Shown piece after piece: positions 1 to 64,000 of a stretch of 64,000 nucleotides of DNA. Within the stretch, counting starts at the first letter, position 1, and each line of letters opens with the position of its first letter. This stretch comes from Geodermatophilus amargosae (GTDB lineage: Bacteria > Actinomycetota > Actinomycetes > Mycobacteriales > Geodermatophilaceae), in contig NZ_FPBA01000005.1 in NCBI RefSeq assembly GCF_900116515.1, forward strand, positions 186,001 to 250,000, written 5' to 3'. The notes beneath the pieces were generated by a model that saw only the letters and a program-made list of their open reading frames with translations, had not been told where the DNA came from and searched no databases. A program made the translations under genes and the position numbers.

Positions 1-1528
1 GGGCCAGGTCCCCGAGCACGGTGAGCGACCCGGCGGCCAGCCGGCGGGCCACCGCGCGGCACTGCAGCGGCGAGAGGTCCTGCGCCTCGTCGACGACGAC
101 GTGCCCGTAGCCCGCGGTCCGCTCGAGCAGCCCGGTCACCTCGTCGACCAGGACGGCGTCGGCCGCGGTCCAGGGCGCGGTGCGGACCGAGCGCGGCGCC
201 GGCCGGTGCAGCAGCGCCTGCTCCTCCTCGGTGAGCACGCCCCGCGCGGCGCGGGCGAGGACGGCGGGGTCGCCGAGCAGCTCCGCGACCAGGCCGGCGG
301 GGTCGCGGGCGGGCCAGACGGCGTCGCAGAACGCCCGGACCTCGGGGCTGCGCGCGGCCCGCCGGACCTCCCCGTCGGGAGGGCTGCCGCCGGCCTCCTC
401 CTTCTGCCGCCGCGCGTCCCCGGCCAGCAGCATCGCCAGCCGCTCGCGGCCGGCGGCGTAGTGCAGGCGCTGCTGGTCGTCGGCGACCCGGCCGCGGCGG
501 CGCAGGTCGTCGACGTACCGCTTGAGCCGCTCCACCGGCACCCGGTACCGGCGGCCGGCCAGCGGCACCATGACGTCGTCGGCGGGCTTGGCGATCGCGC
601 CCCACAGCGCCCGCTCGAGCACCTGCGCCATGCGGGCGTCGCCCTTGAGGACGGCGACCTCCGGGGCGTCCTGCGCCCGCACCGGCACCCGGCCGGTGAG
701 CTCGGCGACCGTCGTCTGGTCGACGTCGACCTCGCCGAGGGTGGGCAGCACCTGCTCGATGTAGCGCAGGAACGCCCGGTTGGGGCCGACGACGAGGACG
801 CCGGTGCGCGCCAGCTGCCCGCCGTGCGTGTAGAGCAGGTAGGCGGCGCGGTGCAGGCCGACGGCGGTCTTGCCGGTGCCCGGGGCGCCCTGCACGCAGA
901 CCGACTCGGCCAGCGGGGCGCGGACGATCTCGTCCTGCTCGGGCTGGATCGTGGCGACGATGTCGCGCATGGGGCCGCTGCGCGGGCGTTCGATCTCCTG
1001 GAGCAGGACCCGGCTCGATGTGTCGGCCCGGAGCAGCGTGCCGTCGCCCTCTCCCCCCGCGCCGAGGAGCTCGTCCTCGTAGCTGGTGAGCTCGCCGCCG
1101 GAGAAGCCGAACCGGCGGCGACGGACCAGGCCCTGCGGATCGGCGGTGCTGGCCCGGTAGAACGGCCGGCTCATGGGCGCCCGCCAGTCGATGACCACGG
1201 GGGAGCCGGTGCTGTCCCGGACGTGCCGGCGGCCGATGTGGAAGGTCTCGGCCGTGCCGTCGGGTGCGCCGGCGTCGGTGCCGGCATCGGTGCGGCCGAA
1301 GAAGGCCGGGACGCCGGGGTCGGCGGCCAGGGAGCGCAGCCGCTCGGCGCGGGCGGCACCGAGGCGCTCGGAGGCCCAGGCGTCGACACCGGCGTCGACG
1401 ACGGCGGTGGCGGCGGTGCGCATCTCGGTGAGGCAGTCGTCGGCGAGGGCCAGGTGGGCGCGCTCGGAGGCGAGGACGGGGTCGGTCGCGGTGGCGGTCC
1501 CGGTCGTGTCGGTCGGTGTCGCTGACAC
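1..1528 (-). CDS. helR: HelR/HelD-type superfamily 1 ATPase, 3' end outside window
   Basis: The reading frame runs from a GTG at 1528 to the window edge, so about 509 N-terminal codons are visible and the C-terminus is missing. A Walker A motif GAPGTGKT lies near residues 213-220 and a Walker B stretch VVDEAQDLSPLQ near residue 480. The helical N-terminal part precedes the ATPase domain and is followed by TSYEDELL and VVIDWRAPMSRPFYRA, which are typical of the UvrD-like HelD/HelR family. Members of that family bind RNA polymerase and release stalled or rifampicin-bound complexes, using ATP, in the cytoplasm. The start has no clear Shine-Dalgarno; a TAACGT box about ten bases upstream suggests a leaderless message. 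The actinobacterial HelR assignment is from motifs and length, not a search; a generic UvrD-like helicase is the alternative. Confidence 0.8.
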   Translation of the reverse strand, partial: MSATPTDTTGTATATDPVLASERAHLALADDCLTEMRTAATAVVDAGVDAWASERLGAARAERLRSLAADPGVPAFFGRTDAGTDAGAPDGTAETFHIGRRHVRDSTGSPVVIDWRAPMSRPFYRASTADPQGLVRRRRFGFSGGELTSYEDELLGAGGEGDGTLLRADTSSRVLLQEIERPRSGPMRDIVATIQPEQDEIVRAPLAESVCVQGAPGTGKTAVGLHRAAYLLYTHGGQLARTGVLVVGPNRAFLRYIEQVLPTLGEVDVDQTTVAELTGRVPVRAQDAPEVAVLKGDARMAQVLERALWGAIAKPADDVMVPLAGRRYRVPVERLKRYVDDLRRRGRVADDQQRLHYAAGRERLAMLLAGDARRQKEEAGGSPPDGEVRRAARSPEVRAFCDAVWPARDPAGLVAELLGDPAVLARAARGVLTEEEQALLHRPAPRSVRTAPWTAADAVLVDEVTGLLERTAGYGHVVVDEAQDLSPLQCRAVARRLAAGSLTVLGDLA

Positions 1529-1621
1529 GGTCGGTGGACGTTACGCCGGACCGTGCCGTGCGTCACCCCCGTTCCCCGGGGCGCCGGTGTGACGCCGGGG
1601 GCCGGTGGGGAGGATCGGGCC

Positions 1622-2638
1622 ATGCCCGACTCGATGCTCGCCGGCCGGCTCAACGTGCGCACCAAGCAGTTCGAGGTGAAGGAGGTGCCGCGCCCGACGC
1701 CCGGCCCCGGCCAGGTCCTCGTCGAGGTGCGCGCCGCGGGCATCTGCCTGTCCGACGTCCACCTGATCGACGGCCAGCTCAACCCGCTGTTCCTGCAGGG
1801 GGACGAGGTCACCCTCGGCCACGAGGTCGCCGGCGTCGTCGCCGAGCTCGGGGAGGGCGTGACCGGCGCGCAGGCCGGGGCGCGGGTCACGCTGCAGGCC
1901 GGCGAGGAGGTCGACGGGTAGATCCACACCCGCGGCGTCGACTACGACGGCGGCTGGGCGCAGTACGCGCTGTCCACCGTGGAGACGCTGGTGCCCATCC
2001 CCGACGACCTGCCCTTCGAGCAGGCCTGCATCGTCCCCGACGCGGTCTCCACGCCGTGGGCCTCGATCGTGAAGACCGCCGGCGTGCGCGCCGGCGAGCC
2101 GGTGGGCGTGTGGGGCATCGGCGGCCTGGGCGCGCACGCGGTGCAGCTGCTGCGGCTGGCCGGCGCGGCGCCGATCGTCGCCGTCGACCCGGTGGAGTCC
2201 GCCCGGGAGCGGGCGCTGGCCTTCGGCGCCGACCGCGCGCTGGACCCCTCCGAGGACATCGCCACCCGCGTGCGGGAGCTGACCGGCGGGGCCGGCCTGG
2301 CCCACGCGTTCGACTTCGCCGGCGTCGCCCCGGTGCGCGAGCAGGCCGTCCGCTGCCTGGAGCGCGGGGGCCGGCTGGTGCTCGTCGGCCTCACCGACCA
2401 GCCGCTGACCATCCGCAACGGCACCCAGTTCAGCTACTTCTCCCAGCAGGTCCTCGGCCACTACGGCTCCGAGCCCCAGCACGTGGAGCAGCTCATCGGC
2501 CTGATCCGGCACGGCCGCCTCGACCTGTCCCGCTCGGTCTCCGGCACGCTCCCGCTGGAGGAGGCCGCGCGCGGCGTGGAGATGCTCGAGCGCAAGGAGG
2601 GCAACCCGATCCGGCTGGTGCTGCAGCCCAACGGCTGA
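1622..2638 (+). pseudogene. zinc-binding alcohol dehydrogenase, interrupted by in-frame amber codon
   Basis: An ATG at 1622 preceded by GGGGAGGA opens a medium-chain dehydrogenase reading frame: N-terminal GroES-like fold with GICLSDVHLIDG and GHEVAGVV, then the Rossmann motif GVWGIGGLGAHAVQ and a complete C-terminus to TGA at 2638. Codon 100 (1919-1921) is TAG. The same frame resumes with IHTRGVDYDGGWAQYAL, so both halves lie in one frame and only this codon disrupts the protein. A single substitution from GAG, CAG or AAG would explain it. Either the gene is a recent pseudogene or the base is a sequencing error. The downstream half has a GTG at 1979 but would lack the catalytic domain. Substrate is unknown; members use NAD(P)H to interconvert alcohols and carbonyls. 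Confidence 0.85.
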
Positions 2639-2644
2639 GCCGCG

Positions 2645-3313
2645 TCAGGCCGGGCGGTCGCCGGGCTCCACGATGTGGACCTGCACCGCCCGGAACTGCC
2701 CCGGCGTCCCCAGCAGGACCTCCTTCGTCGGCTCGCCGACCTCCAGCGCGGGCTCCCGGCGCAACGCCGCCAGGGACGCCAGGCGGGGGTCGGCGAGCAC
2801 GGCGTCGACCATCCCCCGGTCGCCGCCGGTGAACAGCGCAGCCACCTCGCCGGCGTGCGGGATCAGGACGCGCGCGGCGGTGTCGGCGGCCGAGGTGACG
2901 ACGGCGTCGGCCTGGTTTCCGCGGCGGCGGGCGAAGCGCTGCTGGCTCCAGCCGCCGGCGGCGCTGCGGCCCTGGACGAGGCGGCTGTCGACCTTGGAGA
3001 CGACGAGGTCCGCGCCGTCGAAGACGCCGGTGGCCCAGCGGCCACGGCGCACCAGCAGGACCGCCGCGCGCCGGGGCTGCCGTGCCGCGGCGGTGAAGCC
3101 GGTCAGCAGCGGTGCCGACGGCGTCCAGCCGAAGGGAGCGCGCAGGGTCAGCGTGGTGCCGTCGGCGCACGACACGTCGAGAGCGCCGTCGTCGCCGGCC
3201 CTCGCCTCGATCGCCCCGTGCCGCGTGACGACGCCGTCCAGCCAGCGGCCCAGCCGCTCCGGTGCGACGCCGAGGACGCGGCCGCCGCCGGCCGCCGGCC
3301 GGGGGCGGGTCAC
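2645..3313 (-). CDS. acVLRF1-family peptidyl-tRNA hydrolase
   Basis: Predicted 222 residues. The motif GGWSQQRFARRRGNQ at about residues 120-134 is the signature of the Vms1-like release factor 1 fold, with the glutamine in the position used to cleave peptidyl-tRNA. Actinobacterial members (acVLRF1) are believed to free nascent chains from tRNA on stalled or split ribosomes in the cytoplasm; here this is inferred by family. I chose GTG 3313 because the preceding MFS gene ends at 3318, leaving a 4-bp gap, and because the conserved region begins soon after. The two genes are very probably cotranscribed. The gene is convergent with the interrupted dehydrogenase, ending 6 bp beyond its stop. No truncation is seen. 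Confidence 0.8.
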   Translation of the reverse strand: MTRPRPAAGGGRVLGVAPERLGRWLDGVVTRHGAIEARAGDDGALDVSCADGTTLTLRAPFGWTPSAPLLTGFTAAARQPRRAAVLLVRRGRWATGVFDGADLVVSKVDSRLVQGRSAAGGWSQQRFARRRGNQADAVVTSAADTAARVLIPHAGEVAALFTGGDRGMVDAVLADPRLASLAALRREPALEVGEPTKEVLLGTPGQFRAVQVHIVEPGDRPA

Positions 3314-3317
3314 CGGC

Positions 3318-4544
3318 TCAGCCGGTGACCTCACCGGCGAGCGCCGGCTCGGCGAGGTTCTCGGCCGGCACGTGCAGCAGCCGCTGCGCGGCGACCACGA
3401 CCACCGCGGCGATCCCGGCCGAGGCCGTCGCGACGAGGAAGGCGGCATTGGCACTCACGGTGTCGACGATCTTCCCGGCGATCGAGGTGCCGACGGCGAC
3501 CCCGAGGCCGAGCGCGGTGCCGATCCACGTGAACGCCTCGGTGACGGCGGACTTCGGCACGATCAGCTCGGCGAGGGTGAACGAGCTGATCAGCGACGGC
3601 GAGACGGCCACGCCGGCCAGCACGACGAACGGGATCATCAGCCAGACGTTGCTGATGAGCGTCAGCGGCACGGACAGCACGGTGAGCACCACCAGGACGA
3701 CGAGCAGCCGGTGGCGCAGCGGGTGGCGCCAGTGCACCGCGCCCCAGCCGATGCCGCTGACCATCGACCCGACCGCGAGCCCCGCGATGAGCACACCCGA
3801 GAGCCCCATCACGCCGGCCTCGTCGGCGAAGGCGACCAGCGCGATCTCCAGCGTGCCGAGGATCGACCCGACGGCGGCGCCGACGACGAACAGCACGCGC
3901 AGGCCCGGCGTGCGGATGGCCGAGGGCCCCCTGCGCGCCTCGTGGCCGTGCGGTGGGGGCTCGGTGCGGCCCTGGGCCGCGAACAGCAGTGCGCCGACGA
4001 CGGCGAGGGTGAAGGCGGTGACCACGCCCGAGGTCGCGTGCCCCGTGGTCGAGAGGAACGTGACCAGCACCGGCCCGACGATGAAGACCATCTCGTCGAC
4101 GACGGACTCCATGGCCAGCGCCGCGGGCAGCCGCGAGGTGCCCCGGAGCAGGTGGGTCCACCGCACGCGGATCATCGAGGCGACCGGCGGGATGCACGCG
4201 CCCGCGACGCCGGCGGTGACGAAGAAGGTCCAGCGCGGCCAGTCGTCCTTCACCGCGGTGAGGAAGAGCGCGCCGGCCGCGGCGAAGAGCGCGATGACGG
4301 GGAGCAGCGTGCGGCGCTGGCCGAAGGTGTCGGCGAGCCGGCCGAGGACCGGGCCGGCCAGGGCGGTGGTGACCGCGCCGGCGGCGGCGACGGTGCCGCC
4401 GAGGCCGTAGGAGCCGGTCTCGTCGGCGATCAGCAGGACGCAGCCGAGCCCGACCATCGACAGCGGCAGCCGGCCGATGAAGGCAGCGAGCACCATGGGG
4501 AGCGCGTGCGGCGTGCGCAGCACGTGCAGGTAGGGACTGAGCAC
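3318..4544 (-). CDS. MFS transporter, 12 membrane segments
   Basis: 408 residues with about twelve hydrophobic segments and the MFS loop motif GRLADTFGQRR between helices 2 and 3. Helices 1-6 and 7-12 are separated by a basic cytoplasmic loop around GRTEPPPHGHEARRG. It is an inner-membrane secondary transporter, probably exporting small molecules, but substrate cannot be read from sequence. The start is a GTG at 4544 with only weak ribosome binding sequence; a TTAGCG box lies about 40 bases upstream. It is the first gene of a likely two-gene transcription unit with the acVLRF1 gene 4 bp downstream. A strong hairpin at 4649-4686 separates it from pckG. Confidence 0.85.
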   Translation of the reverse strand: MLSPYLHVLRTPHALPMVLAAFIGRLPLSMVGLGCVLLIADETGSYGLGGTVAAAGAVTTALAGPVLGRLADTFGQRRTLLPVIALFAAAGALFLTAVKDDWPRWTFFVTAGVAGACIPPVASMIRVRWTHLLRGTSRLPAALAMESVVDEMVFIVGPVLVTFLSTTGHATSGVVTAFTLAVVGALLFAAQGRTEPPPHGHEARRGPSAIRTPGLRVLFVVGAAVGSILGTLEIALVAFADEAGVMGLSGVLIAGLAVGSMVSGIGWGAVHWRHPLRHRLLVVLVVLTVLSVPLTLISNVWLMIPFVVLAGVAVSPSLISSFTLAELIVPKSAVTEAFTWIGTALGLGVAVGTSIAGKIVDTVSANAAFLVATASAGIAAVVVVAAQRLLHVPAENLAEPALAGEVTG

Positions 4545-4648
4545 CGGGGCGGGACCTGTCGTCAGGGGGACGCTGGTTCGCCCGTCACGCTAACCGACGG
4601 CCGCACGCTCGGCTGGCAGACGGCTCCGTTGCGTGCCGACACGAGCAC

Positions 4649-4686
4649 GGGCCCCGCGCCGGACGACGCTGTCCGGTGCGGGGCCC
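4649..4686 (-). terminator. GC-rich hairpin terminator after pckG
   Basis: A 16-bp stem, GGGCCCCGCGCCGGAC against GTCCGGTGCGGGGCCC with one G-U pair and a 6-base loop. It lies 60 bp beyond the pckG stop. There is no clear U tract, as is usual in high-GC actinobacteria. Confidence 0.75.
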
Positions 4687-4747
4687 GCGTGGCCCCTCTC
4701 GGGGCACCGCCCCCGGTCCGTGAGGGACCGGCGGCGGAGACTCGTCA
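4687..4747 (-). repeat. 3' structured repeat element, divergent copy D
   Basis: Starting at the pckG stop codon on the minus strand, the sequence contains GGTCCCTC, an inner hairpin around GGGGCGGTGCCCC and then GAGGGGCC, which can pair back to the first arm. The inner hairpin and outer arm match copy A at 9213-9274 even though the segment just after the stop differs. Confidence 0.4.
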
Positions 4748-6559
4748 GGCGAGGCGGCTCTTGAGGATCTCCAGCTCGTCCCACATGGTGCTGGGCAGCT
4801 TGTCCCCGAACTTCTCGAACCACTCGGTGATCTGGGGGACCTCCTGCCGCCACTCGTCCTTGTCGACGGTGAGCGCCTGGCGCACCTGGTCCTCGGTCAT
4901 GCCCAGGCCCGAGACGTCGAGCGAGCCCGGCGCCGGGACGTGGCCGACCGGGGTCTCCTCAGCGGCCGCGGTGCCCTCCAGGCGCTCGACGACCCACTTG
5001 AGGACCCGGCTGTTCTCGCCGAAGCCCGGCCACAGGAAGCCGCCGTCCTCGTCCCGCCGGAACCAGTTCACGTAGAAGATCCGCGGCAGCTTGGTGGCGT
5101 CGTGCGCCTTGCCGGTCTCGACCCAGTGCCGGAAGTAGTCCCCGGCGTTGTAGCCGATGAACGGCAGCATGGCGAAGGGGTCGCGGCGGACGACGCCGAC
5201 GGCGCCGGTGGCCGCGGCCGTCGTCTCCGAGGAGAGCGTGGCGCCCATGAACACGCCGTGGTTCCAGTCCCGCGCCTCCGTGACCAGCGGGATCGTGGTC
5301 TTGCGGCGGCCGCCGAAGAGGATCGCCGAGATCGGCACGCCCTTCGGGTCGGTGTACTCCGGCGCCAGGATCGGGCACTGGGTGATCGGGGTGCAGAACC
5401 GCGAGTTCGGGTGCGACGACGGCTCGTCGGAGTCCGGCGTCCAGTCCTGCTTCTTCCAGCTGGTGAGGTGCGCCGGCGGCTCCTCGGTCATGCCCTCCCA
5501 CCAGACGTCGCCGTCGTCGGTGAGCGCGACGTTGGTGAAGACCGAGTTGCCGTTGTCGATGGTGCGCATCGCGTTCGGGTTGGTGTCCCAGCCGGTCCCC
5601 GGGGCGACGCCGAACAGCCCGTACTCGGGGTTGACGGCGTACAGCCGGCCGTCCTCGCCGAACCGCATCCAGGCGATGTCGTCGCCGATCGTCTCGACCT
5701 TCCACCCGGGGATGGTCGGCTCGAGCATGGCCAGGTTCGTCTTGCCGCAGGCCGACGGGAAGGCCCCGGCCACGTAGTACGTCTTCTGCTGCGGGCTGGT
5801 CAGCTTGAGGATCAGCATGTGCTCGGCCAGCCAGCCCTCGTCGCGGGCCATCGCCGAGGCGATCCGCAGCGAGTAGCACTTCTTGCCGAGCAGGGCGTTG
5901 CCGCCGTAGCCCGAGCCGTAGGACCAGATGGCCCGCTCCTCGGGGAAGTGCACGATGTACTTGGTCTGGCTGCACGGCCAGGGCACGTCCTGCTGGCCCT
6001 GCTCCAGCGGGGCGCCGAGGGAGTGCATGGCCGGGACGAACGGCCGGTCGGTGCCCATCGCCTCGAGGATCCGGCCGCCGATGCGGGCCATGACCCGCAT
6101 GGAGACGACGACGTACTCGGAGTCGGTGAGCTCCACGCCGAACATCGGGTTCTCGGCCTCGACCGGGCCCATGCAGAACGGGATGACGTACATCGTCCGG
6201 CCACGCATCGAGCCCCGGTAGAGCTCGGTCATGATCGACTTCATCTCGTCGGGGGCCATCCAGTTGTTGGTCGGCCCCGCGTCGGCCTCGTCGACCGAGC
6301 AGATGAAGGTGCGGTCCTCGACGCGCGCGACGTCACTGGGGTCGGAGGCGCACCAGAACGAGTTGGGCTTCTTCTCCAGGCGGGTGAAGGTGCCGGCGTC
6401 GACCAGCTTCTGGGTCAGCCGCTCCCACTCCTCGTCGGTGCCGTCCACCCACACCACCTGGTCCGGGGTGGTCAGCTCCGCCATCTCGCGCACCCAGGCG
6501 AGCAGCCGGGCGTGCGTCGTGGGGGCGTTCTCGAGACCGGGGGTGGCCACGGAAGTCAC
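4745..6559 (-). CDS. pckG: phosphoenolpyruvate carboxykinase (GTP)
   Basis: 604 residues, the usual length of GTP-dependent PEPCK. It converts oxaloacetate plus GTP to phosphoenolpyruvate, CO2 and GDP, the entry step of gluconeogenesis, in the cytoplasm. The nucleotide-binding kinase motif FPSACGKTN is at residues 267-275, the metal-binding motif GDDIAWMRF at 292-300, and the conserved NWFRRDE near 510. The N-terminal region contains the conserved NNWMAP and YVIPFCMGP segments. GTG 6559 is preceded by GGATGGAGA at good spacing. The gene stands alone: a hairpin follows it, and the 220-bp region upstream contains an inverted repeat that could be regulatory. No key residue is missing. Confidence 0.97.
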
Positions 6560-6780
6560 GGCGTCTCCATCCTCTGGGCACGCCGGGTGTCGACGGACAC
6601 CGGCGCCGGTGCGTGCTGTGACCCGGGTCCGGCGGAACGCGTCCGGCCGTCCGGGTCGGGTCAGCGTACAAGCGGGGACACCCGCCTGTAACGGTGAGAG
6701 ATGTTACGTCTAGGACGTCTATGTCCGCTCGGGGCGGTGACCGGGAACACTGCAGGTGGGAGCCGTGTTGAGGGGTCCAC
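6560..6780. promoter_or_regulatory. divergent intergenic region with GTAAC-N10-GTTAC repeat
   Basis: Between pckG (minus) and a small plus-strand ORF. GTAAC (6688-6692) and GTTAC (6703-6707) form an inverted repeat with a 10-base spacer, followed by two direct ACGTCTA motifs at about 6706-6721. This is the only AT-rich spot here and a likely place for the pckG promoter and a regulator site; the factor is unknown. Confidence 0.4.
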
Positions 6781-6999
6781 GTGACAAGCCTCACGCCCGG
6801 ATCCGGAGCCCTTCCCGCCCTACTCACACCCCTGCGGCTGCGCGGGGTCACCCTCCCCGACCACTCCGCCCGCGACCTCACCGGCTCCCACGACACCTAC
6901 CCGGTGCAGGCCGGCCCGCGGCTGGGCCGACGGGAGTTCCTCGGGAGGCTGGACCCGTGGACCGGCCCGGAGCCGGTCCAGGTGGCGGGGCGGTCCTGA
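6781..6999 (+). CDS. small hypothetical protein, possible gene remnant
   Basis: 72 codons from a GTG with GAGGGG eight bases upstream. Residues 14-26 (LLTPLRLRGVTLP) resemble the first strand of old-yellow-enzyme-type flavin oxidoreductases, which begin with a similar LFxPLxLRG sequence. The rest does not continue that fold, so this may be the fused stub of a lost oxidoreductase gene. It ends two bases before the start of the next gene and could simply be a leader cistron for it. There are no membrane segments or signal peptide. I do not recognise a function. Confidence 0.35.
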   Translation: MTSLTPGSGALPALLTPLRLRGVTLPDHSARDLTGSHDTYPVQAGPRLGRREFLGRLDPWTGPEPVQVAGRS

Positions 7000-7000
7000 G

Positions 7001-7423
7001 GTGGGGTCGCGCCGGGCGCTGCTGGCGGTGTCGGCCGTCCAGCTGGGCGCGGACGTCGCCGGCCAGGTCCTCGCGCTGCGCCGCCGGCACGCCTTCGACA
7101 CGCCCGTGCTCGCCGGCTCCCCGGACACGGTCGGCCGCGACTCGTGGTGGGCGGGGACGGCGCTGAGCCCGCCGGCGTGGACGGTGGCGGTGCACGCCGG
7201 GGCGCTGGCGCGGCTGGCGGTCCGGCCCGACCCCCGGGCGGCAACCGTCCTGGCGTGGGTCGGCGCCGCCCTGGTGCCGGGCTATCTGCAGGAGCGGCTC
7301 GTCCGGCAGCGGCTCACTCCCGCGGGGGTGCAGCGGTCGGAGACGGCGGTGGTCGTCGTCGGCCTGGCCGCCGCCGCGGCGATGGCCGCGCTCGGCGCCC
7401 GGGCCTCCGGCGCCCGGCCGTAG
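7001..7423 (+). CDS. hypothetical four-helix membrane protein
   Basis: 140 residues from GTG 7001, immediately after the preceding small ORF. Four hydrophobic segments are visible: LLAVSAVQLGADVAGQVLAL, WTVAVHAGALARLAV, ATVLAWVGAALVPGYL and TAVVVVGLAAAAAMAALGA. The order and length suggest a small polytopic inner-membrane protein; no catalytic motif is present. A decayed copy of the same gene lies directly downstream at 7484-7662, with matching N- and C-terminal sequence. I do not recognise a named family. Confidence 0.6.
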   Translation: MGSRRALLAVSAVQLGADVAGQVLALRRRHAFDTPVLAGSPDTVGRDSWWAGTALSPPAWTVAVHAGALARLAVRPDPRAATVLAWVGAALVPGYLQERLVRQRLTPAGVQRSETAVVVVGLAAAAAMAALGARASGARP

Positions 7424-7468
7424 CCGGCGGCGGCGTCCGGACCGCCGCCACGGGACGCCGCCCGCCGG

Positions 7469-7474
7469 TACGGT
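7469..7474 (+). promoter_or_regulatory. -10 box of a decayed leaderless gene
   Basis: TACGGT followed by nine bases and then the ATG of the decayed paralogue at 7484. The spacing matches leaderless starts elsewhere in the window. Confidence 0.45.
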
Positions 7475-7483
7475 CCCCGGCCC

Positions 7484-7662
7484 ATGCCGACCCGGTCCGC
7501 ACGCGTCGCCGTCTCCACCGCCCAGCTCGCCGCGGGCCTGACCGGGGCCGCGAGCGGCTGGCCGCGCCGGCCGCCGACCCGCTGAAGACGGCGGTCGTCG
7601 TCACCGGACCGGGCCCGGCGGCGGCGATGGCGGTGCTGGGCCGGCCGGGCGCAGCCTCCTGA
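7484..7662 (+). pseudogene. decayed tandem duplicate of the 7001-7423 membrane protein
   Basis: The ATG frame reads MPTRSARVAVSTAQLAAGLTG, which matches the start of the upstream protein (MGSRRALLAVSAVQLGADVAG), but hits TGA after 33 codons at 7585. In a second frame the sequence LKTAVVVTGPGPAAAMAVLG ends at TGA 7662 and matches the upstream C-terminus SETAVVVVGLAAAAAMAALG. About 240 bases of the middle are missing and the remaining ends are out of frame. The simplest reading is a tandem duplication followed by internal deletion. A biased hydrophobic composition could mimic this, but both ends match in the right order. Confidence 0.6.
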
Positions 7663-7665
7663 GGC

Positions 7666-8193
7666 TCAGGCCTGCGGCGCCCGGCCGTAGTCGGGGCCGG
7701 TCTCGGCGAGGAAGGTGTCCCAGTCGCCGGGTCCGCTGCGCCCACCGACCGCGGCGTCGAGCTTGTCGAGGTACCAGTGCCAGCCGAGGGCGAAGTCGGT
7801 GACGTCGGTGCCGGCGGCGAAGACCTGGACGAAGTGCAGCGTCGTCCGGCCGCTCTCCACGGCGAGGGCGAGCTCGACCCGCCAGTCCTGCTGCTCGGCC
7901 CACTCGACGACGAGCGTGCGCGGCGGGTCGCACTCGGCGATGCGCACGGCCTCCCCGACCGGCTGGTCCTCGTGCGTCATCGTCAGGGTCCCCTGGGCCC
8001 CCGGAGCCCGCTCCCCCTCGTAGGTGCCGAACCAGCGGGCCAGCCGGTCGGGCTCGGTGAGGGCGGCCCAGACGTCGTCGGGCCCCTCGGACCACGAGCG
8101 GCGGAACTCCAGCCGGAGACGGCCGTCGGGCAGTTCGGTGACCACACCCCGGCGGCTGGTGGGCGGGTCGGCAGGGCGCTGCAGGTCGGTCAC
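7666..8193 (-). CDS. SRPBCC (AHSA1-like) domain protein
   Basis: 175 residues. After a short basic N-terminus comes the START-like fold of the AHSA1 group: LEFRRSWSEGPDDVWAALTEPDRLARWFGTYEG near residues 25-60 and the C-terminal helix GWHWYLDKLDAAV. The fold makes a deep hydrophobic cavity; the ligand is unknown. GTG 8193 overlaps the stop of the upstream ArsR gene as GTGA, so the two are translationally coupled. ArsR-AHSA1 pairs are common in actinobacteria and a second one occurs at 61180-62042 in this window. In such pairs the ArsR protein usually represses its own operon. Confidence 0.85.
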   Translation of the reverse strand: MTDLQRPADPPTSRRGVVTELPDGRLRLEFRRSWSEGPDDVWAALTEPDRLARWFGTYEGERAPGAQGTLTMTHEDQPVGEAVRIAECDPPRTLVVEWAEQQDWRVELALAVESGRTTLHFVQVFAAGTDVTDFALGWHWYLDKLDAAVGGRSGPGDWDTFLAETGPDYGRAPQA

Positions 8194-8531
8194 GAGGGGT
8201 CTCCGTCCGTCGGGGTGTGGACCCGGGCCCGGCGGCCGCGGGCGATCTCGGTGTCGAGGGCGTCGAACCGCTGCGCCCACAGGTCGCGGTAGGACTCCAG
8301 CCAGTCGTCGACCTCCCGCAGCGGGCGCGGGTCGAGCGCGTAGAGCCGCCGGCGGCCCTCGACCCGGCTGGAGACCAGCCCGGCCTCGCGCAGCACGCGC
8401 AGGTGCCGGCTGATCGCCGGGCGGCTCACCGCGAACCGGCCGGCCAGCTCCCCCGCGGGCAGCTCGCCGTCCCGGAGCAGCGCCAGGAGCTGCCGCCGGG
8501 TCGGGTCCGCGAGTGCTGCGAGCGCCTCCAC
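8190..8531 (-). CDS. ArsR-family transcriptional regulator
   Basis: A winged-helix repressor: ALADPTRRQLLALLRDGELPAGELAGRFAVSRPAISRHLRVLREAGLV is the typical N-terminal HTH, followed by the wing RVEGRRRLYAL and a C-terminal helix. No metal-binding CxC is seen, so it is of the ligand- or partner-controlled kind. I placed the start at GTG 8531 (113 residues) because it begins right at the family's usual N-terminus and leaves the palindrome at 8541-8556 upstream. A GTG at 8549 would add six residues. Neither has a Shine-Dalgarno, suggesting a leaderless message. It is coupled to the SRPBCC gene. Confidence 0.85.
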   Translation of the reverse strand: MEALAALADPTRRQLLALLRDGELPAGELAGRFAVSRPAISRHLRVLREAGLVSSRVEGRRRLYALDPRPLREVDDWLESYRDLWAQRFDALDTEIARGRRARVHTPTDGDPS

Positions 8532-8540
8532 ACCGGATGT

Positions 8541-8556
8541 GTAACACACGGGTTAC
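8541..8556. promoter_or_regulatory. candidate ArsR operator, GTAAC-N6-GTTAC
   Basis: GTAACACACGGGTTAC is an inverted repeat just upstream of the chosen ArsR start. Its position fits autorepression. Confidence 0.5.
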
Positions 8557-8604
8557 GCGTCGGGCGAGGGGTTGCCGCCGAGGCGCCAGGGGCAGGGAGG
8601 ACGC

Positions 8605-8850
8605 ATGACCGTCACCGACCCCGACGTCCCGGACCCGCTGAACGACCCCCGGACGACGCAGGCCGACCCCGGCGCCTACGCCCAGGGCGCGGACCTGGCC
8701 TCGACCGACGACGACCCGGCGTCCACCGGCGAGGACGAGCTCACCGCCGACGACGCGGAGACCACGGCCGGGCAGACGCCGACCGACGACGCCGGCGGCG
8801 GGGACGTCACCGGCGGCGCGTTCTCCGAGGCGCCGCGCAACCCCGCCTGA
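8605..8850 (+). CDS. small acidic hypothetical protein
   Basis: 81 residues from ATG 8605, preceded by GGGAGG at five bases. The protein is rich in Asp, Glu, Thr and Gly and has almost no hydrophobic stretches, so it is probably disordered and cytoplasmic. No domain is recognisable. It is transcribed away from the ArsR gene and followed 70 bp later by another small gene in the same direction, so the two may share a transcript. The strong ribosome site argues that it is a real gene. Confidence 0.6.
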   Translation: MTVTDPDVPDPLNDPRTTQADPGAYAQGADLASTDDDPASTGEDELTADDAETTAGQTPTDDAGGGDVTGGAFSEAPRNPA

Positions 8851-8920
8851 GTGCCTGTTTCGCTCCGCGCCCGCGGGGCACCTGGACCGGCGTCCCACCC
8901 ACCACGACGAGGAGGTCGCC

Positions 8921-9163
8921 ATGGCCACCGGTGAGACCGGCTTCGAGGACGTCACGTTCGACCTGATCTCCGTGCAGTACCACTCGCTGAAGGCCGGGCA
9001 CGACTACGGCCAGTACGTCCGGGACGCCGAGAACGCCGGCCTGGACGACATCGCCGCCTTCTTCCGCGAGGTCATGGAGCAGGACTCGGCGCGCGCGAAG
9101 CGCTGCCACGAGCTGCTGAAGAACATCTCGGGCACCGAGCAGGGCGGCCCGGCCACCCAGTAG
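8921..9163 (+). CDS. small helical protein, ferritin-like half-bundle (hypothetical)
   Basis: 80 residues from ATG 8921 with GACGAGGAGG upstream. The sequence predicts two amphipathic helices, FDLISVQYHSLKAGHDYGQYVRDAENAG and LDDIAAFFREVMEQDSARAKRCHELLKN. The spacing of H21, Y30, D33, E35, E47 and H60 recalls ferritin-like helical hairpins that dimerise into a four-helix bundle. That is inference from pattern only and metal binding is untested. It is followed at once by a perfect 15-bp terminator, so it ends its transcription unit. Confidence 0.65.
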   Translation: MATGETGFEDVTFDLISVQYHSLKAGHDYGQYVRDAENAGLDDIAAFFREVMEQDSARAKRCHELLKNISGTEQGGPATQ

Positions 9164-9172
9164 CAGGACGAC

Positions 9173-9206
9173 AGAGGGCCCCGCTCCGACGGGAGCGGGG
9201 CCCTCT
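9173..9206 (+). terminator. perfect 15-bp hairpin terminator
   Basis: AGAGGGCCCCGCTCC pairs exactly with GGAGCGGGGCCCTCT over a 4-base loop, beginning 10 bases after the stop of the preceding gene. Confidence 0.85.
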
Positions 9207-9212
9207 GCCGTG

Positions 9213-9274
9213 CGGCCCCCTCCGGGGCACCGCCCCGAGCGTGCGAGGGGTGGGGAAGAGGGGGTCCTTCGTCA
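9213..9274 (-). repeat. 3' structured repeat element, copy A
   Basis: Read on the minus strand it starts at the stop codon of the FrnE-like gene: TGACGAAGGACCCCC, then an inner GGGGCGGTGCCCC hairpin, then GAGGGGGCC, which pairs with GGACCCCCTC. About 38 of the first 41 bases match copy B at 14090-14150. Confidence 0.65.
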
Positions 9275-9964
9275 GACCGCGCAGGTGTCGCCGTCGCAGC
9301 CCTCGGCGGCGGGGACGGTGAGCAGCGGGTGGGCGTCGGCCCAGGCGCGCTCGAGCACCTGCAGCAGCAGCTCGGCCGGCTGGGCGCCCGAGGCGCCGTA
9401 CTTCCGGTCGACGACGAAGAACGGCACCCCGGTGGCACCGAGCGCCTGCGCGGTGGCGACGTCGGAGAGGACGGCCGGGCGGAAGCGGGAGTCGGCCAGC
9501 GCCGCGCGCACCTCCGCCTCCTCCAGGCCCACCTCGACGGCGAGCGGGGCCAGCGAGTCGACGTCGAAGACCGGGCGGCCCTCCTCGAAGTACGCGGAGA
9601 ACAGCCGCTCCTCCATGGCGCCCTGCAGCCGGTGCTCGGCGGCCAGGTGGGTCAGCTCGTGGGCCAGCAGCGTGTTGCCGCTGACGCCGTTCGCGAGGTC
9701 GTAGGACAGGCCCTCACCGGCGGCGGTCTCCTCGACGTGCCGCATCATCGCGCGCATGTCCTCGACCGGGCGGCCGTACTTGGCGGCCAGCGCCGGCAGG
9801 GTCGCGTGCGTCTCGCCCTCGGGGACCGACGGGTCGAGCTGGAAGGACCGCCACACGACCTCGACCTGGTCGCGGTGCGGGAACCGCTCCAGCGCGGTCT
9901 CCAGCCGGCGCTTGCCGATGTAGCACCACGGACAGACGACGTCGGACCAGACCTCGATGCGCAC
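9272..9964 (-). CDS. FrnE-like DsbA-family thiol oxidoreductase
   Basis: 230 residues with the thioredoxin-fold active site CPWC at residues 11-14 and the cis-proline loop TGVPFFVVD near residue 185. The long helical insertion between them and the SGNTLLAHELTHLA segment are typical of the FrnE subgroup, which is cytoplasmic and lacks a signal peptide. The C-terminal CDGDTCAV carries a second cysteine pair, as in FrnE proteins involved in oxidative stress resistance. It probably oxidises or isomerises dithiols; a partner is not known. GTG 9964 is the only start that keeps the first strand intact. It is followed by repeat element A. Confidence 0.85.
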   Translation of the reverse strand: MRIEVWSDVVCPWCYIGKRRLETALERFPHRDQVEVVWRSFQLDPSVPEGETHATLPALAAKYGRPVEDMRAMMRHVEETAAGEGLSYDLANGVSGNTLLAHELTHLAAEHRLQGAMEERLFSAYFEEGRPVFDVDSLAPLAVEVGLEEAEVRAALADSRFRPAVLSDVATAQALGATGVPFFVVDRKYGASGAQPAELLLQVLERAWADAHPLLTVPAAEGCDGDTCAV

Positions 9965-9992
9965 GGCCCGCTCAACCGCCGGGGGCGCGTGC

Positions 9993-11000
9993 TCATTCCG
10001 GCCGGTGCACCTCCGCCCTGGCCCGCCCGTCGCCGGGGGTGGGGTCGAGGAACACGTAGCGGACGCCCTCGTGGCGGGCGACCAGCCGGCGCTCGGCCTC
10101 GTCGGAGGCGCGCTCGATGTCGGCGACGGTCGCGGTGTCGGCGAAGTCGACCTTGGCCATGACGGCCAGCTGCCCGGGGCCGATGACCGTGGTGAGCAGG
10201 ACCGGGACGTCGTCGACCTGGTCGAGCCCGGCGATCTCCGCGCGGAGCTCGTCCTGCAGCCGCGGGGCGACCGACTGGCCGATGAGCAGCGAGACGTTCG
10301 TGCGGGCCAGCGACCCGGCGACCACGAGCAGCAGGACGCCGATGAGGATGGCGGCGATGCCGTCCCACACCGGGTCGCCGGTCACCTGCTCGAGGAAGAG
10401 CCCCAGCGCGGCGAGGACGAGGCCGATCAACGCGGCGCTGTCCTCGAAGGTGACGGCCTTGACCGTGGTGTCGGTCGTCTCGGCGAGGTAGCGCCGCGGC
10501 GTCGTCCCCCACTTCTCCGCCGAGCTGCGCACCTGGCGCACGGCCTTGAGCCAGGACGCGCCCTCGAGGACGAAGGAGACCGCCAGCACGACGTAGGCGA
10601 TCATCGGGGAGCCCTGCTCCTCGCCCTCGAGGATCGTCTCGACGCCCTGGTAGAAGGAGAAGCCGGCGCCGAGGGTGAAGGTGGCCAGGCAGGCGAGCAG
10701 CGCCCAGAAGTAGGTCTCCCGGCCGTAGCCGACCGGGTGCCGGGCGTCGGGGGCCCTGTCGCCGCGCTTGAGCGCGATGAAGAGCAGGACCTCGGTGATG
10801 GTGTCGGCCACCGAGTGCGCCGCCTCGGACAGCATCGCCGAGGAGTGGCTGATCAGGCCGCCGACCAGTTTGGCGATCGCGATGCCGAGGTTGGCCAGTC
10901 CGGCGACGACGACGGTTCCGGTGGACTCGCCGCCGCCGGACTCCCCGCCGGAGCCCTCCGTCACGAGGGCGTGGTCACGGGTGGGCACCGGCTCGCTCAT
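9993..11000 (-). CDS. cation diffusion facilitator (CDF) metal transporter
   Basis: 335 residues with six predicted membrane helices. HSSAMLSEAAHSVADT in helix 2 carries the conserved histidine and Asp/Glu metal ligands, and FEDSAALIGLVLAAL is the matching helix 5 motif. The C-terminal cytoplasmic ferredoxin-like domain includes VMAKVDFADTATVADIERASDE. CDF proteins export Zn2+, Fe2+, Co2+ or Mn2+ by proton antiport across the cytoplasmic membrane; the metal is not certain here. ATG 11000 has GGAGG six bases upstream and overlaps the stop of the degraded MFS remnant, so it may once have been the second gene of an operon. Confidence 0.88.
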   Translation of the reverse strand: MSEPVPTRDHALVTEGSGGESGGGESTGTVVVAGLANLGIAIAKLVGGLISHSSAMLSEAAHSVADTITEVLLFIALKRGDRAPDARHPVGYGRETYFWALLACLATFTLGAGFSFYQGVETILEGEEQGSPMIAYVVLAVSFVLEGASWLKAVRQVRSSAEKWGTTPRRYLAETTDTTVKAVTFEDSAALIGLVLAALGLFLEQVTGDPVWDGIAAILIGVLLLVVAGSLARTNVSLLIGQSVAPRLQDELRAEIAGLDQVDDVPVLLTTVIGPGQLAVMAKVDFADTATVADIERASDEAERRLVARHEGVRYVFLDPTPGDGRARAEVHRPE

Positions 11001-11351
11001 GGCGCCTCCGGTGCCCCGTGGTTGTCCGACACAACCGTCCGGCGGACGGTGATGCGGCCGACCGTCAGCACGAGCGCGCCGACGGCGGCCAGCCCGGCGG
11101 CGGCCACCACGAGCCCGGTCGGGCCGGAGCGGCCGAGCACCAGCCCGCCCAGCGCGGCCCCCGCCGCGATGCCCACGTTCAGCGCGGTGATCGCGACCGC
11201 GCCGGCGACGTCGCGGATCGCGGGCGCGGCCAGCCGCGTGACGCGGGTCTAGAACACCGGCGGCAGCAGCCCGATGAGCACCCCAGACAGCGATGACCGC
11301 CACCGTGACGGCGGGGTGCACACCGAGCAGCAGCAGCCCGGCGAGGCAGCC
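10997..11351 (-). pseudogene. C-terminal remnant of an MFS exporter
   Basis: Two frames together read as the end of an MFS drug-efflux protein: LAGLLLLGVHPAVTVAVIAVWG, a frameshift near 11285, then GLLPPVF, an in-frame TAG (family members have Gln here), and TRVTRLAAPAIRDVAGAVAITALNVGIAAG to TGA at 10997. Everything before helix 9 is missing. There are therefore three lesions: 5' deletion, frameshift and nonsense codon. The stop overlaps the start of the CDF gene. Confidence 0.75.
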
Positions 11352-11422
11352 GCGACGCCGTCCGGCGCTACCTCGGCACGGTCACCGTGGTGGAGGACGC
11401 CGGGGAGGTGCTCCGCGCGTAG
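11351..11422 (+). pseudogene. C-terminal stub of an unidentified plus-strand gene
   Basis: The frame RDAVRRYLGTVTVVEDAGEVLRA ends at TAG 11422 and has no start codon. It begins exactly where similarity to the MFS remnant stops and is followed directly by a terminator hairpin, as a real 3' end would be. It probably marks one side of a deletion. Confidence 0.35.
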
Positions 11423-11458
11423 TCGTGCTCTGGGTCCGGAGCGGACCCAGAGCACGAC
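11422..11458. terminator. perfect 16-bp bidirectional hairpin
   Basis: GTCGTGCTCTGGGTCC pairs with GGACCCAGAGCACGAC around a 5-base loop. The core GTCGTGCTCTG recurs in the hairpin at 16845-16882. It separates the plus-strand stub from the FKBP gene, which ends from the other side at 11470. Confidence 0.8.
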
Positions 11459-11469
11459 CGCGCGCGGGA

Positions 11470-11847
11470 TCACCGGATGCCGACGAGGTCCACCACGAAG
11501 ACGAGCGTCGCGCCCGGCTGGATGACGCCACCGGCGCCGCGGTCGCCGTAGGCCTTGTGCGCCGGGATGGTCAGCCGGCGGCGGCCGCCCACGCGCATGC
11601 CCTGGATGCCCTCGTCCCAGCCCTGGATGACCATGCCGACGCCCAGGCGGAACTCCAGCGGGTCGCCGCGGTCCCAGGAGGCGTCGAACTGCTCGCCGCC
11701 GTCGTGGGTGACGCCGACGTAGTGGGCGCTGACCAGGTCGCCGGCCTTGGCCTCCTGGCCCTCGCCCACCACGAGGTCCTCGATCACCAGGTCGGCGGGT
11801 GCCGGCCCGGTGGGGGGCTCGACGTCGGGGCGGCTCAGCTCGGCCAT
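11470..11847 (-). CDS. FKBP-type peptidyl-prolyl isomerase
   Basis: 125 residues. The single FKBP domain shows VSAHYVGVTHDGGEQFDASWDRGDPLEFRLGVGMVIQGWDEGIQGMRVGGRRRLTIPAHKAYGDRG, containing the conserved catalytic-pocket residues Tyr, Phe-Asp, Val-Ile, Trp and Tyr. It speeds cis-trans isomerisation at proline and assists folding. There is no signal peptide, so it is cytoplasmic. ATG 11847 is preceded by GAGGAGAA at ideal spacing; an upstream in-frame start would add unrelated residues. The gene is alone in its unit and divergent from the VOC gene. Confidence 0.93.
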   Translation of the reverse strand: MAELSRPDVEPPTGPAPADLVIEDLVVGEGQEAKAGDLVSAHYVGVTHDGGEQFDASWDRGDPLEFRLGVGMVIQGWDEGIQGMRVGGRRRLTIPAHKAYGDRGAGGVIQPGATLVFVVDLVGIR

Positions 11848-11932
11848 CGGTTCTCCTCGGATCGGGTGCCGGGCCGGGTCCCGGCTCGTCCGCTCCATCC
11901 AAACAGCGGTTCCACGGGGTCGCCGATCGGGC

Positions 11933-11938
11933 TACGGT
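11933..11938 (+). promoter_or_regulatory. -10 box, leaderless promoter of the VOC gene
   Basis: TACGGT lies eight bases before the GTG at 11947, placing transcription start at or next to the start codon. Confidence 0.6.
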
Positions 11939-11946
11939 CCCGCGGC

Positions 11947-12333
11947 GTGATCGACCACCTGGCGCTGCAGGTCGCCGACGTCCCGGCGGCCGCGGCGTTC
12001 TACACGACCGCCTTCGCCCCTGCCGGCCTGCACGAGATCATGCGGTTCGGGACCCCGGGAGGCCCGGTCGTGGGGATGGGCGGGCCCGACGGCCATCCCG
12101 AGCTCTGGCTGGGCCCGCTCACCGAGGGCACCGAGCGGCCCGTCCACCTGGCGCTGAGGGTCCCCTCGCGCTCCGCCGTCGACGAGGTCTTCGCACTGGT
12201 CAGGGAGCTCGGCGCCCCGGTGCTGCACGAGCCACGGGTGTGGCCGGAGTACCACCCCGGCTACTACGGCGCCTTCTTCCGCGACCCCGACGGCAACAAC
12301 GTCGAGGCGGTGCACCACACGACCCCGGGCTGA
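11947..12333 (+). CDS. VOC (glyoxalase/bleomycin-resistance fold) protein
   Basis: 128 residues containing two beta-alpha-beta-beta-beta units: VIDHLALQVADVPAAAAFYTTAF at the start and FRDPDGNNVEAVHH at the end. The first His and the final Glu (NNVEAV) are in the usual metal-ligand positions. Substrate is unknown; the family ranges over isomerases, dioxygenases and binding proteins. The message appears leaderless. The alpha-glucosidase gene follows after 39 bp and is probably cotranscribed, though no functional link is obvious. Confidence 0.85.
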   Translation: MIDHLALQVADVPAAAAFYTTAFAPAGLHEIMRFGTPGGPVVGMGGPDGHPELWLGPLTEGTERPVHLALRVPSRSAVDEVFALVRELGAPVLHEPRVWPEYHPGYYGAFFRDPDGNNVEAVHHTTPG

Positions 12334-12372
12334 ACGGGTGCGCGGCGGCAGCGGTCGTGCTGGGCTGGCCCG

Positions 12373-14082
12373 GTGACCGTCGAGCAGCCCCCGTGGTGGA
12401 CCCGCGCCGTCGTCTACCAGGTCTATCCGCGCTCGTTCCAGGACTCCGACGGCGACGGGGTCGGCGACCTCGGCGGGATCCTGCAGCGCATCGACCACCT
12501 CGCCGACCTCGGCGTCGACGTCGTCTGGCTCTCGCCGGTGTACCCCTCGCCGCAGGCCGACAACGGCTACGACATCAGCGACTACCAGGGCATCGACCCG
12601 TTGTTCGGCACCCTGGAGCAGTTCGACGAGCTGGTCGCCGCGCTGCACGCGCGCGGGATCAGGCTGCTCATGGACCTGGTGGTCAACCACACCAGCGACG
12701 AGCACCCCTGGTTCGTCGAGTCCCGCTCGTCGAAGGACTCCCCCAAGCGCGACTGGTACTGGTGGCGGCCGCCGCGGGAGGGCATGGCGGCAGGGCAGCC
12801 CGGGGCCGAGCCGACCAACTGGCACTCGCACTTCTCCGGCTCGACGTGGCAGTACGACGAGGCCAGCGGCGAGTACTACCTGCACCTGTTCGCGTGGAAG
12901 CAGCCGGACCTGAACTGGGAGAACCCGGAGGTCCGCCGGGCGGTGTACGCGATGATGCGGTGGTGGCTCGACCGCGGGGTCGACGGCTTCCGCATGGACG
13001 TCATCAACATGATCAGCAAGGACGTCGGCCCGGACGGCCGCCTGCACGACGGGCCCCAGCTGCCCGGCCTCCCCTACGGCGACGGGACGCCGTACTTCTA
13101 CAACGGCCCGCGCATCCACGAGTACCTGCAGGAGATGCACCGCGAGGTCTTCGCCGGCCACCCCGACCAGCTGCTGCTGGTGGGCGAGATGCCCGGCGTC
13201 ACCCCCGAGCAGGCCCGCCTCTACACCGACCCGGCGCGGGCCGAGGTGGACATGGTGTTCCAGTTCGAGCACGTCGGCCTGGACTTCGACGGCGACAAGT
13301 GGCACCCGCGGCCGCTGCGGATGCGCGACCTCAAGTCGTCCTTCGGGCGCTGGCAGGCGGGCCTGGCCGACGTCGGGTGGAACTCCCTCTACTGGGACAA
13401 CCACGACCAGCCGCGCGCGGTGTCCCGGTTCGGCGACGACTCGCCGCGGTTCCGTCGCGACTCGGCGACCTGCCTGGCGACGCTGCTGCACCTGCACCGG
13501 GGGACGCCGTACGTCTACCAGGGCGAGGAGATCGGGATGGCCAACTTCCCGTTCCGTGCGCTCGAGGAGTTCCGCGACGTCGAGTCGCTCAACCACCACG
13601 TGCAGGCGGTCGCGCACGGCGCCGACCCGGCCGAGGTGCTCGCCGCGATGCGCCGGATGAGCCGGGACAACGCGCGCACGCCGGTGCAGTGGGACGGCTC
13701 CCCGCACGCCGGCTTCACCACCGGGACGCCGTGGATCGCGGTCAACCCCGACGCCGCCGAGTGGAACGCCGCCGCCCAGCGCGCGGACCCCACCTCGGTG
13801 TTCACCCACCACCGGCGGCTGATCGCGCTGCGGCACGAGGACCCCGTGGTGGCGACGGGCGACTTCTCGATGCTGCTGCCCGAGCACGAGGACGTGTACG
13901 CGTTCACCCGCAGCCTCGACGGCGACACGCTGCTCGTCGTCTGCAACCTCGGCCCGACGCCGCAGCCGCTGGCCGAGCTGCTGCCCGAGGCGGTCGGCGC
14001 CGGGGTCGTCCTCGGCAACCTGCCCGAGGACGACCCCACGGTCCTCCGCCCCTGGGAGGCCAGAGTCCTGCGCCCGTCGTGA
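12373..14082 (+). CDS. GH13 alpha-glucosidase (oligo-1,6-glucosidase type)
   Basis: 569 residues. The catalytic barrel carries the GH13 motifs in order: DLVVNHTS near 101-108, GFRMDVINM with the nucleophile Asp209, LLVGEMPG with the acid/base Glu272, and WDNHDQPR with transition-state stabiliser Asp345. The start WWTRAVVYQVYPRSFQDSDGDGVGDL is characteristic of alpha-glucosidases and oligo-1,6-glucosidases that hydrolyse short alpha-glucans or disaccharides. There is no signal peptide, so it acts in the cytoplasm on imported sugars. A C-terminal beta domain is complete. GTG 12373 is 39 bp from the previous stop. Trehalose-6-phosphate hydrolase or sucrose-type activity cannot be excluded. Confidence 0.93.
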   Translation: MTVEQPPWWTRAVVYQVYPRSFQDSDGDGVGDLGGILQRIDHLADLGVDVVWLSPVYPSPQADNGYDISDYQGIDPLFGTLEQFDELVAALHARGIRLLMDLVVNHTSDEHPWFVESRSSKDSPKRDWYWWRPPREGMAAGQPGAEPTNWHSHFSGSTWQYDEASGEYYLHLFAWKQPDLNWENPEVRRAVYAMMRWWLDRGVDGFRMDVINMISKDVGPDGRLHDGPQLPGLPYGDGTPYFYNGPRIHEYLQEMHREVFAGHPDQLLLVGEMPGVTPEQARLYTDPARAEVDMVFQFEHVGLDFDGDKWHPRPLRMRDLKSSFGRWQAGLADVGWNSLYWDNHDQPRAVSRFGDDSPRFRRDSATCLATLLHLHRGTPYVYQGEEIGMANFPFRALEEFRDVESLNHHVQAVAHGADPAEVLAAMRRMSRDNARTPVQWDGSPHAGFTTGTPWIAVNPDAAEWNAAAQRADPTSVFTHHRRLIALRHEDPVVATGDFSMLLPEHEDVYAFTRSLDGDTLLVVCNLGPTPQPLAELLPEAVGAGVVLGNLPEDDPTVLRPWEARVLRPS

Positions 14083-14089
14083 TGCCGTC

Positions 14090-14150
14090 CGGCCCCGTCC
14101 CGGGTCCCGCGCCGAGCCTGCGAGGGGTGGGAGGACGGGGTCCTTCGTCA
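14090..14150 (-). repeat. 3' structured repeat element, copy B
   Basis: From the MFS stop codon on the minus strand: TGACGAAGGACCCCGTCC, a GC-rich middle, then GGACGGGGCC. Relative to copy A both outer arms change together (CCCCC/GGGGG to CCCCG/CGGGG), keeping them paired. Confidence 0.65.
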
Positions 14151-15434
14151 GATCCGCGCGCTGACCACCTCGGGAGCGGACGCCTCCTCGGCGGGGACGT
14201 CGAGGGGGTGGGCGATCTCGTCGGCGGGCAGCCGCCAGGCCACGACGGCGACCAGCGCGAGCACCGGCGGCACGAGGCCGGCCAGCAGGAAGGTGCCGGT
14301 CAGCCCGACCACCCCGCTGACCGGGCCGGCCAGCGCCATGGACAGCGGCATGAACGCCAGCGACACGAAGAAGTCGAGGCTGGAGACGCGGCCGAGCAGC
14401 GCCGGGGGCACCCGCCGCTGCAGCAGCGTGCCCCAGATGACGGTGCCGGCCTCGAACGCCGCACCGAGCACCCCGGCCGCGGCGATCATGACCCACAGCT
14501 GCGAGGTCCAGCCGAAGACGACCATCGGCACGCAGCCCAGCCCCCACATCAGGTTCATCACCGTGAGGTAGCGCCGCGGCAGCCGGTACGAGGCGACGAC
14601 GGCCGACCCGACGGCGCCGCCGATGCCGAACGCGGCCAGCACCAGCGCGTGCTCCGACGGCCCGCCGCCGGCCCGGTCGCGCACGGCGAAGGGCACCAGC
14701 ACCTCGAAGGGGCCCATGAGCACCAGCACCATGAGCGAGGCGAACAGCAGCGTGGCCAGCAGCCACGGCGTCCGGACCATGTAGGCGACGCCCTCGCGGA
14801 CGTCGGCGAACAGGCCGGCCCCGACGTCGTCGCGGCGCACCGGGGTGCTGGGCAGCGCGGCGACGCAGGCCGCCGCGGCGGCGGAGGTCAGCGCCGTGGC
14901 CAGCAGCGCGGCGCCCGGGGAGAACGCGGCGACCAGCAGGCCGCCGGCCGCGGGACCGGCCGCCATCGCCAGCCCCGGGCGGACGACGCCCTCGAGGCCG
15001 TTGGCCGCCAGCAGGTCCCCGGCCGGCAGCAGGCCCGGGACCAGCGCGGAGTAGGCCGGGTAGTACAGCCCCATCGCGATCCCCTGGGCCAGCCCGGCGG
15101 CGGCCAGCGGCCCGAGGGCGAGCGCGCCGGCCAGCGAGAGGACGGCGACCAGCCCGACCGCCGCCGTCTGCAGCAGCGCGACGCCGAGCAGGATCCGGCG
15201 CTGCGGGACGCGGTCGGCCAGGGCGCCGCCGAGCAGGGTGCTGGCCAGCATGCCGCCGGCCGACAGTGCGGTGGCCAGCGACAGGGCACCCGGCCCGCCG
15301 CCGAGGTCGACCACCTGCCAGACCAGCGCGACCGTCCACAGCCCCTGGGCCAGCAGCGAGAGCCCCATCGAGGTGGCCAGCACGCGGTAGGAGCGGTGCC
15401 GCAGGGGCGCGAGCGCGCGCGGCAGGCCGGCCAT
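14148..15434 (-). CDS. MFS exporter, enterobactin-exporter-like group
   Basis: 428 residues with about twelve hydrophobic helices; LADRVPQRRILLGVALLQ is the helix 2-3 loop motif and LLGRVSSLDFFVSLAFMPLSMALAGPVSG the equivalent in the second half. This pattern fits the MFS_3 group that exports siderophores, macrolides and other hydrophobic compounds from the cytoplasmic membrane. ATG 15434 has GAGGAGGAA upstream. Repeat element B begins at its stop codon. It is divergent from a second MFS gene at 15589 of the same broad group, with 154 bp between them. Confidence 0.85.
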   Translation of the reverse strand: MAGLPRALAPLRHRSYRVLATSMGLSLLAQGLWTVALVWQVVDLGGGPGALSLATALSAGGMLASTLLGGALADRVPQRRILLGVALLQTAAVGLVAVLSLAGALALGPLAAAGLAQGIAMGLYYPAYSALVPGLLPAGDLLAANGLEGVVRPGLAMAAGPAAGGLLVAAFSPGAALLATALTSAAAAACVAALPSTPVRRDDVGAGLFADVREGVAYMVRTPWLLATLLFASLMVLVLMGPFEVLVPFAVRDRAGGGPSEHALVLAAFGIGGAVGSAVVASYRLPRRYLTVMNLMWGLGCVPMVVFGWTSQLWVMIAAAGVLGAAFEAGTVIWGTLLQRRVPPALLGRVSSLDFFVSLAFMPLSMALAGPVSGVVGLTGTFLLAGLVPPVLALVAVVAWRLPADEIAHPLDVPAEEASAPEVVSARI

Positions 15435-15573
15435 GGGGTTCCTCCTCGGGGGCGGCGGCGCACCGTCTGCGCCGTCGGGCCCATGCTCGCCGACGGGGGC
15501 GACAGGAGCAGCCGGTTTACGCGGACACCGCAGGAACGGTCGGATCCCGGTGGCTCCCGGCGGGGCGGCCGCC

Positions 15574-15579
15574 TAGGGT
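15574..15579 (+). promoter_or_regulatory. -10 box, leaderless promoter of MFS gene
   Basis: TAGGGT nine bases before GTG 15589 and no Shine-Dalgarno, the same arrangement as at 11933 and 63809. Confidence 0.55.
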
Positions 15580-15588
15580 CCCCTCCTC

Positions 15589-16830
15589 GTGGGCCGGGTG
15601 GTCGAGGCGGTGCTCCCCGCCCGGATGGGGACGGCGTTCCGCTGGCTGATGGCGTCGTCCTGGGTGAGCAACCTCGGCGACGGCGTGGCGCTGGCGGCCG
15701 GGCCGCTGCTGGTGGCCGCGCGCACGCAGGACCCGCTGCTGGTCGCCCTCGGCGCCCTGCTGCAGCAGCTGCCGTGGCTGCTGTTCGGCCTGCACGCCGG
15801 CGTCCTGGCCGACCGGGTGGACCGCCGCGCGCTCGTCGTGGCCGTGGACCTGGCCCGGGCCGGGGTGCTCGCCGTCCTGGCCACCGCGCTGTTCACCACC
15901 GACGTCGGGCTGGTGCCGGTGCTGGCCGCACTGTTCGTCCTCGGCACCGCGGAGGTCTTCGCCGACACCGCGGCCGGCACCCTGCTGCCGATGGTCGTCG
16001 ACCGCGCCGACCTGGGCATCGGCAACGCCCGCCTGACCGCGGGCACGCTGACGATGAACCAGCTCGCCGGTCCCGCCGTCGGCGGCGTGCTGTTCCTGGC
16101 CGGCGCCGCCTGGCCGTTCCTGGCGCAGGCGGTGCTCGTGGCGCTGGGCGCGGTGCTCGTCGGGCGCATGCGGGTCCCCCGGCCGGAGCGCCCGGCGCAG
16201 CGGGCCCGCGTCGGCCGGGACATCGCCGAGGGGCTGCGCTGGACCTGGGGCAACGCGGCGGTACGGACGCTGACGCTCACGATCGTGCTGTTCAACGTCA
16301 CCTACGGCGCGGCCTGGTCGGTGCTCGTGCTGTACGCCGACCAGCGGCTGGGCCTCGGCGCGGCGGGCTTCGGCCTGCTCACCACGGTCGGGGCCCTGGG
16401 CGGCATCGTCGGGACGGCGTCCTACGACTGGCTCGAGCGGCACGTCGGCATGGCGACGCTCATGCGGGTGGGCCTGACCATCGAGACGCTGGTGCACGCC
16501 GCCCTGGCGCTGACCACCACGCCCTGGGTGGCCGCGGCGGTGCTGTTCGCCTTCGGCGCGCACGCCTTCGTCTGGGGGACGACGTCGCGCACGGTGCGGA
16601 TGCGTGCGGTGCCGGCCGCCCTGCAGGGCCGGGTCGGGAGCCTCTACGCGATGGGCGTCTTCGGCGGCATCCTGGCCGGCCAGGCCGTCGGCGGCGTCGT
16701 GGCCCGGGTCTGGGGCGTCAGCGGCCCGTTCTGGTTCGCCTTCGTCGGCTCGGCGGTGCTGCTCGTGCTGGTCTGGCGGGAGCTCGGGCACGTCGGGCAC
16801 GCCGACGAGGCCGTCGTCGCCACAGCCTGA
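15589..16830 (+). CDS. MFS transporter (MFS_3 group)
   Basis: 413 residues, twelve hydrophobic segments. The first loop reads GVLADRVDRRALVVAVDLARA and the region FVLGTAEVFADTAAGTLLPMVV is typical of macrolide/enterobactin-type exporters. The second half contains GRVGSLYAMGVFGGILAGQAVGG. It is a predicted proton-driven exporter in the cytoplasmic membrane with unknown substrate. GTG 15589 has no Shine-Dalgarno but sits behind a -10 box. The gene ends at a perfect 17-bp hairpin. It is divergent from the MFS gene at 14148-15434; the two are not obviously recent duplicates. Confidence 0.85.
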   Translation: MGRVVEAVLPARMGTAFRWLMASSWVSNLGDGVALAAGPLLVAARTQDPLLVALGALLQQLPWLLFGLHAGVLADRVDRRALVVAVDLARAGVLAVLATALFTTDVGLVPVLAALFVLGTAEVFADTAAGTLLPMVVDRADLGIGNARLTAGTLTMNQLAGPAVGGVLFLAGAAWPFLAQAVLVALGAVLVGRMRVPRPERPAQRARVGRDIAEGLRWTWGNAAVRTLTLTIVLFNVTYGAAWSVLVLYADQRLGLGAAGFGLLTTVGALGGIVGTASYDWLERHVGMATLMRVGLTIETLVHAALALTTTPWVAAAVLFAFGAHAFVWGTTSRTVRMRAVPAALQGRVGSLYAMGVFGGILAGQAVGGVVARVWGVSGPFWFAFVGSAVLLVLVWRELGHVGHADEAVVATA

Positions 16831-16844
16831 ACGGTCCCGAGCTC

Positions 16845-16882
16845 GGTCGTGCTCTGCCCACGGGTGTGGGCAGAGCACGACC
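16845..16882. terminator. perfect 17-bp bidirectional hairpin
   Basis: GGTCGTGCTCTGCCCAC pairs with GTGGGCAGAGCACGACC over a 4-base loop, between convergent genes ending at 16830 and 16896. It shares GTCGTGCTCTG with the hairpin at 11422. Confidence 0.85.
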
Positions 16883-16895
16883 CGCCACGGGAGTG

Positions 16896-18152
16896 CTACG
16901 TCAGGGGCGAGCGGGGCAGCATGCGGTCGCTGATGATCCGCTTCTGGATCTCGCTGGTGCCCTCGAGGATCGTGGTCAGCCGGGCGTCGCGCCAGTGCCG
17001 CTCCACCTGCCGCTCGGTGGTGTAGCCGTTGCCGCCGTGCAGCTGCATGGCCTGGTTGGTCACCCGCACCGCCATCTCGGTGGCCTCGAGCTTGACCATC
17101 GAGGCCTCGCGCTCGCAGCGCACGCCCAGGTCGATCAGGTGGGCCACCTGCCGGTAGAAGGCGCGCGACTGCTCGATCTGCGAGGCCATCTCGGCGACGG
17201 CGAAGCGCAGCGCCTGGAAGTCGCCGATCGGGTGGCCGAACTGCTCGCGCTCCTGCAGGTAGACCACCGAGTCCTCGAGCGCGGCCCGGGCCAGGCCGAC
17301 GGCGCGGGCGGCGGTGTGCACCCGCGCGGTGTTCAGGAACTCCTGCGCTGCCGCGAACCCCGCGCGCTTGGCGGCCTCGCCCTGCTCGTCGCTGGCCGCC
17401 GCCTCGTCGACCACGTTGGCCCGGGGGATCCGGACGTCGTCGAAGACGAGGTCCCAGGTGAGGAAGCCGTGGTAACCGATCTTGTCGATCGGCGTGCCGG
17501 TGAGCCCGGACGGGAAGGAGCCGCGCTCCTTCTCCAGCAGCAGGTTGACCAGCCCCTTCGACCGGGACTCCCCCGGCTCGGGGTCGCGCTCGCGGACCAG
17601 CACCTGGATGAAGTCCGCGGCCTCGGCGTTGCCGCACCAGCGCTTGTGCCCGGTGACCACCCACTCGTCGCCGTCGAGCACGGCCCTGGTGGAGACGCCG
17701 GCGAGGTCGGAGCCGGCGTCGGGCTCGGACAGCGCGATGGCGCCGATCCACTCGCCCTTCGCGCTGCGGCGCAGCAGCTCCTCGCGCCGGGTGGCGTCGG
17801 CCACCGCCGTCCCGAGGCCCTGCGAGCGGGCCAGGATGCTGGCGCTGCTCATCCAGGCGCGGGCCAGCTCCTCGGAGACCATGCAGTACTCGAAGACGCC
17901 CAGACCCATCCCGCCGTGCTCGGCCGGCACGGTGATCCCGAAGTAGCCGAGCTCGGCCATGCGGGCCAGCAGCGACTCCGGAAGCAGCCCCTTCTGCGGA
18001 TCGAGCTCGTTCGCGACCGGCAGCACCTCGTCAGTGGCGAACCGGCGGGCCTGCTGCTGCAGCGCCTCGCGCTCGGACGTGTGCCACGGCGGCAGCACCG
18101 CCGGCGGCTGGGGCTCGAGCAGCTCGGTGGGGCGCTCCTGGCTCGACGTCAT
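16896..18152 (-). CDS. acyl-CoA dehydrogenase
   Basis: 418 residues. N-terminal helical domain (ELGYFGITVPAEHGGMGLG), beta domain with IGAIALSEPDAGSDLAGV for flavin binding, and the C-terminal helical domain with MQLHGGNGYTTE and LEGTSEIQKRII, whose glutamate (about residue 397) is the expected catalytic base. It introduces a trans-2 double bond into acyl-CoA thioesters using FAD and passes electrons to ETF. ATG 18152 begins the normal N-terminus and has GGAGAGAGG upstream. Chain length preference is unknown; a branched-chain substrate would fit the MCC-type carboxylase at 40158-43711, but that gene is far away. Confidence 0.92.
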   Translation of the reverse strand: MTSSQERPTELLEPQPPAVLPPWHTSEREALQQQARRFATDEVLPVANELDPQKGLLPESLLARMAELGYFGITVPAEHGGMGLGVFEYCMVSEELARAWMSSASILARSQGLGTAVADATRREELLRRSAKGEWIGAIALSEPDAGSDLAGVSTRAVLDGDEWVVTGHKRWCGNAEAADFIQVLVRERDPEPGESRSKGLVNLLLEKERGSFPSGLTGTPIDKIGYHGFLTWDLVFDDVRIPRANVVDEAAASDEQGEAAKRAGFAAAQEFLNTARVHTAARAVGLARAALEDSVVYLQEREQFGHPIGDFQALRFAVAEMASQIEQSRAFYRQVAHLIDLGVRCEREASMVKLEATEMAVRVTNQAMQLHGGNGYTTERQVERHWRDARLTTILEGTSEIQKRIISDRMLPRSPLT

Positions 18153-18280
18153 CGTCGCGGGGCCTCTCTCCGGGGTCGGTGGGCGGCCCCGGTCCACCTT
18201 GCTACCCCCTCCGGGGCTCCGCACGGCGCGGGCGCCGACCGTGACCGAGCGCACGGTCGGCCCCGTCGAGCGCACACGTA

Positions 18281-18300
18281 CTTCACATATCTCACACGTT
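18281..18300. promoter_or_regulatory. AT-rich promoter/operator region of deoR operon
   Basis: CTTCACATATCTCACACGTT contains two TCACA direct repeats one turn apart, in an unusually AT-rich spot 19 bases before the DeoR start. TAGAAC at 18306-18311 can serve as -10. It is a plausible autoregulatory site for the DeoR protein. Confidence 0.5.
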
Positions 18301-18318
18301 GCTGGTAGAACTGCCGCC

Positions 18319-19119
18319 ATGGCCGTCCCCGACCGACTCGACGTGACGCTGCGGCTGGTGCGCAACGCCGGCCGGGCCTCGCTCCCCGACCTCGCCGCCC
18401 GCCTCGGCGTGTCCGAGATGACCGTCCGCCGCGACCTCGACGCCCTGCAGGCCCGCGGGCTGGTCGAGCGGGTGCGCGGCGGCGCCGTCGCCGTCGCCGG
18501 TCCCGAGAGCTCCGCGGGCTTCGCCGCCCGCGCCGACTGGCAGGCCGGCCTCAAGGAGCGGATCGGCCGGGCGACCGCCGCCCTCGTCGAGCACGGCGCG
18601 ACCGTGCTTGTCGACGCCGGGACGACGACGGTGCACGTCGCGCGCGCCCTGGCCGACCGCGCCGCCGCCGGGGACGGTCCGTTCACCGCCGCCGTCGTGA
18701 GCCTGCCGGTGGCCGACGTGCTGGCCGACCGGCCCGGGATCCGGCTGCTCGTCGTCGGCGGGGAGTCCCGCCCGGGCGAGCGCAGCCTGGCCGGGCCCCT
18801 GACCGCCGCGGTGCTGCGCCAGCTCACCTTCGACGTCTTCGTCATGTCGATCGGGGCGGTCAACGCCGCGGCCGGCTGGTCGGAGTTCACGCTCGAGGAC
18901 GCCGCGGTCAAGCAGGTCGGGCTGCAGCAGGCCCGCAGCACCCTCGTCGTGGCCGACGCCTCGAAGCTCGGCGTGCGGGCCTTCGCCTCGGTCGCCCCGC
19001 TGGACGCGGTCGGCCGCCTGGTCACGGACGCCAGCGCCCGCGACCCCCAGCTCACCCCCGCGGCGCAGGAGACCCTCGCCGCACTCGACGACGCCGGCGT
19101 GGAGGTCGTGCTCTCGTGA
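18319..19119 (+). CDS. DeoR/GlpR-family transcriptional regulator
   Basis: 266 residues. The N-terminal HTH ASLPDLAARLGVSEMTVRRDLDALQARGLVERVRGGAV is the classic DeoR signature. The C-terminal sugar-phosphate sensor fold shows TVLVDAGTTTVHVARAL, LLVVGGESRPGERSLAG and LVVADASKLGVRAFASV, the ligand pocket of the DeoRC domain. It probably represses the operon it heads and is released by a phosphorylated sugar. The gene overlaps the next by GTGA, and that gene overlaps the third likewise, so all three are made together. The effector is not known. Confidence 0.92.
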   Translation: MAVPDRLDVTLRLVRNAGRASLPDLAARLGVSEMTVRRDLDALQARGLVERVRGGAVAVAGPESSAGFAARADWQAGLKERIGRATAALVEHGATVLVDAGTTTVHVARALADRAAAGDGPFTAAVVSLPVADVLADRPGIRLLVVGGESRPGERSLAGPLTAAVLRQLTFDVFVMSIGAVNAAAGWSEFTLEDAAVKQVGLQQARSTLVVADASKLGVRAFASVAPLDAVGRLVTDASARDPQLTPAAQETLAALDDAGVEVVLS

Positions 19120-19487
19120 ACGAACCCCTGATGATCCTGGTCGCCGGCCCCTACCGGGGCGGCACCGGCGACGACCCGGAGAAGATCGCGGCCAACCACC
19201 GGGCGATCCAGCTCGCCTGCCTGGAGCTGTTCCGCGCCGGGCACCTCGCCGTCAACGGGGAGGACCTGGCCCTGCCGCTGGCCGAGCTCGCCGGGTCGAC
19301 CCGGGTGGGCGACGCCGCCTTCGACGAGGTGTTCCACCCGATGGGCCGCCGGCTGGTCGCCCGGGTCGACGCCGTGCTGCGGCTGCCCGGCGCCTCGGCC
19401 GGGTCCGACGAGATGGTCGAGCTGGCACGGGCCCGCGGCGCTACGGTCTACACCGCCGTCGACCAGGTGCCGGCGGTGACCCGGTGA
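19116..19487 (+). CDS. DUF4406 / nucleoside deoxyribosyltransferase-like protein
   Basis: 123 residues. MILVAGPYRGGTGDDPEKIAANHRAI begins with a nucleotide-binding Rossmann-like strand and turn like that of nucleoside 2-deoxyribosyltransferases, and LRLPGASAGSDEMVELARARGATVYT near the C-terminus matches the second half of this fold, where the active-site glutamate lies. Members of this group hydrolyse or transfer N-glycosidic bonds of nucleosides or are uncharacterised (DUF4406). GTG 19116 overlaps the deoR stop, and its own stop overlaps the NUDIX gene. Its place between a sugar-phosphate regulator and a nucleotide-sugar hydrolase suggests work on a nucleoside or nucleotide sugar. Confidence 0.7.
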   Translation: MNEPLMILVAGPYRGGTGDDPEKIAANHRAIQLACLELFRAGHLAVNGEDLALPLAELAGSTRVGDAAFDEVFHPMGRRLVARVDAVLRLPGASAGSDEMVELARARGATVYTAVDQVPAVTR

Positions 19488-20152
19488 CCGCCGTGGGCAT
19501 CCCGGGCGTCGACGTCCCCGACCACCGGGGCCGGACCCGCCTGGACCGGGCGGGTCGGGACCTCACCGGCAACCCGGGCATCGTCGTCCGCGACGTGGAG
19601 CTGCTGGCCGCCGGCTGGCACGTGCTGCGCCGGACGACGTTCGACCAGCGTCGCCGCGACGGCTCCTGGACCACCGAGCAGCGCGAGACCTACGACCGCG
19701 GCAACGGCGCCACGCTGCTGCCCTACGACGTCGCCCGCCGCACGGTGCTACTCACCCGCCAGTTCCGGTTCCCCGCCTACGTCAACGGCTCCCCCGACGG
19801 GATGCTCGTCGAGACCGCCGCCGGGCTGCTCGACGAGCAGGACGCCGAGACGGCGGTCCGGCGGGAGGCCGAGGAGGAGCTCGGCGTCGTCGTCGGCGAG
19901 GTGACCCGTGTGTTCGACGTCTTCACCAGCCCGGGGTCTGTGACCGAGCGGGTCGTCTGCTTCGCCGCCCCCTACACGCCGGCCGACCGGGTGTCGGCGG
20001 GTGGCGGGCTCGCCGAGGAGGGCGAGGACATCGAGGTGCTCGAGCTCGACGTCGACGAGGCACTGGTCATGGTCGACGACGGACGGATCGCCGACGCCAA
20101 GACGATCATCCTGCTGCAGTGGGCGGTGCTGCGCGGGCCGTTGCGCGCCTAG
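19484..20152 (+). CDS. nudK: NUDIX hydrolase, NudK-like (GDP-mannose pyrophosphatase type)
   Basis: 222 residues. The NUDIX box runs from about 114 to 136 (GLLDEQDAETAVRREAEEELG), with REAEEELG complete; the first acidic position is Asp rather than Glu. Sequence on both sides is very like NudK: RETYDRGNGATLLPYD, LLTRQFRFPAYVNG, DVFTSPGSVTERVVCF and EEGEDIEVLELD. NudK splits GDP-mannose or related nucleotide sugars to sugar-phosphate and NMP. GTG 19484 overlaps the stop of the preceding gene. The first 40 residues are an extra N-terminal segment. Its stop TAG shares the CTAG with the convergent RsbW-like gene. Confidence 0.85.
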   Translation: MTAVGIPGVDVPDHRGRTRLDRAGRDLTGNPGIVVRDVELLAAGWHVLRRTTFDQRRRDGSWTTEQRETYDRGNGATLLPYDVARRTVLLTRQFRFPAYVNGSPDGMLVETAAGLLDEQDAETAVRREAEEELGVVVGEVTRVFDVFTSPGSVTERVVCFAAPYTPADRVSAGGGLAEEGEDIEVLELDVDEALVMVDDGRIADAKTIILLQWAVLRGPLRA

Positions 20153-20565
20153 CGCGGCGAGCGGACCCGGACGATCCGCCAGTGGTTGGTCGCGCCCTCC
20201 CGCCAGTAGGCGACCTCCTCGACCGCCCGGCGGGCCAGTGCCAGGCCGCGACCGGACTCGGCCAGGTCGTCCGGCAGGGTGGCCGACTCCAGGTCGACGC
20301 CGGCCTGCGGACCGGAGTCCTCGAACCTGGCCTCCAGTCGCGGTTCGAGGACCCGGACCAGGAGGGTCAGGTCCAGCACCTCCCCTCCGGCGGCGTGCTC
20401 CATGATGTTCCCGGCGACCTCGGTCAGCGCGATCTCGAACCGCATCCGGTCCTCCACCGCGACGTCGGGATGACCCGCCCAGGCGCTCTCCAGCAACTCG
20501 TGCACCAGGTCGAGGCTCTGGGGCACCGCCGGAGTCGTCAGCCGGTAGCCCAGGTCAGCCGCCAT
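20149..20565 (-). CDS. RsbW-like anti-sigma/serine kinase (HATPase_c_2)
   Basis: 138 residues of GHKL ATPase fold. N-box FEIALTEVAGNIMEHA (residues 43-58; N53 for Mg-ATP), G1 box FEDSGP (81-86) and G2 box GRGLAL (105-110) are all present, so it should bind ATP and phosphorylate its antagonist. Partner-switching kinases of this family phosphorylate a STAS protein on serine and bind a target until the STAS protein is dephosphorylated. The STAS gene lies directly upstream and overlaps this one by 11 bp, and the phosphatase is encoded two genes further up. No sigma factor is nearby. Stop codon shared as CTAG with nudK. Confidence 0.88.
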   Translation of the reverse strand: MAADLGYRLTTPAVPQSLDLVHELLESAWAGHPDVAVEDRMRFEIALTEVAGNIMEHAAGGEVLDLTLLVRVLEPRLEARFEDSGPQAGVDLESATLPDDLAESGRGLALARRAVEEVAYWREGATNHWRIVRVRSPR

Positions 20566-20890
20566 CGAGGGCCGCCTCCACGGTGTCGTGGGGACGCAGC
20601 ACCCGGTCGAGGTTGGTGAGCTCCAGGACGGTGCGGACCTGTGGCGTCAGTCGGGCGATCCGCAGGTCGCCACCGGCCTGGCGGGCCGCCTTGAGGCCAC
20701 CGACGATGGCGCCGAGGCCCGACGAGTCCATGAACGTGCACGCCGCGAGGTCGATGACCACCGTCGTCCGCCCCGCCTCGACGGCCTCGCCGACCGATGC
20801 GCGCAGGGCCGGCGCGTTGACCATGGTCAGCCGGCCCTCGATGCGCAGCACCGCCACGTCCGGGCGCTCCCCGGCCTGCACCTCGGTCAC
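20555..20890 (-). CDS. STAS-domain anti-anti-sigma factor
   Basis: 111 residues, a single STAS domain. The motif CTFMDSSGLGAIV (51-63) carries the phosphorylatable serine at 56 or 57. LRIEGRLTMVNAPALRASV and VVIDLAA are the flanking strands. Non-phosphorylated STAS proteins bind an RsbW-like kinase and release its target; the kinase reverses this by phosphorylation. GTG 20890, with GGGAG upstream, overlaps the stop of the glycosyltransferase gene as GTGA. Being translationally coupled to a membrane glycosyltransferase is unusual for this family. Confidence 0.9.
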   Translation of the reverse strand: MTEVQAGERPDVAVLRIEGRLTMVNAPALRASVGEAVEAGRTTVVIDLAACTFMDSSGLGAIVGGLKAARQAGGDLRIARLTPQVRTVLELTNLDRVLRPHDTVEAALDGG

Positions 20891-22884
20891 GTCGTCTCCC
20901 TCTCGGCCCGCGGGCCGCGGTAGTGCACCGCCCGCAGGACGATGCTCAGCATCAGCAGGTCGTATCCGACCCAGGCCAGGTTGACCCAGGTCCCCTCCGG
21001 CGTGGGCGCCACCCCCAGGACCTCCCGCGTCACGCCGATGATGGCAGCGACGACGAGCACTCCCATCGCCATGAGCTGCGGTCGGATGAGCGACCACGGC
21101 GGACGGCCGTCCCCTTGAGCCGTCTTGGGCGTGACCACGAACCCCAGGCTGCGGCCGAACCAGACGTTGCCCGCGGCGGTGGCGCACGCCCGGATCCACA
21201 GCGGGAAGAGGGCCAGGTTGTACTGCTGGCCGCGCCAGGTGCCCAGCCTCCAGCCCACGACCAGCCCCAGGACCTGGTTGACCACCAGGAACGGCAGCAG
21301 CCGGACGAGGAAGTCCTCCCCGAAGGTGTCCACCGGCCGGACCCCGAGGACCAGGTAGGCGACGGGCGCGGCGAGGTAGACCAGGGTCGCGAAGCCGGAG
21401 AGATAGCTCCACATGGTCGCGAGGTACATGAGCCGCTGACCCCAGTGGAGGCCGCGCTGGACCAGCGGGTTCTCCCGCAGCATCACCTGCAGCGTGCCCT
21501 GCGACCAGCGCAGCCGTTGGTGCAGCATCGACCGCAGGTCCTCGGGCGCCAGTCCCCGGGCGAGGACCTGGTGGTGATAGACCGACCGCCAGCCCAGCCG
21601 GTGCAGCCGCATCGCCGTCGCCATGTCCTCGGTGACGGAGATGGTCGCCATCGGCATCAGCGGCTGCGCCTCGTCGGCGAGGTCGACGTCGACGGCGGCG
21701 ACCAGGGCCCTGACCGACTCGAGCGCGGTCAGCGGCGACCACTCCCGGCAATCCAGCTGCTGCAGGTCCCATTGCGCCGTGGGCTCGACGAGGGTGACGC
21801 CGGGCGACGGGCACTCCGGCCGGGGCTCGAGCGACGCGATGACCGCCAGGTCCGCCTGCAGGCCCGCGGTGTCGGCGGCGACGACCTCCCGGCCGGCCTC
21901 GTCGACCTCCCGCTGGAAGCGGTAGGTGACCTCCGAGACCGGCTGCCCGCCGGCCAGTGCGGCCCGAGCCGTACCGACCGCGGCGGAGACCCGGTCGAGG
22001 GCGGCCAGCGCCGGCGCGCTGGATCGCGCCTCCCTGCGGGCGACGGCGAGGATCGCGCCGGCGCGCCGCAGGGCCACCCGGATCGCCTGCTCGACGTCCC
22101 GCACGTAGCCGACGACGCCCAGCTGCATGAGGGCGTCGCGGCGCAGCACGGCGTTGGACCCGCAGAAGTACGCGGCGTCCCAGCCGTCCTTGCCCATCTG
22201 GATGGGGCCGTAGAACAGCGACGCCTGGCTGCCGAGCGGATCGGCCGCGCCGACGTTGGAGAACCACTGCGGGGTCTGGACGAACGCGACGCGCGGGTCG
22301 TCGAAGTAGCCCAGCGTGCGCTCCAGGATGGCGGGGTCGGGCACCTGGTCGGCATCGAGGACCAGCAGGAACTCACCGTCCGTCGCGAGGAGGGCGTTGT
22401 TGAGGTTGCCCGCCTTCGCGTGCCGGGGCCGACCGGACCAGTCGGCGCTGCGGGTCAGGTACCCGAGGCCCGCCGCCTCGGCGGCCGAGCGCATGCCCGC
22501 GCGGTCGCCGTCGTCGAGCACCCAGGTGCGGTGGCGACCGCGGATGGCCTGGGCCGCTCGCGCGGTCCGCATCACCAGGTCGACCGGTTCGTCGTAGGTG
22601 GTGATCAGGACGTCGACCGTCGCCCCGGCCGGCGCCCGCGGCGGCTCGCCCCGGCGGCGCAGCCGCCACACGGTGGCGCCGAAGAGATAGGCGTCGACGA
22701 GGCTGTAGGTCTCGGCGAGCACGAGCGGCACAGCCAGCCACCAGGCCGCCCAGTTGATCGAGTCGAGCCAGCGCCACACCACGTAGTTGGTGCCGCTGAC
22801 CAGGGTGAGGACGACCAGGACGCGGATCCACCGCGCGCGGGCCGCCGAGACCTGGACGGCGGCCGCGGCCGCCGCCGTGCTCAC
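20887..22884 (-). CDS. membrane glycosyltransferase family 2, cellulose-synthase-like, with large insertion
   Basis: 665 residues. Two N-terminal membrane helices (19-38, 46-66) precede a GT-A catalytic domain: TTYDEP (95-100), LDDGD (123-127), LDADQ (176-180), TPQWF (204-208), TED (418-420) and QRLRWSQG (456-463). Four to five further helices follow from about 480. This set is that of processive beta-glycan synthases such as BcsA. Between SNAVLRRD (243-250) and TED there are about 165 residues, far more than in BcsA, forming an extra helical segment rich in Ala, Arg and Glu. There is no PilZ domain. The gene overlaps its upstream phosphatase and downstream STAS genes by GTGA. It probably makes an exopolysaccharide from UDP-sugar; which sugar is unknown. 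Confidence 0.88.
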   Translation of the reverse strand: MSTAAAAAAVQVSAARARWIRVLVVLTLVSGTNYVVWRWLDSINWAAWWLAVPLVLAETYSLVDAYLFGATVWRLRRRGEPPRAPAGATVDVLITTYDEPVDLVMRTARAAQAIRGRHRTWVLDDGDRAGMRSAAEAAGLGYLTRSADWSGRPRHAKAGNLNNALLATDGEFLLVLDADQVPDPAILERTLGYFDDPRVAFVQTPQWFSNVGAADPLGSQASLFYGPIQMGKDGWDAAYFCGSNAVLRRDALMQLGVVGYVRDVEQAIRVALRRAGAILAVARREARSSAPALAALDRVSAAVGTARAALAGGQPVSEVTYRFQREVDEAGREVVAADTAGLQADLAVIASLEPRPECPSPGVTLVEPTAQWDLQQLDCREWSPLTALESVRALVAAVDVDLADEAQPLMPMATISVTEDMATAMRLHRLGWRSVYHHQVLARGLAPEDLRSMLHQRLRWSQGTLQVMLRENPLVQRGLHWGQRLMYLATMWSYLSGFATLVYLAAPVAYLVLGVRPVDTFGEDFLVRLLPFLVVNQVLGLVVGWRLGTWRGQQYNLALFPLWIRACATAAGNVWFGRSLGFVVTPKTAQGDGRPPWSLIRPQLMAMGVLVVAAIIGVTREVLGVAPTPEGTWVNLAWVGYDLLMLSIVLRAVHYRGPRAERETT

Positions 22885-24071
22885 GCCGTCCGCCGGACCG
22901 CGACCACGGTGACGTCGTCAGGCAGCACGGCGAGGGCGCCGGCGAGGGCGCCGAGGTGGGCGACGAGCTCGTCGGCGGTCCCGGCGGTGCGGGCCACGGC
23001 GGCGACCTCCCGGAAGGCGGCCTGCGCGCCGCCGTAGAGCTCGAGGACCCCGTCGCTGAAGATCACGACGCCGTCGCCCGGCTCCAGACGCAGGGTGTGC
23101 TCGGGCCACTCCGCGTCGTACGGCCAGCCCAGCGGCACCCCGCCCCGCCCCGTCCGCTCGACGGAGCCGTCCGCCCGCACCATCAGCGTCAGGCCGTGCC
23201 CGGCGTCGGCCAGGCGCAGGAGCCCGTCGGCCGGGCGCAGCCGGGCGTGGCAGAGGGTGACCAGGGTGTCGGTGCGCCACAGGTCGTCGTGCAGGGCCGC
23301 GGCGGCCGCGGCGATCGCCTCCGCGGGCCGTGCGACCCGGCTACCGGCCCGCATCACGGCACGGACCGTGGCCATCAGGATCGCTGCCTGCAGACCCTTG
23401 CCCATGACGTCACCGACGGTGAGACCCACCTCGCCGTCCGATGCCGTGTACCAGTCGAAGAAGTCGCCGCCCACGGCACCGGACTGCAGGCACAGGCCGG
23501 CGATGTCGTACCCGGGCAGGCGCAGGGTCTCCCGCGGCAGGAGAGCGCGTTGCACGTCCCCCGCCCGGTCCAGCTCCTCGGCCCGGTCGATCTCGCGCTG
23601 CGCCCAGGAGGCGAGCTCGGCGAGCATCCGGCGGTCGGCGTCGGTGAAGTCGCGGGGCCGGTCGTGCACCACGCAGAGCGCGCCCACCCGGTGGCCGCCC
23701 GGTGCCTCGAGCGGGTACCCGGCATAGAAGCGGATCTGGCCGCTGGTGACCGAGGGGAAGTCGCTGAACCGCTCGTCGGCGGTCGCGTCCTCGACGACGA
23801 GGATCCCCTCGTTCCGGATGGTGTGGTCGCAGAAACCGGTCGCGCGCGGGCCGTCCTCCAGCGCCCGGCCGTACTGGGACTTGTGGTGCTGCGTCCTCCC
23901 GTCGATCAGGGTCACGGCAGCCGCCCCGACCCCGAACACCTGCTGCGCCAGCCGCGTGATCCGGTCGAACCGCTCCTCGGGGCCGGCACCGATCAGACCC
24001 AGGTCCTCGACGGCGCGCACCCGCGCGACCTCCTCGACGGCCGCGGGTGACCGCTCGACCTCGGTTCTCAC
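22881..24071 (-). CDS. GAF-SpoIIE serine phosphatase (RsbU-like)
   Basis: 396 residues. A GAF domain covers about 30-165 (QVFGVGAAAVTLIDG, CDHTIRNEGILVVEDA, RFYAGYPL, GALCVVHDRPRDF). The PP2C-like SpoIIE domain follows: GGDFFDW (201-207) and GDVMGKG (220-226) hold metal-binding aspartates, and IFSDGVLE and LPDDVTVV the later ones. Such enzymes dephosphorylate STAS proteins in response to a signal read by the GAF domain. No signal peptide or membrane helix is present. I chose GTG 24071, which has GGGGGA seven bases upstream; GTG 24086 would add five residues. Stop overlaps the glycosyltransferase start. It is the first gene of the four-gene operon. Confidence 0.88.
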   Translation of the reverse strand: MRTEVERSPAAVEEVARVRAVEDLGLIGAGPEERFDRITRLAQQVFGVGAAAVTLIDGRTQHHKSQYGRALEDGPRATGFCDHTIRNEGILVVEDATADERFSDFPSVTSGQIRFYAGYPLEAPGGHRVGALCVVHDRPRDFTDADRRMLAELASWAQREIDRAEELDRAGDVQRALLPRETLRLPGYDIAGLCLQSGAVGGDFFDWYTASDGEVGLTVGDVMGKGLQAAILMATVRAVMRAGSRVARPAEAIAAAAAALHDDLWRTDTLVTLCHARLRPADGLLRLADAGHGLTLMVRADGSVERTGRGGVPLGWPYDAEWPEHTLRLEPGDGVVIFSDGVLELYGGAQAAFREVAAVARTAGTADELVAHLGALAGALAVLPDDVTVVAVRRTA

Positions 24072-24253
24072 GTCTTCGTCCCCCACTCGGTGTGGCGCTC
24101 CTCCGCCGACCGCGTGGTTGCGGACCCGGCCGGCTGTGCGACTCGAATGGGATCGGCACGTCCGGGGACGAGGTTGAGCACCGACCCGGACTCCGGACGG
24201 CGCCCGGTGCACCGCGCTGCGGTGGACGTCACCGACGTCCGTGCTCAGTCCAC

Positions 24254-26236
24254 CTAGCGGACCCCGCGCTCCCGGGCCAGCGCGACGTAGTGCTCGACCA
24301 GCGACGCGTCGTCGACGGCCCCGGGGTTGACCGCCTTCTCCGGCGGAACGCCCTGGAACAGCCGCTTCAGCGGGACCTCCAGCCGCTTGCCGGTCCGGGT
24401 GTGCGGGACGCCGGGCGCGACGAGGACCTCGTCGGGGACGTGCCGCGGGCTGGCGGAGCTGCGGATGGCGGCGCGGATCCGGCCGGTGAGCTCGTCGGTG
24501 AGCTCCGCGCCGGGCGCCATCTGCACGAACAGCGGCATCCAGTAGCCGCCGTCGCGCTGCTCGACGCCGAGGACGACGCAGTCGGCGATCTCCGGGAAGG
24601 ACTCGACGGCGGCGTAGATGTCGGCGGTGCCCATGCGCACGCCGCCGCGGTTGAGGGTCGAGTCCGAGCGGCCGGTGATGACGCAGGTGCCGCGCTCGGT
24701 GACCTCCATCCAGTCGCCGTGCCGCCAAACGCCCGGCCAGGGCTCGAAGTAGGCCTCGCGGTAGCGGGTGCCGTCGGGGTCGTTCCAGAAGTACAGCGGC
24801 ATCGACGGCATCGGCTCGGTGATCACCAGCTCGCCGAGCTCGCCCACCACCGGCTCGCCGTCCTCGTTCCACGCCGCCGCCGCGACGCCGAGCATCGGAC
24901 GCTGCAGCTCGCCGGCGGTCACCGGGAGCAGCAGCGTGCTGCCGATGAAGCCGGTGGCGACGTCGGTGCCGCCGGACGCCGAGCTGAGGAAGACGTCGCC
25001 GCCCACGGCGTCGTAGACCCAGTGGAACGCCGACGCGGGCAGCGGTGAGCCGGTGGACCCGATGACCCGCAGCGCCGACAGGTCGTGCGTCTCCCCCGGC
25101 CGGATGCCCGCCTTCTCGCAGGCGATGAGGTACCCGGCGCTGGTGCCCAGGTAGGTGATCCCCGTGCGCGCGGCGAGGGCGAACTGCGCGTCCACCGAGG
25201 GGTACGCCGGTGCGCCGTCGTGGACCACCACGGTCGCGCCGCGCAGCAGCGCCGAGGTGGCGATGTTCCACATGATCCAGGCGGTGGAGGCGTACCAGTA
25301 GAAGCGGTCGCCGGGGCCGACGTCGCCGTGCAGGCCCAGCTGCTTGTGCTCCTCGAGGGCCACGCCGCCATGGCCGTGCACGATCCCCTTGGGCAGCCCG
25401 GTGGTGCCCGACGAGTAGACGATCCACAGCGGGTGCTCGAACGGCAGCGCCTCGAACACCGGGTCCTGCCGGTCGGCGACGGCCTCGGCCCAGCCCAGTG
25501 CCCCCTGGGGCACCTCGTCGGGGAACAGCCGGGGCACGGAGATCGTCGTCCGCACGGTGGGCAGGGCGGCCCGCAGCTCGCCGACGACCTCCCGCCGGTC
25601 GTGGGCCTTCCCGTTGAACCGGTACCCGTCGACGGCGACCAGCACGGTGGGCTCGATCTGGGCGAAGCGGTCGAGCACCGCGCGGGTGCCGAAGTCCGGC
25701 GCGCAGGAGGACCACACCGCGCCGATCGACGCGGCGCCGAGGAAGGCGACCACCGCCTCCGGGACGTTGGGGAGGTACGCGGCGACGCGGTCCCCGCGCT
25801 GCACGCCAAGCCGGCGCAGGGTCGCCGCGAAGGCGCCCACCTGCGCGCGCAGCTCGGCCCAGGAGACCTCGACCGGTTCGGCGTCCTCGGCGACGGCGAT
25901 CAGTGCCGGGTGCTCGTCCGTGGCGTGCCGCAGGGCCTGCTCGGCGTAGTTGACCGTCGCGTCCGGGAACCACTCGGCGCCGGGCATCCCGCGCCGGGTG
26001 AGGACGCGGTCGTCGGGGACGCGCTCGGGGAGGACACCCGACCACACGGCGACGTCGGCCCAGAACTGGTCGAGGTGGTCGACCGACCAGCGCCAGATCG
26101 CGTCGTAGTCGGTCGGGTCCAGGTCGAGCCCGCGTCGGGCGGCCACCTCGCGGGCGAAGGCGGCGAGCCGGGTCGCCTCCCGGCCCTCCTGGGTGGGCTG
26201 CCAGAGCACCGGCGCGGGAGAGGTGTCAGCGGTCAC
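24254..26236 (-). CDS. acetoacetyl-CoA synthetase
   Basis: 660 residues, the normal length of acetoacetate-CoA ligase. The N-terminal ACAS-type cap contains WRWSVDHLDQFWADVAVW and GAEWFPDATVNYAEQ. The adenylation core has the P-loop YSSGTTGLPKGIVHGHGG and the motif GRSDSTLNRGGVRMG, and the C-terminal hinge-lysine region reads VPHTRTGKRLEVPLKRL. It activates acetoacetate with ATP and CoA in the cytoplasm, feeding ketone bodies or PHB degradation products into acetyl-CoA metabolism. GTG 26236 gives the family's N-terminus; the ribosome site is weak. A perfect TetR-type palindrome lies 53 bp upstream. A 180-bp gap with nothing recognisable separates it from the phosphatase gene. Confidence 0.92.
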   Translation of the reverse strand: MTADTSPAPVLWQPTQEGREATRLAAFAREVAARRGLDLDPTDYDAIWRWSVDHLDQFWADVAVWSGVLPERVPDDRVLTRRGMPGAEWFPDATVNYAEQALRHATDEHPALIAVAEDAEPVEVSWAELRAQVGAFAATLRRLGVQRGDRVAAYLPNVPEAVVAFLGAASIGAVWSSCAPDFGTRAVLDRFAQIEPTVLVAVDGYRFNGKAHDRREVVGELRAALPTVRTTISVPRLFPDEVPQGALGWAEAVADRQDPVFEALPFEHPLWIVYSSGTTGLPKGIVHGHGGVALEEHKQLGLHGDVGPGDRFYWYASTAWIMWNIATSALLRGATVVVHDGAPAYPSVDAQFALAARTGITYLGTSAGYLIACEKAGIRPGETHDLSALRVIGSTGSPLPASAFHWVYDAVGGDVFLSSASGGTDVATGFIGSTLLLPVTAGELQRPMLGVAAAAWNEDGEPVVGELGELVITEPMPSMPLYFWNDPDGTRYREAYFEPWPGVWRHGDWMEVTERGTCVITGRSDSTLNRGGVRMGTADIYAAVESFPEIADCVVLGVEQRDGGYWMPLFVQMAPGAELTDELTGRIRAAIRSSASPRHVPDEVLVAPGVPHTRTGKRLEVPLKRLFQGVPPEKAVNPGAVDDASLVEHYVALARERGVR

Positions 26237-26288
26237 GGCAGCACCCTGCCACTGCCCCCGTGGCGGCGGCACGGCTGTCCTGCCACTC

Positions 26289-26308
26289 ACCGAACGTGAC
26301 CGTTCGGT
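26289..26308. promoter_or_regulatory. TetR-type operator palindrome
   Basis: ACCGAACG-TGAC-CGTTCGGT, a perfect 8-bp inverted repeat with 4-base spacer, the shape of TetR-family operators. It lies 53 bp before the acetoacetyl-CoA synthetase start and 105 bp before the secreted protein gene on the other strand. No tetR gene is in the window. Confidence 0.75.
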
Positions 26309-26412
26309 ATGCCGGTCCACCCCATCAGGCGACCGGGTCCAGCTGGCGCCCTCCGTGACCGACCGGCTCCAATGAGTGAGCACCATGTCGGACGACACCA
26401 GGGGGAGGTGCG

Positions 26413-27363
26413 ATGACCGAGCGTCCTGTGCCGCCTGGCCGTCGCGCCCGCCTGGCCCGGTGGAGGGGACGGACCCTCGTCCTCGCCGGGATCGGTGCCG
26501 GGGTCTGGCTGGCCGGCGCGTCCACCGCCTCGGCCGACGAGCCGCCGCCCGGCGGCCTGCTCGGGACGGTCACCGCACCGGTGGGGCAGGTCGTGGAAGC
26601 GGTCGTCCCGCCCGTCGTCCAGCCCGTCGTCCAGCCCGTCGTCTCGCCCGTGGCCCAGACCGTCGCGCCGTTGGTGACGCCGGTGGCCGAGGCGGTCGCG
26701 CCGGTGACGGCACCGCTGCGCGACGTCGTCGCACCCGTCGGCCGCGTCGTCGCCCCGGTGACGGACGCCGTCGCTCCTGTCGTCACCCCCGTGACGGAGG
26801 TGCTGTCCCCCGTCACGGACGCCCTGACGCCGGTCACCGAGGCCCTGACCCCGGTCACGGACACGCTGACCCCCGTCACCGACGTCCTGGACCCGGTCAC
26901 CGGTGAGCTCCCCCCGGTGACCGACGCCCTCCCGCCGGTCGCCGGCGTGCTGACGCCTGCTCTCGACGGCGTCGACGTCGCCGCGGTCGCCACCCCCGAC
27001 GCCACGGCGCCGTACGCCCCGGTGGCGGTCACCGCCGACCCCGCGGACCTGCGGGACGGCCAGGCGCCGGTCCGCTCCACCGAGGGCACCGGCACCGCCC
27101 GGGACGACGCCGGCTCGCCCGTCGCCGTCCCGTCCCCCGTGGTCCCGGCCGCGCCGCTCGCGCCGGCCGTCCCGGTGGTGCCGGCCGTCCCGGCGTCCGC
27201 GGGCACCGCGGCCGGCGGTGCCGGCTCCGACCGCGACCAGCTCCCCTACGACCTCGGCACGACCGTTCCCGTCGCGCCGCAGGCGGCGGCGCAGGCCGCC
27301 TCCGCCGAGGCCCGGGACGCCGCCGCCGGCGACCCGGTCGACCCCGCCAGCTCCCCCGACTGA
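26413..27363 (+). CDS. secreted Pro-Val-Thr-rich repeat protein
   Basis: 316 residues. A basic start (RRARLARWRGR) and hydrophobic core (LVLAGIGAGVWLAGAS) end in ASA|DE near residue 42, a Sec signal peptide. From about 50 to 180 the sequence is built of short units such as PVTDALTP, PVTEALTP and PVTDTLTP with a seven-residue period; the rest is Ala/Pro/Val-rich. No cysteine, sorting signal or catalytic motif is seen, so it may be a wall-spanning or surface spacer protein. ATG 26413 follows GGGGGAGG. The LAxTG-anchored chaplin-like gene is 92 bp downstream, and both may act at the cell surface. Function unknown. Confidence 0.8.
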   Translation: MTERPVPPGRRARLARWRGRTLVLAGIGAGVWLAGASTASADEPPPGGLLGTVTAPVGQVVEAVVPPVVQPVVQPVVSPVAQTVAPLVTPVAEAVAPVTAPLRDVVAPVGRVVAPVTDAVAPVVTPVTEVLSPVTDALTPVTEALTPVTDTLTPVTDVLDPVTGELPPVTDALPPVAGVLTPALDGVDVAAVATPDATAPYAPVAVTADPADLRDGQAPVRSTEGTGTARDDAGSPVAVPSPVVPAAPLAPAVPVVPAVPASAGTAAGGAGSDRDQLPYDLGTTVPVAPQAAAQAASAEARDAAAGDPVDPASSPD

Positions 27364-27455
27364 GGAACGCGCTCCCGGCTCCCCGAGCCGGTCGCAGCGC
27401 ACGCCCCGCCGTCCCGTCCGGGACCGCGGTCCTCACCCCAGTCAGGAGAACTCCC

Positions 27456-28775
27456 ATGCACACCTGGGCCAACCGCGCCCTGCGCGTGGCACTGATGACC
27501 GGCGGCCTCGTGGCCCTCGGCACCGGTGTCGCCGCCGCCTCCGACGACCTCGACGTGACGGTGCCGGTCACCGTCGCCGACAACGCCCTCGGTGTCCTCG
27601 ACACCGGCACCCCGGTCGGCGGGGTGGAGCTGCCCGCTGTCTCCCAGGACCTCGCCCTCGACCTGGGCCCGGTCACCGTCTCCGTGCCCGTCACGATCGG
27701 CGGCAACGACGCCTCCGTCGCCGGCGGCACCGCCACCCAGGAGCCGGCCGCGCCCGCGCCCGGCAGCACCGCGCCGGCCGACGTCGTGGTGCCGGTGACC
27801 GTCGTCGGCAACGCGGTCGGCGTGCTCGGCGACGCCGAGGCCGGCGGCACCGCTCCCGCCACCCCTGACGGCGCGGTGACCGCGCCCGTCACGGTCTGCG
27901 GCAACGGCGCCGGCGTGCTCGGCGACGCCTCCGGGGACTGCACCCAGGCCGGTGCTCCGGCGCCCGCCCCGACCGACGCGGGCCCGCTCGGCGGCGTGCT
28001 CGACGTCGACGTCCCCGTGACCGTCTGCGGGAACGGCGCCGGCCTGCTCGGCGACGCCGCCGGGGACTGCACCCCGGCGACCTCCGGCGGCGGTACGGGC
28101 TCGGACGGAGACGGCGGCCTGCTCGACGTCGACGTCCCCGTGACCGTCTGCGGCAACGGCCTGGGCCTGCTCGGCGACGCTGCCGGGGACTGCACCCCGG
28201 CCACCTCCGGCAGCGGCTCCGGCGGCTCCGGCTCCGGGAACGGCTCCGACGGCGGCATCGACGTCGACGTGCCGGTGACGGTGTGCGGGGTGGGCCTCGG
28301 CCTGCTCGGTGACGCCGTCGGGGACTGCGCCCCGGCGACCGACCCCACCGACCCGACCGACCCCACGGAGCCGACCGAACCGACGGACCCCGAGGGCCCG
28401 CAGGACCCGGGCACGCCGGAGGACGGCGCGGGGAACGGCTCGGGCACCCCGGGCCACGGCCCGCGGAACGGCACCGGTCACGGCCTCGGTCACGGCCTCG
28501 GTCACGGCCTCGGTCACGGCATCGTCCGGCCGGCGTCCGCGACCGGGTCCATGTCGGCGGGGTCCATGTCGGCGGGGTCCATGTCGGCGGGGTCCATGTC
28601 GGCGGGGTCCTGGTCGGGCGGCCCGTGGGCGGCGTCCGACCGGTCCGGGGACACCGGGCAGCTGGCCTACACCGGCACGGAGACGGCGACCGCCCTCGGG
28701 GCGGCCCTGCTGGCCCTCGCGCTGGGGAGCGGCCTGACCCTCACCGGCCGGCGCCGCCGGGTGGACACGGTCTGA
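27456..28775 (+). CDS. chaplin-like repeat surface protein with LAxTG sorting signal
   Basis: 439 residues. A signal peptide (to about residue 28, AAA|SDD) is followed by seven related units. The first three lack cysteine (TVPVTVADNALGVL, SVPVTIGGNDASV, VVPVTVVGNAVGVLG). The last four read VPVTVCGNGxGLLGDAxGDC with cysteine pairs at 148/162, 191/205, 232/246 and 277/291. This resembles chaplin domains (VPVNVCGN...C), which form amyloid surface layers on aerial hyphae of Streptomyces. After Asp/Pro-Thr, His-Gly-Leu and Gly-Ser-Met-Ser-Ala repeats come LAYTG (403-407), a hydrophobic helix and RRRR, a class E sortase signal. It is therefore predicted to be covalently attached to the wall. ATG 27456 follows CAGGAG. 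Confidence 0.85.
   Translation: MHTWANRALRVALMTGGLVALGTGVAAASDDLDVTVPVTVADNALGVLDTGTPVGGVELPAVSQDLALDLGPVTVSVPVTIGGNDASVAGGTATQEPAAPAPGSTAPADVVVPVTVVGNAVGVLGDAEAGGTAPATPDGAVTAPVTVCGNGAGVLGDASGDCTQAGAPAPAPTDAGPLGGVLDVDVPVTVCGNGAGLLGDAAGDCTPATSGGGTGSDGDGGLLDVDVPVTVCGNGLGLLGDAAGDCTPATSGSGSGGSGSGNGSDGGIDVDVPVTVCGVGLGLLGDAVGDCAPATDPTDPTDPTEPTEPTDPEGPQDPGTPEDGAGNGSGTPGHGPRNGTGHGLGHGLGHGLGHGIVRPASATGSMSAGSMSAGSMSAGSMSAGSWSGGPWAASDRSGDTGQLAYTGTETATALGAALLALALGSGLTLTGRRRRVDTV
28476..28523 (+). repeat. 12-bp tandem repeat inside surface protein gene
   Basis: GGTCACGGCCTC occurs three times exactly and once partly, coding for Gly-His-Gly-Leu. Identical third positions mean the copies are young, so copy number probably varies between strains. 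Confidence 0.85.
28545..28619 (+). repeat. 15-bp tandem repeat inside surface protein gene
   Basis: GGGTCCATGTCGGCG occurs four times exactly and a fifth time with changes, coding for Gly-Ser-Met-Ser-Ala. The exact repeats suggest recent slippage. Confidence 0.88.
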
Positions 28776-28809
28776 CCGGCACTGCCTGATCGGCACCGCC
28801 TGACCCGTA

Positions 28810-28849
28810 CCGCGGGCCCGGCCGGCAGCGTCGCCGGCCGGGTCCGCGG
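28810..28849 (+). terminator. 17-bp hairpin terminator
   Basis: CCGCGGGCCCGGCCGGC pairs with GCCGGCCGGGTCCGCGG with one G-U, loop of six, 34 bp after the surface protein stop. Confidence 0.8.
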
Positions 28850-28887
28850 ACGGGCGCGCCCTCCCGCTCCCTGCGACGATCACCGTC

Positions 28888-29295
28888 GTGACGGAGCCGG
28901 AGCCCAGGACCGAACGCAACGTGCTGGGCGGGACGCTCGAGGCGTGCGGCACCGAGCCGCTGACCGGCTTCTACCGGGACGGGTCCTGCCGCACCGGCCC
29001 GGACGACCTCGGCAGCCACACGGTCTGCACGGTCGTCTCCCGGGAGTTCCTCGCCCTGCAGCGCGAGCTCGGCAACGACCTCACGACGCCGCGGCCGGAG
29101 TACGGCTTCCCGGGTCTGCGGCCCGGGGACCGCTGGTGCGTCGTCGCCACCCGGTGGCTGCAGGCCTACCGCGCGGGTGCCGCCGCCGGGGTGGTCCTGG
29201 CGGCCACGAACGAGCGGTCGCTGGAGATCGTGCCGCTGTCCGCGCTGCGCCAGTACGCCGTCGACGTGCCCGACGACGTCAGCGACCTGGAATGA
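28888..29295 (+). CDS. DUF2237 family protein
   Basis: 135 residues with the DUF2237 pattern: NVLGGTLEACGTEPLTGFYRDGSC near the start, HTVCTVVSREFLALQRELGNDL in the middle and PGDRWCVVATRWLQAY later. Four cysteines, two of them in positions conserved in the family, might bind a metal, but the biochemical role is not known. There is no signal peptide. GTG 28888 is the first start that allows the whole conserved domain. The glutathione peroxidase gene is 55 bp downstream in the same direction. Confidence 0.85.
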   Translation: MTEPEPRTERNVLGGTLEACGTEPLTGFYRDGSCRTGPDDLGSHTVCTVVSREFLALQRELGNDLTTPRPEYGFPGLRPGDRWCVVATRWLQAYRAGAAAGVVLAATNERSLEIVPLSALRQYAVDVPDDVSDLE

Positions 29296-29350
29296 GCCGG
29301 GCACCCCGCGCGCTGCTGCGGTCGACCGGCTACGCCTGCGAGGAGTCCCC

Positions 29351-29845
29351 GTGACCGACCTGCTCGACCTGCCCGTCTCGACCTTGCAGGGCGAGGACAC
29401 CACCCTCGGCGCGCTGACCGGCGGCGGTCCAGCCCTGGTGGTCAACGTGGCCAGCCGGTGCGGTCTGACCCCGCAGTACACCCAGCTCGAGGAGCTGCAG
29501 CGGGAGTACGGTCCGCGCGGGTTCACCGTCGTCGGCGTCCCGTGCAACCAGTTCGCCGGACAGGAGCCGGGCACCGCCGAGGAGATCGCCGGGTTCTGCT
29601 CGGCCACCTACGGCGTCACGTTCCCGATGACCGGCAAGGTCGAGGTGAACGGGGACGGCGCGCACCCGGTCTACCAGCGGCTCACCGAGGCCCCCGACGC
29701 CGCCGGCGAGTCCGGGCCGGTGCAGTGGAACTTCGAGAAGTTCCTGGTCGACGCCGACGGCGCGGTGGTCGCGCGGTTCCGCCCGATGACCGACCCTGGC
29801 GCGCCCGAGGTCCGGACGGCGATCGAGGCCCTGCTCCCCCGCTGA
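29351..29845 (+). CDS. glutathione-peroxidase-family thiol peroxidase
   Basis: 164 residues. The thioredoxin-like fold carries the catalytic tetrad: peroxidatic Cys37 in NVASRCGLTPQYTQLEEL, Gln in GVPCNQFAGQEPG, and Trp-Asn in VQWNFEKFLVD. It is the cysteine, not selenocysteine, version. Such bacterial enzymes usually take electrons from thioredoxin rather than glutathione, which suits an actinobacterium expected to use mycothiol. It reduces H2O2 or organic hydroperoxides in the cytoplasm. GTG 29351 has GGAG five bases upstream. Confidence 0.93.
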   Translation: MTDLLDLPVSTLQGEDTTLGALTGGGPALVVNVASRCGLTPQYTQLEELQREYGPRGFTVVGVPCNQFAGQEPGTAEEIAGFCSATYGVTFPMTGKVEVNGDGAHPVYQRLTEAPDAAGESGPVQWNFEKFLVDADGAVVARFRPMTDPGAPEVRTAIEALLPR

Positions 29846-29966
29846 CCTCCCGCTCCGGCGTTGCCGGGGATCCTCGCGGACCGCCGGCGCTGCAGGACCG
29901 GCGACACACGGGGAACGCCGTCGATCCAGGGCGCCGGAGCCCGCGCAGCGGAGCAGCATTCCCTGC

Positions 29967-30683
29967 ATGGCCGACCTGCACTTCTACTTCGACCCGGTGT
30001 GCCCCTTCGCGTGGCTGACCAGCCGGTGGGTCCGCACCGTGGCCGCCCAGCGCGAGTACGACGTCGACTGGCGGTTCATCTCGCTGCGGCTGCTCAACGC
30101 GCACGTGGACTACGACAGCCACTTCCCGCCCGAGTACGAGGCCGGCCACACCGCCGGGCTCCGGCTGCTGCGGGTCGCCGCCCGCACGCGGGAGGAGCAC
30201 GGCCGCGCGGCGGTCGGCACGCTGTACGAGCGTCTCGGCGAGCGGATCCACGACACCGAGCCCGACCGGCCGGGCACGGCCGCCGAGCGCGGCACCCGCG
30301 CCTACCTGGAGCCGGTGCTCGAGCGCGCCGGCCTGCCGGCCGACCTCGCCGCCGCCCTCGACGACGACCGCTGGGACGCCGTCGTCCAGGCGGAGACCGA
30401 CGAGGCGCTGGCGCTGACCGGCAAGGACGTCGGGACGCCGATCCTGCACTTCGAGCCGCCGGAGGGCGTGGCCTTCTTCGGCCCGGTCATCAGCCGGGTA
30501 CCGCCGGAGGACCGCGCGGCCGAGCTGTGGGACCACGTGGTGGGACTGGCGCGCTTCCCCGGGTTCGCCGAACTGAAGCGGAGCCTGCGCGAGCGGCCGC
30601 AGCTGGTCTCGGCGGGCGTCGCTCCCGGGGAGGCCGGGGTGCAGGAGGACTGGCACGGCGGGAGCCGCCGCACGAAGCGGTGA
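29967..30683 (+). CDS. DsbA-like (mycothiol-dependent nitroreductase type) protein
   Basis: 238 residues of thioredoxin fold with a helical insertion. The N-terminus MADLHFYFDPVCPFAW has a single active-site cysteine (C12), CPFA in place of CPxC. The later cis-Pro loop is KDVGTPILHF. The lay-out is like Rv2466c-type enzymes, which use mycothiol, but the second cysteine is absent, so a monothiol or glutaredoxin-like mechanism is likely. No signal peptide, so cytoplasmic. It stands 120 bp after the peroxidase gene and 34 bp before the iron box. Confidence 0.8.
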   Translation: MADLHFYFDPVCPFAWLTSRWVRTVAAQREYDVDWRFISLRLLNAHVDYDSHFPPEYEAGHTAGLRLLRVAARTREEHGRAAVGTLYERLGERIHDTEPDRPGTAAERGTRAYLEPVLERAGLPADLAAALDDDRWDAVVQAETDEALALTGKDVGTPILHFEPPEGVAFFGPVISRVPPEDRAAELWDHVVGLARFPGFAELKRSLRERPQLVSAGVAPGEAGVQEDWHGGSRRTKR

Positions 30684-30716
30684 GCCGGGGCGGGTGACCG
30701 GTCCCGCTCCGGGTAA

Positions 30717-30735
30717 TAAGGTGAGCCTTGCCTGA
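30717..30735 (+). promoter_or_regulatory. iron box (DmdR/IdeR/DtxR type)
   Basis: TAAGGTGAGCCTTGCCTGA closely matches the 19-bp consensus TTAGGTTAGSCTAACCTAA (either strand) and lies 24 bp before the first permease gene. Iron-loaded DmdR/IdeR would repress the operon. Confidence 0.85.
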
Positions 30736-30758
30736 CCTCGACCGTCCGGAGCTGCCCG

Positions 30759-31829
30759 GTGTCCGTCCCCAGCGTGACCCGCGCTCCGGCGGCGACCCCG
30801 GGGACCGCCGCGCACGCCGGGCGGACCGTCCGCACCCGGCGCCGGGTGCTCGGCCTGCTCGTCCTGCTGCTCCTGGTCGTGGCCGCGTGCGCGGCCAGCA
30901 TCGCGATCGGCTCCCGCCCGCTGGGCCCGGGCACCGCGTGGACCGCCCTCACCGACCGCTCCCTGCGGACCGAGGAGGCGGTCATCGTCTGGGACCTGCG
31001 GGTCCCGCGCACTGCGCTCGGGCTCATGGTCGGGGCGGCGCTCGGCGTCTCCGGCGCGCTCATCCAGGGGCACACCCGCAACCCGCTCGGCGACCCCGGC
31101 CTGCTCGGCGTGACCGCCGGCGCCTCCTTCGCCGTCGTCCTGGCCATCGTGCTGCTCGGCGTCGGCACCCCGGCCGGCTACGTCTGGTTCGCCTTCGCCG
31201 GGGCGCTGGCCGGCACGGTCGCCGTCTACGTGCTCGGGTCGGCCGGACGGGGCGGGGCCACGCCGGTCACCCTCGCGCTGGCCGGGTCGGCGCTGAGCGC
31301 GCTGCTGTTCGCGCTGGTGCGCACGATGCTCATCAGCGACTCCGACTCCCTCGATGCCTTCCGGTTCTGGGTGGTCGGCGCGCTGGCCGGCCGTGGTGCC
31401 GACGTCGCCTGGCAGGTCGCGCCGTTCATCGCGGCGGGCCTGGTGCTCGCCCTGCTCAACGCGCCGGCGCTCGACCTGCTCGGCCTCGGCGAGGACGTCG
31501 CCCGCGGCCTGGGCCAGCGGATCTGGCTGGCCCGCCTGACCGGGCTCGGCGCCACGACGCTGCTCGCCGGCGCGGCCACCGCCGCGTGCGGGCCGATCGC
31601 CTTCGTCGGCCTGGTCGCCCCGCACGTCGTCCGCGCGTTCACCGGCCCGGCGCACCGCTGGCTGGTGCCCTGCGCCGGCCTGCTCGGCGCGGTCCTGCTG
31701 CTGACCGCCGACGTCCTCGGCCGGGTGGTCGCCCGCCCCGGCGAGCTGCAGGTCGGGATCGTGCTCGCGCTCGTCGGCTGCCCCTTCTTCGTGGCGCTGG
31801 TGCGCCGCCGGCGGACGGCGACCCTGTGA
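30759..31829 (+). CDS. siderophore ABC transporter permease, FecCD family
   Basis: 356 residues with nine to ten membrane helices. Family motifs: [44 protein letters not shown] near the start and [20 protein letters not shown] near the end. It forms half of the membrane channel for ferric-siderophore import and docks the ATPase through its cytoplasmic loop. GTG 30759 is used, downstream of the iron box, with CCGGAG upstream. Its stop overlaps the second permease start by GTGA. Regulation by iron is expected from the box. Confidence 0.92.
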
Positions 31830-32935
31830 CCGCCACCGTCAGCACCGTCCGGCAGACGACGCCGCCCGAGCCCGGCGGCCGCCCGGCGGGGCGTGCGGTC
31901 ACGCTGCGCCTGGGCCCGGTTTCGGCGCGGTTCCGCTGGCGCGCCGTCGTCGTGCCGGTGGTCGCCTCCGCCGTCGTCGTGGTGCTCGGCGCGCTGAGCC
32001 TGGGCCGCGGCGACTACCCGATCGGCGTCGGCGACGTGCTGCGCACGCTGGCCGGCGCCGGGGAGCAGGGCCAGCGCTTCATCGTGCTGGACCTGCGGGC
32101 GCCGCGGATCCTCGTCGGCGTGCTCGTGGGGGCGGCTCTCGGCCTGGCCGGGGCGCTGTTCCAGACCTTCGCCCGCAACCCGCTGGCCTCCCCGGACGTC
32201 CTCGGCATCACGCAGGGCGCCTCGGTCGGGGCCGTCGCGGCGATCACGCTGTCGGGCGGTTCCTCGGCCGGGGAGCTGCTCGGCGGCCTCGGCGTACCGC
32301 TCGCGGCGCTGGCCGGCGCGCTGGGAGCCGGCGCGCTGCTGTTCACCCTCGCCTGGCGGTCCGGCCTCGACGGCTTCCGGCTGGTGCTGGTGGGCATCGC
32401 GCTGTGGTCCGCGGGCCAGGCGCTCACCGACTGGCTGCTCACCGGCGCGCAGATCCACGACGCCTCGGCGGCCTACGTGTGGATCACCGGCTCGCTCAAC
32501 GCCCGCTCCTGGGACCAGGCGGAGCCGCTGCTGCTCTCGCTGGCCGTGCTCGTCCCGCTGGCGCTGGCCGCCGGCCGCGTGCTCGGTGTGCTGCAGTTCG
32601 GCGACGACACCGCGCGCGGTCTCGGCGTCCGGGTGGCGCGGGCCCAGGGCGCCGTCGTCGTGGTGGCCGTCCTGCTCGTGGCGACGGCCGTGGCCGCGGC
32701 CGGGCCGATCGCCTTCGTCGCGCTGATCGTCCCGCAGGTCGCCGTCCGGCTGACCGGGGGCTCGCGGCCACCGCTGCTGGCCTCCGCGCTGTGCGGCGCG
32801 GCCCTCGTCACCGGGGCCGACCTGCTCACCCGCACCGTCCTGCCCGAGGCGCTGCCGGTGGGGATCCTCACCGCCGCGGTCGGCGCCCCCTACCTGCTCT
32901 GGCTGCTCGTCCGCGGGAGGCGGACCCCCGCATGA
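31826..32935 (+). CDS. siderophore ABC transporter permease, FecCD family (second subunit)
   Basis: 369 residues. [46 protein letters not shown] and [21 protein letters not shown] are the FecCD motifs. It pairs with the preceding permease as a heterodimer, the usual arrangement in catecholate or hydroxamate siderophore importers of actinobacteria. The first 50 residues are a longer cytoplasmic N-terminus. GTG 31826 overlaps the upstream stop, and its own stop overlaps the ATPase ATG as ATGA. Confidence 0.92.
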
Positions 32936-33774
32936 CGACCTCCACCCCCGACGCTCCCCCGCTGTCCGCGCCGACCTCCGACGGGCGGGTGCGCCTGGCG
33001 GCCGAGGGGCTGCGGCTGGCCTACGACGACCGCGTCGTCGTCGAGGGGCTGGACCTCACGCTCACCGACGGCTCGTTCACGGCGATCGTCGGGCCGAACG
33101 GCTGCGGCAAGTCCACCCTGCTGCGCGCGCTGGGCCGGCTGCTGCGCCCGGCGGCCGGCCGGGTGCTGCTCGACGGCCGCGCGATCCAGAGGACGCCGAC
33201 CCGCGACGTCGCCCGCGCGCTCGGCCTGCTGCCGCAGACGCCGGTCGCCCCGGCGGGCCTCACCGTCGCCGACCTCGTGGCCCGCGGGCGGCACCCGCAC
33301 CAGAGCTGGCTGCGGCAGTGGTCGGCCGAGGACGAGGCCGTCGTGGCCGAGGCGCTGAGCTGGACCGACATGGGCGACCTCGCCGACCGGCCGGTGGACG
33401 AGCTCTCCGGCGGTCAGCGGCAGCGGGCGTGGATCTCCATGGCGCTCGCGCAGGGCACCGACCTGATCCTGCTCGACGAGCCGACGACGTACCTGGACCT
33501 GTCGCACCAGATCGACGTCCTGGAGCTCGTGGCCCGGCTGCACGCCGAGCGCGGGCGGACCGTCGTCGTCGTGCTGCACGACCTCAACCTCGCCGCCCGG
33601 TACGCGCAGCGGCTGGTGGCCATGCGCGACGGCGTCCTGGTCGCCTCCGGGACACCGCACGAGGTGCTCACCGAGCAGCTGCTGGCCGACGTCTTCGACC
33701 TCGAGGCGCGCGTGGTGCCCGACCCGGTGGCCGGGTCGCCGATGGTCGTGCCCGTCCGCCGACTGCGGCGCTAG
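32932..33774 (+). CDS. siderophore ABC transporter ATP-binding protein
   Basis: 280 residues. Walker [10 protein letters not shown] (54-62), the Q-loop LPQT (100-103), signature LSGGQ (158-162), Walker B LILLDEP (178-184) and H-loop VVLHDLN are all intact. It powers ferric-siderophore import as a homodimer on the two permeases. ATG 32932 overlaps the permease stop. The extended N-terminus of about 20 residues is Pro/Ser-rich. A perfect 27-bp hairpin follows the stop. Confidence 0.95.
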
Positions 33775-33778
33775 GACC

Positions 33779-33839
33779 AGGCAGAGGAAGCTCTCCGCAC
33801 GTCCTGGCGCGCAGGACGTGCGGAGAGCTTCCTCTGCCT
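33779..33839. terminator. perfect 27-bp bidirectional hairpin
   Basis: Arms at 33779-33805 and 33813-33839 are exact reverse complements with a 7-base loop. It lies between the convergent ATPase and siderophore-interacting genes and abuts the latter's stop codon. Confidence 0.88.
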
Positions 33840-34778
33840 CTAGTTCTCCGCGCGGCCCTCGCGCCAGTAGCCCATGAACGCCACCGAGCGCCGGTCGACG
33901 CCGAGGTCGGCGACCAGGTGTCGGCGCAGCCGCTTGACCACCCCGGCCTCACCGGCCAGCCAGGCGTAGCAGCCGGCCCCCGCGGCGGGGTCCTCCGGGA
34001 CCTCCCACAGCGGCTCGGTCTCCAGGTCGACGTCCTCGGGCGCGGGTGCCGGCGCGGCGCAGACGCCGAGGTCGACCAGCGCGGCGTGCACGGCGGGCAC
34101 CAGCAGCTCGCCGCGTGGGCGGTCGGCGCGGGCCAGCCAGCGCACCTGCACGCCCTCGGGCAGCCGCAGGTCCTGCAGGTCGGCGGCCTGCGGCACCTCC
34201 AGGACGGCGACGGCGCGCTGCCCGGGCGGCAGCGACTCGAGGATCGCGCCGACGGCGGGCACCGCGGTCTCGTCGCCGGCGAGCAGCAGGCAGGTGGCCG
34301 AGGCGGGGGGCGCCCACTCCACGCCCCAGGCGCGGCCGCGGCCGGGCCGGTCGGGGCCCATGAGGACCATCGGGTCGCCGGGGCGGGCCTGCGCGGCCCA
34401 GGTGGCGGCGGGGCCGTCGTGGCCGTCGGAGACCTCGTGCAGGACGATGTCGAGGTCGAGCTCGGCCTGCTCGGGCCGGGCCGCGCGCACGGTGTAGGTG
34501 CGCAGGACCGGGCGCCGCTCCCCGGTCAGCGCGCAGTAGGCCGGGTACCACTCGGCGCCGGCGGCCCGGAGCTCGGCGAGCGCGGTGGGGTCGGGGGCGA
34601 GGACGAGCTTGACCCGCTGGTCGTCGCCGGCGACGCCGAACCCGCCCAGGCGCGGTCCGGTCAGCGTGATCCGCACCATGGAGGGGCCCAGCGGCACCAC
34701 CCGGGCGACGACGGTCTCGAAGAACAGCCACTGCGGCAGCTCGGCCACCACCGCTGTCGGGGCCTCGGTCGTGGTCAC
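33840..34778 (-). CDS. siderophore-interacting protein (flavin reductase)
   Basis: 312 residues of the SIP/ViuB family. FAD-binding RTYTVR is at 93-98, with the preceding beta barrel VARVVPLGPSMVRITLTGP, and the C-terminal NAD(P)-binding SIP domain includes LLLAGDETAVPAVGAILESLP and CYAWLAGEAGVVKRLRRHL. It reduces Fe(III) in imported siderophores to release iron in the cytoplasm. GTG 34778 has CGGAGA upstream. An iron box lies 46-64 bp before it and is shared with the divergent binding-protein gene. This matches the transporter operon next to it. Confidence 0.92.
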   Translation of the reverse strand: MTTTEAPTAVVAELPQWLFFETVVARVVPLGPSMVRITLTGPRLGGFGVAGDDQRVKLVLAPDPTALAELRAAGAEWYPAYCALTGERRPVLRTYTVRAARPEQAELDLDIVLHEVSDGHDGPAATWAAQARPGDPMVLMGPDRPGRGRAWGVEWAPPASATCLLLAGDETAVPAVGAILESLPPGQRAVAVLEVPQAADLQDLRLPEGVQVRWLARADRPRGELLVPAVHAALVDLGVCAAPAPAPEDVDLETEPLWEVPEDPAAGAGCYAWLAGEAGVVKRLRRHLVADLGVDRRSVAFMGYWREGRAEN

Positions 34779-34823
34779 TGCCGGTCTCCGCTCGGCTCGG
34801 GGACGGCCCTTGCGGACCGCGGG

Positions 34824-34842
34824 TAAGGCAAGGCTAACCTCG
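34824..34842. promoter_or_regulatory. iron box (DmdR/IdeR type) in divergent promoter
   Basis: TAAGGCAAGGCTAACCTCG fits the DmdR/IdeR consensus. It sits between the siderophore-interacting gene and the binding-protein gene, so one site can control both directions. Confidence 0.85.
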
Positions 34843-34888
34843 GTACGCCCGCAGGGGGAACCCCTGCCCGACCCGGGGGAGATCCCTG

Positions 34889-35880
34889 GTGTCCGACCCC
34901 CGCGCCCGCTCGGCGCCTCCCTCGCGCTGGCGGCCGTGCTCGCCACCGGCGCGTGCGCCGGATCCGGCACCGACGACCGGGCGGAGGCCGCGACCGGGAG
35001 CTGGTCGTTCACCGACGACCTCGGCACCACCGTCGAGCTCGACAGCCGGCCCGATCGGGTCGCCGGCCTCAACGACGTCGCGTCGTCGCTCTGGAACCAC
35101 GGCATCGAGCCGGTGGCCACCTTCGGCCAGACCTCGGCCGCCGACGACGTCCAGTTCGAGGGCCGCGACCTCTCCGGCGTCGAGATCGTCGGCGAGAGCT
35201 ACGGGCAGATCGACCTCGAGGCGCTGGCCGCCGCCGACCCCGACCTCATCGTGACCACCGTCTACCCGGTCGACTCCGGGGGGACGCTGGACGACACCCA
35301 GCCGCTCTACGGCTTCGAGTCCCTCGAGCAGCAGGAGCAGGTCGCGCAGATCGCACCGGTCGTGGCGATCGCCTGGCGCGGCTCGGCGGCCGACGTCATC
35401 GAGCGCACGGCCGAGCTCGCCGGGTCGCTCGGCGCGGACCTGGAGAGCGCGGAGGTCACCGCGGCGCGGCGGGACTACGAGGAGGCCTCCGCGGCGCTCA
35501 CCGAGGCCGCCTCCTCCGGCGTGACCGTGCTGCCGGTGGCCGCCTACCCCGACGAGGGCTTCTACGTGGCCAAGGCGCCCGACGACCCGTCGCTGCGCCT
35601 CTACGCCGACCTCGGCGTGCAGTTCGTGGACCCGGGCGGCGAGGACTACTTCTGGCAGACCGCGAGCTGGGAGCAGGTCCCGCAGTACACCAGCGACGTG
35701 ATCCTCTACTCGCTGCGCGGCGCGATGACGCCCGAGGAGATGTCCAGCCAGCCCACGTACCGGCTGCTGCCGGCCGCGCAGGTGTACCCGTGGGAGTACG
35801 TCGGCATGGACCACGCTGCCCAGGCCCGCTACATGGAGCGCCTGGCCGGCCGGCTCGCCGACGCGCAGCAGGTGAGCTGA
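34889..35880 (+). pseudogene. siderophore-binding lipoprotein (FecB type), frameshifted near start
   Basis: The body is a complete periplasmic-binding protein of the FecB type: LGASLALAAVLATGAC is a lipoprotein signal with cysteine anchor, then WSFTDDLGTTVELDSRPDRVAGL, DLIVTTVYP and a full C-terminus to TGA 35880. That frame has no start codon after the iron box. The only good start, GTG 34889 behind GGGGGAG, is in another frame. Adding one C to the C5 run at 34897-34901 would give MSDPPRPLGASLALA and join them. Hence a one-base loss at the start, either real (inactive or phase-variable) or a sequencing error. The rest of the gene has no lesion. It would deliver ferric siderophore to the adjacent permeases. 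Confidence 0.75.
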
Positions 35881-35881
35881 C

Positions 35882-36859
35882 CTAGAGGGGCGCCGGCGTC
35901 TCGGGGACCGGCGCCGGCGCCGGCGCCGGCCGGGCGGCGGCGGTGCGGGCGGTCTGGGCCAGCGCGATGCCCCCGAGCACGACCAGGCCCCCGGCCACCT
36001 GCCACCCGCTGAGCACCTGCTCGAGCCACAACCACGCGACGATCGAGGCGAACACCGGCTCCACGGTGGCCACCAGCCCGGCGGTCGTGGGCGGCAGGTG
36101 GCGAAGGGCGGCGATCGACAGCCAGAACGGCACGATCGCCCCGAGCACCACGATCCACAGCACGAGGGCCCACAGCGGCAGCTGCGCCGAGCCGAGCGAG
36201 ACCGGCACCCGCTCCCCCAGCACGCCGGCCTCGAACCGCGCCGTGAACGGGGCGACGACGGCCCAGAACAGCGCCGCGGCGACGAAGGTCCAGGTGGTCA
36301 GCGCGACCGGGTCGCGGGTGGCCGTACCGCGCTCGCCCATCAGGTAGTACGTGGCCAGGCAGACCGCGGCCGCCAGGCCCGCCGCGACGCCGAGCAGGTC
36401 CAGCGAGCCACCGCCCTGCCACACCTGGGCGACGAGGACCAGCCCCGACAGCGACAGCGCGAGCGCCGCCCAGATGCGCGGGCGGACCGGCTCCTTGCGC
36501 ACCAGCCGGACCCACAGCGCGATGCCCACCGGTGCGGTCATCTCGAAGACCAGCGCGATCCCGACGGGCAGCCGGCCGATGGCGACGTAGTAGAGGAACT
36601 GGGTCATCGCGACGCCGACCACCCCGAAGACGGCGAGGAAGGGCACCTCGCGCCAGGTCAGCCGCAGCCGTTGCGGTGCGACGAGGGCCAGCGCGGCCAG
36701 CAGGCCGACCGCCGCCCCGCCGCAGCGCATCGCCGTCAGCCAGGTGGGCGGGACGCCGGCCTGCAGCGCCAGCGTGGAGACGGTGCCGTTGACGGCGAAC
36801 AGCCCCGCCGCCCCGATGGTGGTCAGGTAGCCGACGGCGGGGCGGCGGGTGTGCGGCAC
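35882..36859 (-). CDS. EamA/DMT-family transporter
   Basis: 325 residues with ten predicted membrane helices in two EamA repeats: GAAGLFAVNGTVSTLALQAG... in the first half and GVAAGLAAAVCLATYYLMGERG... in the second, ending with LPPTTAGLVATVEPVFASIVAWLWLEQVLSGWQ. Members export amino acids, nucleosides or other metabolites from the cytoplasmic membrane (RhtA-like). Substrate unknown. The C-terminal tail is an Ala-Pro repeat encoded by GGCGCC units. It ends 2 bp from the convergent binding-protein gene, with no terminator between. Confidence 0.88.
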   Translation of the reverse strand: MPHTRRPAVGYLTTIGAAGLFAVNGTVSTLALQAGVPPTWLTAMRCGGAAVGLLAALALVAPQRLRLTWREVPFLAVFGVVGVAMTQFLYYVAIGRLPVGIALVFEMTAPVGIALWVRLVRKEPVRPRIWAALALSLSGLVLVAQVWQGGGSLDLLGVAAGLAAAVCLATYYLMGERGTATRDPVALTTWTFVAAALFWAVVAPFTARFEAGVLGERVPVSLGSAQLPLWALVLWIVVLGAIVPFWLSIAALRHLPPTTAGLVATVEPVFASIVAWLWLEQVLSGWQVAGGLVVLGGIALAQTARTAAARPAPAPAPVPETPAPL

Positions 36860-36905
36860 CGATGCAGCGTAGCGGGCGTAGCGGCCTACGCCACCTACGA
36901 ACGAC

Positions 36906-37310
36906 TCACTGCACGGTCACGGGGTCCATCCACATGACCTCCCAGACGTGGCCGTCGGGGTCGGTGAAGCTCGAGGCGTACATGAAGCCGTGGTCCTGGG
37001 ACGGCATCCACGTGCCGCCGCCGGCGCCCATCGCCTTCTCGACCAGCTGGTCGACCTCCTCGCGGCTCTCGCAGGACAGGGCGTACAGCGCCGCCGTCGC
37101 CTGCCGCGGGTCGCCGATGAGGGTCCCCTCGGGGAGGAACCCGGCCAGCTTCTCGCGGGTGGCCAGCTGCAGGTGGATGGCGTCGCTGACGGCCACCGAG
37201 ACCGTCGTGTCGTCGGAGAACTGCTCGTTCACCGAGAACCCGAGGGTGGTGTAGAAGGCACGGCTGGCCGCCACGTCGGTCACCGGCAGGTTGAGGAACA
37301 GCATGCGCAC
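36906..37310 (-). CDS. VOC-family protein
   Basis: 134 residues. LFLNLPVTDVAASRAFYTTLGFSVNEQFSDD begins the first VOC unit and MYASSFTDPDGHVWEVMWMDP ends the second. This is the glyoxalase-like subgroup often annotated as lactoylglutathione lyase relative, whose activity is generally unknown. The terminal Glu of HVWEVMW is in a metal-ligand position. GTG 37310 has GGGAGCG upstream; ATG 37304, two codons later, is an alternative. Divergent from the small membrane protein at 37430. Confidence 0.85.
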   Translation of the reverse strand: MRMLFLNLPVTDVAASRAFYTTLGFSVNEQFSDDTTVSVAVSDAIHLQLATREKLAGFLPEGTLIGDPRQATAALYALSCESREEVDQLVEKAMGAGGGTWMPSQDHGFMYASSFTDPDGHVWEVMWMDPVTVQ

Positions 37311-37429
37311 GGTCGCGCTCCCGTCGTCGGGGGCCCTCCGTCGGGCCCGTCGCAGGGAGAGACGGCCCACCCCGCGAGAACTCATCGGCGGACGGGTGGC
37401 TCCCAGGGACGGCGGGCACCCTCGACGGC

Positions 37430-37789
37430 GTGACCGAACCCCGTCCGCCGTGGTCCCGCCGGCGCCGCCGACTGCTCCTGGGTCTGGCCGCGGGCGCCGT
37501 CGTCGGCGGGGCCGGGGCGCTGGTGCTGCCCGCCGAGTTCGGCGCCACCGCCGCGTACCTCGGGGGGCTGTGCGCGTTCCTGCTTGTCGCGGCGGCGGTC
37601 GTCTTCCTCGCCGTCCCGGGACCGGACACGGCCGGCACGCTGCTGCGCTCCACCCCGATGGGCGGCGCCGTGCTCGTCGTCGGCGTCCTTGTCGCCCTCT
37701 CGGCGGAGGGCCAGCCGCTGTGGTGGCTGACCGCGGCCGTCGGCGCGGTGTGGCTCGGCTCGGCGCTGTGGCTGGCCCGCCGCAGCTGA
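37430..37789 (+). CDS. small hypothetical membrane protein
   Basis: 119 residues from GTG 37430. A basic start (WSRRRRRLL) is followed by four hydrophobic segments (LLLGLAAGAVVGGAGALVL, YLGGLCAFLLVAAAVVFLAV, GGAVLVVGVLVAL, WWLTAAVGAVWLGSALWLA), so it is a small inner-membrane protein with positive-inside termini. No domain is recognised. The thioesterase gene follows after 43 bp in the same direction. Confidence 0.6.
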   Translation: MTEPRPPWSRRRRRLLLGLAAGAVVGGAGALVLPAEFGATAAYLGGLCAFLLVAAAVVFLAVPGPDTAGTLLRSTPMGGAVLVVGVLVALSAEGQPLWWLTAAVGAVWLGSALWLARRS

Positions 37790-37832
37790 CCCGCGGGAGG
37801 AGCCCGACCCGGGCCGGGCGAGACTGCCGGGC

Positions 37833-38615
37833 GTGGACCTGCCCTCCGCCTGCTACCTCCCGGACGGCGACGGCTACGTCGCGACCGCGCTGACCATCGG
37901 GCCGTGGGACCCGGCCCTCCAGCACGCCGGGCCGCCGGCCGCGCTGCTGGCCCGCGAGGTCGAGCGGGCCGGCGGGATCCCCGACGGGCAGACGGTGCGG
38001 CTGGCCTACGACGTCCTGGGGCCGGTGCCGGTCGGCCCGGTGGCGGTGGAGGCACGGGTGCTGCGACCCGGCCGGCGGATCGAGCTCGTCGAGGCCGTCC
38101 TCACCGCGGGCGGGCGCACGGCGATGCGGGTGACCGCCTGGCGCATGCGCACCCGGGACGCCGCCGACACCGCGACGCCGCCGCAGCCGGCCGCCGTCGG
38201 CCCGGACGACGGCCGCCCCGCGGTGTTCGACGTCTTCAGCCAGGAGGTCGCCTACCACCGGGCGCTGGACTGGCGGGAGGCGTCGGGCACCCTCACCGCC
38301 CTCGGGCCGGCCGCGGCCTGGACCCGGCCGTCGTGCGCGCTGGTCGACGGCGAGCCGATGACGCCGCTGCAGCACCTGCTGGTCATGACCGACGCGGCCA
38401 GCGGCATCTCCGCCGAGCTCGCGTGGGACCGGGCGACCTTCGCCAACGTCGACCTCGTCGTCGCGCTGTTCCGGCAGCCGGCGGGCGAGTGGCTGGGCAT
38501 GGACGCGACGACGACGCTCGGGCCCACCGGCGTGGGGCAGTGCGCCGCCGACCTCTACGACGGCACCGGCCGGATCGGCCGCTCGGTCGCCTCGCTGTTC
38601 GTCGAGCCGCGGTAG
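37833..38615 (+). CDS. acyl-CoA thioesterase family protein (TesB-like double hotdog)
   Basis: 260 residues in two hotdog halves. The N-terminal half includes WDPALQHAGPPAALLAREVER and YDVLGPVPVGPVAVEARVLRPGRRIELVEA; the C-terminal half includes PMTPLQHLLVMTDAASGIS and GEWLGMDATTTLGPTGVGQCAADLYDGTGRIGRSVASLFV. This is the actinobacterial 4HBT_3-type thioesterase, which hydrolyses acyl-CoA to free acid in the cytoplasm. Chain length is unknown. GTG 37833 gives the family's N-terminus. A hairpin begins at the base after its stop. Confidence 0.85.
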   Translation: MDLPSACYLPDGDGYVATALTIGPWDPALQHAGPPAALLAREVERAGGIPDGQTVRLAYDVLGPVPVGPVAVEARVLRPGRRIELVEAVLTAGGRTAMRVTAWRMRTRDAADTATPPQPAAVGPDDGRPAVFDVFSQEVAYHRALDWREASGTLTALGPAAAWTRPSCALVDGEPMTPLQHLLVMTDAASGISAELAWDRATFANVDLVVALFRQPAGEWLGMDATTTLGPTGVGQCAADLYDGTGRIGRSVASLFVEPR

Positions 38616-38651
38616 CCGGAGCGGCAGAAATGGCCATTCCTGCCGCTCCGG
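38616..38651 (+). terminator. hairpin terminator with AATGGCCATT core
   Basis: CCGGAGCGGCAG and CTGCCGCTCCGG flank AATGGCCATT, itself a palindrome, with one A-C mismatch. It begins right after the thioesterase stop codon. Confidence 0.75.
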
Positions 38652-38698
38652 ACCAGGGTGGACGGCGGGACGAGGAGATCAGGAGGACCGCAGCCGCC

Positions 38699-39595
38699 AT
38701 GGCGCCACTGACCGCCCTGCTCGACTGGCTCGCCGGCCGCGGCCTGGAGATCGTGCTGATCGTCCTCGGCTCGATCCTGGTCGCCCGCTTCATCACCTGG
38801 GTCGGCAAACGGATCACCGACCGCATCGACGCCCGCTCCACCGGCGGCGACGTGCTGGTGCGGTCGGAGGCCGCCAAGCACCGCCACTCGCTGACCCAGG
38901 TGATCACCTGGGCGCTGATCGTCCTGGTCTACGCGGTGACGGTGTTCTACGTGCTCGACCGCCTCGGCGTCCCGGTCACCGGCCTGGTCGCGCCGGCCAC
39001 CGTCCTCGGCGTCGGGCTGGGCTTCGGTGCCCAGCGCATCGTCGGTGACGTCCTGGCCGGCTTCTTCCTCATCGCCGAGCGGCAGTACGGCTTCGGCGAC
39101 GTCGTGTCGATCGCCGTCGTCGGCGGCGGCGACCCGGCCGACGGCACCGTGGAGGACGTCACGCTGCGGGTGACCCGGCTGCGCTCGGCCGACGGCGAGG
39201 TCGTCACCGTCCCGAACGGGCAGATCGTCAAGGTCGTCAACCTCTCCCGCGACTGGGCGCGCGCCGTCGTCGACGTCCCCGTGCCGACGACGGCCGACGT
39301 CAACCGGGTCAACGAGGTCCTCCGCGAGGTGAACCGGCAGGCCTTCGCCGACGAGGACCTGCGCCGCCTGCTGCTCGACGAGCCCAGCGTGATGGGCGTC
39401 GAGAGCATCGACCTCGAGCAGGTGAACGTGCGCGTGGTCGCCCGCACGCTGCCGGGCCGGCAGTTCGAGGTGGGCCGCGACCTGCGGGCCCGCATCGTGC
39501 TGGCGTTCGCCCGCGCCGGCCTCAACCTCACCCCCGGTCCGGAGCCGGCGCCGGCGCCGGCTCCCGCGCCGGCCCGGCAGGGGGCGCAGCAGTGA
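38699..39595 (+). CDS. MscS-family mechanosensitive channel
   Basis: 298 residues. Two N-terminal helices (LEIVLIVLGSILVARFITWVG and VITWALIVLVYAVTVFYVL) precede the pore helix region VTGLVAPATVLGVGLGFGAQRIVGDVLAGFFLIAERQYGFGDVVSI, the MscS signature, and the beta domain VEDVTLRVTRLRSADGEVVTVPNGQI. The C-terminal cytoplasmic vestibule domain follows, then a Pro-Ala tail. The channel relieves hypo-osmotic pressure across the cytoplasmic membrane. ATG 38699; AGGAGG is 12 bases upstream, somewhat far. Its stop overlaps the next gene by GTGA. Confidence 0.93.
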   Translation: MAPLTALLDWLAGRGLEIVLIVLGSILVARFITWVGKRITDRIDARSTGGDVLVRSEAAKHRHSLTQVITWALIVLVYAVTVFYVLDRLGVPVTGLVAPATVLGVGLGFGAQRIVGDVLAGFFLIAERQYGFGDVVSIAVVGGGDPADGTVEDVTLRVTRLRSADGEVVTVPNGQIVKVVNLSRDWARAVVDVPVPTTADVNRVNEVLREVNRQAFADEDLRRLLLDEPSVMGVESIDLEQVNVRVVARTLPGRQFEVGRDLRARIVLAFARAGLNLTPGPEPAPAPAPAPARQGAQQ

Positions 39596-40086
39596 CCGTC
39601 CCCGGCGCCCCGCGGACCGATCCCGAGGGCACCGGCGGCGACCCGGCGGCCCGCGGTCGCTTCGGCCTGTCCGGCCTCTTCCGCCGCACGCCCGGGCACA
39701 TCGGCCGCGCACGCACCTCCACCCTGGTGCTGGTGCTGCTCTTCGTCGGCCTCGGGGTGCTCTACCTCTACGTGCGGCCGGCGGACCCGGCCACCGACCC
39801 CGCCGGCGGCACGACCCAGGTGAGCACCCCGGCACCCGCGCCGGCGACGACCACCGAGGCCCCGGGCACCACCGAGCCGGTCCCGACGACGCCGGAGGAG
39901 ACCACGGCGCCGACGACGACGGACCTGCCGACGGACCCGACGACCACGCCGCCGTCCCTCCCGACCGGCTCGCGGACGACCGAGCCCAGCGAGACCGAGC
40001 CCGGCGAGCCCGCACCGACGACCGGCGAGGCGCCGGCGACCAGCGAGGCCCCCGCCCCGACCACGGGGAGCACCCCCACGGGCTGA
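39592..40086 (+). CDS. hypothetical membrane-anchored Thr/Pro-rich protein
   Basis: 164 residues. A cytoplasmic Gly/Arg-rich N-terminus of about 42 residues is followed by one membrane helix ([19 protein letters not shown]) and a roughly 100-residue extracytoplasmic tail almost wholly of Thr, Pro, Glu, Ala and Ser. The tail looks like a disordered or glycosylated stalk. GTG 39592 overlaps the mechanosensitive channel stop, so the two are coupled and it may be an accessory protein of the channel. No known domain. Confidence 0.75.
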
Positions 40087-40118
40087 CCGGCGCGTGGACA
40101 GCCGATGTGAACGCCCGT

Positions 40119-40124
40119 TAACGT
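40119..40124 (+). promoter_or_regulatory. candidate -10 box of the carboxylase operon
   Basis: TAACGT 33 bp before the ATG at 40158. The leader contains CCGGAGG at good spacing. Confidence 0.4.
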
Positions 40125-40157
40125 CTGGGCATCCCCACAGCTCACCCGGAGGCACAC

Positions 40158-41738
40158 ATGGCGGTCGCCGCGCCGCAGTCGCCGCGCGCCCACCACGAGG
40201 ACCTGGTCGCCGAGCTGGCCGAGCGGCTCCGGCAGCGGGCGCTCGGCGGGTCGGAGGCATCGCGGGCCCGGCACGTCGAGCGGGGCAAGCTGCTCCCCCG
40301 CGACCGCGTGGCCCACCTGCTCGACCCCGGCAGCCCCTTCCTCGAGCTCTCGCCGCTGGCCGCCGAGGGCATGTACGACGGCGACTCCCCCGGCGCCGGG
40401 ATCATCACCGGGATCGGCCGCGTCGCCGGCCGGCCGTGCGTCCTCGTCGTCAACGACGCCACGGTCAAGGGCGGCACCTACTACCCGATCACCGTGAAGA
40501 AGCACCTGCGCGCCCAGGAGGTGGCGCTGCAGAACCGGCTGCCGTGCGTCTACCTCGTCGACTCCGGCGGGGCGTTCCTGCCGATGCAGGACGAGGTCTT
40601 CCCCGACCGCGAGCACTTCGGCCGGATCTTCTTCAACCAGGCCACGATGAGCGCCCGCGGCATCCCGCAGGTCGCCGCCGTCCTCGGCTCCTGCACCGCC
40701 GGCGGCGCCTACGTGCCGGCGATGGCCGACGAGTCGGTCATCGTCCGCGAGCAGGGCACGATCTTCCTGGGCGGGCCGCCGCTGGTGAAGGCGGCGACCG
40801 GCGAGGTGGTCACCGCCGAGGACCTCGGCGGCGGCGACCTGCACAGCCGCGTCTCCGGCGTCACCGACCACCTCGCCGACGACGACGAACACGCGCTGGA
40901 GATCGTGCGCCGCATCGTCGCGACGCTGGCCCCGCCCGCACCGCCGGCCTGGGAGCTCGCCCCGCCGCGCGACGCCGTCCGCCCGCAGACCGACCTCTAC
41001 GACCTGGTGCCGGTCGACCCGCGCACGCCCTACGACGTCCGCGACGTCATCACCACGCTCGTCGACGGCGGGGAGCACCAGGAGTTCAAGGCGCTGTACG
41101 GGCCGACGCTGGTGACCACCTTCGCCCGGCTGCACGGGCACCCGGTGGGCATCGTGGCCAACAACGGCGTGCTGTTCGGCGAGTCCGCGCTCAAGGGCGC
41201 GCACTTCGTCCAGCTGTGCGACCAGCGGCGGATCCCCCTGGTGTTCCTGCAGAACATCACCGGCTTCATGGTCGGCCGCGACTACGAGGCCGGGGGCATC
41301 GCCAAGCACGGCGCCAAGATGGTCACCGCCGTCGCCTGCGCCCGGGTACCCAAGCTCACCGTGGTGATCGGCGGCTCCTACGGCGCGGGCAACTACTCGA
41401 TGTGCGGCCGGGCCTACTCCCCCCGCTTCCTGTGGATGTGGCCCAACGCCCGCATCTCGGTGATGGGCGGCGAGCAGGCCGCCTCGGTGCTGGCCACCGT
41501 CCGCCGCGACGGCCTCGCCGCCCGCGGCACCGACTGGCCCGCGGAGGAGGAAGAGGCGTTCAAGGCGCCGGTCCGCGACCGGTACGAGGCCCAGGGCAAC
41601 CCCTACTACTCGACGGCGCGGCTCTGGGACGACGGCGTCCTCGACCCCGCCGACACCCGCACCGTCCTCGGCCTGGCGCTGTCCGCGTGCGCCCAGGCAC
41701 CCCTCGACGACGTCGCCTACGGCGTCTTCCGGATGTGA
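40158..41738 (+). CDS. methylcrotonyl-CoA-type carboxyltransferase (beta) subunit
   Basis: 526 residues of the carboxyltransferase fold. The N-terminal half holds [32 protein letters not shown] and [41 protein letters not shown], which is characteristic of methylcrotonyl-CoA carboxylase beta subunits; the C-terminal half holds [26 protein letters not shown] and [41 protein letters not shown]. It moves the carboxyl group from biotin to acyl-CoA, in leucine degradation or the related geranyl/isohexenyl pathways. ATG 40158 has CCGGAGG upstream. The biotin subunit gene overlaps its stop. Confidence 0.92.
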
Positions 41739-43711
41739 CCGCCGTGTTCGACACCGTCCTCGTCGCCAACCGGGGCGAGATCGCCGTCCGGGTGGTCCGC
41801 ACGCTGCGCCGCCTCGGCATCCGCTCCGTCGCCGTCTACAGCGACCCCGACGCCGGCGCGCCGCACGTCCGCGCCGCCGACGTCGCCTACCGCCTGGGGC
41901 CCGCCGCGGCCGCGGAGAGCTACCTGTCGGTGGAGCGCGTCGTCGAGGCGTGCCGGGCCACCGGCGCGCAGGCCGTGCACCCCGGCTACGGCTTCCTCTC
42001 GGAGAACCCCGCCCTGGCCGCCGCACTGGCCGACGCCGGCGTCGTGTTCGTCGGCCCGCCGGCCGAGGCGATCCGGGTGATGGGCGACAAGATCACCGCC
42101 AAGAAGACGGTCCATGCCTCCGGCGTGCCCGTCGTCCCGGGCATCGCCGAGCCCGGTCTCACCGACGACGACCTGGTGGCCGCGGCACCGGGCATCGGCT
42201 TCCCCGTGCTGGTCAAGCCCTCGGCCGGTGGCGGCGGCAAGGGCATGCGCGTGGTCGAGGACGCCGCCGGCCTGCCCGCGGCCCTCGCCGGCGCCCGCCG
42301 GGAAGCCCGGGCCTCGTTCGGCGACGACACGCTGTTCCTCGAGCGGTTCGTGCAGCGGCCCCGGCACGTCGAGGTGCAGGTGCTCGCCGACACGCACGGC
42401 ACCGTCGTCCACCTCGGCGAGCGCGAGTGCAGCCTGCAGCGGCGGCACCAGAAGGTGGTCGAAGAGGCGCCGTCCCCGCTGCTCGACGCCGCCACCCGCG
42501 CCCGCATCGGCGCGGCGGCCTGCGCCACCGCTCGCAGCGTCGGCTACACCGGCGCCGGCACCGTCGAGTTCATCGTCTCCGCCGACCGGCCCGACGAGTT
42601 CTTCTTCATGGAGATGAACACCCGGCTGCAGGTCGAGCACCCGGTCACCGAGGTCGTCACCGGCCTGGACCTGGTCGAGCAGCAGCTGCGGGTGGCGGCC
42701 GGGGAGCCGCTCGCCTTCGCCCAGGACGACGTCGCGCTGACCGGCTGGGCCGTCGAGGCACGGGTCTACGCCGAGGACCCCGGCCGCGGTTTCCTGCCCA
42801 CCGGCGGGCGGGTGCTGGCGCTGGCCGAGCCCGCCGGCGCCCGCGTGGACAGCGGGATCGCCGCCGGCACCGTCGTCGGCTCGGACTACGACCCGATGCT
42901 GGCCAAGGTGGTCGCCTCCGGTCCCGACCGCGCCACCGCCCTGGCCGCGCTGGACCGCGCGCTGGCCGGCACCGCGGTGCTCGGCGTGACCACGAACGTC
43001 GGCTTCGTCCGGGCGCTCCTCGCCGAGCCCGACGTGCGGGCCGGGCACCTCGACACCGCACTGCTCGACCGGTTCGCCACGGGCTGGGAGCCGGCGCCGG
43101 TGCCCGACACCGCGCTGCTCGCCGCCGCCGCGTCCGTGTGGCTGGCGACGTGGGCCGCCGCCGACCCGGCCGACCCGTGGAGCGCGCCCACCGGCTTCCG
43201 CGCCGGGTCCGGGCCCGCGCCGTTCGTCGTCCGGCTGGAGGTGGGCGGGCAGCCGCGCACGGTCACCCTCACCGGCACCCCCGCGGCCGCGTCCGCCACG
43301 GTCGACGGCGAGGATGCCGGCCTGCTCGCCTGCGCGGCCGAGGACGACGGCGTCGTGCTCGTGCGCGCCGGCGTCCGCTCCCGCTGCCTGGTGGCCGACG
43401 ACGGCGAGACGCTGTTCGTGCACGCCGAGGGCGCGGACTGGCCGCTGCGGCGGGCCCGGCGGGTGCTGCTGCGGCCCGACATCGCCGGCGCGCACGCCCC
43501 CGAGCTGACCAGCCCGATGCCCGGCACCGTGATCGCGGTCCCGGCGGCCGAGGGGCGGGCCGTGCGCGCCGGCGACCCGGTCGTCGTCGTCGAGGCGATG
43601 AAGATGGAGCACACGCTGCGCGCCCCGGTCGACGGCGTCGTCGAGCTGCTGGTCGCCGCGGGCGCCCAGGTGGCGCTCGACCAGGTGCTCGCCCGGCTCA
43701 CCCCCGCCTGA
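41735..43711 (+). CDS. acyl-CoA carboxylase biotin-containing alpha subunit (MCC type)
   Basis: 658 residues: biotin carboxylase N-domain ([24 protein letters not shown]), ATP-grasp with [14 protein letters not shown] and [17 protein letters not shown], and a C-terminal biotinyl domain with EAMKMEHTL, biotin lysine at about 623. It carboxylates biotin with bicarbonate and ATP. GTG 41735 overlaps the beta subunit stop as GTGA; GTG 41744 is an alternative. Together the two subunits form one carboxylase. The acyl-CoA dehydrogenase, enoyl hydratase and lyase that often accompany a leucine pathway are not next to it, so the exact acyl-CoA is inferred from the beta subunit. Confidence 0.92.
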
Positions 43712-43731
43712 TCCCGGGCCGGGGCTCCCGC

Positions 43732-43737
43732 TAGGGT
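43732..43737 (+). promoter_or_regulatory. -10 box of met operon
   Basis: TAGGGT just upstream of the riboswitch, placing transcription start near 43744. Confidence 0.6.
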
Positions 43738-43744
43738 CGCGGCA

Positions 43745-43842
43745 GGCTCACGAGAGGCAGCGTCAAGTACCTGGCTGGCTGCCCGGCAACCTCTCTCCGT
43801 CCGAGGTGCTCCCAGGGGAAGAGCCGGCCGGGTGGCGTCCGC
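43745..43842 (+). ncRNA. SAM riboswitch, SAM-IV-like
   Basis: The conserved SAM-I/SAM-IV core is plain: CTCACGAGAGGCAGCGTCAAG at its 5' end and GCCCGGCAACC about 20 bases later. The layout after the core (GGTGCTCCCAGGGGAAGAGCC) fits SAM-IV, the class found in actinobacteria, better than SAM-I. It precedes metY and metX. Downstream, GTCTCC (43878-43883) can pair with GGAGAC (43894-43899) and cover the ribosome site of metY, suggesting that S-adenosylmethionine shuts off translation. Confidence 0.88.
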
Positions 43843-43905
43843 CGCACGGCAAGACGGAGCCCTCCGTGCGCCGCGGGGTCTCCGCGAGCGAGAGGAGACG
43901 GCGCC

Positions 43906-45198
43906 GTGACCGACCCGCAGAGCTGGAGCTTCGAGACCCGGCAGATCCACGCCGGGGCCAGCCCCGACCCGACCACCGGGGCCCGCGCCCTGCCGATCTA
44001 CGCCACCACCAGCTACCAGTTCCGCGACACCCAGCACGCCGCCGACCTGTTCGCGCTGGCGGAGATGGGCAACATCTACACGCGGATCATGAACCCGACG
44101 CAGGACGCGCTCGAGCAGCGCGTGGCCTCGCTCGAGGGCGGCGTCGCGGCGCTCGCCGTGGCCAGCGGCCAGGCCGCCGAGACCCTGGCGATCCTCAACG
44201 TCGCCGAGGCCGGCAGCCACGTCGTCGCCTCGGCCTCGCTGTACGGCGGCACCTACAACCTGCTGCACCACTCGCTGCCCAAGCTCGGCGTCGAGGTCTC
44301 CTTCGTCGAGGACCCCGACGACCCGGAGAACTGGCAGTCACTGGTCCGCGAGAACACCAAGGCCTTCTACGCCGAGTCGATCGGCAACCCCAAGGGCGAC
44401 GTCCTGGACATCTCCGCGGTGTCGGAAGCTGCGCACCGCAACGGCGTGCCGCTGATCGTCGACAACACCGTCGCCACGCCGTACCTCGTGCGCCCGCTCG
44501 AGCACGGCGCCGACGTCGTCGTGCACTCGGCCACGAAGTACCTCGGCGGCCACGGCACCGCGATCGCCGGGGTCATCGTCGACGGCGGCAACTTCGACTG
44601 GACCCGCGGGAAGTTCCCCGGCTTCACCACGCCGGACCCGACGTACCACGGCGTCGTCTACGCCGACCTCGGTGCGCCGGCGTTCGCCCTCAAGGCCCGC
44701 GTGCAGCTGCTGCGCGACCTCGGGCCGGCGATCAGCCCGTTCAACGCCTGGTTGGTCGTGCAGGGCATCGAGACGCTGTCGCTGCGCATGGAGCGGCACG
44801 TGGCCAACGCCCAGCGGGTAGCGGAGTTCCTCGAGGCGCACGACGAGGTCGAGTCGGTGCACTACGCCGGCCTGCCGTCCTCGCCGTGGCACGCCGCCCA
44901 GCAGCGCTACGCCCCGCGCGGCGCCGGCGCCGTCCTCGCCTTCGAGATCCGCGGTGGCAAGGAGGCCGGCCAGCGCTTCGTCGAGGCGCTGGAGCTGCAC
45001 AGCCACGTGGCCAACATCGGCGACGTGCGCAGCCTGGTGATCCACCCCGCCTCGACGACGCACTCGCAGCTGACCCCCGAGGAGCAGCGGACCACCGGGG
45101 TCACCCCCGGCCTGGTGCGCCTGGCCGCCGGCCTGGAGGGGATCGAGGACATCCTCGCCGACCTCGAGGCGGGGTTCCGCGCCGCCAAGGGCGCCTGA
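43906..45198 (+). CDS. metY: O-acetylhomoserine aminocarboxypropyltransferase (sulfhydrylase)
   Basis: 430 residues of the Cys/Met metabolism PLP family. The PLP lysine is K211 in [13 protein letters not shown]. Conserved [30 protein letters not shown] and [24 protein letters not shown] flank the domain. Length and these segments match MetY, which converts O-acetylhomoserine and sulfide to homocysteine. GTG 43906 is preceded by GAGGAGA. The SAM-IV-like riboswitch immediately upstream and metX two bases downstream support direct sulfhydrylation for methionine synthesis. Confidence 0.95.
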
Positions 45199-45199
45199 C

Positions 45200-46321
45200 G
45201 TGAGCGGGGTGTGGGACGCCCCGGCGTCCCGCACCCCGCCGCGCACCGGCGGGTGGCGCGACGGCGACCCCGCCGGGGACCGGCTCTTCCTGGACCTGGA
45301 CGGACCGGTCCGGCTCGAGCGCGGCGGGGTGCTGCCCGGCGTCCGGGTGGCCTACGAGACCTGGGGCACCCTCACCCCGGACGGCGGCAACGCGGTGCTG
45401 GTCGAGCACGCGCTGACCGGCGACAGCCACGTCACCGGCCCCGCCGGCCCCGGCCACCCGACGCCGGGCTGGTGGGCGTCGCTGGTCGGCCCGGGCGCGG
45501 CCCTGGACACCGACCGCTTCTTCGTCGTCTGCGCCAACGTCCTCGGCGGCTGCCAGGGGACGACCGGCCCGTCGTCGACGGCACCCGACGGCCGGCCGTG
45601 GGGCTCGCGGTTCCCCGAGGTGACCGTGGCCGACCAGGTGCTGGTCGAGGCGGCGCTGGCCGACACGCTGGGCGTGCGCCGCTGGGCCGCCGTCGTCGGC
45701 GGGTCGATGGGCGGCATGCGGGCGCTGGAGTGGGCGGTGGCGCTGCCCGACCGGGTGGCCGGGCTGTTCTTCCTCGCCTCGGGCGCGGCGGCCACGGCCG
45801 ACCAGATCGGCACGCAGACCACCCAGCAGGCCGCCATCCGCGCCGACCCCGCGTGGGCCGGCGGCGACCACCTGCCGGGGCCCGGGCCGGTGGCCGGGCT
45901 CGGCGTCGCCCGGCGGATCGCGCACCTCACCTACCGCAGCGCCTTCGAGCTGGAGGAGCGCTTCGGCCAGGTCGTGCAGGACGACGGCCGGTTCGCCGTC
46001 GCCTCCTACCTCGACCACCACGCCGACAAGCTGGCCCGCCGCTTCGACGCCGGCAGCTACGTGCTGCTCACCGAGGCGATGAACAGCTGGGACGTCGGGC
46101 GCGGGCGGGGCGGGGTGGAGGCCGCGCTGGCGCGGGTGACGGCGCGGGCGGTGGTGGCCGGCGTCGACTCCGACCGGCTGTACCCGCTGGCGCTGCAGCA
46201 ACGGGTGGCCGACGCGCTCGGTGTGCCGCTGCACGTGCTGTCCTCGCCGTACGGGCACGACGGCTTCCTCGTCGAGGCCGGCGCCGTGGGCACGCTCCTG
46301 CGCGAGCTGCTCGACTCCTGA
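45200..46321 (+). CDS. metX: homoserine O-acetyltransferase
   Basis: 373 residues of alpha/beta hydrolase fold. The nucleophile Ser169 is in [24 protein letters not shown] and YGHDGFLVE contain the Asp and His of the triad. [18 protein letters not shown] and [12 protein letters not shown] are MetX hallmarks. It acetylates homoserine with acetyl-CoA to give the substrate for metY. GTG 45200 follows the metY stop by one base, so the genes form one operon under the riboswitch. A succinyltransferase specificity is possible but less likely. Confidence 0.95.
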
Positions 46322-46393
46322 CCCCATCGCGCGGTCCCGCCCGGTCCCCAGGGCCGGGCGTGCGAGATCACGGGACCCCGACAGACTGGCCCT

Positions 46394-47464
46394 GTGAGCG
46401 ACCCCGACCTCGACGCCCTGCGGCTGGCCTGCGACCGCGCGCTGACCGGCCACGGCCCCCAGCGCGCCGCCGACCTGCTGGCCACCATCCCGCCGGACAC
46501 CCGGCTGGACCGCTACGGCGCGGGCGGCGTCGTCGCCGAGCTGGAGGCGGAGGTCGCGCAGGTGCTGGGCAAGCCGGCCGCCGTCTACCTGCCCAGCGGC
46601 ACCATGGCCCAGCAGGCGGTGCTGCGCGTGCACGCCGGGCGCAGCCGCCGGCAGACCGTGGTCGGGCACCCCGAGTGCCACCTGTTCCGGCACGAGGGCG
46701 GCGCGCTGGCGCGGCTGCAGGGCCTGGTCGAGCGCCCGGTCGGCGACCGGCACCGGATGCTGCTGCGCGCCGACCTCGACGACGTGGCCGAGACGCCGGC
46801 GGCGCTGGTGGTGGAGCTGCCGCAGCGCGACCTCGGGGGGCCGCTGCCGTCCTGGGACGACGTCGTCGAGCAGGCGGCGTGGGCGCACGACCACGGCACC
46901 GTCGCCCACCTCGACGGCGCCCGCCTCTGGGAGGCCGCCGCCGGCTTCGAGCTCCCGCCGTCCGACGTGGCGGCGCCCTTCGACACCGTCTACGTCAGCT
47001 TCTACAAGGGCATCGGCGCGCTGGCCGGGTGCGCCGTGGCCGGGCCGGCCGACGTCGTCGCCGAGGTCCGCGAGTGGCGCGGGCGGATGGGCGGCACGCT
47101 GTTCGGCCTGTGGCCCGGCGCGGCCTCGGCGCTGACCTGCCTGCGCCGCCGGCTGCCGCTGTTCCCCGCCTACCTCGAGCGCGCGCGGGAGGTGGCCGAC
47201 GCCGTGCGCGACCTGCCCGGCGTGCGCGTCGTCCCCGACCCGCCGGAGACGCCGATGCTGCACCTGCTGCTGTCGACGACGCCGGAGGCCTTCCGCGCCG
47301 CCGCCCGCGCGCTGGCCGAGGAGGGCCTGTGGACGTGGGCGCAGCCGGGGGTCACCGGCGACCCCACCGTGGTGCGCGTGGAGCTGCCGGTGGGCGACGC
47401 GACGCTGGCGCTGTCCCTGGAGGAGGCCCGGACCGCCGTCGCCCGCCTCGCCGCCGCCGTCTGA
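46394..47464 (+). CDS. threonine aldolase-like PLP enzyme
   Basis: 356 residues of the beta-eliminating lyase family. RYGAGGVVAELEAEVAQVLGKPAAVYLPSGTMAQQAVLRVH is the N-terminal PLP region and VAHLDGARLWEAAAGF holds the cofactor-binding Asp; the internal aldimine lysine is in VYVSFYKGIGALAGCAV. Members cleave L-threonine or L-allo-threonine to glycine and acetaldehyde. Start GTG 46394. It lies 72 bp after metX and may be on the same transcript. The N-terminus is about 40 residues longer than in classical LtaE. Substrate is inferred from family. Confidence 0.85.
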   Translation: MSDPDLDALRLACDRALTGHGPQRAADLLATIPPDTRLDRYGAGGVVAELEAEVAQVLGKPAAVYLPSGTMAQQAVLRVHAGRSRRQTVVGHPECHLFRHEGGALARLQGLVERPVGDRHRMLLRADLDDVAETPAALVVELPQRDLGGPLPSWDDVVEQAAWAHDHGTVAHLDGARLWEAAAGFELPPSDVAAPFDTVYVSFYKGIGALAGCAVAGPADVVAEVREWRGRMGGTLFGLWPGAASALTCLRRRLPLFPAYLERAREVADAVRDLPGVRVVPDPPETPMLHLLLSTTPEAFRAAARALAEEGLWTWAQPGVTGDPTVVRVELPVGDATLALSLEEARTAVARLAAAV

Positions 47465-47474
47465 ACCGCGCCGG

Positions 47475-47523
47475 ACCTGCGATCTCGTGGCCCTCAGCGC
47501 GCGATGGCCACGAGTTCGCAGGT
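47475..47523 (+). terminator. 18-bp imperfect hairpin terminator
   Basis: ACCTGCGATCTCGTGGCC pairs with GGCCACGAGTTCGCAGGT with one T-T mismatch and a 13-base loop, eleven bases after the stop of the threonine-aldolase-like gene. Confidence 0.75.
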
Positions 47524-47544
47524 CTCGGCGTCGAGGGCGGGACC

Positions 47545-47650
47545 TCAGGCGCGCGGTGCGGGGATCTCCGGCCTGCGCAGTGACCCGGAGCCCGCGTCGG
47601 CGGGGACGACGGCGGGCATGTCGATGTGGATGCCCAGCAGTCCTCCGGGG
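47545..47650 (-). pseudogene. possible epoxide-hydrolase fragment
   Basis: The minus-strand frame ending at TGA 47545 reads GLLGIHIDMPAVVPADAGSGSL. The motif GIHxxMP is like that of alpha/beta-hydrolase epoxide hydrolases, just after the nucleophile elbow. No other part of such a gene is nearby. The remaining bases to 47798 show no gene. Weak call. Confidence 0.25.
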
Positions 47651-47798
47651 GCCTGCGGACCACGGGGGGATGGCAGACCTGGGGACGGACCAGCGGAGAG
47701 CTGGGCACGGGCCGGCGTCCCCGGGACCCGAGCCACCCTGCTCCGGGACCTCGGGGCAGCGGCTGGGGACGAGGAGCCCTCCGCGCGCGTCGGCGCGC

Positions 47799-48377
47799 TC
47801 AGTCCGCCGAGTCGCCGGGGACGTGGCCGGCCGAGGGCAGCGGGCGGCGCACCACCGGCCGCACCCTGCGCGCCGCGTCGAGTCGCTCGGTGTAGCTCAG
47901 CGCGTTGAGCCGGATGTGGGTGAGGTCGTCCTCGGTGGCCTGCCGGAGCACCCTCGCCGGGACGCCGGCCACCAGCGAGCCCGGCGGCACGACCGTCCCC
48001 TGGGTGACGACGGCCCCCGCGGCCACGATGGAGCCCGACCCGATGTGCGCGCCGTTCATCACCACGCTGCCCATGCCGACGAGGACGTCGTCGTCGACGC
48101 GGGCGCCGTGCAGCACGACGCGGTGTCCCACGCTCACCCCGCGGCCGACGACCAGCGGGAAGCCGGGGTCGGAGTGCAGGGTGCAGCCGTCCTGGATGTT
48201 CGACTCGGGGCCGATCTCGATGACCTCGCCGTCGGCCCGGGCGACCGCGCCGTACCAGATGCTGGACCGGGGTCCCATGGTCACCGCGCCGACCACCACG
48301 GCCGTCGGCGCGACGAAGGCGTCGTCGTCGATGGACGGGGCACCGAAGGGCAGTTCCGCGATGTAGTTGTCCGCCAC
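47799..48377 (-). CDS. gamma-carbonic-anhydrase-like hexapeptide protein
   Basis: 192 residues. A left-handed beta-helix of hexapeptide repeats runs from about residue 20 to 150 (PTAVVVGAVTMGPRSSIWYGAVARADGEVIEIG, VLVGMGSVVMNGAHIGSGSIVAAGAVV). Metal-site histidines lie in QDGCTLHSD and in VGHRVVLHGARV, as in gamma carbonic anhydrases (YrdA/PaaY group). GTG 48377 is preceded by GGGTGGAG. Function could be bicarbonate handling or acyltransfer; members of this group are often inactive as anhydrases. The C-terminal helix of about 35 residues caps the trimer. Confidence 0.88.
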   Translation of the reverse strand: MADNYIAELPFGAPSIDDDAFVAPTAVVVGAVTMGPRSSIWYGAVARADGEVIEIGPESNIQDGCTLHSDPGFPLVVGRGVSVGHRVVLHGARVDDDVLVGMGSVVMNGAHIGSGSIVAAGAVVTQGTVVPPGSLVAGVPARVLRQATEDDLTHIRLNALSYTERLDAARRVRPVVRRPLPSAGHVPGDSAD

Positions 48378-48434
48378 GGCTCCACCCCAGCACAGGTCAC
48401 CCCCGCACGGCGCGCGGGACGCCGCGCGACTCCC

Positions 48435-48746
48435 TCAGGGCGTCCGGACGCTCCACCGGGCGAGGAACTCCTCCGGGTCCACCGACCCGAGCTCGTCCCG
48501 GATCGCGCCCAGCATCCGCCCCGGCGCGCCGGGGTCCTCGCTGGGCACGCGGAGGACCTCCGCCCCGTCGTCGCGACGGCGCACCACCACGTCGTGCACC
48601 GTCGGCGCGGGGACCAGGCCCTGCACGAGCTCCGCGGCGAAGGCGCCGGCGACCCGGATCCAGTGCCGGACCCGCCCGCCCGGACGCGGTTCGAGGTCGG
48701 CGACGTAGACCGCCGCGGCGCTCAGGTCACCCTCCGGGACTGCCAT
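48435..48746 (-). CDS. hypothetical protein (103 aa)
   Basis: 103 residues from ATG 48746. It has a strand-rich centre (HWIRVAGAFAAELVQGLVP, PTVHDVVVRRRDDGAEVLRVP) and ends in LGSVDPEEFLARWSVRTP. No signal peptide or membrane helix is seen, and I recognise no family. The start lies within the last 20 bases of the decayed XRE regulator. The ribosome site is weak. Codon usage is like that of neighbours, which favours a real gene. Confidence 0.55.
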   Translation of the reverse strand: MAVPEGDLSAAAVYVADLEPRPGGRVRHWIRVAGAFAAELVQGLVPAPTVHDVVVRRRDDGAEVLRVPSEDPGAPGRMLGAIRDELGSVDPEEFLARWSVRTP

Positions 48747-48875
48747 GCCGGGAGTGTGGCGCAGCCCGTGGGTCCTGCCCAGCATCCGGGGTGAAGACGT
48801 CCTCGATCCGGCAGCCGAAGAGCGCGGCGATGCGGAATGCGAGGGGGAGGCTGGGGTCGAAGCGGCCCGCACCCT
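48727..48875 (-). pseudogene. C-terminal remnant of an XRE-family HTH regulator
   Basis: The frame reads GRFDPSLPLAFRIAALFGCRIEDVF, which is the recognisable end of small XRE regulators (after the recognition helix: GRxxPSLxLAxRIAxxFxxxIExxF). The helix-turn-helix itself is missing upstream; only about 45 C-terminal codons to TGA 48727 remain. It is probably the product of a deletion. Confidence 0.6.
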
Positions 48876-48926
48876 TGACCGGACCGGGGGTGGACCGCCG
48901 GGAGCCGCGCCGCGAGGATCCCCGGC

Positions 48927-49505
48927 GTGACGCTGCCGACCGACCTCCCGGTGCTCGCCTTCCCCGACCAGGCCGCCTTCGAGGAGTGGCTGGAGGCCGA
49001 GCACGCCACCGCGCCCGGCTGCTACGTGAAGCTGGCCAAGAAGGGCGCCGGCGTGCCGTCGGTGACACGGGACGAGATGGTCGAGTCGCTGCTGTGCTTC
49101 GGCTGGATCGACGGCCGCAGCAACTCCGTGGACGAGCACTGGTGGCTCACCCGCGTGACCCCGCGGCGGCCGCGCAGCGTGTGGTCACGCAAGAACGTCG
49201 GCATTGTCGGGGAGCTCACCGCCGCCGGCCGGATGCGCCCCGCGGGGATCGCCCAGGTCGAGGCGGCGCGGGCCGACGGCCGCTGGGACCGCGCCTACGC
49301 CGGCCCCGCCACCATCACCGTCCCCGACGACCTCGCCGCCGCGCTGGCCGCCGAGCCCGCCGCACAGCAGGCGTTCGCGGGGCTCGACGGCACCAACCGC
49401 TACGCCGTCCTCTGGCGGGTGCACACCGCGGCCACCCCGGCCACGCGGGCCAAGCGGATCGCCGCCCTCGTCGCCAAGCTGGCGGAGGGCGGACGACTCC
49501 ACTAG
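48927..49505 (+). CDS. YdeI/OmpD-associated family protein
   Basis: 192 residues. DQAAFEEWLEAEHATAPGCYVKLAKKG, then SLLCFGWIDGRSNSVDEHWWLTRVTPRRPRSVWSRKN and MRPAGIAQVEAARADGRWDRAYAG are the YdeI-type pattern. The molecular role is unknown; E. coli YdeI has been linked to antimicrobial peptide tolerance. No signal peptide is present. GTG 48927 starts just before the domain. The stop codon shares CTAG with the convergent APC permease gene. Confidence 0.85.
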   Translation: MTLPTDLPVLAFPDQAAFEEWLEAEHATAPGCYVKLAKKGAGVPSVTRDEMVESLLCFGWIDGRSNSVDEHWWLTRVTPRRPRSVWSRKNVGIVGELTAAGRMRPAGIAQVEAARADGRWDRAYAGPATITVPDDLAAALAAEPAAQQAFAGLDGTNRYAVLWRVHTAATPATRAKRIAALVAKLAEGGRLH

Positions 49506-50986
49506 GGGGCCAGGGGGTCGGTGTCCTCGGGGGCCACGCCGGGCCGCTCGCACCAGAAGCGGGCGTCGCGCCACCGCCACAGCAGCATCAGCACGATGCC
49601 GGTCAGCATGATGCCGACGCCGATCACCAGCGGCGGCCCGAGGCCGAACCAGGCCTGGCCGGTGTAGCTGTTCTCCGGATCGGCGAGGTCGCGGACCGAG
49701 AGCACCAGCAGCCAGGCCAGCATCCCGGCCCCGACGAGCGGGCCGGCGCCCAGCAGCAGCGCGTCGCGCACGCTGCGCACCAGGCGGCGGCGGAAGTACC
49801 AGGCGCAGGCCAGCCCGGTCAGCGCGTAGTACAGCGCGATGAGCAGCGACAGCGCCGTGATCGAGTCGAACAGCGCGTTCTCGCTCACCAGGTGCACGCC
49901 GACGTACCAGGCGACCGCCACGCCGGCGACCCACCAGGTGGAGACGTCCGGCGTGCGGAACCGCTCGGACACCGACCCGAAGCGCGCCGGCAGCGCCACC
50001 CGCCGCGCCATCGACAGGCCGGTGCGGGAGGCCGGGATGATCGTCGTCTGCGTGGAGGCGATCGCCGAGGTGGCGACGGCGGCCAGCACCACCCAGTCCC
50101 AGCCGCCCAGCGCCTGCGTGGACAGCAGGGCGAACACCGCCTCCTCCTCGTCGGCGTTGTCCGCCAGCCACGCCGTCCCGGCGAAGGAGACGACGGCGAC
50201 CGCGACGCCGACGTAGGTGAGCAGCAGGACGACCGTGGAGAGCACGCCGGCGCGTCCCGGCGCGGTGCGCGAGTCGGTGGTCTCCTCCGTCAGGTTGATC
50301 GCCGACTCCCAGCCCCAGTAGGCGAAGACGCCCAGGAGCAGGCCGCCGGTGAGCGCGGCGCCGCCGGAGCCGAACGGGTCCAGCCACTCCCACGACGGCG
50401 TCAGCCCGCCGAACGGCGAGTCGCCCCGGATCCCGCGCACCAGCGCGACGACGGCGAAGACGAGCAGCGCGACGGTCTGGGCGAGGATCAGCGCGTTCTG
50501 CAGCCGCGCGGAGATCTCGGTGCCCAGCACGCAGATCGCCGACATGACGACGACGAGCACCACGCTGAGCGCGACGACCGCGGGCGTGGAGTCGGCCAGG
50601 GCGTCGAGACCCAGCACGAGCAGGGTGAACCGGACGCCGACCTCGGCCAGCGACCCGACCACCAGGACCCCGGTCATCGTGATCGCCCAGCCGCCGATCC
50701 AGCCCGCCGTCGGGCCGAAGGCGCGGGTCACCCACGAGAAGGTCGTCCCGCAGTCGGGGTCGACGCGGTTGAGCGCGGCGAACGCCCCGGCGATGAGCAC
50801 CATCGGGACGAACGACGCCAGCATCACGCCGGGCGCGTGCACCCCGACCAGCGCGACGACGGGGCCGATGACCGCGGCCAGCGAGTAGGCCGGCGAGGTC
50901 GCGGCCAGGCCGATGACGAGGGAGTCGAGGAAGCCGATCGCCCCGGGCCGCAGCGCGGGTTCCTCTCGCGGCAGTGCCCGGGTCAC
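49502..50986 (-). CDS. APC-family amino acid permease
   Basis: 494 residues with about twelve to thirteen hydrophobic segments. The first helix is LDSLVIGLAATSPAYSLAAVIGPVVALVG and helix 3 begins CGTTFSWVTRAFGPTAGWIGGW, a typical substrate-binding region of the APC superfamily. A conserved TTDSRTAPGRAGVLSTVV lies before helix 7. It is a cytoplasmic-membrane amino acid or amine transporter of unknown specificity. GTG 50986 lies eight bases after a TACCGT box (50995-51000), a leaderless start; TTG 50995 is an alternative. Convergent with the YdeI gene. Confidence 0.88.
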   Translation of the reverse strand: MTRALPREEPALRPGAIGFLDSLVIGLAATSPAYSLAAVIGPVVALVGVHAPGVMLASFVPMVLIAGAFAALNRVDPDCGTTFSWVTRAFGPTAGWIGGWAITMTGVLVVGSLAEVGVRFTLLVLGLDALADSTPAVVALSVVLVVVMSAICVLGTEISARLQNALILAQTVALLVFAVVALVRGIRGDSPFGGLTPSWEWLDPFGSGGAALTGGLLLGVFAYWGWESAINLTEETTDSRTAPGRAGVLSTVVLLLTYVGVAVAVVSFAGTAWLADNADEEEAVFALLSTQALGGWDWVVLAAVATSAIASTQTTIIPASRTGLSMARRVALPARFGSVSERFRTPDVSTWWVAGVAVAWYVGVHLVSENALFDSITALSLLIALYYALTGLACAWYFRRRLVRSVRDALLLGAGPLVGAGMLAWLLVLSVRDLADPENSYTGQAWFGLGPPLVIGVGIMLTGIVLMLLWRWRDARFWCERPGVAPEDTDPLAP

Positions 50987-51046
50987 GGGGGGCAACGGTA
51001 CGACGCGCGGAGGTGCGCAGCGCGCCGGACGCCTACAGCCGCTCGC

Positions 51047-51088
51047 CGCGGGCCTGCGAGTGGTGGAGGGGGACGGGGTCCGTGGTCA
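51047..51088 (-). repeat. 3' structured repeat element, partial copy C
   Basis: After the NlpC/P60 stop codon on the minus strand the sequence GGACCCCGTCC and then CACTCGCAGGC match the first half of copies A and B. The 3' pairing arm is not present. Confidence 0.5.
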
Positions 51089-52114
51089 GGCGACGCGGAC
51101 GGCGCCGCGGTACCCGGCCTGGTCGACGCTGGTCACCGCGACCGGCTGGCCGAAGGTGCGGGCGTGCACCATCTTGCCGTCGCCGATGTAGAGGCCCACG
51201 TGGCTCACCGGTGAGTAGAAGTAGACGATGTCGCCCGGCACGAGGTCCGCACGGGAGACCGGGGTCCCCATCGTCGACTGCGCCTTGCTGGAGTGGGGCA
51301 GCGAGATGCCGGCGGCGGCGTAGGCGTACTGGGTCAGGCCCGAGCAGTCGAACCCGTCGGGCCCCGACGCGCCCCACACGTAGGGGTCGCCGATCTGCCC
51401 CAGCGCCGTCTGGACGGCGGTCGCGGCGGCGGGGCCGGGAGCGGCGGCTGCCGCGACCGCGGCCGACGGCGCCTCGAGCACGGGGCCGGCCAGCGCGGTG
51501 GTGACCCGGACCTGCTCGGCCGCCGTCAGCCGGGCGAACTCGGCCTCGTACTCGTCGGCCTGCGCCTGCACCTGCGCCTGCTGCTCGTGCAGGGCGCCCA
51601 GCGCGGCGGCGGCCTCGGCGGCCGCGGCGTCGGCGTCGGTGCGGGCCTGCTCGGCCTGGGTCTGCGCGACGGACACCTCGGCGAGGACGCCGTCGGTGTG
51701 GTCGGCGATCAGGTCCAGCATGGTCATCTGCGCGACGAGGTCGTCGGCGGACTCGCTGCCCAGGAAGGCGGCCACCCGGGACTGGGTACTGCCGGTGTAG
51801 CCGTTCTGCGCGATGGCGCGGATGGCGGGGGCGTACTGCGCCAGCGTGGCCTCGGCGGCGTCGGCGGCCGCGTCGGCGGCGGCGGCGGCCTGCTGCTGCG
51901 CAGCGACGGCGAGCTCGGCCTGGTGCACCTGCTCGTCGAGGGCGGTGAGCTGCTGGGCGGTCCGCTCGACGAGCTCCGCGGCCTCCTCGGCGGTCGCCGG
52001 CGGGTCCGAGGGCGCCGCGGAGGCGGGGACGGGGGCCAGCAGGACGGCGGTGAGACCGGCCGCCGCCACGACGGCACCCGACCAGCGGCGTCCCGACGTC
52101 CGGTTGCGCAGCAC
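51086..52114 (-). CDS. NlpC/P60 peptidoglycan hydrolase with N-terminal coiled coil
   Basis: 342 residues. A Sec signal peptide ends near PASA|AP (residue 34). Residues 40-205 are a long Ala/Gln/Glu-rich coiled coil, as in RipA-type and other actinobacterial P60 proteins. The C-terminal NlpC/P60 domain has GDPYVWGASGPDGFDCSGLTQYAY with the catalytic cysteine, and SHVGLYIGDGKMVHA with the histidine. It cleaves D-Glu-mDAP stem peptides outside the membrane, probably in cell separation. GTG 52114 has GGGGGAGGG five bases upstream. Repeat element C begins at its stop. Confidence 0.93.
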   Translation of the reverse strand: MLRNRTSGRRWSGAVVAAAGLTAVLLAPVPASAAPSDPPATAEEAAELVERTAQQLTALDEQVHQAELAVAAQQQAAAAADAAADAAEATLAQYAPAIRAIAQNGYTGSTQSRVAAFLGSESADDLVAQMTMLDLIADHTDGVLAEVSVAQTQAEQARTDADAAAAEAAAALGALHEQQAQVQAQADEYEAEFARLTAAEQVRVTTALAGPVLEAPSAAVAAAAAPGPAAATAVQTALGQIGDPYVWGASGPDGFDCSGLTQYAYAAAGISLPHSSKAQSTMGTPVSRADLVPGDIVYFYSPVSHVGLYIGDGKMVHARTFGQPVAVTSVDQAGYRGAVRVA

Positions 52115-52155
52115 GATCGCCCTCCCCCTGCCGCCCGACGGCGACGTCCCTGGAT

Positions 52156-52185
52156 GTCCGTACGGACCGTAGGGAGGTGATCACC
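52156..52185 (-). promoter_or_regulatory. promoter region of NlpC/P60 gene with two palindromes
   Basis: GTCCGTACGGAC (52156-52167) and GGTGATCACC (52176-52185) are perfect palindromes either side of a minus-strand TACGGT (-10 candidate, 52165-52170). They are 40-70 bp upstream of the start. A regulator could bind either. Confidence 0.45.
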
Positions 52186-52213
52186 GAGGAGGATGGGCGG
52201 CGCGCGGACGTCC

Positions 52214-52239
52214 GTGACGCGTGGGATCCCACGCGTCAC
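52214..52239. terminator. perfect 26-bp palindrome
   Basis: GTGACGCGTGGGA followed at once by its exact reverse complement. It lies downstream of the gene ending at 52317 and upstream of the NlpC/P60 promoter, so termination is likely; a loop needs the central bases to open. Confidence 0.5.
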
Positions 52240-52316
52240 GCTCGTCCCGAGCGCCCCAGGCACCCCGTCGCGGGGGTGGTCCTGTCGGTACCGGGATGCG
52301 TCAGCAGCGGGTCGCG

Positions 52317-52784
52317 TCAGTAGCGGCCGCGGCGGTCGGGTGCCAGTGGCACCAGCGCGTCGGCGACCGCGCCGGTGACGAACGAGTAGACGGCCTTGCC
52401 CGCGACGTCGACGACCTGGTCCTGGCGCGACCAGGTCCACGGAGGGGCACCGACGCCGGTCGCGTTCTCCAGGGTCTGGTCGGTGGCCAGCCGGACGGAG
52501 GTGTGCCAGGCCGAGGCCCGCCAGCCGCGCAGGCCGCTGGCGCTCCAGATGCCGCGCAGCGCGCCGACCGTCGCACCGGTACCCCAGTGCATGAGGTGGT
52601 TGCGGAGGAACGGCCGCTCGGATCCCGGTGGACGGCGTCGCGTGACCAGCGCGGTGAGCGTGCGGGCCGGCACGTAGGAGTCCGGGCGGCCGGTCACCTG
52701 CTGCTCGACCTTCTCCGCCAGTGTCATCGCCGCGGTGCCGGCGAGTCCCGCCAGTGCACCGCGCATCGCCGCTCGTCCCAGCAT
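52317..52784 (-). CDS. hypothetical membrane-associated protein
   Basis: 155 residues. RAAMRGALAGLAGTAAMTLAEKVEQQ is a glycine-zipper-like helix also seen in small integral membrane proteins of the YagU/DUF1440 kind; a second hydrophobic segment is HWGTGATVGALRGIW. The C-terminal half is soluble-looking. An upstream GTG would overlap the hairpin at 52799-52836, so ATG 52784 is preferred. Function unknown. Confidence 0.6.
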   Translation of the reverse strand: MLGRAAMRGALAGLAGTAAMTLAEKVEQQVTGRPDSYVPARTLTALVTRRRPPGSERPFLRNHLMHWGTGATVGALRGIWSASGLRGWRASAWHTSVRLATDQTLENATGVGAPPWTWSRQDQVVDVAGKAVYSFVTGAVADALVPLAPDRRGRY

Positions 52785-52798
52785 GAGCGGCCGGGTAC

Positions 52799-52836
52799 CC
52801 CGCGGGGCGGGCACCGAACGGTGCCCGCCCCGCGGG
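52799..52836 (-). terminator. 18-bp hairpin terminator of the Cys-rich gene
   Basis: CGCGGGGCGGGCACCG and CGGTGCCCGCCCCGCG, extended by CC/GG, with a tiny central AA. It lies 26 bp past the stop at 52862 on the minus strand. Confidence 0.8.
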
Positions 52837-52861
52837 ATGTGTCGCCCTGCGCCGAGGACCC

Positions 52862-53164
52862 TCAGCCGGCGAGCGGCTCCTGGGCGTCGAGGCCGGCCAT
52901 GCTCTCCAGGTCACGCACCACCGAGGACAGCTCGTCGGCGGTCCACGGCTCGCAGCAGTCGCAACCGTCCTCGTGGAAGCAGCGCAGGCCGAGGGTGCCG
53001 CCGGACTGGTCCTCGTCGATGGCGAGGTGCCCGTTCATCGGCGAGCGGTGACAGGGGCAGGAGGAGGCGCACAGCCCGATGCCCCACCCGGAGACGACGA
53101 CCGTCCGTCCGTCGTCCCAGATCTGGCCCACCTGGAAGACGGCGGGCTTCTGCGTGCGGGTCAT
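52862..53164 (-). CDS. small cysteine/histidine-rich hypothetical protein
   Basis: 100 residues from ATG 53164, preceded by GGGGAG. There are two clusters of possible metal ligands: C32, C36, C38, H39, H46 and C62, H64, C68, C70, C71. The first half is a strand-rich domain (FQVGQIWDDGRTVVVSGWGIG) and the C-terminus an acidic helix. The arrangement suggests a zinc-ribbon or Fe-S fold, but does not match a family I know. There is no signal peptide. A -10-like TACTTT is about 55 bp upstream. Confidence 0.7.
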   Translation of the reverse strand: MTRTQKPAVFQVGQIWDDGRTVVVSGWGIGLCASSCPCHRSPMNGHLAIDEDQSGGTLGLRCFHEDGCDCCEPWTADELSSVVRDLESMAGLDAQEPLAG

Positions 53165-53217
53165 GGCCTGCTCCCCTCGACGCCCCCGTCCGCGGGGGTC
53201 TGCTGCGGTTGGCCGGA

Positions 53218-53223
53218 AAAGTA
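53218..53223 (-). promoter_or_regulatory. candidate -10 box of Cys-rich gene
   Basis: TACTTT on the minus strand, 54 bp before the ATG, in the least GC-rich part of the 276-bp divergent gap. A short CCCCCG/CGGGGG hairpin lies in the leader between them. Nothing else is recognised in the gap apart from TACTCT at 53402, which may serve the plus-strand lipoprotein gene. Confidence 0.4.
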
Positions 53224-53440
53224 GTCCGAGAACCGTGTTCGAGTGGAGATGCCGTGCGGTACGGATGCGCGTTTCAGATCTGGAGTCACAGGCGCCCCAC
53301 GCGTGACCCTGCGCCGGGTGGCGACCGCACGGCTCGAGCGCGGTCATAACGGAACGGCAGCACTCGGGCACACGCCGCACGACCGAGGGCCCGCGGTGCC
53401 CTACTCTCTCGCCGGATCAACCGGGCTGACGGGGGCACAC

Positions 53441-54109
53441 GTGACTGGACGGATCGGGTTCATCCGCACGCTGGGCGCGGCGCTGGCGGCGACAGGCGTG
53501 GCGGCGACGGGCGCCTGCGGCGGAGGGACGTCCTCCTTCGCGGCGGACACGAGCAGTCCAGCGCCGACCACCACCGAGGAGCCTGCGGCGAGCACCACGG
53601 CGGCGACCACGACCGCGTCCACCACGACGCCGTCCACCGCGTCGACCACCGGCGCCACCAGCACGACGGGAGGTCCTCTGGGTACCGACGACGCCGGCCG
53701 CCGCCTCACCCTGCGCGACTTCTTCTCCCCGGCCTCCTCCTGGGAGGAGCAGCGCTACGACGTCGCGGGCCAGCAGGACGTCCAGGGCATCGCGAACGAG
53801 GTGTCCACCTGCTATGGCGCCAATGCCGAGGACGGGCTGGAACTGCGCCTCGGCAACAACTTCGACACCCTCGAGTTCTCCGTCGCGCAGGCCGACGACT
53901 CGCGCAGCTCCGACCAGGAGCTCACCGTGCAGGTCCTCGCCAACAACGAGCAGGTCGAGGTCCGGAACGTGCCGTTCAACCAGGTGCAGGACTTCAGCAT
54001 CCCGGTCACCGGCGTCAACGCGCTCAAGATCCAGCTGGCCCTCGACGACCGCGACCCCGACTGCAGCGGCGCGGTCACCGCAGTCCTCACCGACGCCGAG
54101 GTGAGCTGA
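53441..54109 (+). CDS. lipoprotein with NPCBM-like C-terminal domain
   Basis: 222 residues. The N-terminus MTGRIGFIRTLGAALAATGVAATGAC is a lipoprotein signal, with the lipidated cysteine at 26. A Thr/Ser/Ala linker of about 50 residues follows. The remainder, from LTLRDFFSPASSWEEQRYDVAGQQDVQGIA to the end, resembles NPCBM/NEW-type beta-sandwich domains, which bind carbohydrate or cell wall. GTG 53441 has GGGGG upstream. The gene converges on the Ser/Thr kinase gene 44 bp away, and similar domains occur beside kinases in actinobacteria. Ligand unknown. Confidence 0.75.
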   Translation: MTGRIGFIRTLGAALAATGVAATGACGGGTSSFAADTSSPAPTTTEEPAASTTAATTTASTTTPSTASTTGATSTTGGPLGTDDAGRRLTLRDFFSPASSWEEQRYDVAGQQDVQGIANEVSTCYGANAEDGLELRLGNNFDTLEFSVAQADDSRSSDQELTVQVLANNEQVEVRNVPFNQVQDFSIPVTGVNALKIQLALDDRDPDCSGAVTAVLTDAEVS

Positions 54110-54152
54110 CCTGGTGCTCTGACCGCGGCCGAGCTGCCCCGGCGGTCGCCCG

Positions 54153-55883
54153 TCAGCCCGCCGCCTCGATCGGCAGCGCGTCGGCGCCGAGCCCCCGCAG
54201 CGACCCGACCAGCACGTTCTCTCCTCGCACCTCCACGACGCAGCCGGTGTCCTCCGGGAGGAACCGCAGTTCCGCGTCGACCTGGTCGAAGGGACGGCCG
54301 AGGTAGGCGCCTGCGCGGGCGCGGCAGTCGAGGGTCTCCCCCGCGGCGGCCTCGGCGACCACCTCGGTCGTGTGGGGGGCGCCGCAGGACACCTCACGGC
54401 CGGCCCGGTCACCGCAGCGCCGCCAGGCGTCGTCCGTGCTCCCGAGGAGCACGTCCCGCGCCGGGCCGGGAGAGGCGTCCGCCGGCACGTCGACGACGCA
54501 GACCGGCGCCCCGCCGACCGTCCGTGTCACCGGTGCCACCGAGCTGCGGAGCACGTCCTCACCGGCCACCCCGCCCAGGTGGGCGAGCAGCACCTCGGCG
54601 TCGCAGGTGCCGTCGGTGGCGATGACCTCCGCCGCGTGCGCGACGTCGCACGAGGTCGCCGCTCCGCCGGCGTCCAGGCACGTCCCGACCGCAGGTGCCG
54701 GAGGTGGAGCCGCGGGCCCACCTCCCGCCGTCTCCCCGCTCGCGCCGTCGCCTCCTCCGGCGGAGGTGCCGACGGACGCCGTCGGCGATGCGCCGGTACC
54801 GGTCCCGGACGCTCCGTCGGAGCCGGACCACACGACCCAGCCGATGCCCCCGGCGGCGGCCAGTACCAGCGCGAGGGCGGCGAGCACCGCCGCCCTCCGG
54901 CGACGCCGGGGGCGCTCCCGCCCAGCTTCGGCGGCGAACTCCCGCCCGCGCACCCCGGACGGGAGCGCCCGGGCGGGCTCGGGCGAGGTACCGGCAGCAG
55001 GATCCGGCGGCGGAGGCGCGGGGGTCGTCCCGACGATGGTCTCGGGCGCCCGCTGCAGGGCCGCCCGAGCGGCGGCGGCGAGCGCCCCCGCCGTCGCGAA
55101 GCGCGCGCCGGGGTCCTTGGCCATGGCGCGCACGCACACCTCGGCCAGAGCCGGCGGCAGGCCGGGACGGAGACCACGCGGGTCGGGCACCGGGCCGTGC
55201 AGTGCGGCGTAGGTCAGGACGAGCGGATCGGCCGCGTCGAACGCTCGGCGGCCCGTCAGCAGCTCGAACAGGACCGCGCCCAGCGCGTACACGTCCACCC
55301 GCCGGTCCACCGGCACACCCGACAGTTGCTCCGGCGCGGCGTAGGCGTAGGTGAGCACCGCCTCCCCGGTCCGCGTCAGACCGGCGGCGGCGAGGTCGCG
55401 GGCGATGCCGAAGTCGGTGACGACGGCCCGCTCCGACGGCGTCCCCTCGTCCCGGAGGAGGACGTTCGCCGGCTTGACGTCCCGGTGCACCAGACCCTGG
55501 TCGTGCGCGTGGTCGAGGCCGGCCGCGACCCCTTCCACGACGGCGACCGCCCGCTCGGGGCGGAGTGGCCCCTGCGCGGCGAGGACGGCGTCGAGGTCTG
55601 GTCCTGGCACGAGGTCCATGACCATGAAGACGACGCCCTGGTCCTCACCGCGGTCGCGCACCCCGGCGACGTTCGGGTGGTCGAGCCGGCTGAGGAGCTC
55701 CGCCTCGCGCGCGAAGCGGGCACGGAACTCGGGGCTGGCTGCGTACGCGGGACCGAGCACCTTGAGCGCGACGTCCTTCGGCAGGTTCGGGTGGCGGGCG
55801 AGGTACACCGACCCCATGCCGCCGGCGCCGAGTCGGCGCACGACCTCGTAGCCGCCGATGCGTGCGCCCACCGGTAGATCCAC
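54153..55883 (-). CDS. membrane Ser/Thr protein kinase with extracellular septum-formation-like domain
   Basis: 576 residues. The Hanks-type kinase has GAGGMGSV (19-26), VALK41, HRDVKPAN (catalytic D135), DFG (157-159) and AAPEQL. After an Ala/Pro linker and an RRRRR patch comes one membrane helix near 310-330, then a Gly/Ala/Ser spacer. The outer domain has two copies of a C...C-x2-H-x2-EV unit (TSCDVAHAAEVIA, VSCGAPHTTEVVA), the Septum_form type. It is a PknB-like sensor that could read an outside signal and phosphorylate cytoplasmic proteins. GTG 55883 has GGGGGTG upstream; a TACCCT -10 candidate lies at 55924-55929. Confidence 0.9.
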   Translation of the reverse strand: MDLPVGARIGGYEVVRRLGAGGMGSVYLARHPNLPKDVALKVLGPAYAASPEFRARFAREAELLSRLDHPNVAGVRDRGEDQGVVFMVMDLVPGPDLDAVLAAQGPLRPERAVAVVEGVAAGLDHAHDQGLVHRDVKPANVLLRDEGTPSERAVVTDFGIARDLAAAGLTRTGEAVLTYAYAAPEQLSGVPVDRRVDVYALGAVLFELLTGRRAFDAADPLVLTYAALHGPVPDPRGLRPGLPPALAEVCVRAMAKDPGARFATAGALAAAARAALQRAPETIVGTTPAPPPPDPAAGTSPEPARALPSGVRGREFAAEAGRERPRRRRRAAVLAALALVLAAAGGIGWVVWSGSDGASGTGTGASPTASVGTSAGGGDGASGETAGGGPAAPPPAPAVGTCLDAGGAATSCDVAHAAEVIATDGTCDAEVLLAHLGGVAGEDVLRSSVAPVTRTVGGAPVCVVDVPADASPGPARDVLLGSTDDAWRRCGDRAGREVSCGAPHTTEVVAEAAAGETLDCRARAGAYLGRPFDQVDAELRFLPEDTGCVVEVRGENVLVGSLRGLGADALPIEAAG

Positions 55884-56035
55884 GACACCCCCGCCGTCCC
55901 CCGGCCTCTGCGGGCCGCCCGGAAGGGTAGCGACCGGAGGACCGCCACGGGTGCGGCTCGACGACGCGGACCCCGGACCAGGACGCGGCCGACCCCAGGG
56001 ACGGTCACCGGCCAGGAGTGCGGGGTGACCGGCAC

Positions 56036-56105
56036 GCTCCTGCGGTGTCGCGCGTGGTCCTGCGGCGCTGCAGGACCGCAGGAGCGAGCGGGACACCGCA
56101 GGAGC
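56036..56105 (-). terminator. nested hairpins with alternative pairings
   Basis: An outer 14-bp stem GCTCCTGCGGTGTC / GACACCGCAGGAGC encloses GGTCCTGC-ggcgct-GCAGGACC. The unit CCTGCGG(T) recurs four times, so the 5' arm can also pair with ACCGCAGGAGCG at 56075-56086. It lies 31 bp past the tldE stop and is likely its terminator. Confidence 0.6.
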
Positions 56106-56135
56106 ACCGTCGCTACCAGGGCCTGCCCGCGCCCG

Positions 56136-57524
56136 TCAGCTGGCCGGGGACACCGAGCTCATGTTGAAGTCCGGCACGCGCACCGGGGGCATGGCGGCGC
56201 GGGTGAACCAGTCGTTCCACTCGCGCGGCAGCGTCCGCTCGGTGCGCCCGACCTCGTTGATGCGGCCGAGCAAGTCCACCGGCGACTCGTTCCACCGGAA
56301 GTTGTTCACCGCGCCGGTCACCTCGCCGCCCTCGACGAGGAAGACGCCGTCGCGGGTCAGGCCGGTCAGTAGCAGGGTCTGCGGGTCGACCTCGCGGATG
56401 TACCAGAGCGTGGTCAGCAGCAGCCCGCGCTCGGTGGCGGCCACCATCTCGTCCTGCGTGGCGGTCGCCGTCGGCTCCTCGAGCAACAGGTTGTCGACGG
56501 CGGCCACCGCGGGCGCCGTGGTCTTGAGGGCCCAGGCGCGCGGCCGGATCAGGTTGGTGAGCACCCCGCCGGAGATCCAGTCGACGGCGGGCGTGGCCAT
56601 GCCGTTGTCGAACACGCTGGCCGAGCCCGACGAGCTGCCCACCACCTGGAACGGCGCGGTCTCCAGCCCCGGTGCGGCGGGGTCGCTGCGCAGCGTCAGC
56701 GGCAGCTCGGACAGCCGGTCGCCGATGCGGTTGCCGCCACCCTTGCGCGCGTAGACGTTGCGGCCCTCGTCGGCGTCGCGGGCCTCCATCGTCCAGTACG
56801 CGTAGATCATCAGGTCGCTCACCGCCGACGGTGGCAACAGCGTCTCGTAGCGGCCGGCCGGCAGGTCGACGCGCCGCTGCGACCAGCCGAGCTTGCGCTC
56901 GACGTCGGCGGCGAGGTCGGCCACCGACACGTCGCGGAAGTCGCGGGTCCCGACGCCGGCCCACACCGACCGCGAGTAGTCGGTGCTCTTGCCGTTGAGC
57001 TCCACGCGGCCGGCGGGCTGGTCGGTGCGCAGCCGCAGGCCGGTCGAGGTGCCCAGGTACGTCGTCGTCAGGGAGTGCTCGGCGTAGCCGAACAGCAGGT
57101 CGCCCCGGTCGCGGGCGGCGCCGAAGGCCGCACCGAGGGCCGGCGCGAAGTCGGCGAACACCTCGATGGAGGTCTCGGCGGGGTCCGCGTCCCAGTCCCC
57201 CGCGCCCGGCGGCGCCTCCGACACCAGCGGCACGGCGTCCTCGGCCGGTCCGGCGTCACGGGCGGCCTGCTCGCTGGCCGCGACGAGCGCGGCGACGTCG
57301 GGCGTGCCGGTCCGCGCGACCGTCCCTGTGGCCATGCCCGACCCGCCGTCGACGAACGAGACGACGACGACCTGACGCGAGCGCATCGCCCCGTTCGTGG
57401 TCAGGCTGTTCGACGCCCACCGCAGGTTGGCCTCGGTGCTCTCGACGACGTAGACGACGCACCCGTCGGCGGCCGAGGCCGCCAGCGCCTTCTCCACGAG
57501 CTGCTGCGCGCTGTGGTGGGTCAT
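56136..57524 (-). CDS. tldE: TldE/PmbA-type metalloprotease subunit
   Basis: 462 residues. The N-terminal domain begins LVEKALAASAADGCVVYVVESTEANLRWASNSLTTNG, and the C-terminal barrel has GGNRIGDRL, GVLTNLIRPRAWALKTT and VTGAVNNFRWNESP. It lacks the HExxxH motif, as expected of TldE, which forms the heterodimer with TldD that degrades or trims peptides; in E. coli they mature microcin B17 and degrade CcdA. Actinobacterial substrates are not known. ATG 57524 with GGAGGG overlaps the tldD stop as ATGA. Nested hairpins follow the stop. Confidence 0.9.
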   Translation of the reverse strand: MTHHSAQQLVEKALAASAADGCVVYVVESTEANLRWASNSLTTNGAMRSRQVVVVSFVDGGSGMATGTVARTGTPDVAALVAASEQAARDAGPAEDAVPLVSEAPPGAGDWDADPAETSIEVFADFAPALGAAFGAARDRGDLLFGYAEHSLTTTYLGTSTGLRLRTDQPAGRVELNGKSTDYSRSVWAGVGTRDFRDVSVADLAADVERKLGWSQRRVDLPAGRYETLLPPSAVSDLMIYAYWTMEARDADEGRNVYARKGGGNRIGDRLSELPLTLRSDPAAPGLETAPFQVVGSSSGSASVFDNGMATPAVDWISGGVLTNLIRPRAWALKTTAPAVAAVDNLLLEEPTATATQDEMVAATERGLLLTTLWYIREVDPQTLLLTGLTRDGVFLVEGGEVTGAVNNFRWNESPVDLLGRINEVGRTERTLPREWNDWFTRAAMPPVRVPDFNMSSVSPAS

Positions 57525-59032
57525 CGCCCGCCCTCCTGCACCGTGTTGAGGATGGTGACGCCCTCGAAGAGCGCCGCCGGGCAGCCGTGGCTCACCGGCG
57601 CGACCTGCCCGGGCTGGGCCTTGCCGCAGTTGAACGCCCCGCCGAGGCGGTGGGTCGAGGGCCCGCCGACGGCGCGCATCGAGCCCCAGAAGTCCGTCGT
57701 CGTGGCCTGGTAGGCGACGTCGCGCAGCTGACCGGCCAGCTTCCCGCCCTCGATCCGGTGGAAGCGCTGGCCGGTGAACTGGAAGTTGTAGCGCTGCATG
57801 TCGATCGACCAGCTCTTGTCGCCGACGACGTAGATGCCGCGCTCCACCCCGCCGATCAGCCCGTCGAGGTCGGGGCCGTCCGGTGCCGGCTGCAGCGACA
57901 CGTTGGCCATGCGCTGCACCGGCACGTGCCGTGGGGAGTCGGCGAACGCGCAGCCGTTGGACCGGGCCATCCCGCCGAGGCGCGCGGTGTTGCGGTCGAC
58001 CTGGTAGCCCACCAGCACGCCGTCGCGGACGATGTCCCACTGCTGGGCCTCGACGCCCTCGTCGTCCCAGCCGATGGTCGACAGGCCGTGCTCGACCGTG
58101 CGGTCACCGGTGACGTGCATGAGCTCCGAGCCGTACCGCAGGCTCCCGAGGCCGTCGACCGTGGCGAACGACGTGCCGGCGTAGGCGGCCTCGTAGCCCA
58201 GCGCCCGGTCCAGCTCGGTGGCGTGCCCGACCGACTCGTGGATGGTCAGCCACAGGTTGGACGGGTCGACGACCAGGTCGTACCGGCCCGGCTCGACCGA
58301 CGGCGCCTTCGTCTTCTCCCGCAGCAGCTCGGGGACCTGCGCCAGCTCGCCGTCCCAGTCGTACCGCCCGTCGGTGAGGTACTCCCAGCCGCGGCCCACC
58401 GGCGGCGCGAGCGTCCGCATGCTCTCGAAGGCACCCGTCGACCGGTCGACGGTGAGCGCGGTGAACTCCGGGGAGATGCGCACCCGCTGCTGGCGGGTCC
58501 GGGTGCCGGCGGTGTCGGCGTAGTACTTCTGCTCCTTGACGTGCATGCAGCCCGACTGCACGTGCTCCACGCCGTCGGCGGCCATCAGGCGCTCGGACAG
58601 CTCGGTGAGCAGCGTCGTCTTGTCCGCGTCGGGCACGTCGAACGGGTCGACCTCGTAGGCCGACACCCAGCTGCCCTCGTGCGGCGCCTCGGGCGCGAGC
58701 TCGACCCGGTCGCTGGCGACCGCCGCCGACACCTTCGCGACGGCGACCGCCTGCTCGGCCAGCCGCACCGCCTCGGCCGCGGTGAGGACGACGCCGGCGG
58801 CGAACCCCCAGGTGCCCTCGTGCACCACGCGGACGGCCAGGCCGAGGTCCTCGCCGTCGGCCAGCGCCTCGAGCCGGGCGTCGCGCAGGCTGATCGACTG
58901 GGTGCGGATGCGCTCCACCCGGAGGTCGGCGTGCTCGCAGCCGAGGTCGACCGCGCGGGTCAGCGCCGCCTCGGTGAGCGCGGACAGGGGCAGGGCGAGG
59001 AAGGACTCGTCGACGTCCCGGGGCTGCACCAT
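57521..59032 (-). CDS. tldD: TldD-type metalloprotease
   Basis: 503 residues. The zinc motif HESVGH (265-270) is in WLTIHESVGHATELDRALG, and the later cysteine-bearing NCGKAQPGQVAPVSHGCP is typical of TldD. TldD is the catalytic subunit of the TldD/TldE protease. The N-terminal RNA-binding-like fold occupies the first 200 residues. ATG 59032 has an AGGGGCG sequence very close upstream; the GTG one codon later is an alternative. The next gene, tldE, overlaps it, so the two are translated together. Confidence 0.93.
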   Translation of the reverse strand: MVQPRDVDESFLALPLSALTEAALTRAVDLGCEHADLRVERIRTQSISLRDARLEALADGEDLGLAVRVVHEGTWGFAAGVVLTAAEAVRLAEQAVAVAKVSAAVASDRVELAPEAPHEGSWVSAYEVDPFDVPDADKTTLLTELSERLMAADGVEHVQSGCMHVKEQKYYADTAGTRTRQQRVRISPEFTALTVDRSTGAFESMRTLAPPVGRGWEYLTDGRYDWDGELAQVPELLREKTKAPSVEPGRYDLVVDPSNLWLTIHESVGHATELDRALGYEAAYAGTSFATVDGLGSLRYGSELMHVTGDRTVEHGLSTIGWDDEGVEAQQWDIVRDGVLVGYQVDRNTARLGGMARSNGCAFADSPRHVPVQRMANVSLQPAPDGPDLDGLIGGVERGIYVVGDKSWSIDMQRYNFQFTGQRFHRIEGGKLAGQLRDVAYQATTTDFWGSMRAVGGPSTHRLGGAFNCGKAQPGQVAPVSHGCPAALFEGVTILNTVQEGGR

Positions 59033-59079
59033 CGCCCCTGTCTACCAGTCCCCCTCCCCGCGCCTGCCACGATCCGCGC

Positions 59080-59490
59080 GTGCCCCTGACCTCCGTGCGC
59101 GCGTCCCGCCGCGACCTCGCCGCCGCTCTCGCCGTCGTCGTGGTGGTCCTCGCGGTGTCGGCCGGGATCGCCGCCCTGGCGCTCGCCCTCGCGCGGGGCG
59201 TGGTCCCCCTGGGCGGCAGCTCGTATCAGACCGAGTTCATCAGCCCCTGGTGGTGGCTGGCCTTCCTCCTCGTGCCGGTGCCCGCCGTCGTCGCACGGAC
59301 CCGCGCGGCGACGGCGGCCGCCGCGACCGCGGCGCTGGTCGTGCCGCAGTTCGCCGCGGCCGCCGTCGTGGTCGGGCGCTACCGGTCCTCGGGGTGGGGC
59401 GACGGCCTCGAGGTGTTCGCCTACGCCCACCCGCTGCTGCTGACCCTGGTCACCGGCACCGTGGTCGCCCTCGTGCGCCGGCGGGCCTGA
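59080..59490 (+). CDS. small hypothetical membrane protein
   Basis: 136 residues from GTG 59080. Four hydrophobic segments (AAALAVVVVVLAVSAGIAALALA, WWWLAFLLVPVPAVVA, AATAAAATAALVVPQFAAAAVVV, HPLLLTLVTGTVVALV) suggest an integral membrane protein. No family is recognised. It is divergent from tldD and ends 4 bp before the convergent zinc-finger gene. Confidence 0.6.
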   Translation: MPLTSVRASRRDLAAALAVVVVVLAVSAGIAALALALARGVVPLGGSSYQTEFISPWWWLAFLLVPVPAVVARTRAATAAAATAALVVPQFAAAAVVVGRYRSSGWGDGLEVFAYAHPLLLTLVTGTVVALVRRRA

Positions 59491-59494
59491 CCGC

Positions 59495-59833
59495 TCAGTG
59501 CAGGTGACGCTGCCAGTCGGCGGGCACCCGCCCGGCCGGCCCCGGTGCCGGCTGGGCGATCGGGTGCGAGGTCGGCGGTGCGAGCTGCAGGCCCTCGCCG
59601 AACTGCTCGGCGGCGTAGTCCCAGGACCAGTCCTCGCCGGGCTCGTAGCTCTGCGCGATCCGGTGCCCGGTGTCCGCGGCGTGCGCGGAGGCGTGCTGGG
59701 ACGGCGAGGAGTCGCAGCAGCCCACGTGGCCGCAGGCGGCGCAGCGGCGCAGGTGGAACCACCAGCCACCGGTGGCGTCGCACTCGACGCACCCGCTGCC
59801 GCTGGGCGGGACGTTCGGGTCGATCTGGCTCAT
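59495..59833 (-). CDS. UBP-type zinc finger protein
   Basis: 112 residues. The zf-UBP pattern is complete: C15xxC18, C31xxC34, C39, H47, H51 and H57, in CVECDATGGWWFHLRRCAACGHVGCCDSSPSQHASAHAADTGH. In eukaryotes this fold binds the C-terminus of ubiquitin; in bacteria its partner is unknown, and many actinobacteria have such short stand-alone versions. The C-terminal part includes WSWDYAAEQF, often seen in these bacterial proteins. ATG 59833 has GAGGAGGA upstream. Confidence 0.9.
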   Translation of the reverse strand: MSQIDPNVPPSGSGCVECDATGGWWFHLRRCAACGHVGCCDSSPSQHASAHAADTGHRIAQSYEPGEDWSWDYAAEQFGEGLQLAPPTSHPIAQPAPGPAGRVPADWQRHLH

Positions 59834-59890
59834 CGGGTCCTCCTCGGGTCGTGCGGTGCGAAGGCGGTGCGGGTGCGGTGCGGGTGCGGC

Positions 59891-60135
59891 TCAGACCTGG
59901 TCCTGGCCGCCGTCGAGCACGAGTTCGTTCCCGGTCATGGAACTGCTCTGGTCCGACGCGAGGAAGAGCGCACCGGCCGCGATCTCCTCGGGGCGGGCCA
60001 GCCGGCGCAGCGGGATGCCGGCCGCCATCCCCTCGACCAGCGCGTCGGCCGCCGCCGCGTCGGGGGCCAGGCCCGGCAGCCCCGGCGTCGCCGTCGAACC
60101 GGGGACCGGGTGTTCACCCGGATGCCGCGGCCGGC
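59891..60135 (-). pseudogene. C-terminal remnant of an SDR oxidoreductase
   Basis: Frames together read GIRVNTRSP, then STATPGLPGL and RLARPEEIAAGALFLASDQSSSMTGNELVLDGGQDQV to TGA 59891, the classical end of an SDR protein. One C is missing in the C-run of TCCCCGG near 60100, so the two parts are out of frame. The N-terminal two-thirds with the NAD(P) site and catalytic YxxxK are absent. The sequence runs directly into the opposite-strand MarR remnant. Confidence 0.8.
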
Positions 60136-60328
60136 CGACCTCGCGACCCGCACCGCCTGGGAGCGCAGCCGGCTGTCCCACCACCTGGAGCGGATGAGCG
60201 GGCGCGGCCTGGTCGAGCGGACGCCGTCGGAGTCCGACCGCAGGGCCACCGACGCCGTCCTCACCGACGCGGGGCTGGCCGCTCGGCAGCACCAGCACCG
60301 CCTGCCGGGGTTGCAGACCGACGGCTGA
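60130..60328 (+). pseudogene. MarR-family regulator remnant
   Basis: DLATRTAWERSRLSHHLERMSGRGLVERTPSESDRRATDAVLTDAGLAA, ending at TGA 60328, is the recognition helix, wing and following helix of a MarR regulator. The N-terminal dimerisation helices are missing and the stop comes early. It abuts the SDR remnant head to head, as if a deletion removed the shared promoter and both gene starts. Confidence 0.8.
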
Positions 60329-60344
60329 CGGGTAGCGCCGCGCC

Positions 60345-61148
60345 ATGGCCGGTCCCGGGGACGACGTCACCCTCACGTTCGGCGGCAACGCGACGACGCT
60401 GCTGCGGCTGGGCGGCTTCACGCTGCTCACCGACCCGAACTTCATCGGGCGGGGGCAGCGCGTCTACCTCGGCAAGGGGCTGTGGACCAAGCGCCTGACC
60501 GACCCGGCGATCCTGCCCGACGACCTGCCCGACCTCGACGCCGTCCTGCTCTCGCACCTGCACGGCGACCACTGGGACCGCATCGCCTACGCGACCATCG
60601 ACCGCGAGACGCCCGTCGTCACCACCCAGGCCGCGGCGCGGGCGCTGTCCTCCCGCGGGTTCCGGGCCACGGCGGACCTGCGCCCCTGGCAGGTGCACGA
60701 GATCGGCGGGGACGGCGAGACGCTGCGGATCACCTCGGTGCCCGGCGTGCACGGCCCCGGACCGCTGGCGAAGGTGCTGCCGCCGGTGATGGGCAGCGTG
60801 CTGGAGCTGTTCCGCGGCGGCGACGTGACCTGGCGGGGCTACGTCACCGGGGACACGCTCTACCGCCCGTGGCTGGGCGAGGTGCTGCAGCGCTGCGGCC
60901 CGCTGGACACCGTGATCGCGCACCTCGGCGGGACGAAGGCGCTCGGGATCACCGTCACCATGGACGGCCGGCAGGGCGCCGACCTGGTGGAGCTGCTGAA
61001 GCCGCCGGTCACCGTGCCCGTGCACTACGACGACTACGACCGGTTCGCCTCGCCGCTCGGCGACTTCGTGCGCGAGGTCGCCGAGCGGCGGGTGCCCGGG
61101 GAGCTGCGGACCGTCTCGCGCGGGGAGACGATCTCGCTGCGCGCCTGA
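60345..61148 (+). CDS. metallo-beta-lactamase-fold hydrolase
   Basis: 267 residues. LLSHLHGDHWD gives the HxHxDH zinc motif (H71, H73, D75, H76), and later ligands lie in GVHGPG, GYVTGDTLY and VPVHYDDYD. It resembles the UlaG-like or N-acyl phosphatidylethanolamine-type group that hydrolyses lactones or phosphoesters. No signal peptide. ATG 60345 is 16 bp after the MarR remnant. Substrate unknown. Confidence 0.88.
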   Translation: MAGPGDDVTLTFGGNATTLLRLGGFTLLTDPNFIGRGQRVYLGKGLWTKRLTDPAILPDDLPDLDAVLLSHLHGDHWDRIAYATIDRETPVVTTQAAARALSSRGFRATADLRPWQVHEIGGDGETLRITSVPGVHGPGPLAKVLPPVMGSVLELFRGGDVTWRGYVTGDTLYRPWLGEVLQRCGPLDTVIAHLGGTKALGITVTMDGRQGADLVELLKPPVTVPVHYDDYDRFASPLGDFVREVAERRVPGELRTVSRGETISLRA

Positions 61149-61179
61149 CCCAGCGCGCCGGCACCTCGTGCAGGCGCGC

Positions 61180-61659
61180 TCAGCGGGCCAGCACCTCGTC
61201 GAGCCGCTCGTAGCCCTGCACGACGCCGACCTCCATCCCGCTGGCGAGCATCGCGTCGCGGTCGGCGAAGGAGTCGCACAGCGAGGTGGTCGTCAACCGG
61301 GTGCGGCCGTCACCGAGGTCCTCCAGGACGAGCTTCTCCAGCGCGACGCCGTCGGGCATGCCCTCGAACGTGAAGGTCTGCACGATCAGCTCGTCCGGGC
61401 GGACGTCGTGGAAGCAGCCGCGGAAGGCGTACTCGCCGTTCGCGTCGCTGTGCACGTAGCGGTACGAGCCGCCGGGCCGGCAGTCGTAGTGGTCGATCCG
61501 CATCTCCAGCCCCCGCGGGCCGAGCCACTGCACGACCAGGTCCGGGTCGGTGTGCGCGCGGAACACCCTGCTCGGCGCCGCGTCGAACTCGCGGGTGATG
61601 CGGATGAGCGGGACCTCGGGGTCGGCCTCGATGCGGGTCTCACGGGTGGCGGTGCTCAT
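61180..61659 (-). CDS. SRPBCC (AHSA1-like) domain protein
   Basis: 159 residues. ITREFDAAPSRVFRAHTDPDLVVQWLGPRGLEMRIDHYDCRPGGSYRYVHSD and RGCFHDVRPDELIVQTFTFEG are the AHSA1 pattern. The cavity is hydrophobic and the ligand unknown. ATG 61659 has AGGAGGAGAG upstream and overlaps the stop of the ArsR gene as ATGA. This is a second ArsR-SRPBCC pair, unlike that at 7666-8531 in its sequence and operator. Confidence 0.88.
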   Translation of the reverse strand: MSTATRETRIEADPEVPLIRITREFDAAPSRVFRAHTDPDLVVQWLGPRGLEMRIDHYDCRPGGSYRYVHSDANGEYAFRGCFHDVRPDELIVQTFTFEGMPDGVALEKLVLEDLGDGRTRLTTTSLCDSFADRDAMLASGMEVGVVQGYERLDEVLAR

Positions 61660-62042
61660 GACGGGCTCTCCTCCTGTGCGGTGGGTGGGGCGTCGCTGGC
61701 GGGGTGGATGGGGGAGACATCGTCCGGCATGGACCGGAGGACGTCGTCGAGGCGGCGGTAGCGCTCCTCGGCCTGGCGCCGGTAGCGCTCGATCCACTTG
61801 GTCATCAGGTCGAACACCTCCGCCTCCAGGTGGACCGGACGGCGCTGGGCCTCCCGGCTCCGGCTGACCAGGCCGGCGTCCTCGAGCACCCGCAGGTGCT
61901 TGGAGACCGCCTGCACGGTCACGTCGTACGGGGCGGCGAGCTCGCCGACCGTTGCGTCACCGACCGCGAGCCGGGCGACCATGTCGCGCCGGGTCGGGTC
62001 GGCCAGCGCCGCGAACACCCGGGAGAGCGGGTCTGCCGCCAC
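61656..62042 (-). CDS. ArsR-family transcriptional regulator
   Basis: 128 residues. FAALADPTRRDMVARLAVGDATVGELAAPYDVTVQAVSKHLRVLEDAGLVSR is the winged-helix motif, with no metal-binding cysteines. The C-terminal 35 residues are Pro/Ser-rich. GTG 62042 is used. Two matched inverted repeats lie 16 and 62 bp upstream, giving a good case for autoregulation. Cotranscribed and overlapping with the SRPBCC gene. Confidence 0.9.
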   Translation of the reverse strand: MAADPLSRVFAALADPTRRDMVARLAVGDATVGELAAPYDVTVQAVSKHLRVLEDAGLVSRSREAQRRPVHLEAEVFDLMTKWIERYRRQAEERYRRLDDVLRSMPDDVSPIHPASDAPPTAQEESPS

Positions 62043-62057
62043 CGTCGGCCTCCTTCG

Positions 62058-62073
62058 TCAACCTGCTGGTTGA
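62058..62073. promoter_or_regulatory. ArsR operator, proximal copy
   Basis: TCAACC-TGCT-GGTTGA, a perfect inverted repeat 16 bp upstream of the ArsR start. Confidence 0.8.
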
Positions 62074-62103
62074 ACAAGACGGTAGGACGGTCTCCGACCC
62101 TTG

Positions 62104-62119
62104 TCAACTGGTCGGTTGA
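62104..62119. promoter_or_regulatory. ArsR operator, distal copy
   Basis: TCAACT-GGTC-GGTTGA, one mismatch from perfect, 46 bp from the proximal copy. Confidence 0.8.
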
Positions 62120-62206
62120 AGATCCCAGGAGCCCGGCGGTGAGGCCGGCGGCGGCGAGGACCTGCTGCTCGCGCTCGTACTCGTAGCCGAACCGCCGGCT
62201 CGACTC

Positions 62207-62434
62207 GTGGTCGGCGGCGACGACGACGGCAGCGTGCGCGCGGACATGGCGCTGGCCTCCGACACGCGCCTGCCCGCGGCCTGCACGCCCCTGCCGCAGC
62301 CCGGCATGCCCTGGGACGGCGGCGGCCCGTGGCCCGACCTCACCGGCGAGCAGGCGCTGCTGTGCGAGGGCTGGGTGACCGTCGTCGTCGACGGCCACCT
62401 CTACACCTGGACCGGCCCCGACCCGCAGGCCTGA
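62207..62434 (+). CDS. possible small hypothetical protein
   Basis: 75 codons from GTG 62207 to TGA 62434. The reading frame stays open upstream to about 62135 without a start codon, so this may be the end of a decayed gene. The C-terminal half (LCEGWVTVVVDGHLYTWTGP) is plausible protein sequence. There is no ribosome site. Confidence 0.3.
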   Translation: MVGGDDDGSVRADMALASDTRLPAACTPLPQPGMPWDGGGPWPDLTGEQALLCEGWVTVVVDGHLYTWTGPDPQA

Positions 62435-62444
62435 GCGGGCGCCG

Positions 62445-63740
62445 TCAGCCGGCCAGCCGGGCCGCGCGCTCGGCGACCTCGGTGCGCAGCGCTCCGGCGT
62501 CGACGGTGGTCACCGCGCCGTCGGCGACCACCTGCCGGCCGCCCACCCACACGTCGCGGACCAGCCGCGAGGCGCCGGACCAGACGAGGTGGGTGAGCAG
62601 GTCGGCGTCGTCCCCGACCGGCTCGAAGCCGAGGTCGCGGGTGTCGACGTGCACCAGGTCGGCCCGCCGGCCGGCCTCGACCTGTCCCAGGTCCGGGCGG
62701 CCGATCGCCGCGGCGGCCCCGCCCGTGGCCAGCCAGAACGCCTCCGCGGCGGTCAGCGCGGTGGCCGAGGACTCGCGCAGCCGGGCCAGCCCCGCCGCCA
62801 GGCGCACGTCGGCGAGCAGGTCCAGCCCGTCGTTGGAGGCCGGCCCGTCGGTGCCCAGCCCCAGCCGGATGCCGCGATCGAGCATGTCCCGCACCCGCGC
62901 GATCCCGCTGGCGAGCTTGGCGTTGCTGGCCGGGCAGTGCGCGACGGCGACGTCGTACTCGGCCCACAGCTCCAGGTCGCCGTCGTCCATGTGCACGCAG
63001 TGCGCGGCCAGCACGCGCCCACCCAGGACGTCGTGCGCGGCCAGCAGCGAGGGCACCGACAGGCCGTGCGCGGCGAGCAGGTCGGCGCCCTCGCCGGCGG
63101 TCTCGGCCACGTGCAGGTGCAGCAGCAGCCCGTGCTCGCGGCAGAGCTCGGCGGCGCGGCGCAGCAGGGGCAGCGGGACGGTGTAGGCCGCGTGCGGGCC
63201 CAGGCCGTACTCGACGGTGCCCTCGTCGTCGGCACCGGCGGCCAGGTCGACCGCGGCGGCCATCTGCTCCTCCAGCGGAGGCATGCCCGGCAGCGGCACC
63301 ATCGGCGCGGCGATCACCGCGCGGGCGCCGGTGGCCCCGACCGCCGCGGCGATCCGCGCCGGCGCGAAGTACATCTCGACGCTGGTGGTGACCCCGCCGC
63401 GCAGCATCTCCGCCGAGGCGGCGGTCATGGCGACCTCGACGTCGTCGTCGGTCAGCCGTGCCTCCCGCGGCCACATCACCTCGCGCAGCCAGCGGTCCAG
63501 CGGCAGCCCCTCGCCCTGGCCGCGGAACAGCACCATCGGCGCGTGCGAGTGGGCGTTCACCAGCCCCGGCGTGAGCAGACCGGGCAGCGCCACGACCTCG
63601 GCGTCCCCGGCCGGCGGGGCGTCGGCGGCGGGCCCGGCCCACGAGATCCGCCCGTCCTCGACGTCCACGACGGCGTCCGGGACGACGGTGCCCGCCCGGT
63701 CCCCCACGACGACGGCCCGGGCGGTGAGGCGCTGACGCAT
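62445..63740 (-). CDS. amidohydrolase, MTA/SAH deaminase type
   Basis: 431 residues. Metal ligands: H64 and H66 in VNAHSHAPM, His in LLHLHVAETAGEG and AAHCVHMDDGD, Asp in LGLGTDGPASNDGLDLL. The small beta domain is formed by both ends. These features match the 5-methylthioadenosine/S-adenosylhomocysteine deaminase (MtaD) group, though chlorohydrolases and guanine deaminases are close relatives. It would convert MTA or SAH to the inosyl form in the cytoplasm. ATG 63740. It is 10 bp from the small plus-strand ORF and divergent from the DedA gene. Confidence 0.85.
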   Translation of the reverse strand: MRQRLTARAVVVGDRAGTVVPDAVVDVEDGRISWAGPAADAPPAGDAEVVALPGLLTPGLVNAHSHAPMVLFRGQGEGLPLDRWLREVMWPREARLTDDDVEVAMTAASAEMLRGGVTTSVEMYFAPARIAAAVGATGARAVIAAPMVPLPGMPPLEEQMAAAVDLAAGADDEGTVEYGLGPHAAYTVPLPLLRRAAELCREHGLLLHLHVAETAGEGADLLAAHGLSVPSLLAAHDVLGGRVLAAHCVHMDDGDLELWAEYDVAVAHCPASNAKLASGIARVRDMLDRGIRLGLGTDGPASNDGLDLLADVRLAAGLARLRESSATALTAAEAFWLATGGAAAAIGRPDLGQVEAGRRADLVHVDTRDLGFEPVGDDADLLTHLVWSGASRLVRDVWVGGRQVVADGAVTTVDAGALRTEVAERAARLAG

Positions 63741-63808
63741 GGCGGCACGCTAGCCCCATCCGCCCCGGCCGTCCGGGCGACGTGCAGGCAGCGCACAGGG
63801 GCCGCCCG

Positions 63809-63814
63809 TACCGT
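63809..63814 (+). promoter_or_regulatory. -10 box, leaderless promoter of dedA
   Basis: TACCGT seven bases before the ATG at 63822. Confidence 0.55.
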
Positions 63815-63821
63815 GGGAGCC

Positions 63822-64000
63822 ATGTCCTTCCTGGCCGCCGCCTCGTCCGACCAGGGCGGGCTCACCGCCTGGCTGCTCTCCCTCGTGGACTCGCTGGGCC
63901 CGATCGGCGTCGGCTTCAGCATCCTGCTCGAGACGGTGATCCCGCCGATCCCGAGCGAGGCGGTCCTCGGTGCGGCCGGGGTCCTCATCGACAGCCCGTG
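63822..64000 (+). CDS. DedA-family membrane protein, 3' end outside window
   Basis: About 60 N-terminal codons are visible: a soluble lead, then LVDSLGPIGVGFSILLETVIPPIPSEAVLGAAGVL. The ETVIPPIPSE sequence is a DedA hallmark; the glutamates are required in E. coli homologues. DedA proteins are inner-membrane transporters or scramblases linked to lipid carriers. The rest is beyond the window. Confidence 0.85.
   Translation, partial: MSFLAAASSDQGGLTAWLLSLVDSLGPIGVGFSILLETVIPPIPSEAVLGAAGVLIDSP

Follow-up and report, generated by a model that had tools for sequence, protein, structure and literature searches.

Described partner switches and beta-glucan synthases

In classic partner switching, RsbW holds a sigma factor and the dephosphorylated antagonist frees it, and to our knowledge the described partner switches act on either a sigma factor or a cyclase or, like that of SypA, on a target that has not been identified. 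One example is Pseudomonas SiaABCD, in which a phosphatase and a kinase determine whether a small activator of a biofilm enzyme is phosphorylated: SiaC binds the helical stalk of the cyclase SiaD and thereby activates it, an effect that is abolished when SiaC is phosphorylated (PMC8457831). Another example is the SypA/SypE pair of Vibrio fischeri, described as a system in which the unphosphorylated STAS protein is active and controls polysaccharide-dependent biofilm (PMC4517449, PMC8256260). In the BgrUVW-BgrR-BgsA system of Sinorhizobium meliloti, partner switching controls the synthesis of mixed-linkage beta-glucan via c-di-GMP, as reported (PMC7647112, citing Baena 2019; for BgsA, PMC5567048). 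Additionally, Anabaena all4160 is mentioned as combining a glycosyltransferase with a STAS domain (PMC8256260).

The locus analysed here, from Geodermatophilus amargosae, shares with RsbU-RsbV-RsbW and SpoIIE-SpoIIAA-SpoIIAB the same three protein families, with catalytic residues intact, but differs from them in that there is no sigma factor among its four genes and none that recurs nearby. SiaABCD acts on a diguanylate cyclase, whereas the output of the present locus would be a polymer synthase, with no cyclase among the four genes. The S. meliloti system likewise acts through a cyclase and c-di-GMP, whereas the present locus has neither cyclase nor PilZ domain and its cellulose-synthase-like glycosyltransferase (GT2) carries an insert. 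The locus also differs from SypA/SypE, with its single two-function kinase/phosphatase, two-component input and 18-gene locus (PMC4517449, PMC8256260), and from all4160, which its description sets apart as a single fused protein (PMC8256260). Our main reading, to which we assign a probability of roughly 0.5, is that the four genes work as a dedicated partner-switching module with the GT2 itself as its direct output through the STAS protein; the broader reading, in which the switch acts directly on the GT2 by way of either STAS or the kinase, we consider quite likely. Searches of open-licence PMC text brought up no paper that combines these elements, and no such module is named in the titles and beginnings of abstracts that were listed.

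The four-gene locus

The window, i.e., the whole stretch of 64,000 nucleotides that was analysed (contig NZ_FPBA01000005.1, positions 186,001 to 250,000), contains four minus-strand genes with overlaps of 11, 4 and 4 bases between neighbours, as the sequence-only reading had noted and as the open frames and their translations bear out. Its assignment of the products to a GAF-SpoIIE phosphatase, a GT2, a STAS protein and an RsbW-like kinase agrees with the Pfam matches, as does its remark that neither a sigma factor nor a cyclase is among the four, and the catalytic residues that it had called intact in all four proteins are present in the window's row of the alignments. The PP2C-type phosphatase (396 aa; 22881..24071, minus strand) shows a GAF domain at ~23598-23981 (Pfam, 7.1e-17) and a SpoIIE domain at ~22890-23441 (4.2e-34) with the metal-binding Asp203/221/340/385/386, and its start is uncertain, lying at 24071 or, according to the gene caller, at 24086. 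The BcsA-like GT2 (665 aa; 20887..22884, minus strand) matches Cellulose_synt (6.7e-20) and GT2 families of Pfam, and carries D124-D125, D177, D179, E419-D420, Q456/R459/W460 and F582/V584/T585/K587. The STAS protein, of the anti-sigma-antagonist type (111 aa; 20555..20890, minus strand; Pfam STAS, 3.8e-23), reaches 77.8 bits against TIGR00377, above the cut-off of 53.45. Lastly, the RsbW-like GHKL protein kinase (138 aa; 20149..20565, minus strand) matches HATPase_c_2 at 1.5e-11 (44.9 bits, cut-off 27.4) and has E49, N53, D83 and G105-R106-G107 in place. A consensus scan of 19900-24500 found no promoter or terminator. Elsewhere in the window, at 26413-28775 on the plus strand, lie two adjacent repeat-rich open frames whose repeats resemble PVTDALTPVTEALT and PVTVCGNGAGLLGDA, the second of them with an anchor-like C-terminal tail.

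Conservation of the gene set

The gene order was searched for in related genomes and is kept across the class, so that it is not limited to one strain; an order peculiar to one strain is ruled out by the same set in relatives and beyond. A full-length GT2 of the insert-bearing kind (see below) occurs in 4 of 40 relatives, namely in 3 of 24 other genomes of the genus and in one from another family of the order, and all four also carry the phosphatase, STAS and kinase genes there. Scanning of a genome collection yielded 348 stretches encoding relatives, possibly including general GT2s. The best 80 of these 348, picked by GT2 similarity, were combined with five long loci into a set of 85, or 83 when L039 and L042, which overlap L046 and L073, are left out; judged by coordinates, the 83 still seem to include near-copies (L074/L075, L107/L109 and the Cellulosimicrobium-like loci). 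STAS and kinase matches lie beside the GT2 in 85/85 loci (83/83 without the overlapping pair), and phosphatase matches occur in 82/85 (80/83), those of L064 and L089 being fragments; L054, which starts inside the GT2, L111 and L123 have no phosphatase match. In terms of called genes, the 83 loci comprise 83 GT2, 83 STAS, 82 kinase and 77 phosphatase genes, and they span 25 genus names of Actinomycetes (31 labels, the remainder including MAGs and the window). The arrangement varies at some loci: in L041 all three switch genes run divergently from the GT2, and in L070, L074 and L075 the kinase and phosphatase genes converge on GT2-STAS. One-frame fusions of GT2, STAS, kinase or phosphatase are absent among the matches of the 85 loci. 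The coordinates of L079, titled Sphaerisporangium, resemble those of the Cellulosimicrobium loci.

In a tree of 40 GT2s, the Geodermatophilaceae label changes at least twice on well-supported branches, with Pseudonocardia acidicola placed beside G. ruber (support 86/84), and these placements suggest that the four-gene unit probably moved between lineages. The GT2 of L098, a Kitasatospora arboriphila record, groups with Williamsia (support 100/100) and not with streptomycetes, which may reflect a contaminated or mislabelled record or a recent move of the unit.

A GT2 subfamily with a helical insert

The best PDB matches of the GT2, in both sequence and fold searches, are BcsA chains, and the two share the GT2 core and the D, D, TED, QxxRW and FxVTxK motifs, which are present in 33/33 GT2 rows. 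Within FxVTxK, the gating-loop motif (residues 582-587; 21124..21141, minus strand), F, V, T and K are invariant in all 33. Unlike BcsA, the GT2 has no PilZ domain detectable by Pfam scan, scores only 330.7 bits against TIGR03030 CelA, under its cut-off of 699, and bears an insert of ~158 residues in its catalytic domain (residues 257-414; 21643..22116, minus strand), delimited from alignments and AlphaFold2 models; alignments of other BcsA-like GT2s skip from residue ~258 to ~412. The insert is predicted to form a three-helix bundle (helices 249-285, 290-311 and 316-351, the first starting within the GT2 core) with additional short helices. It is followed by the TED motif (residues 418-420; 21625..21633, minus strand) and a predicted finger helix (420-429). 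Mean pLDDT is 80 for the full-length GT2 and 83 for the insert alone, whose helical prediction is of good confidence, with 99/167 modelled residues at 90 or more; in the full-length model, prediction is poor (block pLDDT 40-67) for residues ~350-415, the link between bundle and finger helix.

Searches with the insert gave scattered weak Pfam matches, none convincing (best E 0.0012, to TraB_PrgY_gumN, a family matched by 17/56 insert members at E <= 0.1), a best E of 0.087 against PDB sequences, and no PDB fold at E <= 0.001. One insertion of plant GT2 synthases also sits before TED. In general, plant GT2 synthases likewise have the central part of their catalytic region interrupted by insertions (PMC6821405). 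What is new here is a GT2 subfamily that lacks PilZ and has a predicted helical insert shortly before the finger helix and TED.

The insert goes with the switch

Since the 80 loci had been picked by GT2 similarity, an even sample of the class was used too. Here the insert-bearing GT2 occurs in 22 of 394 genomes, the window's genome included, with scores of 262-396 bits over the full model, while the other listed matches reach at most 62 bits, in the model's last quarter. STAS and kinase genes are adjacent to it in 21/21 assessable loci (window included), the 22nd, L134, being left out because it ends just after the GT2. Phosphatase matches are found at 21/22 of these loci, two being partial where the locus ends, and at L147 there is none. 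Conversely, at the 52 GT2-like loci that lack the insert or are partial, flanks of ~0.8-1.5 kb contain no STAS or kinase match; this set derives from 53 loci (25 from relatives, 8 from the class and 20 from the phylum, several of them partial), of which the decayed L150 was dropped. In a sample of the phylum (396 genomes), a full insert-bearing GT2 is present in two, both of the class and one of them the window's. As for L150 (G378:C53), it lies in a 1.6 Mb genome and holds a decayed module consisting of stop-interrupted GT2 pieces and a phosphatase fragment, whereas the GT2 of a congeneric genome (G239, L147) is uninterrupted and accompanied by STAS and kinase.

That the four are unrelated genes brought together by chance would be in keeping with the patchiness of the module (3/24 other genomes of the genus, 22/394 of the class), but the set is kept in 83/83 loci, a recurrence far beyond chance, and the GT2 tree suggests that it moves between lineages. 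Together with the even class sample, the 83 loci refute a chance neighbourhood, whose probability we regard as practically nil. The sequence-only reading had proposed that the GT2 or its regulator may be the output, bound directly by the STAS or RsbW-type protein. The first part, with the GT2 as output, gains support from the insert, which was found solely in GT2s accompanied by the module; the second, direct binding by STAS or kinase, we infer.

Conservation and inputs of the switch proteins

All family marks of partner switching are present, i.e., the SpoIIE metal Asp residues, the STAS DSSG, and the N-box and GRG of GHKL kinases. The presumed phosphorylation site of STAS, D55-S56-S57-G58 (20717..20728, minus strand), is invariant in 34/34 rows, and we take the first Ser of DSSG to be the phospho-acceptor, as in SpoIIAA/RsbV. 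In the kinase, E49, N53, H57 and GRG105-107 are invariant in 34/34 rows; the Asp of the G1 box is replaced in 8/34 (L051, L053, L062, L076, L100, L103, L113 and L116), and these proteins may be binding proteins and not active kinases. Mean column identity is 65% for GT2, 60% for STAS, 40% for phosphatase and 37% for kinase, and the higher values of GT2 and STAS are as expected if STAS also contacts the GT2. The window's STAS protein is 50-69% identical to the module STAS of 33 other loci as against 36% for the best other STAS of its own genome, so that it looks dedicated. Similarly, the kinase has no second phmmer match in its genome at E <= 0.001, despite 42 HATPase_c_2 matches there.

The phosphatase input domain, in 30 cases, is a GAF in 25, a receiver in four (L041, L076, L083 and L116) and neither in one; thus, judging by domain content, inputs are swapped while the GT2-STAS-kinase core persists. 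Three of the four receiver cases (L041, L076 and L116) have a neighbour gene from one shared cluster, whose member in L041 is a PAS-histidine kinase. In six Nocardioides loci (L068, L077, L096, L102, L104 and L114), a gene that by its sequence encodes a response regulator is found on the other strand immediately upstream of the phosphatase, perhaps providing another input. Cellulomonas denverensis (L078) presents a different variation: four of five metal Asp residues of the GT2-adjacent phosphatase (L078:8100-9326) are replaced (H, E, H, E), and a second phosphatase is encoded downstream of the kinase.

STAS or kinase as the partner of the GT2

If the GT2 is the output through STAS, the kinase would phosphorylate STAS on S56 and thereby hold it inactive, until stimulation of the GAF domain (or of the receiver in some genera) lets the phosphatase restore free STAS. 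The docking site of free STAS would be the helical insert, close to the finger helix and its catalytic base (TED), and docking would shift the synthase to its active state. BcsA is activated by its c-di-GMP-bound PilZ domain, the place of which STAS would take. STAS is preferred as the activator on the precedents of SiaC acting on SiaD and of SypA, and for its stronger conservation. The arrangement in L070, L074 and L075, where GT2 and STAS stay together apart from kinase and phosphatase, also speaks for this reading; the divergent switch genes of L041, the low-confidence stretch before the finger helix, the eight kinases with a replaced G1-box Asp and the five loci with a sigma-like gene nearby speak against it.

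The kinase could instead hold the GT2: the RsbW-like protein would bind the insert and block the synthase, and dephosphorylated STAS would pull the kinase off, in keeping with classic RsbW logic. Distance correlations over 74 loci, with the GT2 core partialled out, are 0.49 for insert and phosphatase, 0.41 for insert and kinase and 0.25 for insert and STAS (STAS and core, 0.40); all eight comparisons beat 500/500 permutations and hence do not tell STAS and kinase apart as the partner, but the values lean to kinase and phosphatase, away from STAS, which makes the kinase a serious rival. However, conservation is lowest for the kinase (37%), and in L070, L074 and L075 it is on the other strand, apart from GT2-STAS; we hold its acting as the blocking partner to be rather unlikely.

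Should the GT2 be the direct output through STAS, the target of the switch would be encoded beside it, as a synthase subfamily with its own insert. We rate it slightly better than even that there is a class-wide family of processive beta-glucan synthases with a receptor domain for a phospho-switch protein inside the catalytic domain, near the catalytic base, in which serine phosphorylation, not c-di-GMP, gates synthesis. If so, a cellulose-synthase-like enzyme would be gated free of c-di-GMP in Mycolicibacterium, Gordonia, Nocardioides, Arthrobacter, Cellulomonas and others. An insert-bearing GT2 encoded next to the switch makes the binding partner of STAS directly testable.

Sigma factors and c-di-GMP

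A further alternative is that the switch targets a sigma factor or diguanylate cyclase encoded elsewhere, with the GT2 merely a co-expressed target, as in BgrUVW-BgrR of Sinorhizobium; there, the partner switch governs mixed-linkage beta-glucan via c-di-GMP (PMC7647112). The window's genome has 24 Sigma70_r2 and 29 GGDEF matches, the latter making an indirect c-di-GMP route conceivable. Nevertheless, the nearest sigma factor on the contig is ~73 kb off, and a model built from 18 sigma region 2 stretches of the same genome, which recovers 6/6 held-out ones, finds a sigma-like gene within ~9 kb in only 5/85 loci (L055, L082, L094, L103 and L122), at scattered positions. A recurrent sigma-factor neighbour is thus rejected, the surrounding ~9 kb of 80/85 loci being free of sigma-like genes. 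Additionally, the GT2 lacks PilZ, a domain with a single match in the window's genome, on another contig, and its insert is seen only together with the module; GGDEF is absent among the 25 of 193 Pfam families listed for 128 flanking genes of 33 loci. Collectively, we consider a target elsewhere improbable and retain the GT2 as the probable direct output. In Agromyces mediolanus (L055:7512-8054, minus strand), a divergent sigma-like gene (29 bits against the sigma region 2 model) abuts the phosphatase, the sole such case in the 85 loci.

A GH26 hydrolase and the product of the GT2

The commonest other neighbour is a GH26 hydrolase, whose cluster is found in 36/83 loci, in 29 of these 36 at the position it most often takes, upstream of the phosphatase; the members in L090 and L105 are longer and sited elsewhere, and their membership is putative. 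In line with this, GH26 has 14 Pfam matches on the 128 flanking genes of 33 loci, and the others among the 25 of 193 families listed have at most four. The clustering of this hydrolase with the module in some loci, as read from gene content, is also new here. Among solved structures, it comes closest to chains of Endoglucanase H (5e-43), which we take to be the lichenase CtLic26A. This hints that the product of the GT2 could be a linear beta-glucan, perhaps a mixed-linkage (1,3;1,4) one. The guess is weakened by the distribution of GH26: there is no match in the window's genome, and GH26 is present in all four other relatives with the module, in one of them (G027) far from the GT2, and also in 13/36 relatives that lack it. 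In four genomes (G013, G017, G039 and G040), GH26 lies within a few kb of insert-less BcsA-like GT2s, and hence the pairing of GT2 and GH26 exists independently of the switch.
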